A stretch of 64,000 nt of DNA from NCBI GenBank assembly GCA_002748735.1, contig PDTC01000012.1, positions 1 through 64,000 on the forward strand, given 5' to 3'. Shown here piece after piece: positions 1 through 64,000 of the stretch (positions are counted from its first letter, which is position 1; the number at the start of each line of letters is the position of its first letter). A program made the translations under genes and the position numbers. The stretch is from Desulfobulbus propionicus. Lineage in GTDB: Bacteria; Desulfobacterota; Desulfobulbia; Desulfobulbales; Desulfobulbaceae. The notes under the pieces were generated by a model. That model was not told the origin of the DNA, searched no databases, and saw only the letters and a program-made list of their open reading frames with translations.

Positions 1-346
1 ACAACAGAGGAGACAAACACGGTATTGAAACATCTCAAATCCCTTCGCCGATACTAATCAGAGCAGGTTCAACGAGTATTTTCTCAGCCGATAGGCAAAA
101 CTATCAGCACCCCGATGAGTGTATTGGTAGAAAAAATCAATAAACTCTGTGGTGACAATAATGGCAGCAGCAATAAAAATCAAGATATGAAAACCAGGAC
201 TTCATCCATTTCTTTCATCCAATATCACAAAACCAGCGATTAATCATAAGGTTACTTCGAAAGACAAGTGAAACTCTATAAAAAAAGGAAAATCGGGTGA
301 AGTTTTTACAATTCAAAACAGCTTGGGGTGCTAATAGTAAAAGGTA
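1..346. other. Left-edge region without a recognised gene
   Basis: No gene is supported here. The plus-strand frame 1 stays open from base 1 to 243 apart from one in-frame TAA at 55-57, so it may be the eroded end of a gene lying to the left of the window. Its translation is Lys/Ser/Thr-rich and I recognise no family in it. It precedes a decayed transposase, which fits a degraded mobile-element neighbourhood. Confidence 0.3.
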
Positions 347-1016
347 ATGCTTCCACGCTATCACCACTACTTACCCACAGGCTCTCAAATGAGAATACAC
401 CAACCAGGCAAGAAATTACGACAACAAATTCACAATTTTTCGGGTGAACTTTGCAGAGATTTCGGTAAAATCCAGAGCAGATTTGTTGAAGAGATGCTCT
501 TTGGTCTTTCATCAAGCGGCTCAGTCCATCTGACAGGGACAGCCCGCAGCCTTGATGAACCAATTTCTCTACACGCAACTCATAAGAGATTAAGCAGAAA
601 CCGGGGCAACAGTTCGCTGGGGGCAAAAATTGAACAGAAGTTTCTGGACGTTGGCGCAAAATATATTTCACAACAGACTCTTCTCATTATTGATCCTACT
701 ACGTTACGGAAAAAATACGTACAGAAGATAGAGTAGTTAGCCCAGGTTCGTGATGCAAGTGAGAAAATACTGGAGAAAGGACATTGACGCTGTAATGTGG
801 TTGGCTGTGAATCTGGCTCCAACCACATTATACCCTTAGTGGGGAATTATGGTCCCATGATTCTCCTGATTTTATTAGCGAAAATGACCAGATACTCTCT
901 TTGGTAAAGCGGGTCAGGCAAGCTGTAAATTATACGCAGAGTACTTTTGATGAACCTCAAGAGCTCGGGTCCCAAGAATACGACTCTGAGAGGCCAGCAG
1001 ATATCCTGTCCAGTTG
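347..1016 (+). pseudogene. Decayed DDE (IS4-like) transposase, N-terminal part
   Basis: The first frame (347-736) reads like the N-terminus of an IS4-type DDE transposase: a HQPGKKLRQQI start, RRFVEEMLFGL-like and TARSLDEPISLHATHKRLSR stretches, then LLIIDPTTLRKKYVQKIE, where a first catalytic Asp would lie. A TAG at 734-736 interrupts it. The same frame continues as LAQVRDASEKILEKGH, meets TGA, continues as RCNVVGCESGSNHIIPLVG, then slips by one base near 840 into GELWSHDSPDFISENDQIL and runs to TGA around 1016. Two stops and one frameshift in a still readable homologous string show a dead gene. The catalytic C-terminal half is not recognisable downstream. No terminal inverted repeats were identified. 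Confidence 0.7.
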
Positions 1017-1227
1017 AGGAAGAAACCACTGGATTTTGCACAAGAGGAGCATATATCGTCTCCCCAAAAATTCTGTAACTTTTTGCTGATAATTTGGTGT
1101 GATTATGCAAAAAGCAAGATATGCTTGCACGATGTGTACTGCAGCAATTTCTTGCTAGCTTTAACAGCTTGATATTTCTTAAAAGACACCTTGATATGTC
1201 AAAAACCCTGCCATTTCCAAAAAAATA

Positions 1228-2205
1228 ATGAAAAATCAATGTGAAGGGGATCAACAAAGAGCAGAGAAAGAACATCCTCAACACCTTGACCAGGGAGTGA
1301 AACAGTTTACTCTCAGACCCGGCCTTCAGCTCAGCCTTGTTGATCTTCCCCCTGCAGAACCAACACGAGTTGATTTTGAGTTAAACGATGCCCCCCTGGA
1401 ATTTTCCTATCACCTGTCAGGGCAACCACTCTACTGTATTGCCCATGGCAAGGGTGAAACGACCTTTAACGGTGAACCAGGGCTGAATGTCGTTTCAGCC
1501 TTTCCCCATTCTTCAGGTTTTATGGAAATAGGTGGAACTGATCGGAACCGCATGATCGCTATCCATATCGACCCAGTGTTTTTTGCGGGATACTGCAAAG
1601 AACATCTCCACAACTCAGCCAATGCCCTGCCCCCGGCTGTCGAACGCCTGATCAACGAAGAGTGTTTCTCCTATCTATGCCAGCAGGCACAGCTCAATCC
1701 CTCGATGACAAGCGTTGCCAATCAGCTTTTGGCCTGTCCATACGAGGGTATACTCCAACAGATTTTCCTGGAAAGTAAGACGCTGGAGCTGATTGTCCTG
1801 CAACTTGACATGATTGCCTCCTCATCGCAGATCGCCTGTTCCTTGACTCCCAAAGATATTGAACGCGTTCATACGGCAAAGAAGTTGCTCATTGAAAATA
1901 TTCTGGCCCCGCCAGGGCTTTTCCAGCTGGCACGGGCAGTCTCCTTGTCTCACACAAAGCTAAATCAGGGTTTTCGACACGAATTTGGCGTCACCGTGTT
2001 TGAATACTTACGCCAGCATCGACTGCAACAAGGCAAGGAATTACTCGATACCCTGGAAATGAACGTGACAGAAGTCGCTTATGCCACCGGCTTCAGCAGT
2101 CCAAGCCATTTTGCGAAAGCCTTCCGCAACCACTATAAGGTCAAACCCAGCGCTTATCTCAAAGAAGTGCGCCAGCGAAGAATACTCTCTCTCCCTCCAC
2201 TTTAA
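1228..2205 (+). CDS. AraC-family transcriptional regulator (PchR-like)
   Basis: A 325-residue DNA-binding regulator. The last ~100 residues form the double helix-turn-helix AraC domain, with LARAVSLSHTKLNQGFRHEFG as the first recognition region and MNVTEVAYATGFSSPSHFAKAF as the conserved second motif. The N-terminal ~220 residues resemble the sensor part of PchR/IrpA-type regulators that control ferric-siderophore receptors, including a DPVFFAGYCKEHL stretch. The gene lies 173 bp upstream of a TonB-dependent receptor on the same strand, so it is probably that receptor's activator; this is inference from context. The start has no clear Shine-Dalgarno sequence, so the N-terminus is uncertain. 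Confidence 0.88.
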   Translation: MKNQCEGDQQRAEKEHPQHLDQGVKQFTLRPGLQLSLVDLPPAEPTRVDFELNDAPLEFSYHLSGQPLYCIAHGKGETTFNGEPGLNVVSAFPHSSGFMEIGGTDRNRMIAIHIDPVFFAGYCKEHLHNSANALPPAVERLINEECFSYLCQQAQLNPSMTSVANQLLACPYEGILQQIFLESKTLELIVLQLDMIASSSQIACSLTPKDIERVHTAKKLLIENILAPPGLFQLARAVSLSHTKLNQGFRHEFGVTVFEYLRQHRLQQGKELLDTLEMNVTEVAYATGFSSPSHFAKAFRNHYKVKPSAYLKEVRQRRILSLPPL

Positions 2206-2304
2206 TCCCTGCTTGCGGTTTTTCCGGTTCAGCAAATGCCGGAAGATGTTCAGCGTGTGTTAGACAGCGCTAATAGACTTAGGGTATCCTTGCGCAAAAA
2301 CTGG

Positions 2305-2325
2305 ATTTCGTCCACAGGACAAAAT
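2305..2325. promoter_or_regulatory. Inverted repeat, possible operator of the TonB receptor
   Basis: Arms atttcgtcc (2305-2313) and ggacaaaat (2317-2325) are complementary except for one base, with a 3-base spacer. The repeat sits 54 bp before the receptor start, between it and the AraC-family gene. A binding site for that regulator is a reasonable guess, but AraC proteins often use direct repeats and no site of this sequence is known to me. Confidence 0.3.
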
Positions 2326-2378
2326 GCTGCCTGACCGAGACCGCTCTCTAACATTTTACAAGAGGTAAGGAGATAACC

Positions 2379-4493
2379 ATGTCCACTCGCTACTCGATGA
2401 TATCCCTTTATGATAAAATGAAAAAAACACTCGTGCTCCTCTGTGTCTTCTTTCCACCCCTGGCAGAGGCAGTTGAAGAGCAAGGTGACCCTCTTGTGCT
2501 TGAACCGGTTCTGGTCACTGCAGAAAAACGCTCAAAAGAGGTGCAGGACATCCCCGCGAGCATTGCTGTACGTTCGGAGCTTGAGATCGCAGACGCCCGT
2601 ATTACAACTATTCAGGATCTATCCAACCTGACGCCCAATCTCTATATTGCTAACTGGGGGATACGGGGCACATCCTATATTTTTTCCCGAGGGATTGGCG
2701 CGGTGAACAACGAACCAGCCATGGGGTTTTATGTGGATGATATCAGCTATATGGACCCAAGAACTTTTGATTTCAACTTGTTCAATATTGAGCGGATTGA
2801 GGTCCTGCGCGGCCCCCAGGGGACGCTCTATGGAAGAAATTCCCTGGCCGGGGTCATCAACATTGTTACCCAAAAACCTGACAACCAATTTCACGGCACT
2901 GCTACATACAGTTACGGAAAATATAACCTGCATCAGGGTGGTCTCCATCTCCAGACACCACTGATTGAGGACAAACTCTTTTTGGGTTTTTCCGGCAATT
3001 ACCAATCGCGCCAAGGATTTTCGGAAAACGAATTCCTAGACGATGATGTAGATTTTCGCAAATCGATAGGAGGAAAAGCCAGCGTGCGCTGGATACCTTC
3101 TTCTCAATGGGATATTTCATTGGGGATAGACACGGAAAACGTCGATGACGGGGCTTTTCCCCTTGGGAACCTATATGACTTGCGAGATACCCCTCATAAG
3201 GTCTCCTATAATTACGAAGGTGCATATGAACGCGATGTTTTTGGCGAGAGTCTGCGCATCGCCTACAGTGCTCCCCGGTTTACTCTGACTTCCATTTCAG
3301 CGTATCGCACCTTTGACGACATGGCCAAAAACGATCAGGACTTTACGTTCCTGCCCCTCATAACAGCCTGGGAAAAAATTGATGACAAGCAGTTGAGCCA
3401 GGAGTTTCGCCTGGGCTCAACCGAGACTGGAGGGAGGCTGGAATGGCTGGTCGGCCTGTATGGATTTTGCAAGGACAAGGAACATTTTCTCAACCTCAAT
3501 TTTGCCCCAGGATTTATGCTTCCTGATGAGGCTGTCAACAGAGATGGTTTTTCTGACGTTTCAACATCTGGTGGTGCACTCTTCGGCCAGTTTACCTACA
3601 ATCTCTTTGATACTCTTGAGGTAACTGCAGGGCTTCGCTATGACTACGAACGTAACGATGTCAAATATACCGGCAAGATGTACTCCCGTACCATGCCCCT
3701 GGGCCAGACAAACCTGGACGAAACTCAGGACAGCAAGGCCCTTTTGCCAAAGCTGCAGATAGCCTATCACCAGACCCCGGACGCCATGGTCTATGCCGGG
3801 GTTACCCGTGGCTACCGAAGCGGAGGGTTTAACCCCGCTTACATGGATGCTTCAGATCAATTCTTTGATGCCGAGTACAGCTGGAACTACGAAGTTGGCG
3901 TAAAGGCCTCCTGGTTGCAGGATCGCCTGACAACCAATGCTGCCTTGTTCTATATTACACTTCAAGATCAGCAGGTTGTACAACTGCTTCCCAGCGCCGA
4001 TACTGTCATACGCAATGGAGGAGAGGCCAGAAGCTGGGGATTTGAACTGGAGTCAACCGCACTGCTTGCCAGGGGGCTGACTTTTGAAGCAGGCATTGGC
4101 TATACAGAGGCCATCTATACAGCGTATATGGACAAGCTCTCGAACATCGATTATTCAGATAATCAGATGCCTCTTGCGCCGGAATACACCTACAATCTGG
4201 CCCTCCAGTACCGCAGACCACTCAGTAACACCCTAAGCCTGTTTTCACGTATCGAGTTGAATGGTATCGGCGATTTTTACTGGAATGACGCCAACACACT
4301 GAAACAGGACGCATATAGCTTAGTGAACATCCATCTGGGCGTAGAAAGTGAGCAATGGGATGTCCTTTTCTGGGCCAGGAATGTCTTTGACACAGAGTAT
4401 GAAGCCGTGGCCTTTGAATTTCCGGGATCCCAACCCATCGGCCAGTCCGGAGATCCACAAATTTTTGGTTTGACCATTCGTTATCGATTTTGA
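2379..4493 (+). CDS. TonB-dependent outer-membrane receptor
   Basis: A 704-residue TonB-dependent siderophore/metal-chelate receptor of the outer membrane. The ATG at 2379 follows AAGGAG at 2367-2372. A signal peptide is visible at MKKTLVLLCVFFPPLAEA, which begins at a second in-frame ATG, so translation might also start there. Next come a TonB-box-like LEPVLVTAEKR and a plug domain with RGPQGTLYGRNSLAGVINIV, a hallmark of the family. The remainder is a 22-strand-type barrel rich in aromatic and glycine residues, ending in IFGLTIRYRF with the terminal Phe needed for BAM assembly. The ligand cannot be told from sequence. An AraC regulator precedes it and a PepSY membrane protein follows, a common iron-uptake arrangement; the B12-controlled cbiK nearby makes a corrinoid ligand another possibility. 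Confidence 0.93.
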   Translation: MSTRYSMISLYDKMKKTLVLLCVFFPPLAEAVEEQGDPLVLEPVLVTAEKRSKEVQDIPASIAVRSELEIADARITTIQDLSNLTPNLYIANWGIRGTSYIFSRGIGAVNNEPAMGFYVDDISYMDPRTFDFNLFNIERIEVLRGPQGTLYGRNSLAGVINIVTQKPDNQFHGTATYSYGKYNLHQGGLHLQTPLIEDKLFLGFSGNYQSRQGFSENEFLDDDVDFRKSIGGKASVRWIPSSQWDISLGIDTENVDDGAFPLGNLYDLRDTPHKVSYNYEGAYERDVFGESLRIAYSAPRFTLTSISAYRTFDDMAKNDQDFTFLPLITAWEKIDDKQLSQEFRLGSTETGGRLEWLVGLYGFCKDKEHFLNLNFAPGFMLPDEAVNRDGFSDVSTSGGALFGQFTYNLFDTLEVTAGLRYDYERNDVKYTGKMYSRTMPLGQTNLDETQDSKALLPKLQIAYHQTPDAMVYAGVTRGYRSGGFNPAYMDASDQFFDAEYSWNYEVGVKASWLQDRLTTNAALFYITLQDQQVVQLLPSADTVIRNGGEARSWGFELESTALLARGLTFEAGIGYTEAIYTAYMDKLSNIDYSDNQMPLAPEYTYNLALQYRRPLSNTLSLFSRIELNGIGDFYWNDANTLKQDAYSLVNIHLGVESEQWDVLFWARNVFDTEYEAVAFEFPGSQPIGQSGDPQIFGLTIRYRF

Positions 4494-4645
4494 ACAGACC
4501 ATTACCTTGCCGTTGCAGATAACCAGCAGGGCAGGTCGACACCGCAGCCACTCTGACCTCAAAGATGAGTAAAAAACCAACGGCCAGAAACTGCTCTCTT
4601 TTTGATTGCTGGTGTGGAGGCCTGTATTGACTGTTGAACGCTACC

Positions 4646-4676
4646 AAAAAACGCGCTTATGGCTTCCATAAGCGCG
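4646..4676. terminator. Perfect 11-bp hairpin, terminator-like in minus orientation
   Basis: Arms cgcgcttatgg (4652-4662) and ccataagcgcg (4666-4676) pair perfectly around a 3-base loop. A run of six A at 4646-4651 gives it the form of an intrinsic terminator on the minus strand, although no minus-strand gene is supported here. In plus orientation the hairpin lies 158 bp after the receptor stop without a following T-run. It could attenuate between the receptor and the PepSY gene. Confidence 0.4.
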
Positions 4677-4697
4677 AAGGTTTGGCTTGGTCTTCTC

Positions 4698-5189
4698 ATG
4701 AAAATTACGGTACTTAGGTGGTCGCGCTTTCTTCACAAGTGGCTTGGTATTTATATTGCTGTTTTTACAATACTCTGGCTCATTGAACTCCTTGTCCTGC
4801 CCTTGGTATACAGTGTGCAGCCAAGCGCCAATTTTTCTGGACAACCTGCTACCAGGATGACAATTCAGCAGGTCTTGAGCGACGTAACCACAGGTAGGTA
4901 CGGTGCTCCTCAAGACCTTGAACTGCGGTACCAACCAAAGATCCACCGTTACCTGGTTGTCGATAAAAAGAGGTTCACCATTCTTACGATAGATGCCACC
5001 ACCGGTAAGATCCTGACAAAAGAACTTGACCATGATGCACTTTTTTCAAAAAAATCCGGACTTGGCTGGATAAACCAGACGTTGGGCGATTTTCTGAAAA
5101 TCTTTTTTCAGATTTTTTTTGTTATCCTCTCTGTGACCGGTCTCTACCTTGTTCTTTTCCGACAGATGAAAAAGAAAAAAACTAGTTAA
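4698..5189 (+). CDS. Small PepSY-associated membrane protein
   Basis: A 163-residue inner-membrane protein. It has an N-terminal amphipathic/transmembrane segment (LHKWLGIYIAVFTILWLIELLVL), a periplasmic PepSY-like middle (IQQVLSDVTTGRYGAPQDLELRY, then YLVVDKKRFTILTIDATTGK), and a second membrane helix near the C-terminus (FFQIFFVILSVTGLYLVLF) followed by a lysine tail. Such reduced PepSY proteins often sit beside TonB-dependent receptors and are proposed to help release or reduce the imported metal chelate at the inner membrane; the biochemical role is not settled. An in-frame ATG at 4659 lies inside the preceding hairpin, so I prefer 4698, which begins the conserved part. Confidence 0.75.
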   Translation: MKITVLRWSRFLHKWLGIYIAVFTILWLIELLVLPLVYSVQPSANFSGQPATRMTIQQVLSDVTTGRYGAPQDLELRYQPKIHRYLVVDKKRFTILTIDATTGKILTKELDHDALFSKKSGLGWINQTLGDFLKIFFQIFFVILSVTGLYLVLFRQMKKKKTS

Positions 5190-5566
5190 GGTTTTCTCCC
5201 TTTTTCTGTAACTACCTTGTCAGAATCTCTGACAAAAACAGGCATAAACAGGGTGCTCGGCCGGTTTATTGAGGAGGAAACGTTCCTCAATAACAAGCTT
5301 ACTGAAGACAGCGTCCCCTTTCAGCAGGCAATTTTTTAGTGGGTTTTCTCTCCTTGACCTTGCCTTGTCCACATTGCGGTGGCGGATGAAGTAGGCCCAA
5401 AAACCACAAGACACCCTCGCGGAAAAAAACTTACATTCCGGGCCGAACCATGGCTACTCAGCCCGGAATGCGTACAACGCAGAAGCCCCTGCCAGGGTTT
5501 CCTGTAAAGCTTTTTACTCAAAAAATCAAAACAATAACTCTCCTTTTTAAGGATAGTTAGTAACGG
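5190..5566. other. Intergenic region between convergent PepSY gene and cbiK
   Basis: No gene is supported. It contains an imperfect hairpin ttgagg...cctcaa near 5267-5288 and the cbiK terminator at 5423-5470. Short open frames here show no family features. Confidence 0.5.
5423..5470 (-). terminator. Intrinsic terminator of cbiK
   Basis: Read on the minus strand, a perfect 10-bp stem (cattccgggc paired with gcccggaatg, 5434-5443 and 5461-5470) is followed by TAAG and seven T. It lies about 100 bp downstream of the cbiK stop and fits a Rho-independent terminator. Confidence 0.7.
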
Positions 5567-6553
5567 CTAATCGAGCTTCAGGCCTCTGGATTTTGCGGCA
5601 TCGGCTATGTGGCCCACAAAAAGACGGGCAAAGGTCTTATTGCTACCCAATCCTTCAAGGACCGACATGACCTCATAGCCCTCTTGGACAAAAATATTTT
5701 TCCAGGAGTCTTCCTCGTCTCCCGCCATATCATTGGTTGCATGGTCTCCGGCAACGATCATAAAAGGTTTGAGAATCACTTTTTTCGTCTTGACCTGTTG
5801 CAAGGACGCCAGCACATCATCCAGAGAAGGATCTCCTTCGACAACACCAATACGAATGGTGGCATCAGGGTACATTTTTTTCATTTTTTTCTCCGCCTCT
5901 GCATAAACACCAGTTGACCAGTGCTCATTGCCATGCCCCATGTATATGAGAGCTGCTCCTTCTTTTTTTGCCAGCTCCACATCATCGGCAAGAGTGACGA
6001 TCATCTTTTCAATGTCTTCGTGATAGGAATAGACGTCCCCTGGCATACCGAGAGCGGGACGGCCCATAACCATGGTATCAAGAGGCTTCCATTTCCTCTT
6101 CATTGTACGGATAGAAGCAAGTGCGTTCACATACTGCATTAAGTCATGCGACTGCTCCATAAAAAACATATGCGTAGGCTGAACGACAATGTTTGTATAG
6201 CCATCTTCGAGAAGGTCACCAACAGTAGCAATAAAATTTTTTACATAAAGGATCTCTCCAGGAACCCCCTGATTCAACCATTTTTCAGCCTCACCCTGTC
6301 TTTTTTTCCAGACACCACGAATAATATTGGAAGTGAACGTCAGTCTCACCTCGGTGTTTGGATAGGCTTCCTGCACAACATGCATAATGTTTGTAATCGC
6401 TTCGACAGCGCTCGGCACAGTCGTGCCAAAAAACGCGAGAACAATCGCATTGTTCCCAGGTTTCCTTTTCTCCATACCTTGCGAGCCATGAGCGACAGCC
6501 ACTGTAGTCAGCAAAAACGCCATGAGACACCCCGCCTGTACAATCTTCTGCAT
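5567..6553 (-). CDS. cbiK: Exported sirohydrochlorin cobaltochelatase (CbiK family)
   Basis: CbiK inserts Co2+ into sirohydrochlorin in anaerobic cobalamin synthesis. This 328-residue copy begins with a signal peptide (MQKIVQAGCLMAFLLTTVAVAHG), like the periplasmic CbiK of Desulfovibrio vulgaris, which is reported to bind haem and cobalt. The start at 6553 is set by an AAGGAGG Shine-Dalgarno eight bases upstream; an upstream in-frame ATG overlaps it. Family features include FFGTTVPSA near the N-terminus, the metal-binding MGHGNEHW (His207) and VAGDHATNDMAGDEEDSW (His271). It is transcribed alone behind a cobalamin riboswitch and terminator, so expression should fall when B12 is plentiful. Acting outside the cytoplasm, it may serve metal or tetrapyrrole handling rather than only biosynthesis; that is inference. 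Confidence 0.93.
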   Translation of the reverse strand: MQKIVQAGCLMAFLLTTVAVAHGSQGMEKRKPGNNAIVLAFFGTTVPSAVEAITNIMHVVQEAYPNTEVRLTFTSNIIRGVWKKRQGEAEKWLNQGVPGEILYVKNFIATVGDLLEDGYTNIVVQPTHMFFMEQSHDLMQYVNALASIRTMKRKWKPLDTMVMGRPALGMPGDVYSYHEDIEKMIVTLADDVELAKKEGAALIYMGHGNEHWSTGVYAEAEKKMKKMYPDATIRIGVVEGDPSLDDVLASLQQVKTKKVILKPFMIVAGDHATNDMAGDEEDSWKNIFVQEGYEVMSVLEGLGSNKTFARLFVGHIADAAKSRGLKLD

Positions 6554-6599
6554 ACAACCCTCCTTCATGAAGTTGGTGACTGTGGTGCGGGAAATTCAC

Positions 6600-6635
6600 A
6601 AAAAATCCCCGAACCAACAACAATGATCCGGGGAT
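6600..6635 (-). terminator. Intrinsic terminator between riboswitch and cbiK
   Basis: On the minus strand, ATCCCCG pairs with CGGGGAT (6605-6611 with 6629-6635) around a 17-base loop, followed directly by a T-run. It lies between the B12 riboswitch and the cbiK ribosome-binding site. It is the likely expression platform: ligand binding would favour this terminator. Confidence 0.75.
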
Positions 6636-6693
6636 GCCCTCTTTTATCCTCGTATCGATGAGCAATTCTGTCCAGGGAATCACTCCTCTGTAT

Positions 6694-6860
6694 TTCAGGC
6701 AGGTCTTCTGACTTCCGGCTCTTCTTACTTACCGCACCTTCCCGACACTCTTGCTGTCAGTGGCATATTACGGTGTTCATCCCCGGTTACAGCGGCGGGC
6801 CCGTCCCGGATTCGCACCGGGTTCCCTATTAAGCGTCATTTAGCCAATGATGCACCTGAA
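6694..6860 (-). promoter_or_regulatory. Cobalamin (B12/adenosylcobalamin) riboswitch
   Basis: The minus strand carries the conserved cobalamin aptamer signatures in order. These are GGGAACCCGGTGCGAATCCG near the 5' side, GGGCCCGCCGCTGTAACCGG (the B12-box region with its GCCACTG-like partner further on), and the 3' GGAAGTCAGAAGACCTGCC. The closing P1 helix can be drawn from CAGGT at 6854-6858 and ACCTG at 6700-6704. It sits in the cbiK leader, downstream of a good promoter and upstream of a terminator, so transcriptional repression by cobalamin is expected. Confidence 0.95.
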
Positions 6861-6869
6861 ATCACTTAA

Positions 6870-6899
6870 ACTACAACAGGGCCCAATGACCTCTGTCAA
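6870..6899 (-). promoter_or_regulatory. Putative sigma-70 promoter of the riboswitch-cbiK transcript
   Basis: On the minus strand a perfect TTGACA (6894-6899) is followed after 18 bases by TGTAGT (6870-6875). Transcription would begin near 6862, just before the riboswitch P1 helix at 6860, which agrees well with the aptamer boundary. Confidence 0.6.
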
Positions 6900-6900
6900 G

Positions 6901-7382
6901 TTTTTTTCACACTATCCCTGGCCCCCTTTGCCCTGAGAGCTTGTCAAGTCGGCAATTTTAGGCAATCATCTAAATATGTTGATTATTTTTTGTTCTTCTC
7001 GTAAATATTGATAACTTTTTTGCAACAGCAAAAAGATTTTTCCTCGCTCCTTTTGGTTGCTATCTTTGGCTCTCTCTGCTAATTCTCTAATCCTCGCGAG
7101 ATGCAGTGCCCATGGATCGTTTCACAACTGGCCCCGCGTGATATTCTCGTCGATAAAAACTCTTTATAAAGCACCTTTGCAGTTGAGTGAGCCGTTCGTG
7201 TGATGTCTGTACTCTTGTATGGCAACCGTATGGTTGTGCCCAGCCATATTGACGTAGACAGACGCCTTTGTAGCTTTTATCACACTTCTTCTATGGGTTA
7301 AAAAAACAAGATACAACATATTAAAATTACCTTACTTTTCCAGAAAATGACAAAAGGGAAAAGTAACAGGTGGAGACGGACA
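6901..7382. other. Intergenic region between cbiK promoter and nrdA
   Basis: About 480 bp without a supported gene. It is AT-rich near 6950-7050. It contains a small inverted repeat (ggcaacc and ggttgtgcc around 7219-7238) and a cttttttgc/gcaaaaag hairpin near 7014-7034. It should hold the nrdAB promoter, but I see no convincing NrdR box pair or -35/-10 pair. Confidence 0.4.
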
Positions 7383-9914
7383 ATGAAAATAAGAAAGAGA
7401 GACGGAAATCTCGAAGAATACGATATAAGCAAGATAGAAAATGCCGTGCAACAGGCTTTTACAAGTGTTGAGAAGAATTGTGACCAGGAGCAGATGAACG
7501 CAATAACCACCAAGGTCGAATCCCTGTTGAATTTGGATTCTGCCATGGACGGTATGGTTCAGGTCGAGGATATTCAGGATCAGGTCGAAAGGGCCTTGAC
7601 GGAACTCAATCATTACGAGGTACTGAAGAGCTACATCATATACAGAAATGAGCGAAGCAAAAGCAGACGTGCCAGACAGCTTATCGTTGATTATTTTCCA
7701 GATCTCAGTGAACTGGATGACATTTTGAAGGATATTCAGAAAGAATATACAGACGAGATATATTATATACATTTTCTCACCTCAAAGTTCATTTCCTTTT
7801 ACAAAAAAGAGCTAAGTCTGCATGAAAGACTGACTCTTTTAGTCAAAGCAGCAGTAGAATTGACCACCCAAGAAGCGCCAAAATGGGAGTATATTGCTGC
7901 AAGAATATTGATACTTAAGTTCAGAATAAAGCTATATATTCAACTAGATCAGTTCCAGATTACCTCATTTTACAGCAAGTTGAAATGGCTTACAGCAGAA
8001 GGACTGTATGGCAAATACATACTTGACGCATATTCAAAAGAAGAGATAGAGCAATGTGCAAGCTTTCTCGATGAAAAAAGAGATAGATTGTTAAACTACT
8101 CTGCCCTTGATTTACTGTTGACCAGATATGTGATTAGAAGTCACAGCAATCAACCCCTGGAAGAACCGCAAGAGATGTTTTTGGGTATAGCCATGCATCT
8201 GGCAATGAAGGAAGGCGAGAATAGGCTGATGTGGGTGAGACGTTTTTATGATATGCTCAGCACCTTGAAGGTAACCATGGCCACGCCCACCCTCGCCAAT
8301 GCCCGTAAACCCTACTTCCAATTGTCATCCTGCTTTATTGATACGGTCCCGGACAGCCTTGAGGGCATCTACCGATCAATAGATAATTTTGCCAGGGTAA
8401 GTAAGTTTGGCGGAGGAATGGGACTCTATTTTGGTAAAGTGCGCTCTTCAGGCAGCGACATCAGGGGCTTTAAAGGGGCTGCCGGCGGAGTCATCAGGTG
8501 GATCAGGCTGGCAAACGATACCGCTGTCGCTGTCGATCAATTGGGCGTACGGCAGGGTGCAGTAGCGGTCTATCTCGATGCCTGGCATAAGGATATTCCC
8601 GAGTTTTTAGGGCTTCGGACCAATAATGGCGACGACCGGATGAAGGCACACGATGTCTTCCCCGCCATATGTTATCCTGATCTGTTCTGGAAAAAGGCCA
8701 AGGAGGATATAGATGGAAACTGGCATCTGATGTGTCCCCATGAGATAAAAAAGATAAAAGGCTATTGTCTCGAAGATTGTTACGGCGAGGAATGGGAAAA
8801 CAGATATCTAGATTGTGTCAATGACAGCAGAATCAGTAAAAGAACGATCTCCATGAAGGACATGTTGCGGCTGATTATCAAGAGTGCTGTAGAGACAGGG
8901 ACGCCCTTTACCTTTAACAGAGATCAGGTAAATGCGATGAACCCAAATTCACACAGGGGTATCATCTATTGCAGTAATCTCTGTACAGAAATCGCTCAGA
9001 ACATGGACTCCATCAGGACACTCAGCCAGACAATAGAGGAAATCGATGGTGAAAAGGTGGTGGTTACCGTCACCAAGCCAGGGGAATTCGTGGTGTGCAA
9101 TCTGGCAAGTCTCTCTTTGGGCAATATCGATCTCTCCCCAGAAGGAGAGCTGGAAGAGGTTACTGAATCAGCGGTACGAGCGCTTGATAACGTCATAGAT
9201 CTCAACTATTTTCCTTTGCCTTATGCAAAGATTAACAACGAAAAGTATCGGCCTATTGGCCTCGGGATAAGCGGCTACCATCACATGTTGGCAAAGAAGA
9301 GGATACCCTGGGAATCCGAGGAACATCTCAGCTTTGTCGATAAACTCTTTGAACGAATAAACCTCTATGCCATACGAGCCAGCAAAAATATTGCCCTTGA
9401 AAAAGGGAGTTATGAATATTTTCCGGGAAGTGACTGGCAAAATGGAGAATATTTTACGAAGCGAGGATATGATAACGAACATTGGCGTGAACTCAGAGAA
9501 GAGATTACTCAACATGGTCTCAGGAATGGCTATCTCATGGCCATTGCACCGACGAGCAGCACCAGCATAATAGGAGCGACCACAGCCGGGGTTGACCCCA
9601 TTATGAACAGATATTTCCTTGAAGAAAAAAAGAATGGGACCCTGCCACGAGTTGCCCCGGAGCTATCTGCTGAAACCACTTGGTACTATAAAAATGCCCA
9701 TGTCATTGATCAACAATGGTCTGTAAAGGCAGCCGGAGTGAGAAGCAGGCATATTGATCAGGCCCAGAGTATGAATCTCTATATAACAAATGAGTACACG
9801 TTCAGAGGGGTGTTAAACCTCTATCTTCTCGCCTGGGAAAAGGGCGTCAAGACCATATATTATATACGGTCAAAGAGTCTTGAAGTGGAAGAATGTGAAA
9901 GTTGCTCAAGCTGA
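7383..9914 (+). CDS. nrdA: Ribonucleoside-diphosphate reductase, class Ia large subunit
   Basis: The catalytic alpha subunit of class Ia ribonucleotide reductase, about 843 residues, reduces NDPs to dNDPs in the cytoplasm. Residues 1-95 form an ATP-cone for allosteric control. The barrel carries TPTLANARKPYFQLSSCF (first redox Cys), GIIYCSNLCTEI (thiyl Cys) and EFVVCNLASLSLGNIDL (partner redox Cys). The protein ends in CESCSS, the shuttle pair recharged by thioredoxin/glutaredoxin. The start at 7383 follows AGGTGGAG at 7368-7375; an upstream in-frame ATG at 7347 lacks a ribosome-binding site. nrdB follows after 66 bp on the same strand. Class Ia needs oxygen to make its radical, notable in an anaerobe-like genome. 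Confidence 0.96.
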   Translation: MKIRKRDGNLEEYDISKIENAVQQAFTSVEKNCDQEQMNAITTKVESLLNLDSAMDGMVQVEDIQDQVERALTELNHYEVLKSYIIYRNERSKSRRARQLIVDYFPDLSELDDILKDIQKEYTDEIYYIHFLTSKFISFYKKELSLHERLTLLVKAAVELTTQEAPKWEYIAARILILKFRIKLYIQLDQFQITSFYSKLKWLTAEGLYGKYILDAYSKEEIEQCASFLDEKRDRLLNYSALDLLLTRYVIRSHSNQPLEEPQEMFLGIAMHLAMKEGENRLMWVRRFYDMLSTLKVTMATPTLANARKPYFQLSSCFIDTVPDSLEGIYRSIDNFARVSKFGGGMGLYFGKVRSSGSDIRGFKGAAGGVIRWIRLANDTAVAVDQLGVRQGAVAVYLDAWHKDIPEFLGLRTNNGDDRMKAHDVFPAICYPDLFWKKAKEDIDGNWHLMCPHEIKKIKGYCLEDCYGEEWENRYLDCVNDSRISKRTISMKDMLRLIIKSAVETGTPFTFNRDQVNAMNPNSHRGIIYCSNLCTEIAQNMDSIRTLSQTIEEIDGEKVVVTVTKPGEFVVCNLASLSLGNIDLSPEGELEEVTESAVRALDNVIDLNYFPLPYAKINNEKYRPIGLGISGYHHMLAKKRIPWESEEHLSFVDKLFERINLYAIRASKNIALEKGSYEYFPGSDWQNGEYFTKRGYDNEHWRELREEITQHGLRNGYLMAIAPTSSTSIIGATTAGVDPIMNRYFLEEKKNGTLPRVAPELSAETTWYYKNAHVIDQQWSVKAAGVRSRHIDQAQSMNLYITNEYTFRGVLNLYLLAWEKGVKTIYYIRSKSLEVEECESCSS

Positions 9915-9980
9915 GAGCGTAAGTTTATTTCTCAAAATTTAAGGTAGAAATTTGTTTTTAAAGGAAAAAACAGGAAGATT

Positions 9981-11024
9981 ATGGATTATGTAAAGAAAAA
10001 ACCCCTGTTCAATCCAGCGGGAAACATAGATATTAGTCAGAGACGAATGGTGAACGGTGACACCACCAATCTCAATGACTTTAATAATATGAAATACCCC
10101 TGGGTCAGTGAATGGTATCGACAGGCCATGAATAACTTTTGGATACCTGAGGAGATAAACCTGGGCACTGATAAAAAAGATTATCCCAACCTTAGTGACG
10201 AAGAGCGAAAAGCATACGATAAGATATTATCATTTTTGGTTTTTCTCGATAGTATACAGACTGCCAATCTCCCAGAGGTCGGGGCGTATATCACCGCGAA
10301 TGAAATCAACTTATGTTTGACAATTCAATCTTTCCAGGAAGCAATACATAGTCAAAGCTATAGCTACATGCTCGATACAATCTGTGAACCACAACAAAGA
10401 AACGAAGTCTTGTATCAATGGAAGAACGATGCAATGCTGCTGGCGAGAAACACTTATATAGGTAATCTCTATAATGAATTTCAGGAAAAGAAGGACATGT
10501 TTACCTTCATCAGGACCTGTATTGCCAACTACATCCTTGAAGGAATATATTTCTACAGTGGTTTCATGTTCTTCTATAACCTGGGACGCAATCAGAAAAT
10601 GCCGGGTTCCGCCCAAGAGATTCGCTACATAAACAGAGATGAAAACACCCATCTCTGGTTATTTAAAAACATCTTACTGGAGCTAAAAAAAGAAGAACCT
10701 GAAATGTTCACCCCGGAAAAAGTCGATGTCTATAGGGCAATGATCAAGGAAGGCTGTGAGCAGGAAATTCGCTGGGGACGCTATGTCATAGGAAATAACA
10801 TCGATGGCCTCACCGAGAATATGGTCAGCGATTATATTATGTATCTTGGGAACTTACGATGCGAAAACCTTGGATTTACAGGAATATATGATGGGCACGC
10901 CGATGAGCCTGAAAGTATGAGGTGGGTCAGCCAGTACAGCAACGCCAATCTTATTAAAACAGATTTTTTTGAAGCAAGAAGCACTGCTTATGCCAAAAGC
11001 AGCGCCCTAGTGGATGACCTGTAA
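9981..11024 (+). CDS. nrdB: Ribonucleoside-diphosphate reductase, class Ia small subunit
   Basis: The 347-residue beta subunit that builds and stores the tyrosyl radical for NrdA. Diiron-site residues are readable: Asp90 (FLDSIQ), Glu120 and His123 with the radical Tyr127 in FQEAIHSQSYSYML, and later the NYILEGIYFYSGF and RDENTHLWLF helices with the remaining Glu and His ligands. The radical tyrosine is present, so this is a conventional NrdB and not the Tyr-less Mn/Fe type. AGGAAG lies five bases before the ATG. It forms a two-gene operon with nrdA and is followed by a strong terminator. Confidence 0.96.
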   Translation: MDYVKKKPLFNPAGNIDISQRRMVNGDTTNLNDFNNMKYPWVSEWYRQAMNNFWIPEEINLGTDKKDYPNLSDEERKAYDKILSFLVFLDSIQTANLPEVGAYITANEINLCLTIQSFQEAIHSQSYSYMLDTICEPQQRNEVLYQWKNDAMLLARNTYIGNLYNEFQEKKDMFTFIRTCIANYILEGIYFYSGFMFFYNLGRNQKMPGSAQEIRYINRDENTHLWLFKNILLELKKEEPEMFTPEKVDVYRAMIKEGCEQEIRWGRYVIGNNIDGLTENMVSDYIMYLGNLRCENLGFTGIYDGHADEPESMRWVSQYSNANLIKTDFFEARSTAYAKSSALVDDL

Positions 11025-11074
11025 ATCTGATCGTTACAATTTGATCAGTCATTTTTAGACAGTTAACCCGCCCG

Positions 11075-11120
11075 CCCCCACCCACCGGCTTATAGTCGAT
11101 GGGTGGGGAGTCGTTTTTTT
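11075..11120 (+). terminator. Intrinsic terminator after nrdB
   Basis: Stem ccccaccc (11076-11083) with gggtgggg (11101-11108), then gagtcg and seven T (11114-11120). It separates nrdB from the convergent repeat-protein gene, whose stop codon begins in the last T of the run. Confidence 0.7.
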
Positions 11121-11791
11121 TACTGTGGGGGAGCAGACGGCTCCTGAGCTGTGGAGCCAGCTTCAGTCGACTCTGGCGGTGTAATAAGCTTTTTATATTG
11201 AGCCTTGCCCTCTTCCACAAGTTCAGTACCCTTTTCCTTTGTGGCATCCCAGGCCTCAGCGCTCACTTCCTTGGTCTTCTTCCAGGCTTTGCCACTACCC
11301 TCCTCGGTTGTATCCAGTACCTCACCACTAGTCTCTTTGGTCTGCTCCCAGGCCTTAGCCCCCTTCTCTTTCGTCTTCTTCCACAGTTCACCTGTTTTTT
11401 CTGAGGCACTGTCCCATGCGCTCTTGGCTCCCTCTTTTGTCTTCACCCAGGCTTTAGTACCCCCCTCCTTGGTCTTGTTCAGGACCTCACCGCTCACTTC
11501 CTTAGTCTTGTCCCATGCCTCAGCGCTCACTTCCTTGGTTTTATCCCAGGCCTTGGCACCACTCTCCTGAGTCGCCTCACCCACAGCCGAGGCAGCCTCT
11601 TTAACCTCCTGCCCTGCCTGCTGCCATTTACTTGGCTCTTCCTGCGCTTCCAGCGCCACCGTTGCTTTCTCGGCCTGGCACTCTACTTCCGCTTTCTGCG
11701 TCCCGCCTTCCCTGGTTGCCTCCTGTGCCTGGCACCAACTGGTTACGGCACAAAGTGTTACCACCATCAGCACCCTTTTCCCTATCAGCAT
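11120..11791 (-). CDS. Exported 11-residue-repeat protein (LEA/apolipoprotein-like)
   Basis: A 223-residue protein. The start at 11791 follows AAGGAG, and an N-terminal hydrophobic signal (MLIGKRVLMVVTLCAVTSWCQAQ) suggests export to the periplasm. Residues 81-201 consist of eleven consecutive 11-residue units of the type AWDKTKEVSAE, AWDKTKEVSGE, VLNKTKEGGTK. Hydrophobic positions 1-2 and a KTKE core predict long amphipathic helices like those of group 3 LEA proteins and apolipoproteins. A Pro/Ser/Thr tail of about 20 residues follows. Such repeats bind membranes or protect proteins during desiccation or osmotic stress, but the role here is not known. The gene is monocistronic and converges on nrdB. 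Confidence 0.8.
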   Translation of the reverse strand: MLIGKRVLMVVTLCAVTSWCQAQEATREGGTQKAEVECQAEKATVALEAQEEPSKWQQAGQEVKEAASAVGEATQESGAKAWDKTKEVSAEAWDKTKEVSGEVLNKTKEGGTKAWVKTKEGAKSAWDSASEKTGELWKKTKEKGAKAWEQTKETSGEVLDTTEEGSGKAWKKTKEVSAEAWDATKEKGTELVEEGKAQYKKLITPPESTEAGSTAQEPSAPPQ

Positions 11792-11960
11792 GGCATGCTC
11801 CTTTTTTCTTTTTTCCAAGGTCCTCTAACAGCGCGTATCTTTCCCTGCCGTGATTGCCAGCATCCTCGTTTTAAAAATTTCTTTTCATTGATACACGCAA
11901 GGTGTTTCATTCAATCCATGTTCTACGAACTGGCCAACAACGCAGAACAAAAAATGTGGT

Positions 11961-11986
11961 AAAAAAAAGCGCCGGGAACCCGGCGC
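11961..11986 (-). terminator. Strong intrinsic terminator after sodN
   Basis: On the minus strand GCGCCGGG and CCCGGCGC (11969-11976 with 11979-11986) form an 8-bp GC-rich stem around a 2-base loop, followed by eight T. A second palindrome, ggggagcgctgctcccc, adjoins it. Confidence 0.85.
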
Positions 11987-12037
11987 TCCGTAGGGGAGCG
12001 CTGCTCCCCGTTAACGTTGACAACTCAGTTCATTTCT

Positions 12038-12511
12038 CTATTTTGGCTGATAATAGGGGGCAATACCCTCAATTGCCTTCTTCAGTGCTTCGACAAACTT
12101 GGGATCGGTATTCTGCTTGGTTTTCATGGCAGCCACCATCACCGCATGGTGCTTGGCCAGACGTTCAGCATAATCTTCCTGACTGGCCTTGACCCGCTGG
12201 GTAAGAAAGTAATTGCTGATCGTGGAAATGACATTTTCCGCGTGGTTCTCTTTGGTCATAACCCAGCGAACCAGCTGATTTTGGGACTGGGCATCGCCTT
12301 TGCCGGCGAGCTGGGTGATAAGCATTGATGCTTTCTCAATGGTTGTTGCATCTTCAAACATGGCATCCACCCTGGCATGGTCATCATAGATGCCGCAGGG
12401 CACCTGGCAATGAGCCAGGCTGTCAGTCGGTACCATCAAGCTCCAACCAACAAGGGAAGCCAGAGACAAAACACACGCAAGGGCCACATTTCGGTATGGA
12501 CTCATCTGCAT
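12038..12511 (-). CDS. sodN: Nickel superoxide dismutase with an N-terminal export signal
   Basis: The precursor is 157 residues. The Ni-hook is plain at residues 34-42, HCQVPCGIY, giving His1, Cys2, Cys6 and Tyr9 of the mature enzyme, followed by a four-helix-bundle sequence with the usual KENHAE stretch. Before the hook lie 33 residues with one Arg, a long hydrophobic core (VALACVLSLASLVGWSLMV) and SLA immediately preceding His1. That is a signal-peptidase-I type site whose cleavage would free His1 exactly. Classical SodN instead has a short soluble propeptide removed by the SodX protease, and no sodX-like gene is adjacent. AGGAGG eight bases upstream supports the start at 12511. Predicted location is the periplasm, where it would remove superoxide. 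Confidence 0.95.
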   Translation of the reverse strand: MQMSPYRNVALACVLSLASLVGWSLMVPTDSLAHCQVPCGIYDDHARVDAMFEDATTIEKASMLITQLAGKGDAQSQNQLVRWVMTKENHAENVISTISNYFLTQRVKASQEDYAERLAKHHAVMVAAMKTKQNTDPKFVEALKKAIEGIAPYYQPK

Positions 12512-12551
12512 TACTCAATCCTCCTGAGTTAAAATTATAAAGAAAGACCTA

Positions 12552-12570
12552 ATAAATAATAATCATTCTC
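12552..12570 (-). promoter_or_regulatory. Fur/Nur-like box upstream of sodN
   Basis: The minus-strand sequence GAGAATGATTATTATTTAT matches 13 of 19 positions of the classical Fur consensus. It lies 41-59 bp before the sodN start, overlapping the expected -35 region of a TATAAT at 12534-12539. Regulation of Ni-SOD genes by a Fur-family protein (Nur) is known elsewhere; here it is only suggested by this match. Confidence 0.35.
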
Positions 12571-13005
12571 CTTTTGTTGTCCACTATAATCTTGACAGAG
12601 GACACAAGTATCACGATAGCCGTCTCCGGCTTCCGCACCTTTGTGCAAAATGGGCAGGAGAAAAAAGCCGTTCAAACGCATTCGTTCCAGACAGAGACAC
12701 GGGGCGTTCCCTGACATCCTTGAGCGTCAGCTCCTTTTTCCTCTGCATTCACCAGTTCTTTTGGCCAGTGTAACAGCTGTTCACTCTTTTTTTAAACTAG
12801 TTACACACTACGCCTTTTCCACACATCTCTTTTGTTGACCTCTCAAACAAAGGCCCACCTAACTATATGGGTATCTTATATTTTTTACTTGACCACAAAC
12901 GACTAAACTGGTATGCATCAGTCGCAAGATCATAGAAGTAGCGTTACTCGAATGTTCCTGGGCGTTTTTCAACAAACACCCTCCCGGTAACGGAAAGGAG
13001 GTTAC
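12571..13005. other. Divergent intergenic region between sodN and nuoA
   Basis: No gene is supported; the small open frames at 12535-12717 and 12641-12838 have no family features. The region carries the sodN and nuo control regions, including the promoter candidate at 12889-12917. Confidence 0.5.
12889..12917 (+). promoter_or_regulatory. Putative promoter of the nuo operon
   Basis: TTGACC (12889-12894), a 17-base spacer and TATGCA (12912-12917) lie about 90 bp before nuoA. The -35 is good and the -10 fair. A ribosome-binding site GAAAGGAGG precedes nuoA. Confidence 0.45.
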
Positions 13006-13365
13006 ATGAGTACCGAGCTTGCCCTTTCAGCTGTTATATTTTTCAGCTTGGCACTAGCTATTCCCTTGCTCATGGCAGCCACCACCATTTTCGGTCCCCG
13101 GTCCAAAAATCCCATCAAAGATTCTGCCTACGAATCAGGTGTCGCCAGAATTGTCGGTGCCGCTGATCAGAAGTTCAGCGTCAAGTTTTACCTGATGGCC
13201 ATCCTTTTTCTTCTTTTCGACATCGAAGCGGTGTTCATGTACCCATGGGCGGTCAGCCTGCGAGAGCTGGGCTGGTTTGGCTTCATTGAGATGGTGGTCT
13301 TTATGGTGCTGCTCTTCACCGGCCTCGTCTATATCCTGAGAAAGGGGGTTCTCAATTGGCGCTAG
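13006..13365 (+). CDS. nuoA: NADH-quinone oxidoreductase subunit A
   Basis: A 119-residue membrane subunit of complex I. It has three hydrophobic helices, the first-loop signature YESGVARIVGAADQKFSVKF, and the conserved acidic stretch LLFDIEAVFMYPWA in helix 2. GAAAGGAGG precedes the ATG. It is first of thirteen nuo genes all on the plus strand, and its stop lies inside nuoB, a 10-base overlap that implies coupled translation. NuoA sits at the junction of the peripheral and membrane arms near the quinone site. Confidence 0.96.
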   Translation: MSTELALSAVIFFSLALAIPLLMAATTIFGPRSKNPIKDSAYESGVARIVGAADQKFSVKFYLMAILFLLFDIEAVFMYPWAVSLRELGWFGFIEMVVFMVLLFTGLVYILRKGVLNWR

Positions 13366-13868
13366 GAATTGAAGCAAAACTGGGTGATTCAGTCCTGACC
13401 ACCCAGCTAGACGCAATAGTCAACTGGGGACGCCAGTACTCTCTCTGGCCTTTTGTTTTTGGTACCGCCTGCTGTGCCATTGAATTCATGAGTACGGCGG
13501 CCAGCCAGCACGACATCTCCCGCTTTGGTGCCGAAGTTGTCCGGTTTTCTCCGCGCCAGGCGGATCTGATGCTCGTCTGCGGCACCGTGACCTACAAGCA
13601 GGCGCCAATCCTCAAGCAGATTTACGAGCAGCTGTGTGACCCGAAATGGGTGGTGGCGGTTGGAGCCTGCGCAAGCTCAGGGGGCATTTATGACAACTAC
13701 TGCACGGTGCAGGGGATTGACGAGATCATTCCGGTCGATGTCTATGTGTCCGGCTGTCCGCCACGCCCTGAAGCCATACTTGATTCCCTGATCAAAATTC
13801 AAAAACAGATCGGTAACGAGTCGGTTCTCCAGGACCGCACCAGGCACTTCAAAGGGATCCTTGACTGA
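13356..13868 (+). CDS. nuoB: NADH-quinone oxidoreductase subunit B
   Basis: A 170-residue peripheral-arm subunit carrying the terminal iron-sulfur cluster N2 beside the quinone pocket. Cluster ligands are visible: the tandem Cys39-Cys40 in GTACCAIEF, Cys105 in GACASSGG and Cys134 in SGCPPRPE. Translation probably begins at TTG 13356, within the nuoA end, because the next in-frame ATG would remove the conserved N-terminus. An AGAAAGGGGG stretch upstream can serve as ribosome-binding site. Confidence 0.95.
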
Positions 13869-13869
13869 T

Positions 13870-15585
13870 ATGACCGCGACGGCGCAGGTACCAACGAATC
13901 TACAGGCAGCATTGCCACACGCCCACTGTCAGTCCGCACACGAAGCAACACTCATCACCGTTAAGGCAGAACAGCTCACCGAGACGCTGACCGCCCTGAA
14001 AGATCAACGGGGATTTTCACTGCTGCTTGATGTTACGGCCATTGACTACCTGGACTACCCTGTTCACCAGCCCCAGCGTTTTGCCGTGGTCTACACCTTG
14101 CGTAACTGGGAGGAAAACCAGCTGGTACAGGTGCGGGTTCCGGTGGCTGATCCTGAAACAGGTCTACCCTCGGCAACTGGCCTGTGGCGATCTGCCGACT
14201 GGGGAGAAAGGGAAACCTACGACCAGTATGGGATACGTTTCAACGGTCATCCAGATCTCAGACGGATTCTCAATCACTGGCAGTTCGAAGGCCACCCGCT
14301 GCGCAAAGACTATCCCATTGACAAGCGGCAGGTCTGTTACGAGACAGACAGCCTCGAAAAAGAGATTCGGGCCCGGCTGGCGTTCAACGGCATTGATGAA
14401 GCCGCCATGAACGACATTAACACCGAGATCATGTTTCTTAATCTCGGACCTTCGCACCCTGCAACCCATGGCGCCATCCGCATCTTTGCCGCTCTGGATG
14501 GCGAGACCATCAAGGCGAATGTCAACGAGATAGGCTACCTGCACCGTGGCTTTGAGAAAACTGCCGAGCACCTCACCTACAACCAGGTTATTCCGATCAC
14601 CGACCGCCTCAACTACTGTTCCTCACTGATCAACAACATCGCCTATGTTAAGGCGGTAGAATCGTGGCTGGGGCTGGAAATCACCGAACGTGCCAAGTTC
14701 ATGCGGGTGATCCTCTCTGAATTTATGCGGGTCAACGACCACCTGGTATGTATCGCCGCCAACCTCGTGGATATGGGCGGCCTTACCAACTACTGGTACC
14801 TCTACAATCAAAAAGAGGCCAGCTACGACTTTCTCAGCCGTCTTACCGGGGCCCGGCTCACCTCCTCCTTTACTCGCATTGGCGGGATGTACCGTGATTT
14901 TTACGACGGTTGGCAAGAGGACATGGAGCAGCAGCTCAAGGATATCGAGCAAGGCGTCAATGACTCACTCAAGCTGGTACTCAAAAACCGCATCGTCCAC
15001 GACCGTACCCAGAACGTCTGCGTGCTCTCCGCGGAAACTGCCCTGAGTTATGGCTTCACCGGGCCGTGCCTGCGCGCCTCGGGGGTTCCCTTTGATTTAC
15101 GCAAGACAAATCCCTACTACAACTACGACGCCTTTGATTTCAGTGTTCCCGTGGGCACTACCGGGGATATCTACGACCGCTTCTTCATTCGCTACGAGGA
15201 AATTTTCCAGTCCATCAGCATCATCCGGCAGGCCATGAAGATGATTCCGGAAGGGCCGATCCATGTTGACGATCACCATGTGGCCCTGCCCAGCAAATCA
15301 CACGTCTACAACAATATCGAGGGACTGGCCAACCACTTTAAACTGGTGTTTGAGGGGGTCAAGGCTCCTGTGGGAGAGTGGTACAACTCCTTTGAAGCGG
15401 CCAACGGTGAGCTGGGCTATCACTTTGTCAGCGACGGTTCAGGACGTCCCTGGAAGGTGAAAGTCCGTCCACCCTGCTTCTATATCATGGGGGGGTTTCA
15501 TGAAATGGCTGAGGGGGAAATGATTGCCGATGTGATCATCAACCTGGGATGTCTCAACATCATCGGTGGGGAGTTGGACAGATGA
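13870..15585 (+). CDS. nuoCD: Fused NADH-quinone oxidoreductase subunits C and D
   Basis: A single ~571-residue chain in which the 30-kDa NuoC domain (residues ~1-165; [23 protein letters not shown] is its signature) runs into the 49-kDa NuoD domain. NuoD begins at [20 protein letters not shown] and ends with the canonical [16 protein letters not shown]-type tail. NuoD lines the quinone cavity together with NuoB. The ATG at 13870 directly follows the nuoB stop; an in-frame TTG at 13861 is an alternative. The CD fusion is shared with enterobacteria and several sulfate-reducer relatives. The end overlaps the nuoE start as ATGA. Confidence 0.95.
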
Positions 15586-16088
15586 GCAACCGTTCAGAGC
15601 TGATCTTCACCGGCAACGCCTTTGAGTATGATACGGAGCGGGATGCCGAATTTGAGCGCCTCATCAAACGGTATCCCCTCAGAGAATCGATGATTCTGCC
15701 GGCTCTCTGGCTCGCCCAGGAGCAGGAAGGGTGGATCAGCGGTGAGGCCATCGGTTATATCGCCAACCGCATTGGCACCTTTGCCAGCAAGGTCTATGAG
15801 TGTGCCACCTTCTACACCATGTACCACCTCCACCCGGTGGGGAAGTATCACATCTGTGTCTGCCGGACTCTTTCCTGTTATCTGCTGGGCAAGCAGCAGA
15901 TCGTTGACTATCTCAGGGATGAATTGGGGTTGCCCCCCGGTGCCATCACCGAGGACGGCAAATTCAGCCTTGAAGAAGTGGAGTGTCTGGGCCATTGCGG
16001 CTCCGCTCCGGTGGTACAGATCAACGGCCTGTTCCACGAAAACATGACCGTGGAAAAACTCAAGGCCGTACTGGACGGGCTCAGATAG
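15582..16088 (+). CDS. nuoE: NADH-quinone oxidoreductase subunit E
   Basis: A 168-residue thioredoxin-fold subunit with the 2Fe-2S cluster N1a: first ligands in CRTLSC after the [20 protein letters not shown] region, second pair in [11 protein letters not shown]. The start at 15582 overlaps the nuoCD stop (ATGA) and follows GGTGGGGAG, so it is translationally coupled. NuoE pairs with NuoF at the NADH-oxidising tip. Confidence 0.95.
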
Positions 16089-16097
16089 GAGATGACC

Positions 16098-17378
16098 ATG
16101 GAGGTAAAGATTCTCAGCGCCAGGTTCGACCAGGAAGAGAACCATCGGCTTGAGGTGGCCAAGGAGCATGGCGCCTACTCCACCCTCGACAAGCTCTTTT
16201 CCATGGAGCCTGCCCAGGTCATTGACGAGGTCAAGAATTCGGGTCTCCGCGGCCGTGGCGGCGCTGGATTTCCCTCGGGGCTCAAGTGGTCGTTTCTCCC
16301 CAAGGATCTCGACAAACCCGTTTATCTTGCCGTCAACTCCGACGAATCAGAGCCGGCAACCTTCAAGGACCGCTATATCCTCGTTCGCGACCCCCACATG
16401 CTCATCGAAGGCATCATCATCTGCTGCTGGGCCATCGGCTCTCACCATGCCTATATCTACATTCGCGGCGAGTACACCACCCAGGTCAAGGTGCTACAGG
16501 GGGCCATTGATGAGGCCTACGAAGCCGGTTACCTTGGGGAGCAGGTCGCGGGGCACGACTTCAGCCTGGATATCACCGTACATCGCGGCGCTGGTGCCTA
16601 TATCTGCGGTGAGGAGACCGCACTCCTGGAATCCATCGAAGGCAAGAAGGGTCAGCCCCGCAGTAAGCCTCCCTTCCCCGCAGTGATGGGGCTCTACGAT
16701 TGTCCCACCATCATCAACAATGTCCAGACCATCGCCAGTCTGCCCTATATCATCAACAACGGTGCAGATGCCTACAAGGCGTATGGCACAGAAAAAAGCG
16801 CCGGGACGCACCTGTTCGGCATCTCCGGTCACGTAACCCGGCCGGGTCTCTACGAACTGCCCTTTGGCCTGCCGATCCTCGAGGTCCTGAACAAGCTCGC
16901 CGGCGGCGTTGCCGGGGGGAAAAAGCTCAAGGCGGTTATCCCTGGAGGAAGTTCAACTCCGGTGCTCACCGCTGAAGAATGCACCACAGTGACACTGGAC
17001 TATGAGTCCATGGCCGAACATGGCACCATGCTCGGTTCCGGGGGCATTGTCGTGCTTGATGAAACCGTGGATATAGTGCGGCTGGTCGAGAACCTCATTG
17101 AGTTCTACCACCACGAATCCTGCGGCCAGTGCACACCATGCCGCGAAGGGCTCGGCTGGATGCTCAAAATTGTCAAGTCCTTGATCGATGGCGAGGGCAG
17201 CATTGAGGATGTCGATCTGCTCCGCGAGCTCTGTGACAACATTGAGCTGAAGACAGTGTGTGTGCTCTCTGCAGCCTGCACTATGCCGGTTCGCAGCTAT
17301 CTCGATAAATTCCGGCACGAATTTGAAGCCTATGTCCGGCCGGAAAGATCTCTGCAACAATCCGAGGCTCAGGGGTAG
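16098..17378 (+). CDS. nuoF: NADH-quinone oxidoreductase subunit F
   Basis: A ~426-residue flavoprotein that takes hydride from NADH. Visible motifs are the NADH-binding GRGGAGFPSGLKWSF, the FMN-binding NSDESEPATFKDR and GAGAYICGEETALLESIEG, and the N3 cluster ligands ESCGQCTPCREG plus a later Cys. AGGAG at 16087-16091 is best spaced to the ATG at 16098; an ATG at 16092 is too close. Presence of this full NADH module means the complex is a true NADH dehydrogenase and not an F420- or ferredoxin-only variant. Confidence 0.95.
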   Translation: MEVKILSARFDQEENHRLEVAKEHGAYSTLDKLFSMEPAQVIDEVKNSGLRGRGGAGFPSGLKWSFLPKDLDKPVYLAVNSDESEPATFKDRYILVRDPHMLIEGIIICCWAIGSHHAYIYIRGEYTTQVKVLQGAIDEAYEAGYLGEQVAGHDFSLDITVHRGAGAYICGEETALLESIEGKKGQPRSKPPFPAVMGLYDCPTIINNVQTIASLPYIINNGADAYKAYGTEKSAGTHLFGISGHVTRPGLYELPFGLPILEVLNKLAGGVAGGKKLKAVIPGGSSTPVLTAEECTTVTLDYESMAEHGTMLGSGGIVVLDETVDIVRLVENLIEFYHHESCGQCTPCREGLGWMLKIVKSLIDGEGSIEDVDLLRELCDNIELKTVCVLSAACTMPVRSYLDKFRHEFEAYVRPERSLQQSEAQG

Positions 17379-17381
17379 GCC

Positions 17382-18938
17382 ATGGCGGCAACCATTAAAC
17401 TCTTCGTCAACGGTAAGGAAGTCGAGGTTGAAGCAGGAAAGAACCTCATCGATGCCATCGGTGCTGTGGGAATCGAGATCCCCCATCTCTGTTACCATCC
17501 GGCCTTGGGCGCCGACGGCAACTGTCGCCTCTGCCTGGTGGGAATCGAAGACGGACGCCCCCCCCTGGTTCCGGCCTGCAAGACTCCGGCCGCCGAGGGT
17601 ATGAAGGTGCTGCTCGACGCCGAGCATATCAAGAAGATTCAACGTGATATCATGGAGCTAGAACTCATTAACCATCCCATAGACTGTCCAGTCTGTGACC
17701 AGGCAGGTGAGTGCAAGCTCCAGGATTTCTACATGGACTACAATGCCACCGACAGTCGATTCCGGGTGGAAAAGGTCGCCAAAGACAAAAAAATGGACTT
17801 CGGTTGCGGGGTGGTTCACGATCAGGAACGCTGCGTCCTCTGCGCCCGCTGTGTCCGGTTTACCAGGAACATCACGAAAACCGGGGAGCTGGGTATTGTC
17901 AACCGGACCGACCAGGCCCGCGTCGAGATCTTTCCCGGGCAGCCCCTGAACAACAGGTATGCCCTCAACGTCGTCGACCTCTGCCCGGTGGGAGCCATGA
18001 CCAGCAAGGACTTCCGCTTTAAGCAGCGGGTCTGGTTCCTGAAAAAAAATGCCGGGGTCTGTCACGGTTGCAGCAAGGGCTGTGCTATTTATATCGATCA
18101 TAATCGCGAAAAGTACGGAGACGACAAAATTTACCGCTACCGTCCCCGTGCCAATGAACTGGTCAATGGCTGGTTCATCTGCGATGCAGGCCGCATGACC
18201 TACAGGCTGGAAAACGAAGCCCGTCTGACCCAGCCGTTTGCGGCAGGGAAAGAGGTCTCTCTGGAAGAAGGGCTGCAGATCGCCAAAGAGCACCTCAGCA
18301 AGGCCCACGACCTGCTCTTCTGGGTCTCGCCCAACTGCTGTCTGGAACAGGTCGCAGCAATCCAGGCCTTTGCCACTGATCGTGATGCGGCAATATCTGG
18401 CTACAGCGACGGTTGTATCCGCCAGGGCGATGGTGATGACTTCCTGATCCGTGACGATAAATCTGCCAACCGTGCCGGCCTGGAGATCCTGGGGGTGCCC
18501 ACGGACAGGGAGGGCCTGAAAGCGATGCTTAGGGCAAGCGATCTGGTGGTGCTCGCGGGTGGAGCCCCGCAGCTCACCGAAGATGATGACGAACTGCTTG
18601 AGGAACTCGGGAAAAAGACCATACTGCTGTTCACCGGTCGTGAGACAGAGCTGGCTGAGAGTGCTGCCGTTGCCTTGCCGGTGACGACCTACAGCGAGTA
18701 CAGCGGCACCGTGATCAACTGCGACGGGATACTCCAGCATTTTCGGACAGCGGTCGTCAAAAACACCCCAGCGCCACACCTCATTGACCTGCTCCACCGG
18801 CTGGGTGGACCAGTGGCGGATACGGCCGCCGCCTGGAGTCTGCTGGGAGAGACACTTCCCGCCCTCGAGGATCTACGTCCCGACCAGGTGCCGCAGACAG
18901 GCCTGAAACTCAATGACTGCGAGGTCAGCCATGCTTGA
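17382..18938 (+). CDS. nuoG: NADH-quinone oxidoreductase subunit G, short form
   Basis: A 518-residue NuoG, against roughly 900 in E. coli. The N-terminal ~250 residues carry the iron-sulfur set: a ferredoxin-like 2Fe-2S domain (IPHLCYHPALGADGNCRLC), a CPVCDQAGEC region, RCVLCARCVRF and a CHGCSKGC plus later Cys consistent with the extra cluster N7. The rest is a shortened molybdopterin-oxidoreductase-like domain without cofactor motifs. The chain ends by overlapping nuoH. Short NuoG forms are common outside enterobacteria, so this is probably natural and not a truncation. Confidence 0.93.
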   Translation: MAATIKLFVNGKEVEVEAGKNLIDAIGAVGIEIPHLCYHPALGADGNCRLCLVGIEDGRPPLVPACKTPAAEGMKVLLDAEHIKKIQRDIMELELINHPIDCPVCDQAGECKLQDFYMDYNATDSRFRVEKVAKDKKMDFGCGVVHDQERCVLCARCVRFTRNITKTGELGIVNRTDQARVEIFPGQPLNNRYALNVVDLCPVGAMTSKDFRFKQRVWFLKKNAGVCHGCSKGCAIYIDHNREKYGDDKIYRYRPRANELVNGWFICDAGRMTYRLENEARLTQPFAAGKEVSLEEGLQIAKEHLSKAHDLLFWVSPNCCLEQVAAIQAFATDRDAAISGYSDGCIRQGDGDDFLIRDDKSANRAGLEILGVPTDREGLKAMLRASDLVVLAGGAPQLTEDDDELLEELGKKTILLFTGRETELAESAAVALPVTTYSEYSGTVINCDGILQHFRTAVVKNTPAPHLIDLLHRLGGPVADTAAAWSLLGETLPALEDLRPDQVPQTGLKLNDCEVSHA

Positions 18939-20211
18939 CTTCATCATGGTTCTTCTTCGGGTGGCCTTCGGGGCCTTTGTGCCGTTGTCCTGTGTTGCCA
19001 TCCTGGTCTGGATGGAACGCCGGGGTGCCGGTTTCATTCAGGACCGCTCCGGTCCCAATCGTGCCGGTATTTTTGGCTTTCGTGCCGCAGGCCTGGTACA
19101 GAACCTGGCCGACGGTATCAAGCTGGCGTTCAAGGAGGACATCATTCCAGGCCACGTTCGTTTCCGGCTCTATTTTGTCCTCGCTCCCATGATCGTCTTC
19201 TTCACGGCAGTGGCGAGCTTTGCCGTGGTACCCTTTGCCGATGTGCTGGTTCTCGGCGGCAAAGAGTATGTCATGCAGGTGCTGCCCCTGGAAATCGGCA
19301 TCCTCTGGTTTCTTGCCTGTGCAGGCTTTGCGGTCTACGGCATCATTCTGGCAGGCTGGTCGTCCCACAACAAGTACGGTATCCTTGGCAGCCTGCGGGC
19401 CGCAGCCCAGGTTATCAGCTACGAGATCCCCATGGGCCTGGCTTTGGTGAGCCTGCTCGTGGTCTACGGCTCGGTCAACCTCACCGAGATCACCCGTTTT
19501 CAGGGGCAGCTGCTGTTTGGCTGCATTCCCATGTGGGGTGTGGTCTTGCAACCCCTTGGCTTTATCATCTTCCTTGTCTCTGCCTTTGCAGAGACCAACC
19601 GTACGCCGTTTGACCTTGCCGAAGGAGAGTCCGAGATTGTTGCCGGTTTCCATGTGGCATACAGCGCCATGAAATTTGCCCTGTTCTTCATGGGAGAATA
19701 TGTGGCCATGTTTGTCTCCAGCGCCATCATTGTCACCCTGTTCTTCGGCGGCTACCAGATCCCCTGGCTCTCTACCGAAACACTCGTGGCCATTGCCAAG
19801 CCGATAGCCTTTCTCCTTATCCTGGTCATCCCTGCAGTGACATGGTTCTTTATCAAATGGATGCGCCGGGCCAACAGGAGCCAGTATCCCCGGGAAAATG
19901 ACCCCCGAATACGCGAGGCAAACGTCTATGCACGACTGATCTGGGGCCTAGTTGGGTTCATTGTCCTGCTGCTGGCCGGATATCTGCTGTTCGCCTCCAG
20001 TGATTCGGCTGATCGCATCCTGGTGGCACTGTTGCAGTCATTGACCTTTCTGCTGAAAACACTCTTCATGTGTTTCGTGTATGTCTGGGTGCGCTGGACC
20101 CTGCCGCGATTCCGCTATGATCAACTGCAGATACTCGGATGGAAAACCTTGTTACCGCTCAGCCTCATCAACATCTTCGTGACCAGCGCGGTCGTCGTCG
20201 CCATCGGCTAG
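18931..20211 (+). CDS. nuoH: NADH-quinone oxidoreductase subunit H
   Basis: A ~426-residue membrane subunit that forms the quinone entry site. Conserved segments are MERRGAGFIQDRSGPNRAG, the acidic loop ETNRTPFDLAEGESEIVAGFHVAYS and the C-terminal FVYVWVRWTLPRFRYDQL. It is about 80-100 residues longer than the usual ~330. The extra segment lies before the last helices (DPRIREANVYARLIWGLVGFIVL and onward) and adds a charged loop and at least one helix. The ATG at 18931 overlaps the nuoG end by 8 bases. Confidence 0.95.
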   Translation: MLDFIMVLLRVAFGAFVPLSCVAILVWMERRGAGFIQDRSGPNRAGIFGFRAAGLVQNLADGIKLAFKEDIIPGHVRFRLYFVLAPMIVFFTAVASFAVVPFADVLVLGGKEYVMQVLPLEIGILWFLACAGFAVYGIILAGWSSHNKYGILGSLRAAAQVISYEIPMGLALVSLLVVYGSVNLTEITRFQGQLLFGCIPMWGVVLQPLGFIIFLVSAFAETNRTPFDLAEGESEIVAGFHVAYSAMKFALFFMGEYVAMFVSSAIIVTLFFGGYQIPWLSTETLVAIAKPIAFLLILVIPAVTWFFIKWMRRANRSQYPRENDPRIREANVYARLIWGLVGFIVLLLAGYLLFASSDSADRILVALLQSLTFLLKTLFMCFVYVWVRWTLPRFRYDQLQILGWKTLLPLSLINIFVTSAVVVAIG

Positions 20212-20220
20212 AGGAAGATT

Positions 20221-20745
20221 ATGCCCATAAAGACCACCACCATAAAGCGACACGGAGCCGAGCCGGCCGAACGCATTTATCTCCTTGAAATCCTCAGGGG
20301 GATGGGGGTGACCCTTCGTCACCTCCTGACCAACCTGCGGGACAACTCCCGGCTGCTGGTCCGGCACTATCCCGAGCAGCAACCCGAGATCACCTCCCGC
20401 TGGCGGGGCCGGCACCGGTTAACCACCCATGATAACGGCACCATCAAATGCGTGGCCTGCTTCATGTGCCAGACCAACTGCCCGGCCAACTGCATCATTA
20501 TTGAGGCAGGCGAGCGTCAGGATGGCCTGTCCGAAAAGATGCCGGTGCGTTTTGACATTGACTTGTCCGAGTGCATCTACTGCGGCTACTGTGTCGAAGC
20601 CTGCCCCATGGATGCCATCCGCATGGATACCGGTATCTTCTCGGTAGTAGAAGATGACCGCAAAAAAATGGTACTGGGCATTGACCAGCTGCTCAGCCCC
20701 CATGGGGCCTTCAGCGAAGAAGATTACAAAAAGGGAGGCGCCTGA
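20221..20745 (+). CDS. nuoI: NADH-quinone oxidoreductase subunit I
   Basis: A 174-residue ferredoxin-like subunit with two 4Fe-4S motifs, CVACFMCQTNCPANC and CIYCGYCVEACPMDA, binding clusters N6a and N6b on the electron path to N2. GAGGAAG lies four bases before the ATG. The following gene starts 4 bases after its stop. Confidence 0.96.
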   Translation: MPIKTTTIKRHGAEPAERIYLLEILRGMGVTLRHLLTNLRDNSRLLVRHYPEQQPEITSRWRGRHRLTTHDNGTIKCVACFMCQTNCPANCIIIEAGERQDGLSEKMPVRFDIDLSECIYCGYCVEACPMDAIRMDTGIFSVVEDDRKKMVLGIDQLLSPHGAFSEEDYKKGGA

Positions 20746-20749
20746 GACC

Positions 20750-21259
20750 ATGACTTCCCTATGGCTCTTTTACGGACTCGCGCTGCTGTCGGTACTCGGT
20801 GCCGTCGGCCTGGTGCTGTTCAAGCATCCAATGAACGGCGCCATGAGCTTTGTGGTGACACTCATTGCTCTGGCCGGGCTCTACGCCCTGCTTTCAGCCA
20901 GACTGATCTTCGCTATCCAGCTCATCGTCTATGCCGGTGCCATCATGTCTTTGATCCTCTTCATCATCATGTTCCTCAATATTCAAGAAGAGGATCTCCC
21001 GGTTGAAAACGGTCGCCTCCTCCTCTTTGTTGGCGGCGGTCTTTTGCTGGTTCCGATCATCAACCTACTGTTCACCGCAGTGCGTGGCCTGCCGGCAACC
21101 TCTGCCACTATCCTCGGCAACGGCTTCGGCTCAGTACATGACCTGGGTGTGGTCCTGTTCAGAGACTGGCTACTGCCTTTTGAGATCGTCTCCATCCTGC
21201 TGCTGGTGGCACTGGTGGGATCGGTAGTGCTGGCGCAACAGAGGAGGAGGACATCATGA
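20750..21259 (+). CDS. nuoJ: NADH-quinone oxidoreductase subunit J
   Basis: A ~169-residue antiporter-arm membrane protein with five hydrophobic helices. The helix-3 signature [21 protein letters not shown], where a pi-bulge couples quinone chemistry to proton pumping, is clear. The start at 20750 is just after the nuoI stop with GGGAGG upstream. An extended in-frame opening into nuoI is a reading-frame shadow. Its last codons overlap nuoK by 4 bases. Confidence 0.93.
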
Positions 21260-21552
21260 TTCAACAGTACTTTATGCTTAGTGCCATCCTCTTCCTCCTC
21301 GGCGTTCTCGGGGTGATTTCCCGGCGCAACGTGTTCACGGTATTCATGTCCGTCGAGCTGATGCTCAACGCCGGTAACCTGGCCTTTGTCGCTGCTTCAC
21401 GACTGCACGAAAATATGGATGGTCATGTCCTGGCCCTGCTGGTGATGGCCGTTGCCGCCGCTGAGATGGCGCTGGCACTAGCAGTCGTCATCCTTCTGCA
21501 CAAGCACAAGAGTGCCCTGGACACCAACGTGTTCAGCCTGCTCAAAGGGTAA
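21256..21552 (+). CDS. nuoK: NADH-quinone oxidoreductase subunit K
   Basis: A 98-residue three-helix proton-channel subunit. Conserved glutamates lie in [14 protein letters not shown] and [13 protein letters not shown]. It begins as ATGA over the nuoJ stop after GAGGAGG, so it is coupled to nuoJ. Normal family length. Confidence 0.96.
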
Positions 21553-21556
21553 GACC

Positions 21557-23467
21557 ATGGAACAGACAACCTCTCTCGGTCTCATTCCTCTGCTGCCCCT
21601 CACCGGTGCCGTGGTCATCGGTCTTTTGCATGTCTTCACCTGCACCCGTAGACCTCTGCCCGAAAGGTTCTATGGCATACTCGGCTCCATCGGGCCAGTG
21701 CTCAGCTTCATCTTTGCCCTGGTCATCTTTTTCAAGCTCAAAGGACTACCCCCAGACTCCCGTGTCCTGGTCTACAAGGCGTTCACCTGGTTCCAGGTGG
21801 GTGAGATGCATGTGAATATGGGTTTTCTCGCCGATCCCTTGAGTACCCTGATGCTGCTCTTCGTCACCTTTATCGGCTCTCTGATCCATATTTACTCGAT
21901 CGGCTACATGGCCGGTGACAAGACATTCGCCAAATTTTTCAGCTACCTGAATCTGTTCCTCGGCGCCATGCTGATCCTGGTGCTCGGCGATGGCCCGGTG
22001 GTGATGTTCGTCGGCTGGGAAGGTGTTGGCCTCTGTTCCTACCTGCTGATCAGCTATTTCAACGACGACCGCAGCAATGTCCTTGCCGGCAACAAGGCGT
22101 TCATTGTCAACCGCGTCGGCGATCTGGGCTTCATCCTTGGCATGGCCCTGCTCTTCTGGGGTATCGGCACCCACGGATTCGACTACCCAAGCCTTACCCA
22201 TAACGCCCATCACCTGGCACCGGGCATGACCCTGGCCGTCTGCCTACTGTTCTTTATTGGTGCCACCGGCAAATCGGCCCAGATACCGCTGTATGTCTGG
22301 CTACCTGACGCCATGGCTGGCCCGACCCCAGTGTCAGCACTTATTCATGCCGCCACCATGGTCACTGCCGGCGTCTACATGGTCGCCCGCTTCAGCTTTC
22401 TCTATGCCCATGCAGCCACCGCTGGGCTGGTTATTGCATGGACAGGCATCCTCACCGCCCTTCTCGCTGCCATCTTTGGCATGTTCCAAGACGACATCAA
22501 AAAGGTCCTGGCCTACTCCACTGTCAGTCAGCTCGGTTACATGTTTGCCGGCACCGGTGTTGCCGCGTACTCAGCCGGAATTTTTCATGTTTTCACCCAT
22601 GCCTTCTTTAAGGCCCTGCTCTTTCTCGGTGCCGGTGCGGTTATCCATGCCCTCCACCACGAACAGAACATCTGGAAAATGGGCGGTCTCAAGGACAAAC
22701 TGCCCCTCACCTACCGAACCATGATAGTCGGTGCCCTGGCCCTGGCTGGCTGCCCCTTTTTCTCGGGATTTTTCAGCAAAGACGAGATCCTCTACTCAGC
22801 CCTGGCAACCGGGCACTGGGGCGTCTGGCTTGTTGGCGTCGCCGTGGCCGGCCTGACCGCCTATTACACGTTCCGTATGATTTTTGTGGTCTTCCATGGT
22901 TCACCGCGTGACCAGCATATCTATGAACATGCCCACGAGGGCCCCAGAGTGATGACCTGGCCCCTAGTCATTCTTGCTTTTGGTGCTGCCTTCGCTGGCC
23001 TCCTCAACCTGCCCGGACTCTTTGGCGGCGAACAGATGATCAGCCATTGGTTGTCACCGAGCCTCACTGAACATCATCCCCATGGTTCCCTGTGGGGAGA
23101 AATATTTGCCGTGCTTGCCTCGGTCGCCGCCTTTGCGATGGGTATAACCGTTGCCTACCGCAAGTTTGGCCACGGCGCTCAGCAACCTGTTTTTCAAGGA
23201 TTTTCGAGTTTTGCCTACCACAAGTTTTATGTGGACGAACTGTACCACACGCTCCTGGTCGCCCCCTATAAAGCGCTTGGTGCAATGATATCGCAGTTTG
23301 TGGAGCCCACTGTCACTGACAGGCCGTCCAAGACCGTTATCTGGATATATCCGCGTCTGGGAGCGGCCTTCAAAACACTCCAGACTGGCTATGTCCGTAT
23401 CTACGCCATCTCGATGGTGGCCGGACTTTCGGTACTGAGCTGGCTGGTCGGGCAATCGCTGCACTAG
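21557..23467 (+). CDS. nuoL: NADH-quinone oxidoreductase subunit L
   Basis: A ~636-residue Mrp-antiporter-like proton pump at the distal end of the membrane arm. Core motifs are VGWEGVGLCSYLLISYF, TGKSAQIPLYVWLPDAMAGPTPVSALIHAATMV (read in two parts), and VLAYSTVSQLGYMF, followed by the C-terminal lateral-helix region. The start at 21557 lies 4 bases after nuoK with AAAGGGTAAG upstream. An upstream in-frame extension into nuoK is a shadow. Confidence 0.95.
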   Translation: MEQTTSLGLIPLLPLTGAVVIGLLHVFTCTRRPLPERFYGILGSIGPVLSFIFALVIFFKLKGLPPDSRVLVYKAFTWFQVGEMHVNMGFLADPLSTLMLLFVTFIGSLIHIYSIGYMAGDKTFAKFFSYLNLFLGAMLILVLGDGPVVMFVGWEGVGLCSYLLISYFNDDRSNVLAGNKAFIVNRVGDLGFILGMALLFWGIGTHGFDYPSLTHNAHHLAPGMTLAVCLLFFIGATGKSAQIPLYVWLPDAMAGPTPVSALIHAATMVTAGVYMVARFSFLYAHAATAGLVIAWTGILTALLAAIFGMFQDDIKKVLAYSTVSQLGYMFAGTGVAAYSAGIFHVFTHAFFKALLFLGAGAVIHALHHEQNIWKMGGLKDKLPLTYRTMIVGALALAGCPFFSGFFSKDEILYSALATGHWGVWLVGVAVAGLTAYYTFRMIFVVFHGSPRDQHIYEHAHEGPRVMTWPLVILAFGAAFAGLLNLPGLFGGEQMISHWLSPSLTEHHPHGSLWGEIFAVLASVAAFAMGITVAYRKFGHGAQQPVFQGFSSFAYHKFYVDELYHTLLVAPYKALGAMISQFVEPTVTDRPSKTVIWIYPRLGAAFKTLQTGYVRIYAISMVAGLSVLSWLVGQSLH

Positions 23468-23481
23468 CAGAGAGGGAACAG

Positions 23482-24993
23482 ATGTCCGAACATATTCTCA
23501 CCATCATGGTTTTCCTGCCGATACTGGCAGGGCTGACGATTCTGATCACACAGGTCGGAGGTCAGATCGCCCGTACCGCCGGGTTGGTCGTCTCAACCGC
23601 TGTCTTCGTCCAGGGACTGGAAGTCTTCAAACGGTTCGAGGGTAGCGGAAACCTGGAGATGGTCCACCATATTCCATGGATCGAGTCACTGGGTATCAGT
23701 TATACCCTGGGTATTGACGGTATCAGCTTCCTGGTCCTGTTCGCCTGCACCCTACTCTTCCCCCTGGTGTTTCTCGTCCTCGCTACCCGAAGCAGAGGCT
23801 TTTACGGTAGCCTACTGATCACCCAGGGGGCCATGATCGGGGCTATCTGCAGTGCCGATCTCGTCCTGTTCTACCTGTTCTGGGAGCTTATGCTCCTACC
23901 GATTTTCTTCATTATCGGTTTGTATGGTGGTGAAAATCGAATTTTCACCACCCTTAAAATCACCCTGTACACCATTTCAGGCTCACTTTTGATGCTGGCG
24001 GCAATTGTCTATCTCGGTGTGATTCACCATGCCCAATTCGGATACTGGAGCTTTAACGCTGCTGACCTTTCAAGATTAAGCATGAACGGACCACTGGCAG
24101 TGCTGGCCTTTACCGGCTTCATGCTGGCCTTTGCCATCAAGATCCCTCTCTTTCCCCTGCACACCTGGCTGCCGGACGCCTATACCGAAGCACCTCCGGC
24201 CGCTACTTTTGTCCTCTCGGCGATCATGGCGAAAATCGGCGTCTACGCGGTCATCCGTTTCGTTGTCCCTGTCTTTGAAGGAGAACTCGCCCGTTACGCA
24301 CTGCTGCTGGCCGCCGCCGGTGTCATCAGCATGCTCTACTGCGGTATCGCCGCCATAGCACAGAAAGATTTCAAGCGCATGCTCGCCTTTTCTTCAGCCT
24401 CGCATATGGGCATCATCGCTCTGGGTGTTTTCTGCCTGAACCTGCAGGGGCTCACCGGCAGCCTCTACCAGATCGTTGCCCACGCCACCTCAACCGGTGT
24501 GCTTTTTTTGATGGCCGGCATGCTCGAAGAACGCTGCGGTACCCGTGAAATTGACAGCCTCGGCGGCATTGCCACCCGGGCACCTCTTTTTGCCCTGTTT
24601 TTTGCCATCGCCCTCCTGGCATCGGTGGGTCTGCCCGGCACCAGTGGCTTTATCGGTGAATTTCTCATCATTGTCGGTGCGGTGAAATTCAACCTTGGTA
24701 TCGGGGTACTGGCCGGCACCGGCGTCATCGTTGGGGTCTGTTATATGCTCTGGATGTTTCAACGGGTCTTTTTTCAAACAACAACAAGTAAAAGCGAAAA
24801 GGTTCGTGACCTCTCGCTAGTGGAGGCCCTGTCCTTTGCCCCGGTAATGCTCCTGATCCTCTTCATGGGCGTCTATCCGCAGCTGTTCCTGGAAAAAATT
24901 GAAGCCTCGGCCCAGCGCCACGTGCTCGCCGCCCCGGCTGTGCATCTTGCCCATACCCCGGGGAGCAACGAACTGCCCATCAACCAGCAATGA
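23482..24993 (+). CDS. nuoM: NADH-quinone oxidoreductase subunit M
   Basis: A 503-residue antiporter-like pump. It shows YTLGIDGISFLVLF near residue 75, the conserved Glu in LFYLFWELMLLPIFFIIG, and the channel helices AIKIPLFPLHTWLPDAYTEAP and KRMLAFSSASHMGII. GAGAGGGA precedes the ATG. It follows nuoL by 14 bp and precedes nuoN by 13 bp. Confidence 0.95.
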   Translation: MSEHILTIMVFLPILAGLTILITQVGGQIARTAGLVVSTAVFVQGLEVFKRFEGSGNLEMVHHIPWIESLGISYTLGIDGISFLVLFACTLLFPLVFLVLATRSRGFYGSLLITQGAMIGAICSADLVLFYLFWELMLLPIFFIIGLYGGENRIFTTLKITLYTISGSLLMLAAIVYLGVIHHAQFGYWSFNAADLSRLSMNGPLAVLAFTGFMLAFAIKIPLFPLHTWLPDAYTEAPPAATFVLSAIMAKIGVYAVIRFVVPVFEGELARYALLLAAAGVISMLYCGIAAIAQKDFKRMLAFSSASHMGIIALGVFCLNLQGLTGSLYQIVAHATSTGVLFLMAGMLEERCGTREIDSLGGIATRAPLFALFFAIALLASVGLPGTSGFIGEFLIIVGAVKFNLGIGVLAGTGVIVGVCYMLWMFQRVFFQTTTSKSEKVRDLSLVEALSFAPVMLLILFMGVYPQLFLEKIEASAQRHVLAAPAVHLAHTPGSNELPINQQ

Positions 24994-25006
24994 GCCGAAA
25001 TTGACC

Positions 25007-26422
25007 ATGAACACCGAACTCCTTTTCCTCCTGCCGCTGATCATCATAGGTATCGGCGCCCTGACGCTCATGCTGCTGTCGACATCCGACCTGCTGCACC
25101 TTGACGTCGCCGCATATACCACCATGGGAACATGTGGGCTGGCCTTTGTGACCCAGCTCTTTGTCCACACAGGCGGAACGATCCCCTTTTCCAGCATTTT
25201 CAATGAGATGCTGGTTGTCAACGAGTTCACCCGCGCCACCGGACTGATCATTCTTGCCTGCGGCCTGTTCACTGCCATGAGCTGTCACACCTATTTTCGC
25301 GATAACCCTGTCGTTTCCACCGAATTCTACAGTCTGCTGCTGTTTGCCATCTGTGGTATGCTCCTGCTCACCATGACACAGGAATTGATCACCCTGTTCA
25401 TCGGTCTGGAAACCATGTCTCTGGCCATCTATGTACTGGTAGGATATGACCGTCGTCGCCTGACCGCTGTTGAAGCATTGCTCAAATACCTGCTGCTCGG
25501 GGCCTTTGCCGGGGCCTTTTTTGTCATGGGCTCGGCGCTCATTTATGCCGGTATCGGCTCCACACATTTCGCGGCGATCAGTGTCTTTGTGGAAAATCAG
25601 GGGATAACCAGTTCTCCAGCGCTTGTCTGCGGTTCACTCTTCATCCTGTTTGCGCTGCTGTTCAAAGTTGCAGCCTTCCCTTTCCACGCCTGGGTCATGG
25701 GGGTCTACGAAGGAGCGGTCATGCCGGTCACAGGGTTTATGGCCACTGCCCTCAAGACCGCGACCTTTGCCCTGCTGGCCAATTTCTTGCTCATCAACAC
25801 CAGCCTGCAGAGCAGCTGGGTGACGGTCCTCTTCTATGTTATCGTCCTCACCATGTTTGCAGGTAATTTTATTGCCATTGGCCAGGACTCTCTGAAAAGA
25901 ATGCTGGCGGCTTCAGGTATCGTTCATTCAGGCTACCTGCTGATTGCCCTCGTTGCAGTGAACCCCACAGGTTTTACCGGTGCGGTCATTGCCTATTATC
26001 TGGCAGCCTACTCGGCAAGCACCCTCGGTATGTTTGCCGCTCTCTCCTTTCTGAGTGGTGAGGATGAGCGCCGGGTTCGTTTTGATGATTTCAAGGGACT
26101 GGCCAAAACCCATCCATGGTCGGCAGCAGCGATAACCGTCTTCCTCTTGTCCATGGCCGGAATTCCTCCAACAGCAGGTTTTTTTGGCAAACTGTACATT
26201 ATAATCAGTGCCATTAACGCAGGGCAGGTGGCCCTGGCGGTCCTGGCCATTGTCAGCAGTATCCTTTCCATGTGGTATTACCTCCGCCTGATCGTTAACA
26301 TGTATTTCAGAGAAACGGAGGAGATCTTTGAAAAACCAGCGAGTTCAACTCTGGCTCCAGCCTCAACCTTTATTCTTGCTGTGGTAGTCTTTGCTATTGC
26401 CCTTTTACCCGTAACGATCTGA
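25007..26422 (+). CDS. nuoN: NADH-quinone oxidoreductase subunit N
   Basis: A ~471-residue antiporter-like pump, the last gene of the nuo operon. Motifs: ELITLFIGLETMSLAIYVLVG, FKVAAFPFHAWVMGVYEGAP-type helix (here ending EGAVMP) and SLKRMLAASGIVHSGYLL. The start at 25007 is set by the conserved MNTELLFLLPL opening; a longer in-frame opening into nuoM is a shadow. No intrinsic terminator is seen after it, so transcription may continue toward the alcohol dehydrogenase. Confidence 0.94.
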   Translation: MNTELLFLLPLIIIGIGALTLMLLSTSDLLHLDVAAYTTMGTCGLAFVTQLFVHTGGTIPFSSIFNEMLVVNEFTRATGLIILACGLFTAMSCHTYFRDNPVVSTEFYSLLLFAICGMLLLTMTQELITLFIGLETMSLAIYVLVGYDRRRLTAVEALLKYLLLGAFAGAFFVMGSALIYAGIGSTHFAAISVFVENQGITSSPALVCGSLFILFALLFKVAAFPFHAWVMGVYEGAVMPVTGFMATALKTATFALLANFLLINTSLQSSWVTVLFYVIVLTMFAGNFIAIGQDSLKRMLAASGIVHSGYLLIALVAVNPTGFTGAVIAYYLAAYSASTLGMFAALSFLSGEDERRVRFDDFKGLAKTHPWSAAAITVFLLSMAGIPPTAGFFGKLYIIISAINAGQVALAVLAIVSSILSMWYYLRLIVNMYFRETEEIFEKPASSTLAPASTFILAVVVFAIALLPVTI

Positions 26423-26506
26423 AGCAGCTGCATCTCCTTTGGGAGCATGAAGCAAACATCGATATAAACACAGTCAAGGAGGAAAGACGTATTCACAGGA
26501 GGTTAC

Positions 26507-26587
26507 ATGGGAAAGAGAGTTATTTACCCAGATTACTCTCTTATCTACAACTCGTACCGTAAGGAGGCGTTATGTCTGGAAAGATGA
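26507..26587 (+). CDS. Possible 26-codon leader ORF overlapping the adh start
   Basis: A short frame, beginning MGKRVIYPDYSLIYNSY, starts eight bases after a strong AGGAGG and ends at TGA 26585-26587, 16 bases inside the adh gene in another frame. The adh Shine-Dalgarno (AAGGAGG) lies within it. Four of its first 17 residues are Tyr. It could be a translated coupling peptide or a chance frame. A second AAGGAGG just upstream (about 26476-26482) has no nearby ATG. Confidence 0.35.
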   Translation: MGKRVIYPDYSLIYNSYRKEALCLER

Positions 26588-27636
26588 GAGCTTTTGTCAT
26601 GAAGAGGATTGGTGAAGTCGGCATCATGGAAAAAGATATTCCTGTTCCAGGTCCCAACGATGCCATACTCAAAACAACCCATGCCCTAGTGTGCACCTCT
26701 GACGTACATACCGTTGGGGGTGCCATTGGTGATCGCACCAACCTCACCCTGGGACACGAGGCCTGCGGTATTGTCGACAAGGTTGGTGATGCAGTAGTTT
26801 CCTTCAAGCCGGGTGACCGGGTAGTCGTCGGCGCCATCACACCCTGCTACAAATGCGTTAACTGCGTACGAGGCTTCACCTCACAGTGCACCGAGGCACT
26901 CGGCGGCTGGAAATATGCCAACATCAAGGATGGTTGCTTTGCTGATTATTTCCATGTCAATGACGCAGACGCCAACCTGGCAAAGATCCCGGCCGATGTC
27001 ACCGACGAGCAGGCCTGCTATGTAACGGATATGATGTCCACTGGCTTCAAGGGTGCTGAAAATGCTAACATCCCGCTCGGCGGTACAGCTGCGGTGTTTG
27101 GTCTCGGTCCTGTGGGCCTGATGGGTGTGGTCGGCTGCCGCCTGAAGGGTGCTGCAGTGGTCATTGCTGTTGACAACAACCCGCAGCGGCTCGAGCTGGC
27201 CAAGGAGTATGGTGCTGACATCCTCATTAACTTTAACGAAGTTGATGCCGTCGAGGAGATAAAAAGGCTGACAGAAGGCTTTGGCGTCGATGCGGCCCTG
27301 GAGGCTGTGGGCGCCCAGATTACCTTTGAGAACTGCGTCAAAGCCACCCGTCCCGGCGGAACCATTGCCAACATGGGCTACCACGGCCATGGAGATTACA
27401 TCAACATTCCACGCCTCGACTGGGGTGTAGGTATGGCCGACAAGACCATCAAGACACAACTTTGCCCCGGTGGCCGGGTACGGTTACGCAGACTGCTTCG
27501 CCTCCTGAGAAACGGGCGGGTTGACCCCACCAAGATGACCACGCACCGGTTCCATTTCAATGAAATTGAAAAAGCCTACCACATGATGGCAAGCAAAGAA
27601 GACAATATCATCAAGCCGTTGATCTCTTTTGATTAA
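26572..27636 (+). CDS. Zinc-dependent (secondary-type) alcohol dehydrogenase
   Basis: A 354-residue medium-chain dehydrogenase with GroES-like and Rossmann domains, closest in feel to the NADP-dependent secondary alcohol dehydrogenases of Clostridium and Thermoanaerobacter (CTSDVHTV, GHEACGIV, WKYANIKDGCFADYFHVNDAD, DMMSTGFKGAE). Catalytic zinc ligands are Cys41, His62 and Asp153. Unlike those tetrameric enzymes it keeps four cysteines for a structural zinc (Cys92, 95, 98, 106). The nucleotide site is FGLGPVGLMG followed by VIAVDNNPQRLE. AAGGAGG lies five bases before the ATG. It likely interconverts an alcohol and an aldehyde or ketone; substrate and cofactor are not determinable here. Confidence 0.9.
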   Translation: MSGKMRAFVMKRIGEVGIMEKDIPVPGPNDAILKTTHALVCTSDVHTVGGAIGDRTNLTLGHEACGIVDKVGDAVVSFKPGDRVVVGAITPCYKCVNCVRGFTSQCTEALGGWKYANIKDGCFADYFHVNDADANLAKIPADVTDEQACYVTDMMSTGFKGAENANIPLGGTAAVFGLGPVGLMGVVGCRLKGAAVVIAVDNNPQRLELAKEYGADILINFNEVDAVEEIKRLTEGFGVDAALEAVGAQITFENCVKATRPGGTIANMGYHGHGDYINIPRLDWGVGMADKTIKTQLCPGGRVRLRRLLRLLRNGRVDPTKMTTHRFHFNEIEKAYHMMASKEDNIIKPLISFD

Positions 27637-28176
27637 CAGTTACCAGGGGCAGGCCTGCCGGGCCTGCCCCTGCTGACTTCAATCTTCCCTGTACAGACAA
27701 ACACGCAGGATACCTGTGTGCATTGTACAGCCTGATTCTGTTTGTCGTGCAGCGCATAGTCGAAAATCCGATACTGTTTCTTGGCCCTTGCTCATCTCAA
27801 AGCTCCCCTCAAGCCTACCCGATAGTTCATCCCAAATTGATTGAACCCTTCTGGATGATTACAATATTTTTACAGTAGGTTGATTGTACGCCTGGTTTTC
27901 ATTTGCTTTTAATCGTTAAAACAAGTTGAGCCGCTTAATGCAGGCTCAAGGGTTGGTTTCGGTACGCGATTTACCGTCATCGAAGCTCATCAAGCACGTG
28001 TAAAACAGAACCAGGTTGTCCTGCAGACACCGGTAACGTGCCGGGACACGAAGGTGGTCAATCTGGACGACTTTCAGAAAAAGGAAAGGCTGACACCATT
28101 TCCCCTGACACCTTTCTGCCACTATTTTTCAGGGGGCAAGGTCAACAGGCAGCTACTTGATATTAAAGAGAAAAAC
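27637..28176. other. Intergenic region between adh and tRNA-Arg
   Basis: About 540 bp with no supported gene. It holds the palindrome at 27644-27672 and a second stem-loop at 27689-27730 (outer ctgtac/gtacag, inner cacgcagg/cctgtgtg). A plus-strand frame stays open from about 27918 to 28242 and runs through the antisense of the tRNA. It has no recognisable family and I treat it as non-coding. Confidence 0.5.
27644..27672 (+). terminator. Perfect 12-bp GC-rich hairpin after adh
   Basis: caggggcaggcc (27644-27655) pairs perfectly with ggcctgcccctg (27661-27672) around a 5-base loop, eight bases after the adh stop. There is no T-run, so it may stabilise the 3' end or aid termination with Rho. 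Confidence 0.5.
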
Positions 28177-28253
28177 TGGTGGACGGGGCGGGATTCGAAC
28201 CCGCGGCCTTTGGCTTCGGAGGCCAACACTCTATCCAGCTGAGCTACCCATCC
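28177..28253 (-). tRNA. tRNA-Arg (anticodon CCG)
   Basis: The minus strand folds as a full cloverleaf of 77 bases with encoded CCA. Acceptor GGATGGG pairs with CCCGTCC, with discriminator A. The D arm begins TAGCTCAGCTGGATAGAG. The anticodon stem TTGGC/GCCAA encloses loop CTCCGAA, giving anticodon CCG (codon CGG). The T arm is GCGGGTTCGAATCCCGC. A plus-strand frame ending WTGRDSNPRPLASEA is the well-known false protein produced by translating across such a tRNA. Confidence 0.97.
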
Positions 28254-28460
28254 ACTGTCTTTTGTGGATTTCCTGAACGGACGCAGTCAACCTACCTCTT
28301 TGGCCGCTTTATTGCAAGTAAAAGGGAAAAAATGGGGGCCCTGGCTGCATTATGCCCCTTTTTTTGAGGGGATAAATAACATTAACAGTGAGCGCAAAAC
28401 GCAACACTATGTTCCGATAATGAAACTAGTCGGGTGAAATAGCCTGTTATCTGATAATTT

Positions 28461-28772
28461 TTATACTTCTCTTTTAGCAGCACAATTCCAGCAAGCTGTA
28501 AATTGCCCTTCAATAATTTCGTGACATGTTGGACATACCCATGCAGGAAAATTTTCAGTATTTGGCTCAGTTATTTCTTTTATTATCTCTTTTGCTTTTT
28601 CAATTTGCCCGGGATCAACTATATAAAGTTCTGGCCAGCATTCATTAACTGGAATTTCACCGAGGGCAGCACTAATATATTGATTGCGAATCATACATTT
28701 AACATTTTGCGTTTCAAGTATATTTTTTACATGAGCAACCATGGTTATATTTGGCGACGAATATATTTTCAT
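28461..28772 (-). CDS. DUF2007-like protein with zinc ribbon
   Basis: A ~103-residue small protein. Residues 1-65 resemble the DUF2007 (putative signal-transducing) fold: MKIYSSPNITMVAHVKNILE, then CMIRNQYISAALGEIPVNECWPELYIVDPGQIEKAKEII. The end carries CPTCHEIIEGQFTACWNC, a two-pair zinc ribbon. The ATG at 28772 begins the conserved part; an upstream TTG at 28790 is the longer alternative. The gene and its right-hand neighbours are much more AT-rich than the rest of the window, which suggests recent acquisition. The function is unknown. Confidence 0.7.
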   Translation of the reverse strand: MKIYSSPNITMVAHVKNILETQNVKCMIRNQYISAALGEIPVNECWPELYIVDPGQIEKAKEIIKEITEPNTENFPAWVCPTCHEIIEGQFTACWNCAAKREV

Positions 28773-28825
28773 GGTTATAATAGTTTTCAACTGCTTATTA
28801 ACAATATATAAAAAATTTATTATTT

Positions 28826-28986
28826 TTAAATTAATCTAGCCTGATTAAGGCTTAACAACTTAATCGCATTCAGTGAAACTTCCTTCTTTCTCAAGAAAAT
28901 CATAAAGCTCCTGCTCATTTTCAATTAAATCTATTATTATATTAGCATTTTTTATCCTTTATTTCATTTTCATTTGTTAGTTCCAT
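28826..28986 (-). pseudogene. Small AT-rich gene split at a poly-A run
   Basis: ATG at 28986 opens MELTNENEIKDKKC and stops at TAA. One base of slip in its A6 run gives the continuation NANIIIDLIENEQELYDFL and then RKKEVSLNAIKLLSLNQARLI, ending at 28826-28828. The restored ~53-residue protein is acidic and helical, with no family I know. Its ATG overlaps the end of the upstream small frame (28970-28986), an operon-like arrangement. It could be a decayed gene, a sequencing slip or a slippage-expressed gene. Confidence 0.35.
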
Positions 28987-29220
28987 AATGAGCAAAAAAC
29001 GAACCTGCTTCTGGGGCAGGTTCTAATCCCTTTAATAGATCAAGATTATGTTTAGATAACTCGTAATTAGAAAAAGTTTCCCTCGTATAGCCGTTCATGT
29101 AAGCATCATTATTTAACTGATCAATTTTACTCCCTGTTTTCATGTATTTTTCTTCTTCATTATAACGTATAAGAGTAATAGTGTTATATCGTCAGACGTA
29201 ACAACTATATACTCTTCCAT
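28970..29220 (-). pseudogene. Small AT-rich gene, apparently frameshifted
   Basis: From ATG 29220 the frame reads MEEYIVVTSDDITLLLL and stops after 26 codons. A one-base shift near 29165 restores IRYNEEEKYMKTGSKIDQL and a further ~45 codons to TGA at 28970-28972, about 83 residues in total. The second half alone can also be read from an ATG at 29143 as a 57-residue protein. No family is recognised. It would be coupled to the next small frame by a 17-base overlap. Confidence 0.33.
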
Positions 29221-29356
29221 GTCTTCTGTACATCTCTTTTCAATTCTCGACAAACGATTACATAACTTGTTTTTTTCCATAGATAACAAACTGTTACATT
29301 CATCGCCAAGGCCTTTTTTAGGAAAAACACGTCAGGCAGCGTCACAACACAATTAC

Positions 29357-29683
29357 CTACTCTACTGGTGTTCGCATCTGGTCGGCGACGAGCCGGGCCA
29401 TGTACTCTTCCCATTCCAGGGGAAGCAGTGATTGCTTCTGCGCATTACAAGGTTTACAGCAGGGGACGAGATTATCCTTTGTAGAACGCCCTCCACGGGC
29501 CAGGGGGATCTTGTGGTCCATGGTCAGCCGGGAAAACCCCACCTGCACACCACAGTAATGACATCTGCCAGAGCTGGTTTTCTGCTGCCACCATCTGGTC
29601 TTGCGCAGTTTGCGCGCCTTTTGCTTTTCACTGCGAATGAAGGCCTCGTCCGGAGCATCCAGGCTGAAGTAGTGTTCGTCCAT
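29357..29683 (-). CDS. HNH endonuclease-like protein
   Basis: A 108-residue protein with a single HNH (betabetaalpha-metal) domain. Zinc pair Cys41-x2-Cys44 (CHYC), catalytic Asp56-His57 in MDHKIPLARGG, Asn71 in KDNLVPCC, and second zinc pair Cys76-x2-Cys79 ending in CN. The N-terminal ~35 residues are charged and may contact DNA. Such stand-alone HNH proteins range from phage packaging nucleases to uncharacterised housekeeping proteins. The neighbouring genes do not show which. Codon and base composition are close to the core genome, unlike the AT-rich patch next to it. Confidence 0.85.
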   Translation of the reverse strand: MDEHYFSLDAPDEAFIRSEKQKARKLRKTRWWQQKTSSGRCHYCGVQVGFSRLTMDHKIPLARGGRSTKDNLVPCCKPCNAQKQSLLPLEWEEYMARLVADQMRTPVE

Positions 29684-29723
29684 GTGATGTATGCGTGTTG
29701 TTTGTTAACTGGAAAACTACCTG

Positions 29724-30902
29724 TCAGCCGTTTTTTGCCTCCTGCTGCGCGGCGTACATACTGGCGGCACACTCGTTTTTGCCAAGATCCAGCTCTTCTG
29801 CCTTGTCAGCGTCAACGGCATGCAGGCCGGCATTAATCAGGCGGATTGTCGCATATTCCTCGGGCTGTTTGCGCATGTTTGCCTCAATAAACTCAAAAAA
29901 CTGTTCTGCCGTCTTGGTGGCGTAGATGGCACGGTTATGGGCAAGGACATTTTCGAGGGTGTCGGCAAAGGCGAGGGACTCGCCAAATTGCTGTGCTTCA
30001 TCCCAGCCCCTGTAATGTCCAGGGAGAATCAACAGCGCCGAATCCATGGCCTTAATCTCCTGAAGAGTGGCAAAGAGCATGTCCGACCAGGCGGCAACCT
30101 GTCCGCCAAGGTCGGGGCGTCCTACGGACTGCAGAAAAACGGTATCGCCGCTGAGTAAAAAGCGATTGTCGATAAGGTAGCAGGTGGAACCAGGGGTATG
30201 CCCGGGAGTAAACAGTGCCGTGACCGTGGGCCCGTACGGTAGCGCATAATTGCAACCATCCTCCAGTTCAGTATACGTAAATTGGGCATCGGCAAAATCA
30301 CTCTTGTTGGCCAAGAGTTCCGCCCCGGTCTCCTCGGCCAGCGCCTGGCTGCCTGAAATGTAGTCTGCCTGGAGGTGGGTTTCAAAAAGCCGGGAGATCC
30401 TTGCTCCTCTTTTTTGAGCAAAGTCTGTATACAAAGATATACGACGAGTAACATCAAAGAGCATAAGCTCGTCTTTTGCAAGAAGCCCATACGAACAGGA
30501 GGCCTTACCTGGCCGGATAAACTGATACAGCTGAAAATTTTCGCCAGGATTGAGGAGTACCGGCACCAGCAGATTACCCCAAGACTTGATCCCCCCCTCT
30601 AGATAACGGACCTCGTTGAAACCGTATTTATCTAGGATCTCAGCCACATACTTGGCCGACCCCTCCTTTGCACAGACAATGTGAACCGGTCTGTCCCCGG
30701 CAAATTGCCGAACCTGAGCAACACTTTCTTTCTCTTCTTCCATAAAAACAAAGTAGGAAATGTTCGCCATGGCAAAAGGAAATGGTGCTTCTACCTTGAA
30801 ACGAGAAAAATCCGTGTTGTTACGAACATCAAGAACAGCGATCTCTTCCCGATCAAGCAGGGAAAAGTAGAGATCATCGGCGGTGAATGTATCAATGGAC
30901 AT
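29724..30902 (-). CDS. Rhodanese - metallo-beta-lactamase fusion (persulfide dioxygenase-like)
   Basis: A 392-residue protein. Residues 1-115 are a rhodanese domain with active-site Cys77 in VCAKEGSAKYV. Residues 125-330 are a metallo-beta-lactamase fold like ETHE1/persulfide dioxygenases, giving the reverse of the usual MBL-rhodanese order. His235 (TPGHTPGSTC), Asp253 (LSGDTVF) and His296 (ILPGHYRGW) are present, but the HxHxDH motif reads THLQADY (175-181). The second His, an iron ligand in ETHE1, is Gln178 and the last His is Tyr181. It may therefore bind metal differently or not be a dioxygenase. A role in sulfane-sulfur handling fits the domains and the inferred sulfur-metabolising host. 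Confidence 0.85.
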   Translation of the reverse strand: MSIDTFTADDLYFSLLDREEIAVLDVRNNTDFSRFKVEAPFPFAMANISYFVFMEEEKESVAQVRQFAGDRPVHIVCAKEGSAKYVAEILDKYGFNEVRYLEGGIKSWGNLLVPVLLNPGENFQLYQFIRPGKASCSYGLLAKDELMLFDVTRRISLYTDFAQKRGARISRLFETHLQADYISGSQALAEETGAELLANKSDFADAQFTYTELEDGCNYALPYGPTVTALFTPGHTPGSTCYLIDNRFLLSGDTVFLQSVGRPDLGGQVAAWSDMLFATLQEIKAMDSALLILPGHYRGWDEAQQFGESLAFADTLENVLAHNRAIYATKTAEQFFEFIEANMRKQPEEYATIRLINAGLHAVDADKAEELDLGKNECAASMYAAQQEAKNG

Positions 30903-31113
30903 GGTGCCTCCTATTATGACTATATCAGAAAAAAGGAATGAAGGCTCAGTGCTGCGGGCTGTTCATCGGGGATAAAGGGTAAGGGGTTTCCCTGCAAAGC
31001 TCAAAGCAGCTTGGCATGCACGTCATCTCTTAGATGAAGAACGTAATCAGCCATGTAAGAAACGCATAATCACCACCAAGAGAATGTGCAAGCTCTTCTT
31101 GGTATAACCCTAC
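30903..31113. other. Intergenic region between YrhK-like gene and rhodanese fusion
   Basis: About 210 bp with no gene. It should hold the promoter of the rhodanese fusion. No convincing promoter or terminator is seen. Confidence 0.4.
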
Positions 31114-31398
31114 TTACCACTTTAAATTATTTACATAAATACGTTGCAGGTGGACTAGACTTGTTAACTTTACTACAGGTTTAACAAATAATTGAGCACT
31201 GCCAAAAATAAATAACCAAGTACCATTTTCTACCAAAGAATCTGAAAGAAAGAAAAAACTTCCTTTTAAAAACCAAATTGCAATTAACAAATCGTTGAGA
31301 GCACTCAATGCATCGTAACGACGCTGAATGATTATCTGCTCTTCTCCTATATGTAATTTCAATTCTTGATTACTTTTCTGCTTGCTTGTTCCCTCCAT
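31114..31398 (-). CDS. YrhK-like small membrane protein
   Basis: A ~94-residue protein matching the YrhK domain: LHIGEEQIIIQRRYDALSALNDLLIAIWFLKGSFFFL then ENGTWLFIFGSAQLFVKPVV, with two transmembrane segments. AAGGAG seven bases upstream fixes the start at 31398, inside a longer open frame. The family has no established function. It is AT-rich relative to its folC neighbour and stands alone. Confidence 0.75.
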   Translation of the reverse strand: MEGTSKQKSNQELKLHIGEEQIIIQRRYDALSALNDLLIAIWFLKGSFFFLSDSLVENGTWLFIFGSAQLFVKPVVKLTSLVHLQRIYVNNLKW

Positions 31399-31696
31399 AG
31401 TTGTTCTCCTTGTTTTTTTAAATACAGGATAAGCCTTTATCAACGGGAATATTTTTAAAAATCAAAGAGAGTTATACAGGAAAATTGAGAGTATTTTCAG
31501 GCATAAACTCCTTGGATATTTTGAGAAGAAGTTCCTGAGGATTCAGGGTAAAACCGGACACCTGAAGAAAGACTCTGTGTAAATAATGAATGACCTAGCT
31601 GTAAACAATCAGGTCAAACGAACAGCAGAGAAAAACAGTGCCATCGTTCTGGAAACCACGTTCATCTCCTTCTACTGGGCTCACCGTGCGTTCTGT
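31399..31696. other. Intergenic region between folC end and YrhK-like gene
   Basis: About 300 bp. A plus-strand open frame beginning at 31586 runs antisense through folC and is a shadow. A small hairpin (cctga/tcagg) lies near 31532-31545. No gene is supported. Confidence 0.4.
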
Positions 31697-32992
31697 TCAC
31701 TGGCAGCTGACCAGCGGCCCAACCAGAAGACAACGAACCTCGCCAACCAGGTAAAGAGAACCAGCCACGCAGATGATATCCTCTGGCCCGGCGATGTTTT
31801 CTGCAATGTCCAGGGCATTGGCTACGGAACTGACAGTGCGCACTTGATGGCGCTGATCTCTGGGAACCTGTTGGAACAGTGCTTCGGGAGCACTGAATCG
31901 GTCAGAGGTCCCCCGCGTCAGCAGGCAGGTCTGCACCAGCGGCAGCAGGCTACAGAGGGCAGCCATGGTGTGCTTGTCTTCCATGGCTGCCCAGATCAGG
32001 TGAACACGTCGCTGTGTCGCCTCTTCCTGCAAGGTCGTTTTCAGCGCGGCAATCCCGGCGGGATTGTGGCCACCGTCAAGAAGGAAGGAGGCGTGGCCGG
32101 GCCGCCGCGGCGGCAGGCGTTCCTGGCGCCCCGGCCACTGCAGCTGCTCGAGGCCCTGACGAAGATGGTCAGGCGCAAGCGGAAGTCTCTCCCTGAGCAA
32201 CTCCGCAGCGCACAGGGCCAGGGCGATATTCTCCTGCTGATGGGTTCCGGCGAGGGACAGAGGTATATCGGGCAGCTGCCAGTGGCATCCCGAATAGTGC
32301 CTGCTATCGGCAGCCAAGGAAAAGTCCCTGCCCAACAGGTAAAGCTGGCAGTTCTTTTGGCTACAGCTATCAGTAATCACCTGCAGGGCCTCACTGTTGT
32401 TCACTGAGGTCACTACCGGCACTCCGGCTTTGATGATACCCGCCTTTTCCCCGGCGATCTTGGCCAGAGTATCCCCCAGGTACTGTTCGTGGTCCATGCT
32501 GATACTGGTGATGACGCTGACCTCTGGCCTGATCACATTGGTGGCGTCCAGCCGGCCCCCCATGCCGGTTTCGATAACGGCGAGATCCACCTTTTGTTGA
32601 GCAAACCAGGTAAAGGCCATGGCCGTGGTGAACTCAAAGTAGGTGATCTGCATGTCGTTCAGGCGTGCACGGATCAAGGCGAGGAGGTCGGTGAATGTCT
32701 CTTCACTGATAAAGCGCTTGCCAATCCGGAAACGCTCCCGGGGCGAGTCGAGATGCGGGGAGGAATAAAAACCAACCTCATAGCCACCGGCCGTAAACAT
32801 CGACGTCAAAGCTGCCCCCACCGAACCCTTGCCGTTGGTACCGGCCAGGTGAATCATCCGCAGCTGCCGGTGCGGATGATCGAGCCGCGCCAGGACCTCA
32901 TCCATGGCCACCAGGCCAAGCTTGATCTTGAACATCTGGAGGCTGTTCAAGTAGGCAAGCGCCTGTGAAAATTTCATGTGGTCAGAGCACAT
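31697..32992 (-). CDS. folC: Folylpolyglutamate / dihydrofolate synthase
   Basis: A 431-residue Mur-ligase-fold enzyme that joins glutamate to folates. ATP loop GTNGKGSVGAALTSM, the conserved SSPHLDSPRERFRI, IETGMGGRLDATN and DHEQYLGDTLAKIAGEKAGI, and the C-terminal LLDGGHNPAGIAALK are all visible. The ATG at 32992 overlaps the stop of the upstream helicase (TGATG), so the pair is translationally coupled; an internal ATG at 32977 (MKFSQALAYL) is a possible alternative. Whether it is bifunctional, as in E. coli, cannot be told from sequence. Confidence 0.94.
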   Translation of the reverse strand: MCSDHMKFSQALAYLNSLQMFKIKLGLVAMDEVLARLDHPHRQLRMIHLAGTNGKGSVGAALTSMFTAGGYEVGFYSSPHLDSPRERFRIGKRFISEETFTDLLALIRARLNDMQITYFEFTTAMAFTWFAQQKVDLAVIETGMGGRLDATNVIRPEVSVITSISMDHEQYLGDTLAKIAGEKAGIIKAGVPVVTSVNNSEALQVITDSCSQKNCQLYLLGRDFSLAADSRHYSGCHWQLPDIPLSLAGTHQQENIALALCAAELLRERLPLAPDHLRQGLEQLQWPGRQERLPPRRPGHASFLLDGGHNPAGIAALKTTLQEEATQRRVHLIWAAMEDKHTMAALCSLLPLVQTCLLTRGTSDRFSAPEALFQQVPRDQRHQVRTVSSVANALDIAENIAGPEDIICVAGSLYLVGEVRCLLVGPLVSCQ

Positions 32993-35193
32993 CAGTCAAC
33001 AATGTCCAGGTTGGCATAGTCCAGATGAAGGATTTTTCTGCCGTGGCGAGCAAAGGCCACTTCAACCCGTCTCGGTCCGGGAACAGCCTGGATGGTACCG
33101 CGGCCAAAAAATGGATGCTCCACCGTGGTTCCCACCTCTAGATTCTCGCCCTGAACGGCAGCACTGCCTTTGCCGAGTTTTCTGCGTGCAGCGCCCCGGA
33201 AACGGGGCTCGGCAAGGGTAAACTGCCCGACACTGTCCGGTGGCGACACTGCCTCCTCCACATATAGACCGGGGTGGATTTCCCGAAGAAAAGGGGAGAT
33301 GGCGGTGCGCTGAAACTTTCTGTCCGGGGTGACCAGCTCCCTCGGATAGGTGAGAAAGAGGGCCTTGCGTGCCCGGGTGGTGGCCACATAGAGCAGACGG
33401 CGCTCCTCTTCGTACTGGCTGCCAGGAACAGCATTCTGATGGGGGAACCGGCCTTCGGCCAAACCGATGATGAAAACCGCATCCCACTCCAGTCCCTTGG
33501 CCGAGTGGATGGTGGACAGCACCAGCCGCTCAGTCTGCGGCCCTTCTCCCTGAGCCCCTGTCTCCGGGGGGTCAAGGGCCGTGTCATTGACAAAGCTCTG
33601 GATGTCGCCGTACCCGCTTACCAAGGCCTGAAGCTGGTCGATGTCCCGACGCCGTTTCGGATAGTCGTCGTGATAAATCTTTTCGAAAACCGGGCCATAG
33701 TAGGTCATGACCGTATCAAAAAATGCTGCCGGAGTGATATCCTTGCCCTGCAGTTTGTCAAGGGTCTGGCGTAGCGCCTCAAAACCCGCCTCCCATGAAG
33801 GGGCGGGCCTGATGTTGACAAGCACCTGCATGGGATCATCGGCATCCTTGAGGGTCTGGGTGATCTTCTGGGCAGTCTTGGGGCCAACCTTGTCCAGCTG
33901 CAGGAGCAGACGGTTCCAACTCAGGGTGTCCCACGGATTGACCAGCACGCGAAAGAAACAGAGCACGTCTTTGATGTGAGCCGACTCCGTGAGCTTTAAG
34001 CCGCCACGTTTCTCATATTCGCGGGCCCGGCTGGCGAGTTCCATCTCCAGCTTGTAGGAGTGGTAACCGGAGCGGAACAGGACCGCGATCTGGGAGAGAG
34101 CGATCCCCTCTTTCTGCAACTGCTCAATGCGTTCGGCAACCCATCGCGCTTCTGCGGCTTCATCACGGGCGGCATACAGCAGGGGGAGCTCTTCACCTTT
34201 GATGTTACTAAAAAGCGTCTTGGTAAACTGTTCCTCGGCATGGGCAATGATCGAGTTGGTCAACTCCAGAATGGGCTGGGTTGAGCGGTAGTTCTCCTCG
34301 AGCTTGATGATACTGGTCTCGGGGTATTGCTGGGGAAACCGCATGATATTCTGGAAATCAGCACCACGAAAGCTGTAAATGGACTGGGCATCGTCACCGA
34401 CCACCATGACATTATGCTGCCGTCCAGCAAGCAGCCGGACAATTTCCGCCTGGATCGGGTTGGTATCCTGGTACTCATCGACGAGCACGGTGGTGAAACG
34501 GTTACAGATCTCCTCGCGGGCCTCGGGTGACTCAGCAAGCAACCGCCGCCAGTTGACCAACAGGTCATCATAGTCCATCAGGCCGTTATCCCGTTTAAAC
34601 TGGGCATAATGCTCGCGGATGGTGTAGATGTCGTCGATGAACTCAGAGAGGTGCAAGTAGCCCTCGTAGACCAGGTCCTCGACGGTACGTGCCTTGTTGA
34701 TCGCGCCTGAAAGCAGGTTGACAATAACACGCTTGGAGGGAAAGCGCTTGCCGGCTCCGGAGAACCCCAGCGACGATTTAAGCAGGTTAACGATGCCCTC
34801 GGCATCACCCCGGTCGATGATAGTGAACCCGGAGCCAATATCAAGGTGGTGACCATAGCGCCGCAACAGAAAGTTAGCAGTGGCGTGGAAGGTACCACCG
34901 GTCACTGCGCGGCTGTCCTGACCGGTGAGCTGCCCGGCACGCCACAGCATCTCCTGGGCAGCCCGGCGGGTGAAGGTGAGGAGCAGAATGGAGGCAGGGT
35001 CAACCCCCTGTTCCAGGAGATACGCTACCCGATGCACCAGGGTACGGGTCTTGCCACTGCCTGCACCAGCAATCACCAGTACCGGGCCAGCAGGGTGGGT
35101 AACGGCCTGATACTGGGCCGGATTCAGCTCCCAGGCAGGAACGGCTACCGGTTGATCGCCGGCGAGGTCGGTCCGATCAGTTGGAGGATACAT
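32992..35193 (-). CDS. UvrD/PcrA-type superfamily 1 DNA helicase
   Basis: A ~733-residue 3'-5' DNA helicase for repair. SF1 motifs in order: Q-motif LNPAQYQAV, Walker A VIAGAGSGKTRTL, motif Ia LLLTFTRRAAQEM, Walker B VLVDEYQDTN, motif III VVGDDAQSIYSFRGAD, motif IV EENYRSTQPIL, motif V TIHSAKGLEWDAVFI and motif VI RRLLYVATTRARKAL. The C-terminus (TTVEHPFFGRGTIQ...ILHLDYANLDIV) is the Tudor-like tail common in PcrA/UvrD, which binds RNA polymerase. Whether it is the main UvrD or a paralogue is not clear. The start is uncertain: ATG 35193 or TTG 35229, both with weak ribosome sites. Confidence 0.93.
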   Translation of the reverse strand: MYPPTDRTDLAGDQPVAVPAWELNPAQYQAVTHPAGPVLVIAGAGSGKTRTLVHRVAYLLEQGVDPASILLLTFTRRAAQEMLWRAGQLTGQDSRAVTGGTFHATANFLLRRYGHHLDIGSGFTIIDRGDAEGIVNLLKSSLGFSGAGKRFPSKRVIVNLLSGAINKARTVEDLVYEGYLHLSEFIDDIYTIREHYAQFKRDNGLMDYDDLLVNWRRLLAESPEAREEICNRFTTVLVDEYQDTNPIQAEIVRLLAGRQHNVMVVGDDAQSIYSFRGADFQNIMRFPQQYPETSIIKLEENYRSTQPILELTNSIIAHAEEQFTKTLFSNIKGEELPLLYAARDEAAEARWVAERIEQLQKEGIALSQIAVLFRSGYHSYKLEMELASRAREYEKRGGLKLTESAHIKDVLCFFRVLVNPWDTLSWNRLLLQLDKVGPKTAQKITQTLKDADDPMQVLVNIRPAPSWEAGFEALRQTLDKLQGKDITPAAFFDTVMTYYGPVFEKIYHDDYPKRRRDIDQLQALVSGYGDIQSFVNDTALDPPETGAQGEGPQTERLVLSTIHSAKGLEWDAVFIIGLAEGRFPHQNAVPGSQYEEERRLLYVATTRARKALFLTYPRELVTPDRKFQRTAISPFLREIHPGLYVEEAVSPPDSVGQFTLAEPRFRGAARRKLGKGSAAVQGENLEVGTTVEHPFFGRGTIQAVPGPRRVEVAFARHGRKILHLDYANLDIVD

Positions 35194-35235
35194 GAGCGCT
35201 GTTCTACCACAGCCAAAGTGATGCTGCAATCTCTG

Positions 35236-35264
35236 TTGACACTGTCCCGGGCGGAGACTACATT
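35236..35264 (+). promoter_or_regulatory. Putative sigma-70 promoter
   Basis: TTGACA (35236-35241), 17-base spacer, TACATT (35259-35264), about 145 bp before the 35409 gene. The -35 is perfect and the -10 is four of six. It lies at the divergent start region of the helicase gene. Confidence 0.4.
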
Positions 35265-35408
35265 GGGGTTGCCGGTTGCGTTCCCGGATACAGGAAGGAG
35301 ACCGGTGGTCTCTTTTCTCTCTCTTTCAGCAACAGGGGTGCCGGTGGTGATGGCGGCAGCGGGCCGCCTGGGCAGGCCGTCAGCCCGCAGACAGATTCCT
35401 TACAGATC

Positions 35409-35810
35409 ATGACAGATTACTCGAGCATCTTCAGTTCCGATACGGTCCAGGCACTGTTTCCCCCAGAGCGGACCAATGCTTTCTTTGAAGCCCTGTTTGG
35501 TGACGCCAGCGAAGGGGCGTATGACATTGCCTTGAGTTTTTCCGGTTTCGACGAGGAGCGCCGGCAACTGGAGTTTCACCTGAACCTGCGGCAGCGGCCG
35601 GGCTGTTGCCTGGCCTGCAACCTCACCTACGGCCTCCCCGATGTCTTTTCCCGGCATCCGGTGATCAACATCAAGGGGCTGGTCGAGGATATCCAAACCC
35701 GCCTGGGCAACGGGCTGGTCTGTGAGGGCTGGCGACTTGATCCCACCGTCCAGCAGAATGACGCACTCCACGTGATTCCCCTGCGTATTACGCTGCGGGA
35801 GCAGGAATAA
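35409..35810 (+). CDS. Conserved hypothetical protein with CxxC core
   Basis: A 133-residue cytoplasmic-looking protein. After an acidic N-terminus it has FPPERTNAFFEALFGDASEGAYDIALSF and a central RPGCCLACNLTYGLPDVFSRHPVINIKG, with a CCLAC cysteine cluster. I recall similar short proteins in delta-proteobacteria with no experimental function, and some carry an absurd eukaryotic homeobox name in databases. It has its own promoter candidate and stands between a helicase and a diguanylate cyclase, both on the other strand. I do not recognise a function. Confidence 0.7.
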   Translation: MTDYSSIFSSDTVQALFPPERTNAFFEALFGDASEGAYDIALSFSGFDEERRQLEFHLNLRQRPGCCLACNLTYGLPDVFSRHPVINIKGLVEDIQTRLGNGLVCEGWRLDPTVQQNDALHVIPLRITLREQE

Positions 35811-35891
35811 CCAGGATTACTCTACGATACCGGAAACCTGACTCAGGATACCCGGTCACGTTTCGACCGGAAAGCGGACGGGCGGAAAGCC

Positions 35892-36896
35892 TTAGTTGAC
35901 CATTACCTGGTTCCGACCGTTGGCCTTGGCTTGGTAGAGAATGTCGTCGGCATGCTCAATCCACTGTTGCCGACTCAAATGTTGTTCCCAGGAAGCCAGG
36001 CCGATGCTCACCGCCAGCTTGCCGGAAACAGTGGTGATATTGAGGCGGTCAATAGAGTCACAGAGCCGTGCCGCGATGTTCTGGGCGGCGATGATGTCAG
36101 TGTTGGGAAGCACCAGGATGAACTCGTCGCCCCCCATGCGTACCAGGAGGTCGGTGGCTCGAACCTGGCCATTCATCACCCCGGCGACCTGTTTAAGGAC
36201 CCGGTCACCGACCAGATGTCCCATGGCGTCATTGACTGACTTGAAGTGATCCAGATCAATGGAGGCCAGGGTCAATGGATGGTTATACCGCCTGGCCTGT
36301 TCAATGATCGAGTCAATGCGCTCTTCAAAGACAGCCCGGTTTGCCAGGCCGGTGAGGCTGTCTTTACGGGCCTGGGAGAAAACCTCTTCATAGTCCAGGG
36401 CCCGTTTGAGTGGGTCGGCCAGCACCGCCAGCGACTGATCCACCAGAAACAACTCGGCTTCATCAATGGCCGCCCCCTGGCGGGTCAGGACAAGCATGCC
36501 GTAGCAATCAGCAGATTCAAATGCCCACGTATAGCTGTGGAAATCATCGGAGACGACACAGCGCTCTTCAGACTCGAGGGGACGGGAGAGGACTGTTTCC
36601 GCAACCGAGACAATCTGGCGACGCTGGGGACCGTGAAAGGAACAGTACATGTGCATCCGTTTCTTGGCAGGGTTACGGTAACCGATGAGTTCGTGGCGTA
36701 CATACGCGGCGAGCCAGATGGAGTAAGCCTCCAACATGGTGGGCAGGTCGAGAATGCCTGACATCCGCTGGTACAGCTCGTTAATTTTTTTCAGATGCTC
36801 GGACTGCTCTTTATAATGAGACAACTCGTGTAAAAGGTTGTCCATCGAAGTATCGATGAACTGACCAAGTGGGAGGGTAATGTTTTTGGTATTCAT
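35892..36896 (-). CDS. Diguanylate cyclase (GGDEF)
   Basis: A 334-residue protein. The C-terminal ~165 residues form a GGDEF domain starting at DSLTGLANRAVFEERI, with the active-site motif RMGGDEF and a product-inhibition I-site RATD exactly five residues before it. It should therefore make c-di-GMP with feedback control. The N-terminal ~170 residues start with a helical segment and then a GAF-like region that contains no membrane helix, so the input is probably cytoplasmic. The gene stands alone between two plus-strand genes. Confidence 0.92.
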   Translation of the reverse strand: MNTKNITLPLGQFIDTSMDNLLHELSHYKEQSEHLKKINELYQRMSGILDLPTMLEAYSIWLAAYVRHELIGYRNPAKKRMHMYCSFHGPQRRQIVSVAETVLSRPLESEERCVVSDDFHSYTWAFESADCYGMLVLTRQGAAIDEAELFLVDQSLAVLADPLKRALDYEEVFSQARKDSLTGLANRAVFEERIDSIIEQARRYNHPLTLASIDLDHFKSVNDAMGHLVGDRVLKQVAGVMNGQVRATDLLVRMGGDEFILVLPNTDIIAAQNIAARLCDSIDRLNITTVSGKLAVSIGLASWEQHLSRQQWIEHADDILYQAKANGRNQVMVN

Positions 36897-37143
36897 GGTG
36901 CCCTTGTTTCATTTTGGGGAAGTCCGGGAGACGTGAGAGACTACTTTATCTGTTTTTTTATTGTTATTCTAGCTAGAAGCATGCCAGATAAAGAAAAAGT
37001 TCAATTTTTTGCATTTTTTTGCCGTAACGTGGCTACCTGTCAGGAATGGCGATAAAACGAAAAAAAACAGAAGAAGGCGTCAAAACACGTTGACGTGTCA
37101 GAGTATTGGCAAAAAAAAGGGTTGATCCAGACGAGGTACTGGC

Positions 37144-38193
37144 ATGAAAACTGGACAGATGTTTCTGGCAGGATTTACCGGAACCCGTCTTACTGACGGG
37201 CATTGGCTGTACCGCGTCGTTGAGCGGCACGGCCTTGGCGGGGTGGTCCTTTTTGACCGTACAGTGGGAGGAGCTCGTCAAAATATTGCCTCACCTGGGC
37301 AGCTGCAGAAACTCTGTACCGAGCTGCGTGTCCTGGAGCCGAACCTGCTTGTCGCCGTCGATCAGGAGGGAGGTCAGGTCCGACGGCTCAAGCATGAGGA
37401 CGGATTTGCACAGTCCCGTTCAGCACAGGCCTTGGGGAGGGAGACCGTGGAGCGTGTGTACCGCTATTATCGAGGCATGGCCCGGGAGCTTGCCAACGTG
37501 GGAGTGAACTGCAATCTCGCGCCGGTGGTCGACCTTGACCGTAATCCCAACAATCCAATTATCGGCCGGTTTGGCCGGAGTTTCAGTGCGGATGCACGAC
37601 ATGTAACGGCCTGTGCCCGGGTCTGTATTCAGGCGCATCATGAGGCAGGGGTTGGCTGCTGTCTCAAACACTTTCCCGGCCATGGCAGCGCTACCGGTGA
37701 TACCCACCTGGGCCTTGTCGATGTCAGCAACGACTGGGTTGCAGAGGAGCTTGTCCCCTTCACCACCCTGATCCGGCAGGGCTATCGGGACGCAATCATG
37801 ACAGCCCATGTGGTGCACAGCGGACTGGATGCCAAGCACCTGCCGGCAACCCTGTCACCCGAGGTAGTACAGGGGCTGCTGCGCGATACACTCGGTTTTA
37901 ACGGGGTAATTATCAGTGATGATTTGCAGATGCAGGCCATCAGCTCTCAATGGGGATATCGTCAGGCTGTACAGATGGCGGTATTAGCCGGGGTCGACCT
38001 GCTCATCGTTGGCAACAACCTTTCTCCGCGGGAAGACGCTGTCGATGAAGGTGTCGCGGCGATCACCGAACTCCTTGACAGCGGGCGTCTCGCCCCTGAG
38101 CGGGTTGCCGCAAGCCTGGCGAGAATCAACAGTTTTCAGCAACGATGTAGAGGAGAAGAGCTATGGAACAGCATGCCACCCACAATATCATAG
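37144..38193 (+). CDS. nagZ: Beta-N-acetylhexosaminidase (family 3), NagZ
   Basis: A 349-residue glycoside hydrolase family 3 enzyme that removes GlcNAc from anhydromuropeptides during cell-wall recycling. The flexible-loop signature KHFPGHGSATGDTHLGL carries the catalytic His/Asp pair, and FNGVIISDDLQMQAIS carries the nucleophile Asp. No signal peptide is visible, so it acts in the cytoplasm. The gene overlaps the following TM2 gene by 31 bases. A small palindrome (acacgt/acgtgt) lies upstream near 37088. Confidence 0.93.
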   Translation: MKTGQMFLAGFTGTRLTDGHWLYRVVERHGLGGVVLFDRTVGGARQNIASPGQLQKLCTELRVLEPNLLVAVDQEGGQVRRLKHEDGFAQSRSAQALGRETVERVYRYYRGMARELANVGVNCNLAPVVDLDRNPNNPIIGRFGRSFSADARHVTACARVCIQAHHEAGVGCCLKHFPGHGSATGDTHLGLVDVSNDWVAEELVPFTTLIRQGYRDAIMTAHVVHSGLDAKHLPATLSPEVVQGLLRDTLGFNGVIISDDLQMQAISSQWGYRQAVQMAVLAGVDLLIVGNNLSPREDAVDEGVAAITELLDSGRLAPERVAASLARINSFQQRCRGEELWNSMPPTIS

Positions 38194-38567
38194 TTGCCTA
38201 TCTCATCTGGATTTTTGGTTTTATTGGTGCCCACCGGTTCTATCTGGGCAAGCCCATCTCCGGCACCATCTACCTGCTCACCTTCGGGGTCTTTCTCGTG
38301 GGCTGGATTGTCGACCTGTTCCTGATTCCGGGCATGGTACGTGACGCTGACATCCGCTTCACACCGGGTCGGGTCAATTTTACTCTGGCCTGGCTGCTGT
38401 TGGTTTTTCTCGGGATTGTTGGGATACACCGGATGTACATGGGGAAATGGTTTTCCGGAGTCCTGTACCTGTTCACCCTTGGCCTGTTTGGCTTTGGTTA
38501 TCTCTTTGATATGTTTACCCTAAACGATCAGATCACCCTGGTGAACGGCGCCGAGGTCTCGGCCTGA
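38163..38567 (+). CDS. TM2-domain membrane protein
   Basis: A 134-residue protein with two TM2-type units. Each has two helices with a short turn and the motif AHRFYLGKPISGTIYLLTFG (first) or IHRMYMGKWFSGVLYLFTLG (second), and each turn ends in a Asp-x-Phe/Leu region (VDLFLIPGM, FDMFTLNDQ). GGAG precedes the ATG, which lies within the end of nagZ, so it is probably co-expressed with it. TM2 proteins have no defined bacterial function. Confidence 0.85.
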   Translation: MEQHATHNIIVAYLIWIFGFIGAHRFYLGKPISGTIYLLTFGVFLVGWIVDLFLIPGMVRDADIRFTPGRVNFTLAWLLLVFLGIVGIHRMYMGKWFSGVLYLFTLGLFGFGYLFDMFTLNDQITLVNGAEVSA

Positions 38568-38576
38568 ACGGCAAAC

Positions 38577-39350
38577 TTAGCTGCGCGGCCTGGTGAAGAC
38601 CCATTCCCCTTCTGTGGACAACTTGGGTGAGAAGCGGTAGCCGCCCGAGGTAAAGTCTTTAAGCCCCTGTGGATCCTTCAGCTGCTCCTCTACGGCAAAG
38701 CGGGCCATGAGCCCCCTGGCCCGTTTACTATACATGGCCACCACTCGCGCACCCCTGGCGTCAACCTCCTTGAAGGTGATCCGCAACACGGGCGCGTTCA
38801 GCTGTTTGCCAATAATCGCCCTGAAATACTCGGTGGAGGCCAGGTTAACCAGCAGCGGTGTTCGCAGGGAAGAGAGAGCGGTATTGAGTTCCTCGGTGAT
38901 GAGGGGCCCCCAGAAACGGTACAGGGTATCTCCACGATCGGTGGACAAGCGGGTCTGCATTTCCAGGCGGTAGGGCTGCATGAGGTCAAATGGTCGCAGG
39001 CACCCGTAAAATCCGGAGAGAATGCGCAGGTGCTCCTGAAGATACCTATACCCCCTTGCCTGCAGGCTGGCAAAGTCTATCGCCTCGTACATGGTTCCGG
39101 TGAAGGTAAGGATGGCTGGTCGGGCATTGTCCTGGGTGAAGGGGAGGTGAAAGTCGGCAAACCGCTGCTGGGTTGTTTTGGCAAGCGGCGAACGTATCTT
39201 CATCAACTGCATGAGCTCGTCAGGGGACATCTGCTTGAGAAGAGCGGCAAGTTCTTTGGTGTGTTCCAGTAATGCCGGTAGCGTGAGTTGGACTTTTGGC
39301 ACAGGCCCGTCAAAATTTTGTCCCTTGGAGGGGGCAAGGATCAGCAGCAT
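38577..39350 (-). CDS. yaaA: Peroxide stress protein YaaA
   Basis: A 257-residue member of the YaaA (DUF328) family, which in E. coli limits free iron during peroxide stress. Family features: N-terminal MLLILAPSKGQNFD, central TMYEAIDFASL and YLRILSGFYG-type LRILSGFYGCLRPFDLMQPYRLEM, and C-terminal SKRARGLMARF. The start at 39350 begins the family-conserved N-terminus; a longer frame upstream is not conserved. It stands alone and converges on the TM2 gene. Confidence 0.92.
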   Translation of the reverse strand: MLLILAPSKGQNFDGPVPKVQLTLPALLEHTKELAALLKQMSPDELMQLMKIRSPLAKTTQQRFADFHLPFTQDNARPAILTFTGTMYEAIDFASLQARGYRYLQEHLRILSGFYGCLRPFDLMQPYRLEMQTRLSTDRGDTLYRFWGPLITEELNTALSSLRTPLLVNLASTEYFRAIIGKQLNAPVLRITFKEVDARGARVVAMYSKRARGLMARFAVEEQLKDPQGLKDFTSGGYRFSPKLSTEGEWVFTRPRS

Positions 39351-39510
39351 GGTGAAAATATTCCTGTTAGTGATGGCGAAGCCTGTAATGGGCAGGGACA
39401 AAAATACCGCGTACCCGTGGATTATACGACTATAGCACTATGCGACGGAAAAGGGAATTGTTCGTTGATTTGCGGTTGTCAGTCCAAAAAGGCTGCTGTA
39501 TAAGGCACGC

Positions 39511-39786
39511 ATGCAAACCTTTTTTCCTCAGCAGAACAGCGACAGGCCGGATATTGACTATCCCTGTTCCTGGCAGTATCGGGTCATCGGCATAGACCGG
39601 GATGGGCTGATGCAAGCTGTCTCTGCCTGCATCAGCAAGCGTCCCTGTGAGATCAGGGTCGGTAACACCAGCTCAGGTGGACGCTATGTCAGTGTGATCC
39701 TTGAGGTCGAGGTGAGTAGCGATGAGGATCGGCTGACATTGTACAGCCAGCTCGCTGCCCTGGCCGAGGTGAGGATGGTTCTGTGA
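39511..39786 (+). CDS. DUF493 (YbeD-like) protein
   Basis: A 91-residue protein with the ferredoxin-like DUF493/YbeD fold: YPCSWQYRVIGIDRDGLMQAV at the front and SSGGRYVSVILEVEVSSDEDRLTLYSQL in the middle. The E. coli relative YbeD sits near the lipoate genes, and its function is uncertain. The stop overlaps the GTG start of the next gene by 4 bases. Confidence 0.85.
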   Translation: MQTFFPQQNSDRPDIDYPCSWQYRVIGIDRDGLMQAVSACISKRPCEIRVGNTSSGGRYVSVILEVEVSSDEDRLTLYSQLAALAEVRMVL

Positions 39787-40304
39787 GCGGACAGCAGCAA
39801 GGCAGCACAGACTGGCCCGACTCCAAGATGATCCCGGTGATGCGGGAGGCTATACTCACCGTACAGATGGTGTGTTACCGTAGGGTTGTCAGCGCACTTG
39901 CCGGGCGGCAGTCTGAGCTTGAGCCGGCTCAGCGGCTTCGCCTTGCCGGGGCAGTTATCAACAACCTATTTGGCACCCGGCCGGAAGATTCGGAAGTGGC
40001 GCGTTTCGGCACCCGGCACCCTGAATTGGTGGAGCAGGAACTCTACGGACTGAAAGAGACCCTGGCTGACATGCTGCCATTGCTGACAGATGCCCTACGC
40101 ATGCAGACCATCTGTGACAACCAGGAGGGAATTCACTCCATCGGCTCCCTGCTCATGGCCCGGACACTCGGCCTCCTCGATGAAAACCGCAGTCTACCCA
40201 TGCCATCGACCTTTATGCTGAGCGTGCGCACGCTTGCCGCTACCGAAGGTTTGGTCGAACCCATGAGCCGGCCTGATCAGACTGCAGGGAAACCACCAGG
40301 GTAG
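39783..40304 (+). CDS. Hypothetical helical protein coupled to DUF493 gene
   Basis: A 173-residue protein starting at GTG 39783, overlapping the DUF493 stop (GTGA), so translation is coupled. It is predicted mostly helical, with no signal peptide or cysteine motif. Readable stretches are AILTVQMVCYRRVVSALAGR, AGAVINNLFGTRPEDSEVARF and YGLKETLADMLPLLTDALRM. I do not recognise a family. The tight coupling suggests a joint role with the DUF493 protein. Confidence 0.7.
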   Translation: MSGQQQGSTDWPDSKMIPVMREAILTVQMVCYRRVVSALAGRQSELEPAQRLRLAGAVINNLFGTRPEDSEVARFGTRHPELVEQELYGLKETLADMLPLLTDALRMQTICDNQEGIHSIGSLLMARTLGLLDENRSLPMPSTFMLSVRTLAATEGLVEPMSRPDQTAGKPPG

Positions 40305-40601
40305 CCACATTGTCGGTTTATTCTTTCTCGTACGCCGGAAAGAGACTCTTTGGGATACCAGTTTTCCACCTCTGTATGCCTGATAACCGCCTCACCTTAG
40401 GTCTTTCTCTTAACTGGCTGTTCTCGATGATAGAGAGATAGCGCTCACTAGACTGTATGGACCTCAGTCTCTTGAACCTGAAGTATATCCTTAACACCAA
40501 CCCTCCTGTGCCCCAGAGGGAAACATCTTTACAGGTACACGTGTTATTGTCAGTCAAATGGAGGGGACAAAAAGGCGACCAGGAGAGCTGCAGCTCGGCA
40601 C
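40305..40601. other. Non-coding stretch before the palindrome cluster
   Basis: About 300 bp. A minus-strand open frame (40318-40707) crosses the palindromes and has no family features. A perfect 12-base palindrome gagctgcagctc lies at 40585-40596. Nothing else is supported. Confidence 0.4.
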
Positions 40602-40770
40602 AACAGCGAGTTGAGCGGCTTCCCGTCAGCCTCGGCAGACGTAGTCTGCCGAGGCTGACGGGAAGCGCGCTCGAATGATTGGTTCCGGTGCGCGAGTTAG
40701 CGCACATCGGAACTAATCATTCGAGTGCAGAGCGCAACTCGCTGTTCCGGCGTGCGCAGCGCGCCGGAAC
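40602..40770. repeat. Cluster of nested long palindromes (cloverleaf-capable element)
   Basis: Four inverted repeats are packed into 169 bp. Hairpin A: 40618-40640 with 40644-40666, a perfect 23-bp stem on a 3-base loop. Hairpin B: 40667-40694 with 40701-40728, 28 positions with one true mismatch and the other differences G-T wobbles. An outer 12-bp perfect stem (aacagcgagttg, 40602-40613, with caactcgctgtt, 40735-40746) encloses both, giving a three-way junction. Hairpin C: 40744-40755 with 40759-40770, 12 bp including one wobble, shares three bases with the outer stem. The wobble pattern suggests an RNA fold is maintained, or a repeat that evolved by duplication. No protein is encoded. Confidence 0.9.
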
Positions 40771-40779
40771 AATGTATTG

Positions 40780-40817
40780 AAAAAAAAAACCGGACACCCG
40801 CAAAGGTGCCCGGTTTA
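40780..40817 (-). terminator. Intrinsic terminator of mdh
   Basis: On the minus strand ACCGGGCACC pairs with GGTGTCCGGT (one wobble) around a short loop, followed by about ten T. It lies directly after the mdh stop and next to the palindrome cluster. Confidence 0.85.
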
Positions 40818-40835
40818 CAAGACAGTACAGAGAGA

Positions 40836-41816
40836 TCACCCAAGCAGATCAGCAATGGCATCGCGCTCTGCCTGCAGCTCCTTCTCGGTGACCTCCATCT
40901 GCTGCCGGCTGAAATCGCTGACATCAAGACCGGTCACCTCTTTCCACTCGCCATTTTCGCAGATGATGGGGAAGGCATACACCAGATCCTCGTCAATGCC
41001 GTAGGAGTTGCCCTTGCTGAACACGCCCATGCTCACCCAGCCCCCGTTGCTTCCCTGAATCCAGCTGCGCATGTGATCGACAGCGGCCGATGCGGCAGAA
41101 GCGGCGCTGGACGCTCCGCGTGCCTTGATAATGGCGGCACCGCGCTGCTGTACCACCGGGATAAAAGTATTCACATTCCAGTCGTCATCCACCTTGCCCT
41201 TTACTGGCTCGCCATCCACCAGAGCGTAGCTGATGTCAGGATACTGGGTGGCGCTGTGATTGCCCCAGACCACCATTTTCTCGATGTGAGTGGAATGGCA
41301 GCCAACCTTCTCGGCAATCTGTGAAAGTGAACGGTTATGGTCAAGCCGCATCATTGAGGTGATGTTTCGCGGATCAAGATCAGGGGCATTTTTCAGGGTG
41401 ATCAGGGCGTTGGTATTGGCCGGGTTGCCAACAACCAGCACCTTGACATCACGGCTGGCATGATCGTTGAGCGCCTTGCCCTGCACGGAGAAGATCTCGG
41501 CATTGGCCTTGAGCAGGTCGCCGCGCTCCATGCCCGGTCCACGGGGGCGTGCGCCGATTAAAAAGGCAATATCTGCGTCTTTAAAGGCGACATTGGGATC
41601 ATCACTGGTGATAACCCCCTGAACAAGGGGAAACGCGCAGTCCATGAGCTCCATCTCCACACCTTTCAGGGCGTCCATGGCCGGAGGGATTTCAAGGAGC
41701 TGCAGGATGACAGGCTGATCTGGACCCAGCATGCTGCCAGAGGCGATACGAAAGATAATCGAATAACTGATCTGCCCGGCTGCACCTGTGACTGCTACTC
41801 TTACGGGGGACTTCAT
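40836..41816 (-). CDS. mdh: Malate dehydrogenase
   Basis: A 326-residue LDH/MDH-fold enzyme of the cytoplasmic (type 2, Aquaspirillum/Thermus-like) malate dehydrogenase branch. It opens with [20 protein letters not shown], the NAD-binding loop, followed by [20 protein letters not shown]. The substrate motif [14 protein letters not shown] (catalytic mobile-loop arginines), the [11 protein letters not shown] stretch and the MMRLDHNRS region are present, with the active-site His in [11 protein letters not shown]. The start at 41816 is preceded by GGAG; the longer frame upstream is not conserved. It oxidises malate to oxaloacetate with NAD and is a single-gene transcript with its own terminator. 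Confidence 0.95.
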
Positions 41817-42061
41817 TGGCGTTTCTCCATGGGTTAAAGTGAACAAAATCGTGGGTAACCACCTAGCACGCCAATGCTGGCAGGACCTGGAGGTCAGGCT
41901 GAAGCCCAGCATTGACTGCAGGCATCAAGATTCACCGGAAATAGTACTGAATAACCAAAAAAAAGTGAACCGAAAAACAGTGGGAAATTTGGCGACGTTT
42001 GTCCCAGCGCACAGCCGGCTTGTGCTCACGACTTGGATTGCAGGTAGACAACCGCTGCTGT

Positions 42062-42586
42062 TTACATAAAGCAAAGGCCGCAGTCAGGGCACTTGGCCTG
42101 TTCATCGGTGGCAAAGATATACCCGCAGGCCGGGCAGGTTATCTCGGCGCCATCACCTTGATAAACGGCGCCGGTACTTGTAAGGGCCTCGATGCCGGTC
42201 GTCCGGATATAGTCTTCCTGAAAAAGTTCCATCACTGCCTGCAGGTCGGCTTCGTGCACATAGAGCATCAGCTCTGCCCTGCCGCAACATCCTTTACTGC
42301 ATGACGGATCGCTGCCGTCAGCCACCGAGGCAAGACCATGCTCAGCCAGTAGCGCTTGATCCTGCTTAATCTGCTGAACCGGTCCTTTTCGCACAGCCAC
42401 CATCGGTTCATCAATGGTTCTTTTCTTCCTGCTGGCCAGCTGCTGGTTGGCTTTGCCAAGAAGATCCCGGCCGCTTGTCAACGCCAATCCACATTCGGCA
42501 CAATGGGTAACTTCCTGACGATACTCATCCTGGCAGCGCAGACAGTACTTCAACTCAGGTTCTACAGAAAAAGGAAGGGTTGCCAT
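42062..42586 (-). CDS. Double zinc-ribbon protein of unknown function
   Basis: A 174-residue protein with zinc ribbons at both ends: CLRCQDEYRQEVTHCAECG (residues 15-33) and CPACGYIFATDEQAKCPDCG near the C-terminus. In the middle is a SCSKGCCGRAELMLYVHEAD segment followed by LQAVMELFQEDYIRTTGI, which resembles the DUF2007-like signal-transducing fold of the small protein at 28461. Four cysteines cluster in the middle (CSKGCC). I know no function. It is a monocistronic gene between mdh and hslU. Confidence 0.75.
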   Translation of the reverse strand: MATLPFSVEPELKYCLRCQDEYRQEVTHCAECGLALTSGRDLLGKANQQLASRKKRTIDEPMVAVRKGPVQQIKQDQALLAEHGLASVADGSDPSCSKGCCGRAELMLYVHEADLQAVMELFQEDYIRTTGIEALTSTGAVYQGDGAEITCPACGYIFATDEQAKCPDCGLCFM

Positions 42587-42750
42587 TGCTCTATCTCTAT
42601 AGAGACCTCAGGAAACCTCGGATAATTGCTTTTTTTCCACTCATTGTGGTATACGTAAAATTTTATCCGAGAAATATCAGCTAGATGCCTGCGGTATACG
42701 CTATCGTATGCCTTGATCTTGATTGAAAAATCTCAGTATTCAAGGCCCCC

Positions 42751-44136
42751 TTAAAGGATATACCGACTCAGATCTTCATCTCCAGCAATATCCGCCAATT
42801 GCTGGCGAACATACGCAGCGGTGATATGAAAACGGGTTTGCGGTGAGGCTGGGGCGTCAAAGCTGATCTCATCCATTACCCGTTCCATGATGGTGTGCAG
42901 CCGGCGGGCCCCTATATTTTCGGTCTTCTCGTTAACCCGCACCGCTATCTTTGCCATCTCGCGAATGCTGTCCTCCTCAAACACCAGTTCAATGCCCTCG
43001 GTGGCCATCATCGCTCTATACTGCCGGACAAGAGCGTTTTGCGGCTCAGTCAGTATCCGGTAGAACTCCTCTTCGCCCAGGCCATCGAGATTAACGCGAA
43101 TGGGAAAGCGTCCCTGGAGTTCCGGAGCGAGATCTGAGGGTTTGGCGAGATGAAAGGCACCAGAAGCGATAAACAGGATATGATCGGTGCGCACTGGTCC
43201 GTACTTGGTGGTCACTGTCGCTCCCTCGACAATGGGGAGCAGATCACGCTGTACCCCTTCGCGGGAAACCTCTGGCCCGCCGCCACCAGACTGGCCTGAG
43301 CGGGAGGCAATCTTGTCAATCTCGTCTAAAAAGATAATCCCGCTCTGTTCGGTACGACGGATGGCCTTTGCGGTGATGCTCTCATGGTCCACCAACCGGT
43401 CGACCTCTTCCCTGACCAGGTGGTCCATCGCTTCGGGAACCTTGACGGTCTGCCGTTCTTTGCGTTTAGGAAATATTTTCGAAAAGGCATCCTGCAGCGA
43501 GCTCTGCATATCCTCCATGCCGGTGACCCCGAGCACTTCCACAGTAGGGCTGCCGCTCTTCCCGGCAATCTCCATCTCAACGGTGCGCTCATCGAGATCA
43601 CCAGCCCTGAGCATCTGCCGAAGCCGTTCCCGGGTGGAGCCGACCGTGGTCCCAGCATTTTTATTGTCATAGCCCAGCTCGATAACGGTGCCGCCAGGAG
43701 GCTGCTGCTGGCCGGATTGTGCCGGCGGCAGTAACAGATCAAGCAGGCGCTCTTCAGCGGCCTGCCTCGCCCGTTGTTGTACGCCCACCTCTTCTTCCTT
43801 GGTGACCATGTTGATGGCAAGCTGGGTGAGATCGCGAATCATGGATTCGACATCACGGCCCACGTATCCCACTTCAGTAAACTTGCTCGCCTCCACCTTG
43901 ATAAACGGTGACTGGGCCAGATGAGCGAGCCTGCGTGCTATCTCGGTCTTGCCCACCCCGGTGGGCCCGATCATGATGATATTTTTCGGGGCGATCTCCT
44001 CGCGCAAGGGCGGCTCCACCTGCTGACGACGCCAGCGGTTACGCAAGGCGATCGCCACCGAGCGTTTTGCCTCGGCCTGGCCGATAATATAGCGATCAAG
44101 TTCAGTAACGGTTTCCTGGGGGGTGAGTGATGCCAT
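42751..44136 (-). CDS. hslU: ATP-dependent protease ATPase subunit HslU
   Basis: A 461-residue AAA+ unfoldase that feeds HslV. The N-terminal [34 protein letters not shown], Walker [17 protein letters not shown], the pore motif [14 protein letters not shown], Walker [12 protein letters not shown] and sensor [31 protein letters not shown] are intact. The I-domain between them is the usual size. The start at 44136 is the conserved MASLTP; a longer frame upstream is antisense-like overlap with hslV. It lies 19 bp after hslV in the hslVU-xerC cluster. Confidence 0.96.
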
Positions 44137-44155
44137 AAATATCTCTTGCTGTCCC

Positions 44156-44701
44156 TTATTCTGAAAGTTTTTCCAAGGTGATATGCTCATTAGTATACAC
44201 ACAGATGGACCCGGCAATCTCCAGGGCGGTCCTGGCGATCGCCTCGGCGTCAAGTGAGGAATGGTTGACCAGGGCCCTAGCCGCAGCCTGGGCGTAGGGG
44301 CCGCCCGAACCAATAGCGAGGATACCGTCATCAGCCTGAATAACATCACCGGTGCCGGAGAGGAGCAGGCTGTGCTCCTGGTCAACGGCAATGAGCATGG
44401 CCTCCAACCGCCTGAGCAGCTTGTCCATGCGCCAGTCCTTGGCCAGCTCCACCGCAGCCCGCAACAGATTACCGTTGAACTCTTCGAGTTTGCCTTCTAG
44501 TCTATCGTACAAGGTAAAAGCATCGGCGGTTGCTCCGGCAAAGCCAGTGATCACCCGCCCCTTGTACATGCGGCGAACCTTCTGGGCCTGATGTTTCATA
44601 ACCGTACTGCCGAGGGTAACCTGGCCATCGCCGGCCACCACCACTTGACCGTGGTGGCGAATGGCGATAATCGTGGTTGACCGTACTTTTTGCTGCTGCA
44701 T
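44156..44701 (-). CDS. hslV: ATP-dependent protease peptidase subunit HslV
   Basis: A 181-residue Ntn-hydrolase. The chain opens [18 protein letters not shown], so the catalytic Thr would be at position 9 after removal of an eight-residue propeptide; the E. coli enzyme needs only Met removal. The rest shows [25 protein letters not shown] and the [13 protein letters not shown] stretch. AGAGG lies seven bases before the ATG. It works with HslU as a two-tier protease. Confidence 0.95.
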
Positions 44702-44779
44702 AGACCAGCCTCTTGTCATCGGGTATCTTAGGTCAATTCGTCTCCACCTTAAGCACGAACAGCAGTAACGCAAAAAAAA

Positions 44780-45688
44780 TCAGTGTTTTTCACTGGCGTG
44801 AGGATGTGCCTGGTCATAGACCCGGGTCAGATGATCCATGTTCAAGTGGGTGTACCGCTGGGTGGTGGAAAGGCTGGCATGGCCGAGCAGTTCCTGGACG
44901 GTACGAAGGTCAGCGCCCATCTCCAGCAGGTGGGTGGCAAAGCTGTGCCGCAGGGCATGCGGGGTGACCGTCGCGGCAATACCGGCGCGCTGTCCATACA
45001 TCTTGATGCATCGCTCGATACTGCGGGGACCAAGTCGAGTTCCCCGACTGTTGAGTAGCAATGCCCGGCGCTCTGGCTGATGTCCCCGTGTACACCGGGC
45101 AATGATCAGCTGTTCTCGTTGGGGCAGATAGGCACTCAGGGCCTCGGCAGCGGCACGACCAAAGGGAACCAGGCGTTCCTTGCGGCCCTTGCCGAGTACC
45201 CGGACCATACCCTGCCGGGTATCAATGTCGTCAAGGTCACAGGCTGCAAGCTCTGACACCCGCATGCCAGTGGCATACATCAGCTCCATACAGGCACGGT
45301 CCCGCAGATAAAAGGTGTCCCGGGGGGAGGGTTCTTCCAGCAAACTGAAGACTTCGTCAACACTGAGATGCGTGGGGATATGCCGGGCCAGCTTTGGGTT
45401 GGCAATACCTTCCAGTGGGTCGCGCTGGAGGAGCTGCTCACGCCGCAGAAAACGAAAGTATGTCCTGAGTGCCGACAGCTTCCGGGCCACAGTGGCGCTG
45501 GATGTCCCGTGATAGAGTGAAGCCACATAGCCTCGGGCCTGTTCCCTGCTCAATCGCTCCACAGTGAACGCTTCTCCACAAAACGCTGCAAACTCTCGAA
45601 CATCACGGAGGTAACCGTCAACGGTATGCGGAGAATAGCCCCGTTCCACGTGAAGCCAGCGGGCAAAAAGATCAATGGTCGCCAACAT
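44780..45688 (-). CDS. xerC: Tyrosine recombinase XerC
   Basis: A 302-residue tyrosine recombinase. The N-terminal SAM-like DNA-binding domain (WLHVERGYSPHTVDGYLRDV) is followed by the catalytic domain with Arg143 (ATGMRVSEL), Lys167 (VLGKGRKERLVPFG), His244/Arg247 (TPHALRHSFATHLLEMGADL), His270 and nucleophile Tyr279 (GHASLSTTQRYTHL). Position next to hslVU argues for XerC of chromosome-dimer resolution at dif and not a mobile-element integrase. The start at 45688 is the conserved MLATIDLF; the longer frame adds a non-conserved leader. Confidence 0.94.
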   Translation of the reverse strand: MLATIDLFARWLHVERGYSPHTVDGYLRDVREFAAFCGEAFTVERLSREQARGYVASLYHGTSSATVARKLSALRTYFRFLRREQLLQRDPLEGIANPKLARHIPTHLSVDEVFSLLEEPSPRDTFYLRDRACMELMYATGMRVSELAACDLDDIDTRQGMVRVLGKGRKERLVPFGRAAAEALSAYLPQREQLIIARCTRGHQPERRALLLNSRGTRLGPRSIERCIKMYGQRAGIAATVTPHALRHSFATHLLEMGADLRTVQELLGHASLSTTQRYTHLNMDHLTRVYDQAHPHASEKH

Positions 45689-45722
45689 TGCCAATGAGTC
45701 CTTGAAACCGGTACATGAAAGG

Positions 45723-45764
45723 TATAATGTGCAGATTAGTATATATACTTGCAGGACGTATAAT
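45723..45764 (+). promoter_or_regulatory. Putative promoter region of xseB-ispA-dxs
   Basis: Two perfect TATAAT boxes occur on the plus strand at 45723-45728 and 45759-45764 in the divergent xerC/xseB gap. The first has TTGAAA at 45702-45707 but only a 15-base spacer. The second lacks a clear -35. Either may drive the isoprenoid gene block. Confidence 0.35.
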
Positions 45765-45799
45765 TCTTGTTTACCCTTTTCCACATAAATCGGCAACAC

Positions 45800-46036
45800 A
45801 TGGCAAAGAAGACCTTTGAAACAGCGATTTCCCGACTGGAGAGTATCACTGCTGAACTCGAGCAGGGCGAGCTGACCCTTGAGGAAAGCCTTAAAAAATT
45901 TGACGAGGGCATCGGCCTCGTCAAATTCTGCAACGATAAACTCGAAGATGCCCGAGGCCGTGTGGAGCTGCTGTTGAAAAAAAACGACCGACTTACGACA
46001 GAACCCTTTCAGGAAAAAGATGACAGTGCAGCTTAA
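45800..46036 (+). CDS. xseB: Exodeoxyribonuclease VII small subunit
   Basis: A 78-residue helical protein, [22 protein letters not shown]..., with the family core [29 protein letters not shown]. XseB binds XseA to form exonuclease VII, which degrades single-stranded DNA. Its stop lies 17 bases inside ispA; xseB followed by ispA and dxs is a widely conserved order. Confidence 0.93.
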
Positions 46037-46925
46037 GGTCTATCTCCAGCGGCAACGTGAAGTGGTTGAAAAGGCCCTGCTCCGGGAGATGCTCGCACCA
46101 GAAGGCCCGTTCGCTGACCACATCGAGGCCATGCGTTACAGCCTTCTTGCAGGGGGGAAACGATTGCGCCCTATCCTGTGCCTGGCTGCAGCCAACACGG
46201 TCAGCGACACGCCCCAGGCAGAAGTTGCGGCCCTGCCGGTCTGTTGTGCCCTGGAATGCATCCACGCCTACAGCCTCATCCACGATGATCTGCCTGCAAT
46301 GGACAACGACGATCTCAGGCGCGGGAAACCCACCAACCACATTGTCTATGGGGAGGCTCAGGCGATCCTTGCCGGAGACGGCCTACTCACCTTTGCCTTC
46401 GAGCTCCTGAGCAGCCCGGCATTTGCCGATGATCTGCCACCACCAACAAGACTCCGCATTATCCATGCCATTGCCCGAGCTGCGGGCAGCCTCGGCATGG
46501 TCGGCGGCCAGAGCCTTGACATTCGCTACGAGAACACCGCTATCAGCAAAGAACTGCTCAGTACCCTGCACAGCGCCAAGACAGGCGCCCTGCTCACCGC
46601 TTCCGTGGTCAGCGGCGGCATTGTCGGTGGCTGCAGTGAAGAGCAGGAAAAGGCTTTCGAGACCTTTGGTCGCAGCATTGGCCTGGCGTTTCAGATTACC
46701 GATGACCTGCTTGACCTGGAATCCACCACCGAAGTACTGGGTAAGCCGGTGGGAAGTGATCTGGCAAAGAACAAATCCACCTTCCCCTCACTGTACGGCA
46801 TTGAACGCTCACGAGAACTGGCCCGGGAGGCGATTGCCACGGCCCATCATGCCTTACGCCTCTTTGACCAGCGGGCCGAGCCCCTGCGTATTCTGGCAGA
46901 CTACATCCTCGACCGGGAGAATTGA
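46020..46925 (+). CDS. ispA: Polyprenyl (farnesyl/geranylgeranyl) diphosphate synthase
   Basis: A 301-residue trans-isoprenyl diphosphate synthase. FARM Asp-rich motif [10 protein letters not shown] (from residue 89) with GGKRLRP before it, and second Asp-rich motif ITDDLLD with [16 protein letters not shown] after it. The residues before the first motif ([11 protein letters not shown]) are typical of short-chain (C15-C20) synthases. It condenses IPP with allylic diphosphates for quinones and cell-wall lipid carrier. It overlaps xseB and precedes dxs directly. Confidence 0.94.
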
Positions 46926-46927
46926 TT

Positions 46928-48874
46928 ATGCTCGTTATCGACCCTCGGACCGACCAGCAGTATCGTCTGCTGGACTCCATTGACTCGCCGGCTGACCTCA
47001 GGCAGTTAAACACTGCCGAGATGGAGGTTCTCGCCCAGGAGATCCGGGAGACCATTATCCAGACGGTCAGTAAAAACGGCGGTCACCTCGCTCCCAGTCT
47101 CGGGGTTGTCGAGTTGACTCTGGCGCTACACTATGTCTTCAACACTCCCACGGATAAACTGGTCTGGGATGTCGGTCACCAGACCTATGCCCATAAGCTG
47201 ATTACCGGTCGCCGCGATCGTTTCTCGACGCTGCGCCAGCCCCAGGGACTCTCCGGCTTTCCCAAACGCGCAGAGAGTGAATATGATGTGGTCGAAACCG
47301 GGCACAGCTCCACCTCGATCTCCTACAGCCTTGGCATGACCACAGCTCAGGAGTTGAAAGACGAGGCCGGCAAGGTCATCGCCATTATCGGTGACGGCTC
47401 CATGACCGCAGGTCTCGCCTTTGAGGGCCTCAATCAGGCCGGGCATCTGGACAAGGATTTGATCGTTGTCCTCAATGACAACGAGATGTCGATCTCGCCA
47501 AACGTTGGCGCCATGTCGAGTTTTCTCAACAAGCGCCTGACCGGCAAGGCCATGCGCCAGATCAGGGATCATGTTGAAGAACGGCTTATGGCACTGTCCT
47601 CAGTGGGCGAGAACATCCTCACCATGCTGCGCAAGAGCGAGATCAACCTCAAGAACCTGTTTACACCGGGTATCCTCTTTGAGGCATTCAAGTTCTCCTA
47701 TATCGGCCCCATCCCCGGCCATGACCTGAACACCCTGATAAAAACCATGAAAAACGTACGGGACCACAGTCACGGTCCGGTACTGCTTCATGTGATTACC
47801 ACCAAGGGCAAGGGCTATAAACCAGCGGAAAGCAATCCAGGCGCCTATCATGGCGTAGGCCCGTTTACTGTTGAGACCGGACGACCCAAGGCCAGCACAA
47901 ACCCTAAACCCGCCTATACCAAAATCTTTGGGGAGACCATCTGCAGACTGGCAGAAGAGGACAGCCGTATCACCGCGATTACCGCAGCAATGGCCAGCGG
48001 CACCGGGCTGGTACCTTTTTCGGAAAAATTTGCCAAGCGCTTTTTTGATGTGGGTATTGCCGAACAACACGCGGTGACCTTTGCCGCAGGCCTGGCCACG
48101 AGCGGCATGCGGCCGGTGGTTGCGGTCTACTCAACCTTTATGCAGCGCGCCGTTGACCAGGTCGTCCACGACGTGTGTATTCCCAACCTGCCTGTCACCT
48201 TTGCCCTGGATCGGGCAGGCGTTGTCGGAGATGACGGCCCCACCCATCACGGTGTCTTTGATCTGAGCTTTCTACGCGTTATTCCCAACATGACGGTGAT
48301 GGCGCCCAAAGACGAAAACGAACTGCAGCACATGCTCTACACGGCAACAGCAACGCCAGGGCCGACAGTCATCAGATACCCTCGCGGTACCGGTCTTGGT
48401 GTCGAACTCGACAAGGAGTTTACCCTGCTCACCAGGGGCAAGGGAGAGCTGCTCAGAGAAGGACGTGACATACTCCTGCTGCCGGTGGGCAACCGGGTGT
48501 ACCCAGCCCTGGAGGCGGCCGAGGACCTGGAGAAACTGGGGATCAGCGCAGCGGTGATCAACCCCCGCTTTATCACACCGCTGGACAATGAACTCATAGC
48601 TGACTGGGCCTCGACCACCGGTAGAGTGATCACCATCGAGGATAACGTCAAAAACGGCGGGTTTGGCAGCGCCGTTCTGCAGATGCTCGCTGAGCAGCAT
48701 CTCAACCTTCCTGTTCGTGTGCTTGGCTATGCCAGCACCTTTGTTGAGCAAGCCCCCCAGGCTGAACTCTGGAAAAACGCCGGGATCGACACCGCAGGAA
48801 TCATCAGGGAAGCCCTGGAAGAACTAAAAATCCCGCAAGGATCCACAGAGAAGACACCAGAAAACGGCGAGTGA
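46928..48874 (+). CDS. dxs: 1-Deoxy-D-xylulose-5-phosphate synthase
   Basis: A ~648-residue transketolase-fold enzyme, first step of the MEP isoprenoid pathway (pyruvate plus glyceraldehyde 3-phosphate). The ThDP/Mg motif is GDGSMTAGLAFEGLNQAG ... NDNEMSIS, with VWDVGHQTYAHKLITGR upstream. The middle domain has DVGIAEQHAVTFAAGLA and DRAGVVGDDGPTHHGVFD. GGGAG lies eight bases before the ATG at 46928; a TTG at 46922 overlaps the ispA stop. Downstream, a small gap separates it from a LysE exporter. Confidence 0.96.
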   Translation: MLVIDPRTDQQYRLLDSIDSPADLRQLNTAEMEVLAQEIRETIIQTVSKNGGHLAPSLGVVELTLALHYVFNTPTDKLVWDVGHQTYAHKLITGRRDRFSTLRQPQGLSGFPKRAESEYDVVETGHSSTSISYSLGMTTAQELKDEAGKVIAIIGDGSMTAGLAFEGLNQAGHLDKDLIVVLNDNEMSISPNVGAMSSFLNKRLTGKAMRQIRDHVEERLMALSSVGENILTMLRKSEINLKNLFTPGILFEAFKFSYIGPIPGHDLNTLIKTMKNVRDHSHGPVLLHVITTKGKGYKPAESNPGAYHGVGPFTVETGRPKASTNPKPAYTKIFGETICRLAEEDSRITAITAAMASGTGLVPFSEKFAKRFFDVGIAEQHAVTFAAGLATSGMRPVVAVYSTFMQRAVDQVVHDVCIPNLPVTFALDRAGVVGDDGPTHHGVFDLSFLRVIPNMTVMAPKDENELQHMLYTATATPGPTVIRYPRGTGLGVELDKEFTLLTRGKGELLREGRDILLLPVGNRVYPALEAAEDLEKLGISAAVINPRFITPLDNELIADWASTTGRVITIEDNVKNGGFGSAVLQMLAEQHLNLPVRVLGYASTFVEQAPQAELWKNAGIDTAGIIREALEELKIPQGSTEKTPENGE

Positions 48875-48948
48875 CTCCGGAGAATACAGAGTTTTTCCCT
48901 GGCTGCACCCTCTTTTGCCCCTGGAGAAAGTAGAGAGAAACGTTGTCC

Positions 48949-49560
48949 ATGGAAGGTTTTATTTCTGGCCTGCTTTTAGGGTTCAGCCTGATCCTTGCCA
49001 TTGGTGCGCAAAACGCTTTTCTTCTCAAGCAGGGCTTACGGCGGGAGTATGTTTTTCTGCTTTGCCTGCTTTGTGCTGGTTCCGATGCCCTCTTGCTCTC
49101 GGTCGGCATCTTTGGCTTCGCCTGGATTGCAGAAAAAATCCCCTATGTTGAAAAATATGCGCTTGTTGGTGGCGTGGCCTTTCTCCTCTTTTATGGGGCA
49201 AAAAGTTTTTGGTCAGCATTGAAAAAAGACGAGGCACTGATTGCTGCTCAAGACAAAAAAACACCACTTATCGCCGCTGTATTGACCTGCCTGGCCTTCA
49301 CTTGGCTTAACCCCCATGTCTATCTTGATACTGTTCTTGTCATGGGTTCTATCTCTACCCAGTTCCCTCAGCAGAAGTATCAATTTTTCTCTGGAGCTGT
49401 GCTGGCCTCCTTTCTCTTCTTCTTTCTTCTTGGCTACGGTGCTCGGCTACTCTCACCGCTGTTCAGGCAACCTGTTGCATGGAAGATACTCGATGTTCTC
49501 ATTGGCGGGGTTATGTGGTTTATTGCAGGCACACTGCTAACAAACTCTTTGTTCAGGTAA
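48949..49560 (+). CDS. LysE/ArgO-family amino-acid exporter
   Basis: A 203-residue inner-membrane protein with six hydrophobic segments. N-terminal FISGLLLGFSLILAIGAQNAFLLKQGL is the LysE signature; CAGSDALLLSVGIFGFAWI, TWLNPHVYLDTVLVMG and the C-terminal LDVLIGGVMWFIAGTLL complete the pattern. It resembles ArgO (arginine) exporters. The ATG at 48949 lies within a weak GAGAG context; a TTG six bases upstream is possible. It converges on the cobalamin adenosyltransferase. Confidence 0.88.
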   Translation: MEGFISGLLLGFSLILAIGAQNAFLLKQGLRREYVFLLCLLCAGSDALLLSVGIFGFAWIAEKIPYVEKYALVGGVAFLLFYGAKSFWSALKKDEALIAAQDKKTPLIAAVLTCLAFTWLNPHVYLDTVLVMGSISTQFPQQKYQFFSGAVLASFLFFFLLGYGARLLSPLFRQPVAWKILDVLIGGVMWFIAGTLLTNSLFR

Positions 49561-49578
49561 CATTTCACCTGTGGCTGC

Positions 49579-50142
49579 TTACTCCGGGTACAGGCGGTCA
49601 CCCTGGCCGTGCCGATGATTCAGGTAGCGGGCAAGGACAAACAGATAATCAGACAGGCGGTTCAAAAAAACGACAATCGCCGGTATTGATGCTACCTCTG
49701 TTGTCTTCTCCAGGGGAAGGGCTGTGACACGGCGCTCGGCTCTGCGGCAGACGGTCCGTGCCATATGGGCATGCGCTGCAGACAGATGGCCGCCGGGTAG
49801 GACAAACTGCCTGAGTTCGGGCAGAGCGGCAGAGATCGTGTCTATATATGTCTCCAGACTATCGGCAAGATCCTTTTTCAGGGGTGGCAGCGCAGCAGCG
49901 GCTGGGGAGGCTGGCGTCGTCGCCAGCCAAGCGCCGGCATCGAGCAGCCAGCCCTGGATATGGCAAAGTTCACGGCTCCGCTCTGGTTCCTGCGTCTCCC
50001 AGGTGGCGGCAATAGCACCAATACAAGCGTTCAATTCGTCAAGCTCTCCACAGACCTCCAGGCGCTGATCTGATTTTGCTACCCGCTCCCCACTGAAAAG
50101 GCTGGTTCTGCCGTCATCTCCTGTACCGGTATATATTTTCAT
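49579..50142 (-). CDS. PduO-type ATP:cob(I)alamin adenosyltransferase
   Basis: A ~187-residue trimeric adenosyltransferase that makes adenosylcobalamin. Substrate-binding N-terminus MKIYTGTGDDGRTSLFSGERVAKSD, central GELDELNACIGA, and the C-terminal CRRAERRV and VVFLNRLSDYLFVLARY are the family marks. The start is uncertain between ATG 50163 and 50142; I prefer the latter, which begins the conserved sequence. Together with the B12-riboswitch cbiK it shows that this organism makes or remodels cobalamin coenzyme. Confidence 0.93.
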   Translation of the reverse strand: MKIYTGTGDDGRTSLFSGERVAKSDQRLEVCGELDELNACIGAIAATWETQEPERSRELCHIQGWLLDAGAWLATTPASPAAAALPPLKKDLADSLETYIDTISAALPELRQFVLPGGHLSAAHAHMARTVCRRAERRVTALPLEKTTEVASIPAIVVFLNRLSDYLFVLARYLNHRHGQGDRLYPE

Positions 50143-50215
50143 TGGCTCATTTTCATCCGGCACAACACTGCCTGGTGATCATCGCTCACCCTTCTAGGTG
50201 ATGCTCTCCCGCAGG

Positions 50216-50431
50216 TCAATCTTTGTGTTGCCGCCCTTTGTTGTGAAAACTTTCAACCACAGGCTCCTCAGAAAAGACCCACCCGCTCACGTCATGCCAC
50301 GCAGTACTGCCAACATGGACGATTTTCATCGTTACCTTTTTGACAAAAAGGAGAGCAGGCTTGGTGTAGCCCTGGGTATGGCCGTAGTAGAACGCACCTG
50401 CCAGGCAGAGTATGAAGATGCATTTTCGCAT
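50216..50431 (-). CDS. Small exported or membrane-anchored hypothetical protein
   Basis: A ~71-residue protein with an N-terminal hydrophobic segment (MRKCIFILCLAGAFYYGHTQGY) and a basic C-terminal tail rich in Trp, His and Val (AWHDVSGWVFSEEPVVESF). GAGGTGAT six bases before ATG 50431 is a good ribosome-binding site, which is the main reason to accept it over the plus-strand frame in the same place. No family is recognised. It lies between the epimerase and adenosyltransferase genes on the same strand. Confidence 0.45.
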   Translation of the reverse strand: MRKCIFILCLAGAFYYGHTQGYTKPALLFVKKVTMKIVHVGSTAWHDVSGWVFSEEPVVESFHNKGRQHKD

Positions 50432-50536
50432 ACGTATCACCTCGTAGATAACGCTTTGCGGATTATGACATCACAGTACCACTGCAAGTAATACTCTCTC
50501 CCCCTTGTCCAGCAAGCCTTTACACACCGCCTACTC

Positions 50537-51547
50537 TCAGGGTTGATAGTACCCCCGGTACCAGTCAACAAATTTGCGTATCCCCTCTTCAATGCTGGTG
50601 GCCGGTTTAAAGTCGATTTCCCGGACCAGGTCATCAACGTTGGCATAAGTTGCCGGGACATCACCCGCCTGCAGCGGAAGAAAATTCTTTTTGGCCTCCC
50701 GGCCCAGGCACTGCTCAAGCACCTCGATATAACGCATGAGCTTTTCCTTATTGTTGTTGCCAATATTGTACACCCGCCAGGGGCAGTAGCTACTGGCAGG
50801 GTCAGGGTGCTGACCACTCCAGTCCTGGTTGGGTTCTGGCAGATGATCCACCAGCCGCACAACACCCTCGACAATGTCATCAATGTAGGTGAAATCGCGC
50901 TCCATATCACCATTATTGAAGACATCAATGGGGCGATTTTCCAGAATTGCCTTGGTGAACAGAAAAAGCGCCATATCCGGCCTACCCCAGGGACCGTACA
51001 CCGTAAAAAAACGCAGCCCTGTGGTTGGCAGCCCGTAAAGATGGGAATAGCAGTGGGCCATTAGCTCGTTGGCCTTTTTTGACGCAGCATAGAGAGAGAC
51101 CGGATGATCGACATTGTCATGCACAGAAAACGGCATACTGGTGTTAGCGCCGTACACCGAGCTGGAAGAGGCATACAGCAGATGTTTCACCTGGTTATGA
51201 CGGCAGCCTTCAAGGATATTGACAAATCCCACCAGGTTGGTATCCACATAACTGTGCGGGTTGACCAACGAATACCGGACCCCGGCCTGGGCTGCCAGGT
51301 TGACCACGGCATCGACACGCTCCCGGGCAAACATCTCCGCGGTTTGCTCACGGTCTGCCATGTCAAACCCGTAATGGGTGTACCGCGCAGAAGCCTCAAG
51401 CTGGGCGAGACGATCGCGCTTGAGCGCTGGATCGTAATAGTCATTCAGGTTATCCACACCGACCACGGTTCTCCCCTGATCCAGGAGACGAAGGCTCAGG
51501 CCATGCCCGATAAAACCTGCCGCTCCTGTCACCAGTATCTTCTCCAT
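50537..51547 (-). CDS. NAD-dependent sugar epimerase (UDP-glucuronate 4-epimerase-like)
   Basis: A ~336-residue extended short-chain dehydrogenase. NAD motif GAAGFIG near residue 8, [12 protein letters not shown], the SSSSVYG segment, catalytic [19 protein letters not shown] and [20 protein letters not shown]. The N-terminal [14 protein letters not shown] and the GPWGRPDMA stretch match UDP-glucuronate 4-epimerases making UDP-galacturonate. The start at 51547 is the conserved [12 protein letters not shown]; the longer frame overlaps the aldolase gene. It follows that aldolase by 58 bp and is likely in the same transcript. Confidence 0.91.
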
Positions 51548-51605
51548 TCCCCGATTTCTCCCTTGGATTTTTGTTTTGTCAGGCCCTGTTAATCTTCCCG
51601 AGCTC

Positions 51606-52883
51606 TCAGTCATCAAAATCCCCTTCCGGTCCCTTGTCTGTGTCCAAAAGAGCTGCTTTCTCGCGAATCTTCGCCTCGGTCCATTCATCAACTGATTCGA
51701 TCCGCCCGCATTTGGGGCCGATATCGTAGGACCCGGCATCGAGTATCGCCTCGACACCGTACCGGGCTGTCCCTGAGGCGTTAAACACCTCGGTGAGCAG
51801 GTAAAAAACAAAATCTTCTACTCGCCGCTCCATGCGTTCACGAATGACACGGGGCTGACCATTGATCCTGTTCTCAAACGGCAGGTTCAGGTTCTTGTAC
51901 GCTCCACCCTTGTACCCCTTTGTCTGGGCGTAGGCTTTCATCTCAGCCCACAGTTCTTCTGAGACACCCTCACCTTCAACTTTGAGGAGATCATCGCCGC
52001 TGAAAACAGCATTGCCGTAATCATCGACCTGCAAGCCCCAGGAAAGCATCTGCAGCGCCGTCGCCACATTGGCCTTGGTCGTTCGAGTTTCCCTGGCAAT
52101 AGCTCGTAACCGCTCGGAACTGTTCCCTGAGGTACCGTGCTGTGCCCCGGAAACACCGTATCCGGCCAGGGCCTCGTGGATACTTTTCGTCAGTTCAACC
52201 TGAATGCCAGCAGCGGAAGCTTCAATACCATGGGATGTTCCGTTGTTCAGGGCAATCCAGTCCGGATAGAGGTGATGGGCATTGAGTCCGCGAATCAGAA
52301 ACAGGCTCTCTGCTTCGTTTGACAGACCCAGCTTACCTTTAATCTCACCGATCTCGGTTTCATACCCTGCCCAGGCAGGGACATATCGACACAGCTCTAT
52401 ATTGGCAAGGAGGTTATCGGCATCAGGCATATGTGAGGCATCAATGGCAATGGAGGTGATGCCGGCCTCAAACAAGGAGGGGATCTCGGCACAGGCAAAA
52501 GGGATATCCGAAGGCTTTTTAATCCCGTAGTGATCGGCATGGACAGCCACAGGAACAGTGATGCCCAGTTCGTTGCAGGCGGCGTCTACCCGTCTGGCAA
52601 TGTTCCAGTAATTAGTGGCGCAGTAGGCATTGTGTCCACCTTCGGAGCGGGCGATTTCAATAAGCAGGGCGGCACGGGCCCGCTGCGCGGCCTTGAGTGC
52701 CCCCCTGATCACCACATTGCTGCGGCCATTGGCGGCAATGGTCATGGCCTGTCCCTTGGCCAGCATGGCCCGGTCAATAACCTTGCCACTCACCAACAGG
52801 GCGCGGGAGTTTGGAAAAAGGGTACGGATGGTAGGTGGCCGTCCCACTGCAAGCGCCAGTTCATACTTGTCGATATAGGTCAT
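51606..52883 (-). CDS. fba: Class II fructose-bisphosphate aldolase (long type)
   Basis: A 425-residue zinc aldolase of the long form often seen in delta-proteobacteria, longer than the ~360-residue E. coli enzyme. Zinc-site [38 protein letters not shown], the [13 protein letters not shown] His region and [18 protein letters not shown] are clear. It cleaves fructose 1,6-bisphosphate in glycolysis or makes it in gluconeogenesis. AAGGAGG lies just before the ATG. Confidence 0.92.
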
Positions 52884-52948
52884 AACATCCTCCTTTCGTG
52901 CTGATTCAGTGACGAAAAATTCGGTTGTTAGCTGCCAGTCGGCAGTAG

Positions 52949-53712
52949 TTATCCCTGCTCCTTTGTTTCAAACCCTAAAAACGTTTTTTTGGCAAACACC
53001 CCCACCGCATGAATGCTCACCTCATAGAGAATGATCAACGGTCCAGCCATAAACAGCTGGTTGACCACATCTGGAGTTGGGGTAAGAATGGCAGCTATTA
53101 CAAAACTTAACAGTAGTGCGTATTTTCTATTTTTACGGAGAAAATCCTTGTTAACCACGCCAATCTTTGCAAGAAACACCAAAAGCACCGGCAACTCGAA
53201 AACAACACCAAAGGCCAGGAGCAACCTGAGCGATAAGGAGAAATACTCGTTCACTGCCGGCATGGGTTCAAGAAATTCGCTGCCATACCCGATAAGAAAA
53301 CGAAAGGCCGGCGGAAAGACAAAAAAGTAGCCAAACATCGCTCCGGCAAAAAAACAGAGGGTGGAAACCACAGAAAACGGCACCAACACCTTTTTTTCGT
53401 GGTGATAAAGCCCCGGAGCAATGAACCTCCAAAGCTGATGCATGAGCACGGGAACCGCCAGAAGCACCCCACAGACCAGGGCGAGTTTTAGATAAAAAAA
53501 AACCCCTCCTGGTAGGAGGTAAAAATAAGCCCCTTGCTCTCTGGCAGGACGCTGATAAGCGGCCGGAAGAACCAGTCACCAAGAGGACGGATCATGGCAT
53601 ATGCCACAGCAAACCCGATGCCCACGGCGATAAAAGAAATAATCAGGCAGGATCTGAGTTCTGCGAGATGCTCGGTGAGCGGCTGTTTTTCAAATTTTTC
53701 CTGAACCGTCAA
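52949..53712 (-). pseudogene. tatC: Sec-independent translocase TatC, split by a homopolymer frameshift
   Basis: TatC is the core membrane subunit of the twin-arginine exporter. The N-terminal frame (53712-53488) gives MTVQEKFEKQPLTEHLAELR to FTSYQEGFFFI and then stops. The rest (to 52949) continues in another frame, YLKLALVCGVLLAVPVLMHQ then LWRFIAPGLYHHEKKVLVPF. The break falls in a T9 run (A9 at 53495-53503 on the plus strand); ten T would join the two as EGFFFYLKLAL, exactly the family pattern. The restored protein has six membrane helices and normal length, about 254. A real mutation, a sequencing error, or expression by slippage are all possible. Marked pseudogene only because of the broken frame. 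Confidence 0.85.
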
Positions 53713-53815
53713 GGCGCTGTGTATCTCTTTGGTAAACGTGTATGAATGGTATGTTCAGGGGCAAACATTACCCCATTTATTGGCTAAAGTAAACAAGACA
53801 GGCCGGCAATAGTGT

Positions 53816-53845
53816 TTGACTTGCCGCCAACCAAGACGATAGAAT
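53816..53845 (+). promoter_or_regulatory. Putative sigma-70 promoter of the two-component operon
   Basis: TTGACT (53816-53821), 18-base spacer, TAGAAT (53840-53845), about 45 bp before the response-regulator ATG. Both hexamers match five of six positions. Confidence 0.55.
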
Positions 53846-53889
53846 AGTGTGTAACATAAGAGCTTCTTTACTTTTTCCAAATTTCATCC

Positions 53890-55251
53890 ATGACATCCAT
53901 TCTGATCGTCGACGACGAACTGAGCATGCGGGAGTTCCTCAAGATCCTCCTTACCAAGGAAGGATATGAGGTCTCTGCGGCCGAAGACGGCGCATCTGCA
54001 CTGCTGCATGCGGAAAAAAACCAGCCAGACCTCGTCATCACCGACATCCGTATGCCAGGGATGAATGGTCTGGATTTGCTGGCAGAAATCAAAGAGCGCT
54101 ATCCTGAGGTGGCTGTTATCATGATGACTGCTTTTGCCTCTCCCGAGGATGCGGTCTCTGCCATGAAAAACGGCGCCTTTGACTACATCACCAAGCCTTT
54201 CAACGTCGATGAGATCAAACGCATTATCCGTTCTGCCCTGAAAAAAAGAGGGATAGCACAGGCGGAAACAGCCAGAGGCGTCCCGGATATTATCGGACAA
54301 AGCCCGGAAATGGTGAAAATTTTCGATATGATCCGTCGCATTGCCCCCACGCCTGCTAATGTGCTCATCTACGGTGAATCGGGAACAGGAAAAGAACTGG
54401 TGGCCAAGGCCATCCACAAACTCAGCAGGGTTGCCGACAGACCCTTTGTGCCGATCACCTGTAGCGCCATTCCGGAAAGCCTTTTGGAGTCCGAGCTCTT
54501 TGGTCACGTCAAGGGCTCGTTTACCGGCGCGGTGGCCGACAAGGCCGGCCTGTTCCAACAGGCTGATGAGGGGACCGCTTTTCTTGATGAGATCGGCGAG
54601 TTAACCCCTATCATCCAGACCAAGCTCTTACGGGTACTGCAGGAACGCGAATTTATGCCGGTGGGATCAACGCGTACCCGGCAGGTCAATGTTCGCATCC
54701 TCTCCGCCACCAACCGTATCCTTGAGGAGGAAATCGTCAAAGGCAGCTTTCGGGAAGACCTGTACTACAGACTCGCGGTGGTACCCATAAGGGTGCCGCC
54801 CCTCAGGGAACGCAAAGGCGACGTGCCTGTCCTGGTCGAGCATTTTCTAAAGAAATATGCAAGACTTCTTGGCAAGGAAGTACAAACCATCAGCAGTTAT
54901 GGCATGGAAGTGTTGATGAATTATGATTTTCCTGGCAATGTTCGTGAATTGGAAAATATCATAGAACGCGGTGTTGCGCTGGAGAGCTCAAACATCATTT
55001 TACCCGATAACCTCATTGTCTCCAGTCGTCGACGCAACGGCGACAGCAGTAAAGAACCACTGTTTATCGCAGCTGAGGATGAAAACGAACTCTTTGAACG
55101 AGGCCTGGAGGACGTTCTTGTGGATGTGGAAAAAAAGATGATTCTCCATGCCCTTGACAAGGCCGGAAACTCAAAAATGCAGGCTGCGGATCTCCTCAAG
55201 ATCAGTTTTCGCTCCTTACGATACAAGACAAAAAAATACGAGATAGACTAG
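53890..55251 (+). CDS. Sigma-54-dependent response regulator (NtrC/PilR family)
   Basis: A 453-residue activator. Receiver domain with phospho-acceptor Asp52 (DLVITDIRMPGMNG) and KPF switch Lys. AAA+ domain with Walker A GESGTGKE (162-169), the sigma-54 contact loop GSFTGA (209-214, canonical GAFTGA with Ala to Ser), Walker B GTAFLDEIGEL and sensor FREDLYYRLAVVPIRVPPLRER. C-terminal Fis-type HTH (MILHALDKAGNSKMQAADLLKIS). It is immediately followed by its sensor kinase. The gene pair resembles PilR/PilS, which control type IV pili, but target genes are not in the window. Confidence 0.93.
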   Translation: MTSILIVDDELSMREFLKILLTKEGYEVSAAEDGASALLHAEKNQPDLVITDIRMPGMNGLDLLAEIKERYPEVAVIMMTAFASPEDAVSAMKNGAFDYITKPFNVDEIKRIIRSALKKRGIAQAETARGVPDIIGQSPEMVKIFDMIRRIAPTPANVLIYGESGTGKELVAKAIHKLSRVADRPFVPITCSAIPESLLESELFGHVKGSFTGAVADKAGLFQQADEGTAFLDEIGELTPIIQTKLLRVLQEREFMPVGSTRTRQVNVRILSATNRILEEEIVKGSFREDLYYRLAVVPIRVPPLRERKGDVPVLVEHFLKKYARLLGKEVQTISSYGMEVLMNYDFPGNVRELENIIERGVALESSNIILPDNLIVSSRRRNGDSSKEPLFIAAEDENELFERGLEDVLVDVEKKMILHALDKAGNSKMQAADLLKISFRSLRYKTKKYEID

Positions 55252-55256
55252 GCACC

Positions 55257-56966
55257 ATGGCAAGCTCTTCGCGCAGACCAACACTGCTTATCCCGGTGCG
55301 GGACACCGACCAGCAACTGGCCTATCACATTCTCTGGTTACTGGTTATCAGAGTGACCCTTTTCTGTCTACTCATTGGCCTTACCCTTGTCATCCGGAGA
55401 GCAGGGCTTGAGGTTATTCTCCCACCCCTGTTTTTCACGCTATGTTTTCTCCTGCTCATCTTCGGGTTTTCCATTGGCTCCGCCTTCATCCTGCAAAGAC
55501 ACAGACAGCGTCTGAAGCGCTTTGGCGGCATTCAGCTGCTCAGTGACGTTTTTTTTACGGCAGTCCTTGTCTATGCCACAGGTTGCTCCCAGTCGATCTT
55601 CACCCCTGTCTTTATCTTTCCTGTTATTGCCGGCGGCCTGATTCTCTATCGCATTGGTGGACTCATGCCAGCAGCAGCAGCCACCATTCTTTACGGGCTG
55701 CTCCTTGTTCTCGAGTATTACAATATTCTCCCCGGATACTTCGCTGCCACACCATACATCCACCCCGAGAACTACCTGTACAGCAGCAGCCTGTTTGCCG
55801 TGTATGGGCTCACCTTTTTTCTGGTTGCCCTGCTCAGTGCCATGCTCTCGCGAAGACTGCGCTCGACCGAAGAACAGCTCTCACACACGGTACTGCAGTA
55901 TGATCGCCTCTCTCTCCTGTACAAGCAGATCTTCGACAACATTCCCACAGGTATCATAACCACCAACCAAGAGGACAGAATCACCTCTTTTAACCATGCC
56001 GCTGAACGCATCACCGGCTATCTGGTGGACGCGGTCGCCGGACGTCCCCTCGCCGAGTTGTTTCCAGAAATACGCCTGGATCTCAACAATCGACGGAATG
56101 TCTGTGACCTCAAAAAACAAGAAGGCGATATTATCCGGGCCGGTTACTCTATCTCTGAGCTAAAGATGCCCGAAGCTACATCCGGGGCGCCCATAGAGGA
56201 GGCCAACTGCAAGGTGATCACCCTGCAGGATATCAGCAAGATCGAGCAGATGGAACGCCAAGTCCGTGAGGCGGAAAAGATGGCGGCCATAGGAGAGCTG
56301 AGCGCCTCAATTGCCCACGATTTCCGCAATCCCCTTGCAGCGATTTCCGGTTCAGCCCAGCTCTTATCACTGGAAAAGGGAGAGACCATCGACGACGCAA
56401 CCCTGGAGGTTACGTCATCGATTATCGTGCGAGAATCCAAGCGGATGGCCAAAACCATCACAGACTTTCTCCAGTTTGCCCGGCCAGCAGCGATTCAGGC
56501 AGAGTGGTTTGACCTGGCCCGCATGGTCGATGAAGTGGTAACCTCACTCCCCTCCCCCTGCTGCACCCGTATACAGGTAGATATTGCCGCCAATATCGAT
56601 GCCTGGGGTGACCGTCAACAGCTCCAGACGGTGTTCAGGCATGTGCTGGAAAATGCCTGCACCTTTGCAAAAAATCCCAAAGACAAGGTTCACCTCCAGG
56701 CCCGTGAATCAGATCAGGACGAAAACCTCCTTGTCGTCAAGGTCATTGATGCCGGTCCAGGGATAGCGCCGGCCACAAAAGAGCATATCTTTGCGCCGTT
56801 CTTCTCTACCCGGGAGTCAGGCACAGGACTCGGTCTTGCCATTGTTCACCAGATTATCGACGCCCATGGAGGCCAGGTGGAGGTCATCAACCTGCAACCG
56901 CAGGGATGCGAGGTCCGCCTCCTCCTGCCCGGTCCGGAAGCCGCTGTCAGTCTCACTCCGCCCTGA
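55257..56966 (+). CDS. Membrane sensor histidine kinase (PilS-like)
   Basis: A 569-residue kinase. Residues ~25-200 hold six transmembrane helices in PilS-like layout. A PAS-like domain follows ([20 protein letters not shown] to LAELFPEIR). Then comes the dimerisation/phosphorylation helix with His354 ([21 protein letters not shown]) and an ATPase domain with VLENACTFA (N box), DAGPGIAPA (G1) and [12 protein letters not shown] (G2). It begins five bases after the regulator stop, giving a tight operon. Its last 14 bases overlap murA end-to-end on the opposite strand. Confidence 0.93.
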
Positions 56967-58239
56967 CCTTCTCGATATCTGCGCCCAACGCCTGCAGCTT
57001 GTCAACCATATGTTCGTATCCGCGTTCCAGGTGGTAGACTCGCAGGACCTCGGTAACCCCGGATGCAGCCAGCCCGGCAATAACCAAAGATGCCGAGGCA
57101 CGCAGATCCGTGGCCATGACCGGGGCTCCGCATAATCGTTCACGACCAACGCCCCGAACAATCGCTGAAGACTTGTCAATGGTGATGTCCGCCCCCAGCC
57201 GCTGCAGTTCAGCCACATGCATAAAACGATTTTCAAAGATAGATTCAGTGATAATGGCTGTACCTTCGGCGAGAACCATCAGGGCCATGAACTGCGCCTG
57301 AAGGTCTGTGGGGAACCCAGGATATGGCAAGGTGCGGACGTCTACGCTTTGTAACTGGCAGGTATTTCCAGCATCTCCCCATGGACAGACAACATGAAAG
57401 GAGTTTTCCCCCTGTCGAACGATAACCCCGGCCTGTTGCAGTTTCTCCACCAGTGCCGAGTTGTGGGCGGGAATACATCCCTTGATTTCAGCTTCTCCGC
57501 CTGTCGCAGCCACTGCAATCAGGTATGTTCCAGTCTCTATCCGGTCGTCAACGATGCTGGCCCGAGCCGGGGTGAGGTGCTCTACCCCTCGAATGGTCAA
57601 CTCATCACTGCCATCACCCTCAATCTCTGCGCCCATGCTGCGGAGCATTTCGATCAGATTGCCCACTTCGGGTTCACGGGCGGCATTCTTCAGGACTGTC
57701 ACGCCCCTGGCCTTCACTGAGGCCATCAACAGATTCTCGGTAGCGGTGACAGAAGGAGTGTCAAAGTAAACGGTAGCCCCCTGCATATACCCTTCAACCC
57801 TGGCTTCCACATACCCCTGCTCCAGTTCAGTACGCACACCCAGCTGCTCAAATCCCTGCAGATGATAGTTGACCGGCCTGGCTCCTATGGCGCAGCCACC
57901 GGGCAAAGATACTCTGGCATAACCGGCCCTCGCCAGTAACGGCCCAAGAACAAGGACAGAGGCACGCATGGTCTTGACCAGCTCATAGGGGGCCTCAGCA
58001 CCGCTAAGGTGAGCAGTATTGATGCGTACCTGGGACCCTTCTCGCGTGTACTTGGCACCAAGGGTCTCCAGTACCCGCAGCATGGTGCGGGTGTCGCGCA
58101 GATCAGGAACATTTTCCAGGGTATGCCAACCCGGCGTCAGCAATGTTGCGGCCATCAGCGGCAGAGCTGCATTCTTGGCACCGCTGATCTCTACAGTCCC
58201 GTTGAGAGGCCGTCCGCCTCGAATAAGTAACTTGTCCAT
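56953..58239 (-). CDS. murA: UDP-N-acetylglucosamine 1-carboxyvinyltransferase
   Basis: A 428-residue EPSP-synthase-fold enzyme; first committed step of peptidoglycan synthesis. The catalytic Cys116 lies in [15 protein letters not shown], so it is the fosfomycin-sensitive Cys type. N-terminal [23 protein letters not shown] and the C-terminal [19 protein letters not shown] are conserved. Start at 58239. It is last of the minus-strand rho-rpmE-prfA-prmC-murA block. Confidence 0.96.
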
Positions 58240-58287
58240 ATCCTTTCACGTCTCAACATCTAATGATTATCTGTAAACAATGACCAC

Positions 58288-59160
58288 TTACCCAGCAGTC
58301 GGGACAGGGCGACGGCTGGCCATAACGACCCGTGGCCGGTCAGCCCAGTCATAACGCACTGTTGCTTCAGTGTACTGCTCCTGTGAGGCAAACAGCTCCA
58401 GGACATCGCCCTCCTGGTCTGCCCCGATTTCACAGCACAACAGGCCACCTGGCCGCAGATATTGCCAGGCAGTGTCAACAATCCGGACAAGGCAGTCCAT
58501 TCCTTTGCTGCCGGCAGCCAGGGCCTGTCTGGGCTCCCAGCACCGGACTTCGGGGGCCAGCCGTGGCAGCTCGTTTTCATCGACATACGGTGGATTGCTG
58601 ACAAGTACATCAACCAATGCTAGTGGAGCAAGCGGAGCGAACAGATCACCGTGAACGAGCTGAACTCGAGAGTGTACCCCATGTTGACGAATATTTTTTT
58701 CAGCATAGACAAGGGCTTCTGCGGACAGGTCGATAGCCATAACCCGGCATGGCAGCTCCCTGGCAAGGACGGTGGCAATAACGCCGCTGCCGGTACACAG
58801 GTCCAGGACCAGGTCAGCAGGGCGCTTGTTTCCTTGTATCTCATCAAGGACACAGGTAAGGAGAAACTCGGTTTCCGGTCTGGGCACGAGCACTCCGGGT
58901 CCCACCTGAAAATCCAGCGACCAAAACTCTCTTTTTCCAAGAATATATGCCAGGGGTTCACGCTGGAGCCGCCGCCTGATCACCCCTTCACAGGCTGCCG
59001 CAGCTGTTGGCGAGACTTCTTCTTTCAGTCGAAGATACAGTTGACTACGGGTAAGCCCCAGGCTTTCCTGAAGGAGTAGCCGAGCCTCGCTCTGAAACTC
59101 TTCGATGCCGGCCTGTTGCAGTCGGTCACCGGTCAGTTCGAGCAACTCGACAATACGCAT
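58288..59160 (-). CDS. prmC: Release factor glutamine methyltransferase
   Basis: A 290-residue SAM-dependent methyltransferase that methylates the GGQ glutamine of release factors. The SAM site is VLDLCTGSGVIATVLARE (usual DLGTGSG, here with Cys) and the catalytic motif is VSNPPYVDENEL. PRPETEFLL and the N-terminal helical PrmC domain are present. The start at 59160 is four bases from the prfA stop, so prfA and prmC are co-transcribed, substrate next to enzyme. Confidence 0.94.
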   Translation of the reverse strand: MRIVELLELTGDRLQQAGIEEFQSEARLLLQESLGLTRSQLYLRLKEEVSPTAAAACEGVIRRRLQREPLAYILGKREFWSLDFQVGPGVLVPRPETEFLLTCVLDEIQGNKRPADLVLDLCTGSGVIATVLARELPCRVMAIDLSAEALVYAEKNIRQHGVHSRVQLVHGDLFAPLAPLALVDVLVSNPPYVDENELPRLAPEVRCWEPRQALAAGSKGMDCLVRIVDTAWQYLRPGGLLCCEIGADQEGDVLELFASQEQYTEATVRYDWADRPRVVMASRRPVPTAG

Positions 59161-59164
59161 GGTT

Positions 59165-60235
59165 TCAGTACGTGGTCTTGAGTAACTCTGCCTGATGATG
59201 GGTGATGAGGGGCAAGACAATCTCATTCAACGCCCCGGAAAGAATTTGCTCCAACTTGTACAGGGTCAAGTTGATCCGGTGATCGGTCACCCGTCCTTGC
59301 GGGAAATTGTAGGTGCGTATCCGCTCACTGCGATCACCAGACCCCACCTGGCTTTTGCGATCTTGGGAGATCTGGTCCTGGCGCTCCTGTTCCATGCGAT
59401 CAAGGAGTCTGGCCCGAAGGACCTGCAGGGCCTTTGCCTTGTTCTTGTGCTGTGATTTTTCATCCTGGCAGGTGACAACCAGGCCAGTGGGAAGATGTGT
59501 GATGCGTACTGCTGAATCAGTGGTATTGACCGACTGGCCACCGGGCCCTGAAGACCGGTAGACATCAAACTTCAGTTCATTGGGTTCAATATGGAGATCC
59601 ACCTCCTCTGCCTCGGGAATAATGGCGACGGTAACCGCTGAGGTATGGATTCTTCCCTGGGCCTCGGTTTCGGGTACTCGCTGGACCCGGTGAACGCCAG
59701 ATTCGAACTTGAGTTTCGAGTACACCTGATCGCCACTGATCAGGGCGATAATTTCCTTGAACCCGCCGATGCCAATGGGATTGGAACTCATCGTCTCCAC
59801 CTTCCAGCCCTGAACCTCGGCAAAGCGGCTGTACATTCGGTAGAGATCAGCGGCAAACAGTGCTGCCTCATCACCACCAGTACCGGCGCGAATCTCGAGA
59901 AAAATATTTTTCTCGTCATTGGGATCACGGGGCAGCAGGTTGAGACGAATTTCTTCTTCGAGACGCTGTTTCTCCTCTTCAAGCTCCTCCTGTTCCTGTC
60001 TGGCAAGCTCAACCAGTTCCTGGTCTTCAGCCTCTTCCCACAACAACATTTCATTGGCCTTGAGCTCTCGCTCCACTTGCCGGTAGCGCTCGTGCAGCTG
60101 CGCAAGTTTTGCCACAACACCATGCTCGCGGACGACTTTTTGAAAATGCTGCTGATCACTGACCAACGAAGGGTCTGCAAGCTGCATCTCCAGCTCTTTG
60201 CGTCGATCTTCGATATCGAGCAGGTTTTCAAACAT
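59165..60235 (-). CDS. prfA: Peptide chain release factor 1
   Basis: A 356-residue class I release factor for UAA/UAG. The peptidyl-hydrolysis GGQ sits in [19 protein letters not shown], preceded by [22 protein letters not shown]. The C-terminal [17 protein letters not shown] is conserved. The start at 60235 is the family MFENLL; the longer frame upstream is not conserved. It is followed by prmC. Confidence 0.96.
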
Positions 60236-60352
60236 AACATCCCCGCGTTGACGATAAACGGCGTTGAAAAACGTAGCGGCAAGTAACCAAAGGATAAAAA
60301 AATCCACACACGACGCAAAGGCCCCGCATGTGGATGCTAACAGAAATATTGA

Positions 60353-60565
60353 CTATTTCTTGTTTTCCAGATGTTTGGCGTATTTTTTCTTGAATTTTTC
60401 AATGCGTCCTGCAGTGTCAATCAGTTTCTGCTTGCCGGTAAAGAAGGGGTGGCAGGCTGAGCAGATCTCCACCTTCATTTCCTTGTTGACACTGCCCAGG
60501 GGAACTTCGTGGCCGCAGGCGCATACCGCTTTAATTTTATGATATTCCGGATGGATATCAGGTTT
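60353..60565 (-). CDS. rpmE: 50S ribosomal protein L31
   Basis: A 70-residue ribosomal protein: [22 protein letters not shown], then [20 protein letters not shown]. Two Cys pairs (CAC and CSAC) identify the zinc-binding (C+) type. AGGATTG precedes the ATG at 60565; the TATATT box at about 60625-60635 could give it its own promoter. It sits between rho and prfA. Confidence 0.95.
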
Positions 60566-60666
60566 CATTAACCAATCCTCCACACATAGGGTCGCAAGTA
60601 ATAGTACTAATGTCTAACAGCGTAATATACCTTTTTTGTAATATTTTAAAAGGAAAAAAACAGGCT

Positions 60667-61914
60667 CTATCGATTCATGGAGGCAAAAAACTCTTCATTC
60701 GACTTGGTCTGCGACATCTTATCGACGAGGAACTCCATGGCATCTGCCGGGTTCATGGGGCTGAGCAGTTTTCGCAGGATCCAGATCCTGTTGAGTTCCT
60801 CTTCGGGTAGCAGCAGATCTTCTTTTCTGGTGCCGGACTTAAGGATATCAATGGCCGGATAAATACGACGGTTTGCCATCTTGCGGTCAAGTACAATCTC
60901 CATATTACCGGTGCCCTTGAACTCTTCGAAGATAACCTCGTCCATGCGGCTACCAGTATCGATAAGCGCTGTCGCAAGGATGGTCAGGCTACCGCCCTCC
61001 TCGACATTTCTGGCGGCGCCAAAAAAACGCTTGGGACGATGCAGGGCATTGGCCTCGACACCACCGGAGAGGATCTTGCCGGAAGCGGGTGTCACGGTAT
61101 TATAGGCCCGGGCCAGGCGGGTTATGGAGTCCAGCAGAATCACGACATCCTTTTTGTGCTCAACCAGCCGCTTTGCCTTGGCAATAACCATTTCCGCAAC
61201 CTGGATGTGCCGCTGGGGTGGCTCATCAAAGGTGGAGCTTACCACCTCTGCATCCACATTGCGTTTCATGTCAGTGACCTCCTCAGGCCGCTCGTCGATG
61301 AGCAGGACAATCAGGACAATCTCCTTGTGGTTATGGACGATGGAGTTGGCAATTTTTTGCATCAATACCGTTTTCCCGGTTCTGGGAGGGGCAACGATCA
61401 GGCCGCGCTGCCCCTTTCCCAGCGGACTCATGGTATTCATCACCCGCATGGAGTAATTGTCGGGCTGCATCTCCAGATTGATACGTTCCTCCGGATGCAA
61501 TGGGGTAAGATTGACAAAAACGGTTTTGTTGCGTGCTGCCTCTGGGAGCTCGTAGTTGATGGAGTTGATTTTGAGCAGGGCAAAATAGCGCTCATTGTCC
61601 TTAGGCGCTCGTACCTCTCCTTCGATAGTGTCTCCGGTTCGAAGATTAAGGCGACGTATCTGTGAAGGAGAGACATAGATATCATCTGGTCCGGGAAGAT
61701 AATTGTAATCAGGGGCTCGCAGGAACCCGAACCCATCCTGCAGTACCTCGAGAACTCCGCTGCCCATCAGTTTACCGTCCTCAATGGCCTGGGCCTTGAG
61801 AATGGCAAAGATCAGCTCCTGCTTGCGCATGGTACTGTAGCCTTCGATACCCAAAGATGCCGCAAGTGTAACAAGTTCCTTGATTTTTCTGTTTTTCAAT
61901 TCATTGGCATTCAT
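60667..61914 (-). CDS. rho: Transcription termination factor Rho
   Basis: A 415-residue hexameric RNA helicase. The RNA-binding N-terminus has [15 protein letters not shown] and [28 protein letters not shown]. The ATPase has Walker [16 protein letters not shown], Walker [16 protein letters not shown], and the Q-loop/R-loop region ending GTRKEDLL. No intrinsic terminator follows and the next genes are co-directional. A long 5' leader (about 350 nt) precedes it, as in Rho-autoregulated genes. Confidence 0.96.
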
Positions 61915-62332
61915 TGACCAGTCTCTCCTCCTGTGGCGGTCAAAATGTCGGGGGCAGGGCTAAGGCATCGCCTGCGGCCCCATGTCATCGCAGGTACGGC
62001 TCATGCCGGATGTCTGCGACAGGTGTCTTTTCGGAAACAGTGGATTTCAATAATAACGGATGGCTTACAGCTAATTGTAGTCAAACAGGATAGTATACGT
62101 ACACCCCAACATCATATCCATGGAGTCTGTGATACAAGGCGGGAACAATCTGCGGATCAAGGCAACGTTCTGCACATTCTCCTAACTGCAGAGAAAAAGT
62201 ATCGCATATATTTGTCAACAGGATCTATTAAGAACAGAAGAACAAGGCACGAACGTTACTGTTTGCTGTGCCTGTCCTTTTGTATTTACTTTGGAATAGA
62301 CTGTCAAGATCTTTCTCAAAAAAACATCAGAA
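61915..62332. other. Rho leader region
   Basis: About 420 bp without a gene (the plus-strand frame 61933-62340 has no family features). It includes a promoter candidate at 62279-62307, giving a ~350-nt leader, and a hairpin (cctgcg/cgcagg) around 61972-61996. In E. coli rho is autoregulated by termination in its leader; that is a plausible model here. Confidence 0.5.
62279..62307 (-). promoter_or_regulatory. Putative sigma-70 promoter of rho
   Basis: On the minus strand a perfect TTGACA (62302-62307) is followed after 17 bases by TACAAA (62279-62284). It lies after the coaE stop and would start the long rho leader. Confidence 0.5.
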
Positions 62333-62941
62333 TCAAGTGAAAAATTCTCCGGCAAGCAATCGTTTGGCAAGCGTATTCACCTGCTGCCTGGTTGACTCGT
62401 GACTCCCACTGTTATCGAGGCGATAATCTGCAAGCCTCATCTTCTCCTCAAGGCTCATCTGTGCGGCAAGAGCGGCCCGGGCCTGCTCTGGGGTAACCTG
62501 GTCACGGCTGACAATGCGCCTGATCCGCTCAGCTTCCGGTGCCCACACGACGATGATGAGATCCGCCATCTTCTCCCAGCCTGCCTCAAATAACAGGGGC
62601 ACGTCAGCCACCGCCATCGCACGAGGAGATTTTTCAAGTTTTTCTTCAGCAACAGCTGCAGCCAGGGGGTGCAACAGGCCATCAACACGAGCCCGGAGCC
62701 GGGCATCCGTAAACAGCGCCTGCCTGAGCTTTTTGCGGTCAAGGCGTTTTTCCATATCGAGAAAACGCGCACCAAAAACCTGGCACAACGCATGAAGTCC
62801 CTTACCACCCGGCTGCAGAAGTTCTCGGCAGACCAGGTCAAGATCAAGATACTCTGCTTCGCACGCTCGGGCCAGCTGCCGGGCGACCGTTGATTTACCG
62901 GAACCGATCCCTCCGGTCACGGCCAGGACTTTGGGCCTCAC
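62333..62941 (-). CDS. coaE: Dephospho-CoA kinase
   Basis: A 202-residue P-loop kinase, last step of coenzyme A synthesis. Walker A VTGGIGSGKSTVARQL at the N-terminus, the substrate Asp/Arg region DLDLVCRELLQPGGKGLHAL, and VADVPLLFEAGWEKMAD are family marks. The start ATG overlaps the rluD stop by 4 bases, so the pair is coupled. Confidence 0.95.
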   Translation of the reverse strand: MRPKVLAVTGGIGSGKSTVARQLARACEAEYLDLDLVCRELLQPGGKGLHALCQVFGARFLDMEKRLDRKKLRQALFTDARLRARVDGLLHPLAAAVAEEKLEKSPRAMAVADVPLLFEAGWEKMADLIIVVWAPEAERIRRIVSRDQVTPEQARAALAAQMSLEEKMRLADYRLDNSGSHESTRQQVNTLAKRLLAGEFFT

Positions 62942-63933
62942 GCTTCCCCCTTGCGCAGGGTTTCAAGAACCTGCTGCATATCTGCAAAAAGAGGGGCGGT
63001 GAATTGCAGCCCCTCAGTGGTGACAGGATGGGTAAAGGTAAGTGTTGCCGCGTGCAGCATCTGTCGGGCCGCAGCTGGCATAGCGGGCCGAACGCCACCA
63101 TACAGACGATCACCGAGCACAGGGGCGCCAAGACTGGCCATATGGACCCGGATCTGGTGCGTACGCCCGGTTTCCAGGTCAAGTTTGACGTAACAGCAGC
63201 CATGGGCAAGGTACTCCAGAATATGCCAGCTGGTCGCGGCAAATTTTCCGCTGTCTTCCCGAACAGCCATCTTTGTCCGATGCACAGGATGTCTGCCCAG
63301 CGGAGCAACAATCCGACCAGCATCGGCTGCTGGTGTCCGGGCAAGCAGCGCAACATAGGTCTTGCCAATGGCGCGGTCCTTAAAGTCTGCCATTAATTGA
63401 TGGCGTACAGCCTCGGTTTTTGCGACGAGCATGACCCCGGAAGTATCCTGATCAAGGCGATGCACGATTCCAGGACGAGCTGAATCAACTCCGGGCAAGG
63501 CCAGACCGCGACAATGATAGAGCAGGCCGTGGGCAAGGGTTCCATGACGATGACCCGCACCGGGATGCACCACCAGTCCCGGGGGTTTCACCACGACCAT
63601 CAGGTGCTCATCCTCATGCAGCACGGTAAAGTCGACAGGCTCAGGAACAAGTTCAACAGGCTCTTCTTTAAGCGATCTGACGGCTATGCGCTCTCCTGAA
63701 CGGACACGCTGGCCGGTTTTGCGGCAGACATTTCCATCTACACGTACCTTTCCGGCAAGAATCAGGCGGGCAATGGCAGAACGGGTGTACTCGGGAAGCA
63801 GCCGAACAAGATACCGATCAAGACGCTGTTTCGCGTCTACCGCATCAACGACAAAACAGTGCACTGCACCATCGGCATCATCATCCGGTGCAACAACGTT
63901 TTCATACTGGGTAACGTCAGTGGATGTGTTCAA
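62938..63933 (-). CDS. rluD: 23S rRNA pseudouridine synthase, RluD type
   Basis: A 331-residue pseudouridine synthase. N-terminal S4 domain (RLDRYLVRLLPEYTRSAIAR), then the catalytic domain with Asp161 in GIVHRLDQDTSGVMLVAKT and the GRTHQIRVHMA motif. It modifies helix 69 of 23S rRNA by family analogy; RluC-type activity is the alternative. The first ~30 residues are a variable leader, so the start is uncertain. It is the first gene of the minus-strand block at the right edge. Confidence 0.92.
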   Translation of the reverse strand: MNTSTDVTQYENVVAPDDDADGAVHCFVVDAVDAKQRLDRYLVRLLPEYTRSAIARLILAGKVRVDGNVCRKTGQRVRSGERIAVRSLKEEPVELVPEPVDFTVLHEDEHLMVVVKPPGLVVHPGAGHRHGTLAHGLLYHCRGLALPGVDSARPGIVHRLDQDTSGVMLVAKTEAVRHQLMADFKDRAIGKTYVALLARTPAADAGRIVAPLGRHPVHRTKMAVREDSGKFAATSWHILEYLAHGCCYVKLDLETGRTHQIRVHMASLGAPVLGDRLYGGVRPAMPAAARQMLHAATLTFTHPVTTEGLQFTAPLFADMQQVLETLRKGEA

Positions 63934-64000
63934 AACTCTGGCAAAGAGGCAGTGATCGAATCACTCTGGACGGACATCACAACGGCAACTGGCAACGCTA

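Follow-up and report, generated by a model that had tools for sequence, protein, structure and literature searches.

A modular palindromic repeat family with attC-like ends, a candidate gene-less integron cassette, in a Desulfocapsaceae-type genome

A dense set of nested hairpins occupies positions 40602-40770 of the 64,000-nt stretch of DNA analysed here, which is referred to as the window. A fundamental question is what such a structure is, and why are its stems so well paired? All four stems described in an earlier sequence-only reading were recovered. A 23-bp hairpin is perfect (40618-40640 with 40644-40666, loop of 3 nt), and a 28-position hairpin (40667-40694 with 40701-40728) is 86% complementary, its four non-Watson-Crick positions comprising three G-T and one C-A. 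An enclosing stem (AACAGCGAGTTG with CAACTCGCTGTT, 40602-40613 and 40735-40746) is paired at 12/12 positions, and a fourth hairpin (40744-40755 with 40759-40770) has GTT in common with the outer stem and one G-T among its 12 pairs. The proposed cloverleaf also emerged from RNA folding of 40590-40790, which gave a three-way junction accompanied by a side hairpin, with energies of −141.5 kcal/mol (z −16.0) on the plus strand and −127.9 kcal/mol (z −14.9) on the minus strand; 0 of 200 shuffles matched the native energy on either strand. The mdh terminator named as a neighbour corresponds to a terminator-like inverted repeat at 40787-40816 (minus strand), which adjoins the element and lies outside it. 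Convergent with mdh is a 173-aa ORF (39783-40304, plus strand) that had no Pfam match at E 0.01. At the Rfam gathering score the window holds three matches, all on the minus strand and none at the element: a cobalamin riboswitch (6681-6874), a TPP riboswitch (22-124) and a tRNA (28180-28253). The best matches of Mdh, at 84% identity, are one Desulfocapsaceae MAG and one unplaced deltaproteobacterial MAG, which places the host organism near the Desulfocapsaceae.

Read on the minus strand, the window copy (W) is made up of the modules hairpin D (40744-40770, GTTCCGGCG..CGCCGGAAC), arm a (40735-40746, AGCGAGTTG; one half of the 12-bp outer stem, as AACAGCGAGTTG), hairpin C (40667-40728, imperfect over 28 positions and with a core similar to that of D), hairpin B (40618-40666) and arm a' (40601-40613, CAACTCGCTGTT), which finishes in the attC-like end CAACTCGCTG|TTG. 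The genome of origin (1.81 Mb in 30 contigs, 85.6% complete, Desulfocapsaceae-type) was searched with this element, and the 22 resulting rows represent 14 places on nine contigs, since six rows repeat the same palindrome on the opposite strand and two others are second fragments of one copy or another. Further searches contributed three additional places (C11a at C11:19214, weak, E 0.002; C6:33047, E 1.7e-9; C18:826, E 1.9e-4), giving 17 in all after exclusion of C21d (C21:991), C9:681 and C17:45825 as weak or partial; C21d lies outside the 17 places, yet supplies one row of the hairpin D alignment discussed below. Matches of model R2 to its seven training copies hold by construction. The stretch is therefore multi-copy in its own genome, a fact beyond the reach of the sequence-only reading. 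The element gave 0 matches against 72 other genomes of the family and 0 against 36 relatives, a set that overlaps with the 72. The D-hairpin pattern (23 fixed bases) had 0 matches in genome_contigs and the D and B patterns 0 and 0 in viral_contigs, all by exact-pattern search of collections that may omit near relatives, and the plasmid and phage collections held no element match at exact-pattern or BLAST level, with the same possible omission of near-relative records. The stretch is one copy of a modular palindromic repeat family that occurs, among the genomes searched, only in its own; its members are short and non-coding, with inverted outer arms, and lie both within genes and between them.

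Module composition varies from copy to copy. C17a and C18 consist of D-a-a'; C17b and C27b of D, one side of C, B and a'; C11a of a partial D, a partial B and a'; C21a of B-a'; and C16 of C alone. The ends are asymmetric, with hairpin D on one side. The left end is readable in 12 of the 16 tabulated copies, where it is G|TTC in 11, as in the GTTCCGG that starts D in the window, and A|TTC (ATTCCGG) in C3b. An attC-type right end is present in 10 of the 16, with GTT in eight, GAT in C18 and a one-base shift in C3a, and the next base is a purine in all 10, as in the core GTTRRRY. The right end of C3b has diverged and lacks GTT, and no such end exists in C21b, C16, C23, C27a or C21d; both ends are readable in eight of the 16. 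This right-end tabulation drops the C3b and C21d rows as chance matches and omits arms that have CCGG or CTG after them, these being the same arm read in the opposite orientation. The minus-strand span thus runs from the hairpin at G|TTCCGG to CAACTCGCTG|TTR, and the latter end also occurs in an attC-type site of this genome. In all 12 readable copies the boundary is constant and the left flanks differ, save for the common attC end of C17a and C11a. At C21 989-1015 there is also a D-like hairpin with its outer pairs swapped (ACTCCGGCG..CGCCGGAGT), beside which no other module of the element was recognised.

How do these boundaries relate to known recombination sites? An attC site spans RYYYAAC to GTTRRRY over 57-141 bp (PMC3053210, in extract), and the integron integrase cuts between G and TT and accepts off-target GNT triplets, GAT being one accepted by IntI1 (PMC10127599, in extract). 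A complete attC-type site stands directly before both C17a and C11a, such that the site ends CTGCG and the element starts TTCCGG exactly at the crossover. At C11 the stop codon of an open frame falls inside GGCTAAC (the inverse core), followed by the attC-type site and then the element, and the ORF after the element (PF09997, E 4e-43) begins at GTTATG. The region C11 ~17970-19510 (minus strand) reads as a small cassette-like array without integrase, in which two more attC-model matches (E 0.0017 and 0.0024) lie behind ORFs; it is flanked by a region that we read by eye as galE and by a small gene preceding what we take, likewise by eye, to be ligA. Elsewhere on this contig (21190-21694) an open frame and a terminator-like palindrome run directly into the partial copy C11b at the contig end. 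Judged by eye, the frame is presumably transposase-like, and an insertion sequence may have entered the element at this point.

The minus-strand order on C17 is a gene that we take by eye to be a sensor kinase, C17b, a 393-aa ORF starting 21 bases after GTT, an attC-type site, C17a, and a gene likewise taken by eye to be dnaJ-like. A dnaJ match was found in 53 other genomes, and the loci of 19 were fetched for comparison. A homologue of either the kinase (nine loci) or its response-regulator neighbour (eight) lies no more than 300 nt from dnaJ in 17 of these 19 loci; the kinase is 498 nt away in one of the remaining two, and neither was found in the other. The corresponding gap to the dnaJ-like gene is 1,628 nt in the genome studied here, and the 393-aa ORF has no match in any of the 19 loci. 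For this reason, the block bounded by two copies, with a cassette-like gene and the attC-type site of that gene, has been inserted between two genes that relatives carry side by side. An acetyltransferase gene on C27, around 87128-87228, is divided by another copy into two pieces, which correspond to residues 10-66 and 77-188 of 3mqg, a protein of solved structure; the gene carries other frame damage as well, so that an exact empty site is not proved. Together with the dispersed copies, the split gene and the two-copy block support the suggestion that the stretch belongs to a non-autonomous mobile element. The window copy itself would be a solitary insertion beyond the mdh terminator. Seven other window genes were compared with the first 32 of the 80 mdh loci retained, and none had a match there, so insertion at mdh cannot be judged from these loci.

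Six attC-type sites in the genome are homologous to one another, their majority pattern being TAACAAGTCGTT..GGTGAACTCT..GTT, with the inverse core having diverged in one of the six. A sequence model built from them found nine more places in the genome at E<=1, five of these below 1e-3, and one place, on C8, spans AACAAGTCG to GTTAGGC. Applied to the fetched loci, the model gave a weak partial match (E 0.012) to an attC of relative G064, ~2.5 kb from an integrase gene, and motif rules for attC near the relatives' integrases identified one convincing site, on G064. The window gave no match to the model, and holds no classical attC, at E<=1. At C6 7726-10743, cassette-type ORFs (PF08020, PF12674, PF06445 and an AAA domain) have three attC-type sites between or behind them. 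Integron integrase genes exceed the cut-off in 36 of the 73 family genomes; the 85.6%-complete assembly studied here has none, its two tyrosine-recombinase genes falling below the cut-off. The tyrosine-recombinase gene at 44828-45646 (minus strand) of the window is below it and is probably of Xer type. The arm CAACTCGCTGTTR occurs 28 times in the 72 other genomes compared with 14 for its reversed control, and seven times compared with one in the own genome (21 compared with six with one mismatch allowed). The arm motif TAACARGTCGTT, by contrast with its control, is the rarer of the two when up to one mismatch is allowed (16 versus 29), so the motif alone proves nothing; it has three exact matches, each of them an attC-type site. 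When the short attC-type sites were folded as bottom-strand DNA, the canonical paired boxes with extrahelical bases did not appear. The idea of a protein-binding palindrome survives in one respect, namely that the outer arms resemble integron recombination arms.

Why, then, are the window hairpins perfect? Comparison of module B in eight copies revealed 23/23 pairing in the window copy only; of the remaining copies, six have both arms and are paired at 12 to 18 positions, and one has a single arm left, so that B is imperfect, damaged or partial in all seven. The 5' arm in the window equals that of C17b, C27b and C21a at 23/23 positions, whereas the 3' arm deviates from the version common to the family and is the exact reverse complement of the 5' arm. 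Such a pattern is what template-switch correction would leave behind. Correction of this kind can yield a perfect stem in one event, and template switching can maintain paired stems in the absence of selection (PMC8794818, in extract). We therefore infer, with the direction taken from parsimony, that the perfect stems of the window copy arose by template-switch correction of imperfect ones; the other B copies could alternatively have decayed from a shared perfect ancestor. The outer stem may have the same template-switch origin, given that most short attC-type sites have unlike arms whereas the element has an arm and its inverted copy. Retention of such long hairpins had been ascribed to selection or recent mobility. 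Perfect pairing is now a weaker argument for selection, since hairpin B is imperfect or damaged in the other copies and the perfect form has the look of a single-step correction. A covariation analysis of hairpin D in nine sequences found 4 of 12 pairs altered on both sides (the shuffles averaged 1.7, with at least four in 11 of 500), two of the four stemming from the weakly placed row C21d. Such changes fit correction as well as selection.

On balance, and with moderate confidence, we hypothesize that the element is a gene-less, attC-armed miniature cassette that was dispersed by an integron integrase acting in trans. An integrase absent from the assembly would have recognised the folded single strand of the element and recombined it with GTT targets, both within attC sites and in the chromosome; a solitary copy would have entered past the mdh terminator, and template-switch correction would have made the window stems perfect, so that this copy would now serve the integrase poorly as a substrate. 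The element can be explained without any host function. In favour of the cassette hypothesis are the G|TTC left ends, the purine after the right ends and the attC junctions of C17a and C11a, as well as the 14 places, the C17 block, the split gene on C27, the attC-model places and the integrases in 36 of 73 family genomes. The C11 arrangement, where a cassette's stop codon falls within the inverse core and the following ORF starts at GTTATG, argues in the same direction. Against it, the constant ends would equally fit a transposon that duplicates GTT, both ends are readable in only half of the tabulated copies, and C3b has A at its left and no GTT at its right. Moreover, the assembly holds no integrase, no canonical attC fold was obtained in silico, and TAACARGTCGTT is rarer than its control. 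The window, which holds no classical attC at E<=1, carries a copy that the published rules do not class as a working attC. The end of this copy, GTTGTGC, agrees with GTTRRRY at six of seven positions, and elsewhere the right end is GAT in C18, displaced by one base in C3a and diverged in C3b. CCGGAAC in place of RYYYAAC precedes arm a, the span from CCGGAAC to GTTGTGC measures about 153 bases where 57-141 bp is the published range, and the outer stem is fully paired where extrahelical bases would be required; the window copy was accordingly rejected as a proper attC. A cassette boundary at the G|TT crossover beside attC sites or cassettes is found at C17a, C11a and the C17 block, among which the window copy does not figure.

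The chief rival, which we consider rather unlikely, is a conventional miniature inverted-repeat element mobilised by a DDE transposase with a 3-bp target duplication (GTT/AAC), its landing at attC sites and gene ends being preference or chance. Such an element would account for the perfect 12-bp inverted repeat of the outer arms and for GTT at both ends of most readable copies, and fragments of IS-type transposases adjoin two copies, namely a winged-helix N-terminal piece at C18 and the transposase-like frame, so named by eye, at C11b. However, two copies start exactly at the attC crossover, C18 ends in GAT rather than GTT, and an unsystematic look showed no transposase with the ends of the element. 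A further hypothesis, less probable still, is that these are old attC sites with an overgrown variable loop that travelled only within ordinary cassettes and later lost their genes or arms. C17a and C11a can indeed be interpreted as a single long attC whose outer arms are unlike, and C17b, C18b and C11a precede cassette-like genes; the differing left flanks at the constant boundary, outside the attC end common to C17a and C11a, and the complete short attC-type site in front of the element in these two copies argue against it.

The very stable fold and the hairpin D changes (in part from the weak row C21d) could be interpreted as selection for a regulatory element or for a structured RNA, the latter allowed by the sequence-only reading; gene-less cassettes are moreover already known, many of them with promoter activity in vibrios (PMC11014356, in extract). 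We nevertheless regard this as very improbable, because the element has no Rfam match and no match in the relatives searched, whole modules vary between copies, and template switching is able to keep stems paired without selection (PMC8794818, in extract). The least probable proposal is that a Y1 transposase mobilised the element as a palindrome of REP/BIME or IS200/IS605 type. The genome does encode two Y1_Tnp genes and the element would be hairpin DNA in single-stranded form, but the Y1 loci carry other hairpins and neither 3.3-kb locus yielded a BLAST match to the element, so that the REP/BIME assignment suggested earlier finds no support and an IS200/IS605 origin was rejected.

Integrons have been studied mainly as gene stores, and a gene-free, attC-ended repeat family would show that integrons can breed parasitic or persistent repeats. 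We tentatively propose the wider scenario in which integron arms gave rise to a self-contained, gene-free repeat that spread off-integron through an integrase in trans and whose stems were perfected by template switching. The natural series of imperfect and perfect hairpins would allow template-switch correction and integrase activity to be tested side by side. A limited search of the open literature on integrons or attC together with Desulfobulb, MITE or gene-less cassettes returned no title on such a repeat family. Among known systems, REP/BIME sequences are similarly dispersed as intergenic hairpins within one genome, whereas the element has other ends, is much longer and is absent from the Y1 transposase loci of its genome. 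Cassettes that enter the chromosome at non-classical attG sites (Loot et al. 2024, via PMC12901181, in extract) resemble it in that its copies occupy scattered chromosomal GTT-type targets; unlike those cassettes as described there, the element is repeated and non-coding and its assembly lacks an integrase. ORF-less integron cassettes and CALIN share with it the lack of a gene, the attC-type end and the placement in cassette-like arrays, as on C11 and C17. Unlike them, the element is oversized and nearly all palindromic, its arms are perfectly paired, and it forms a recognisable repeat family that is also found outside arrays.
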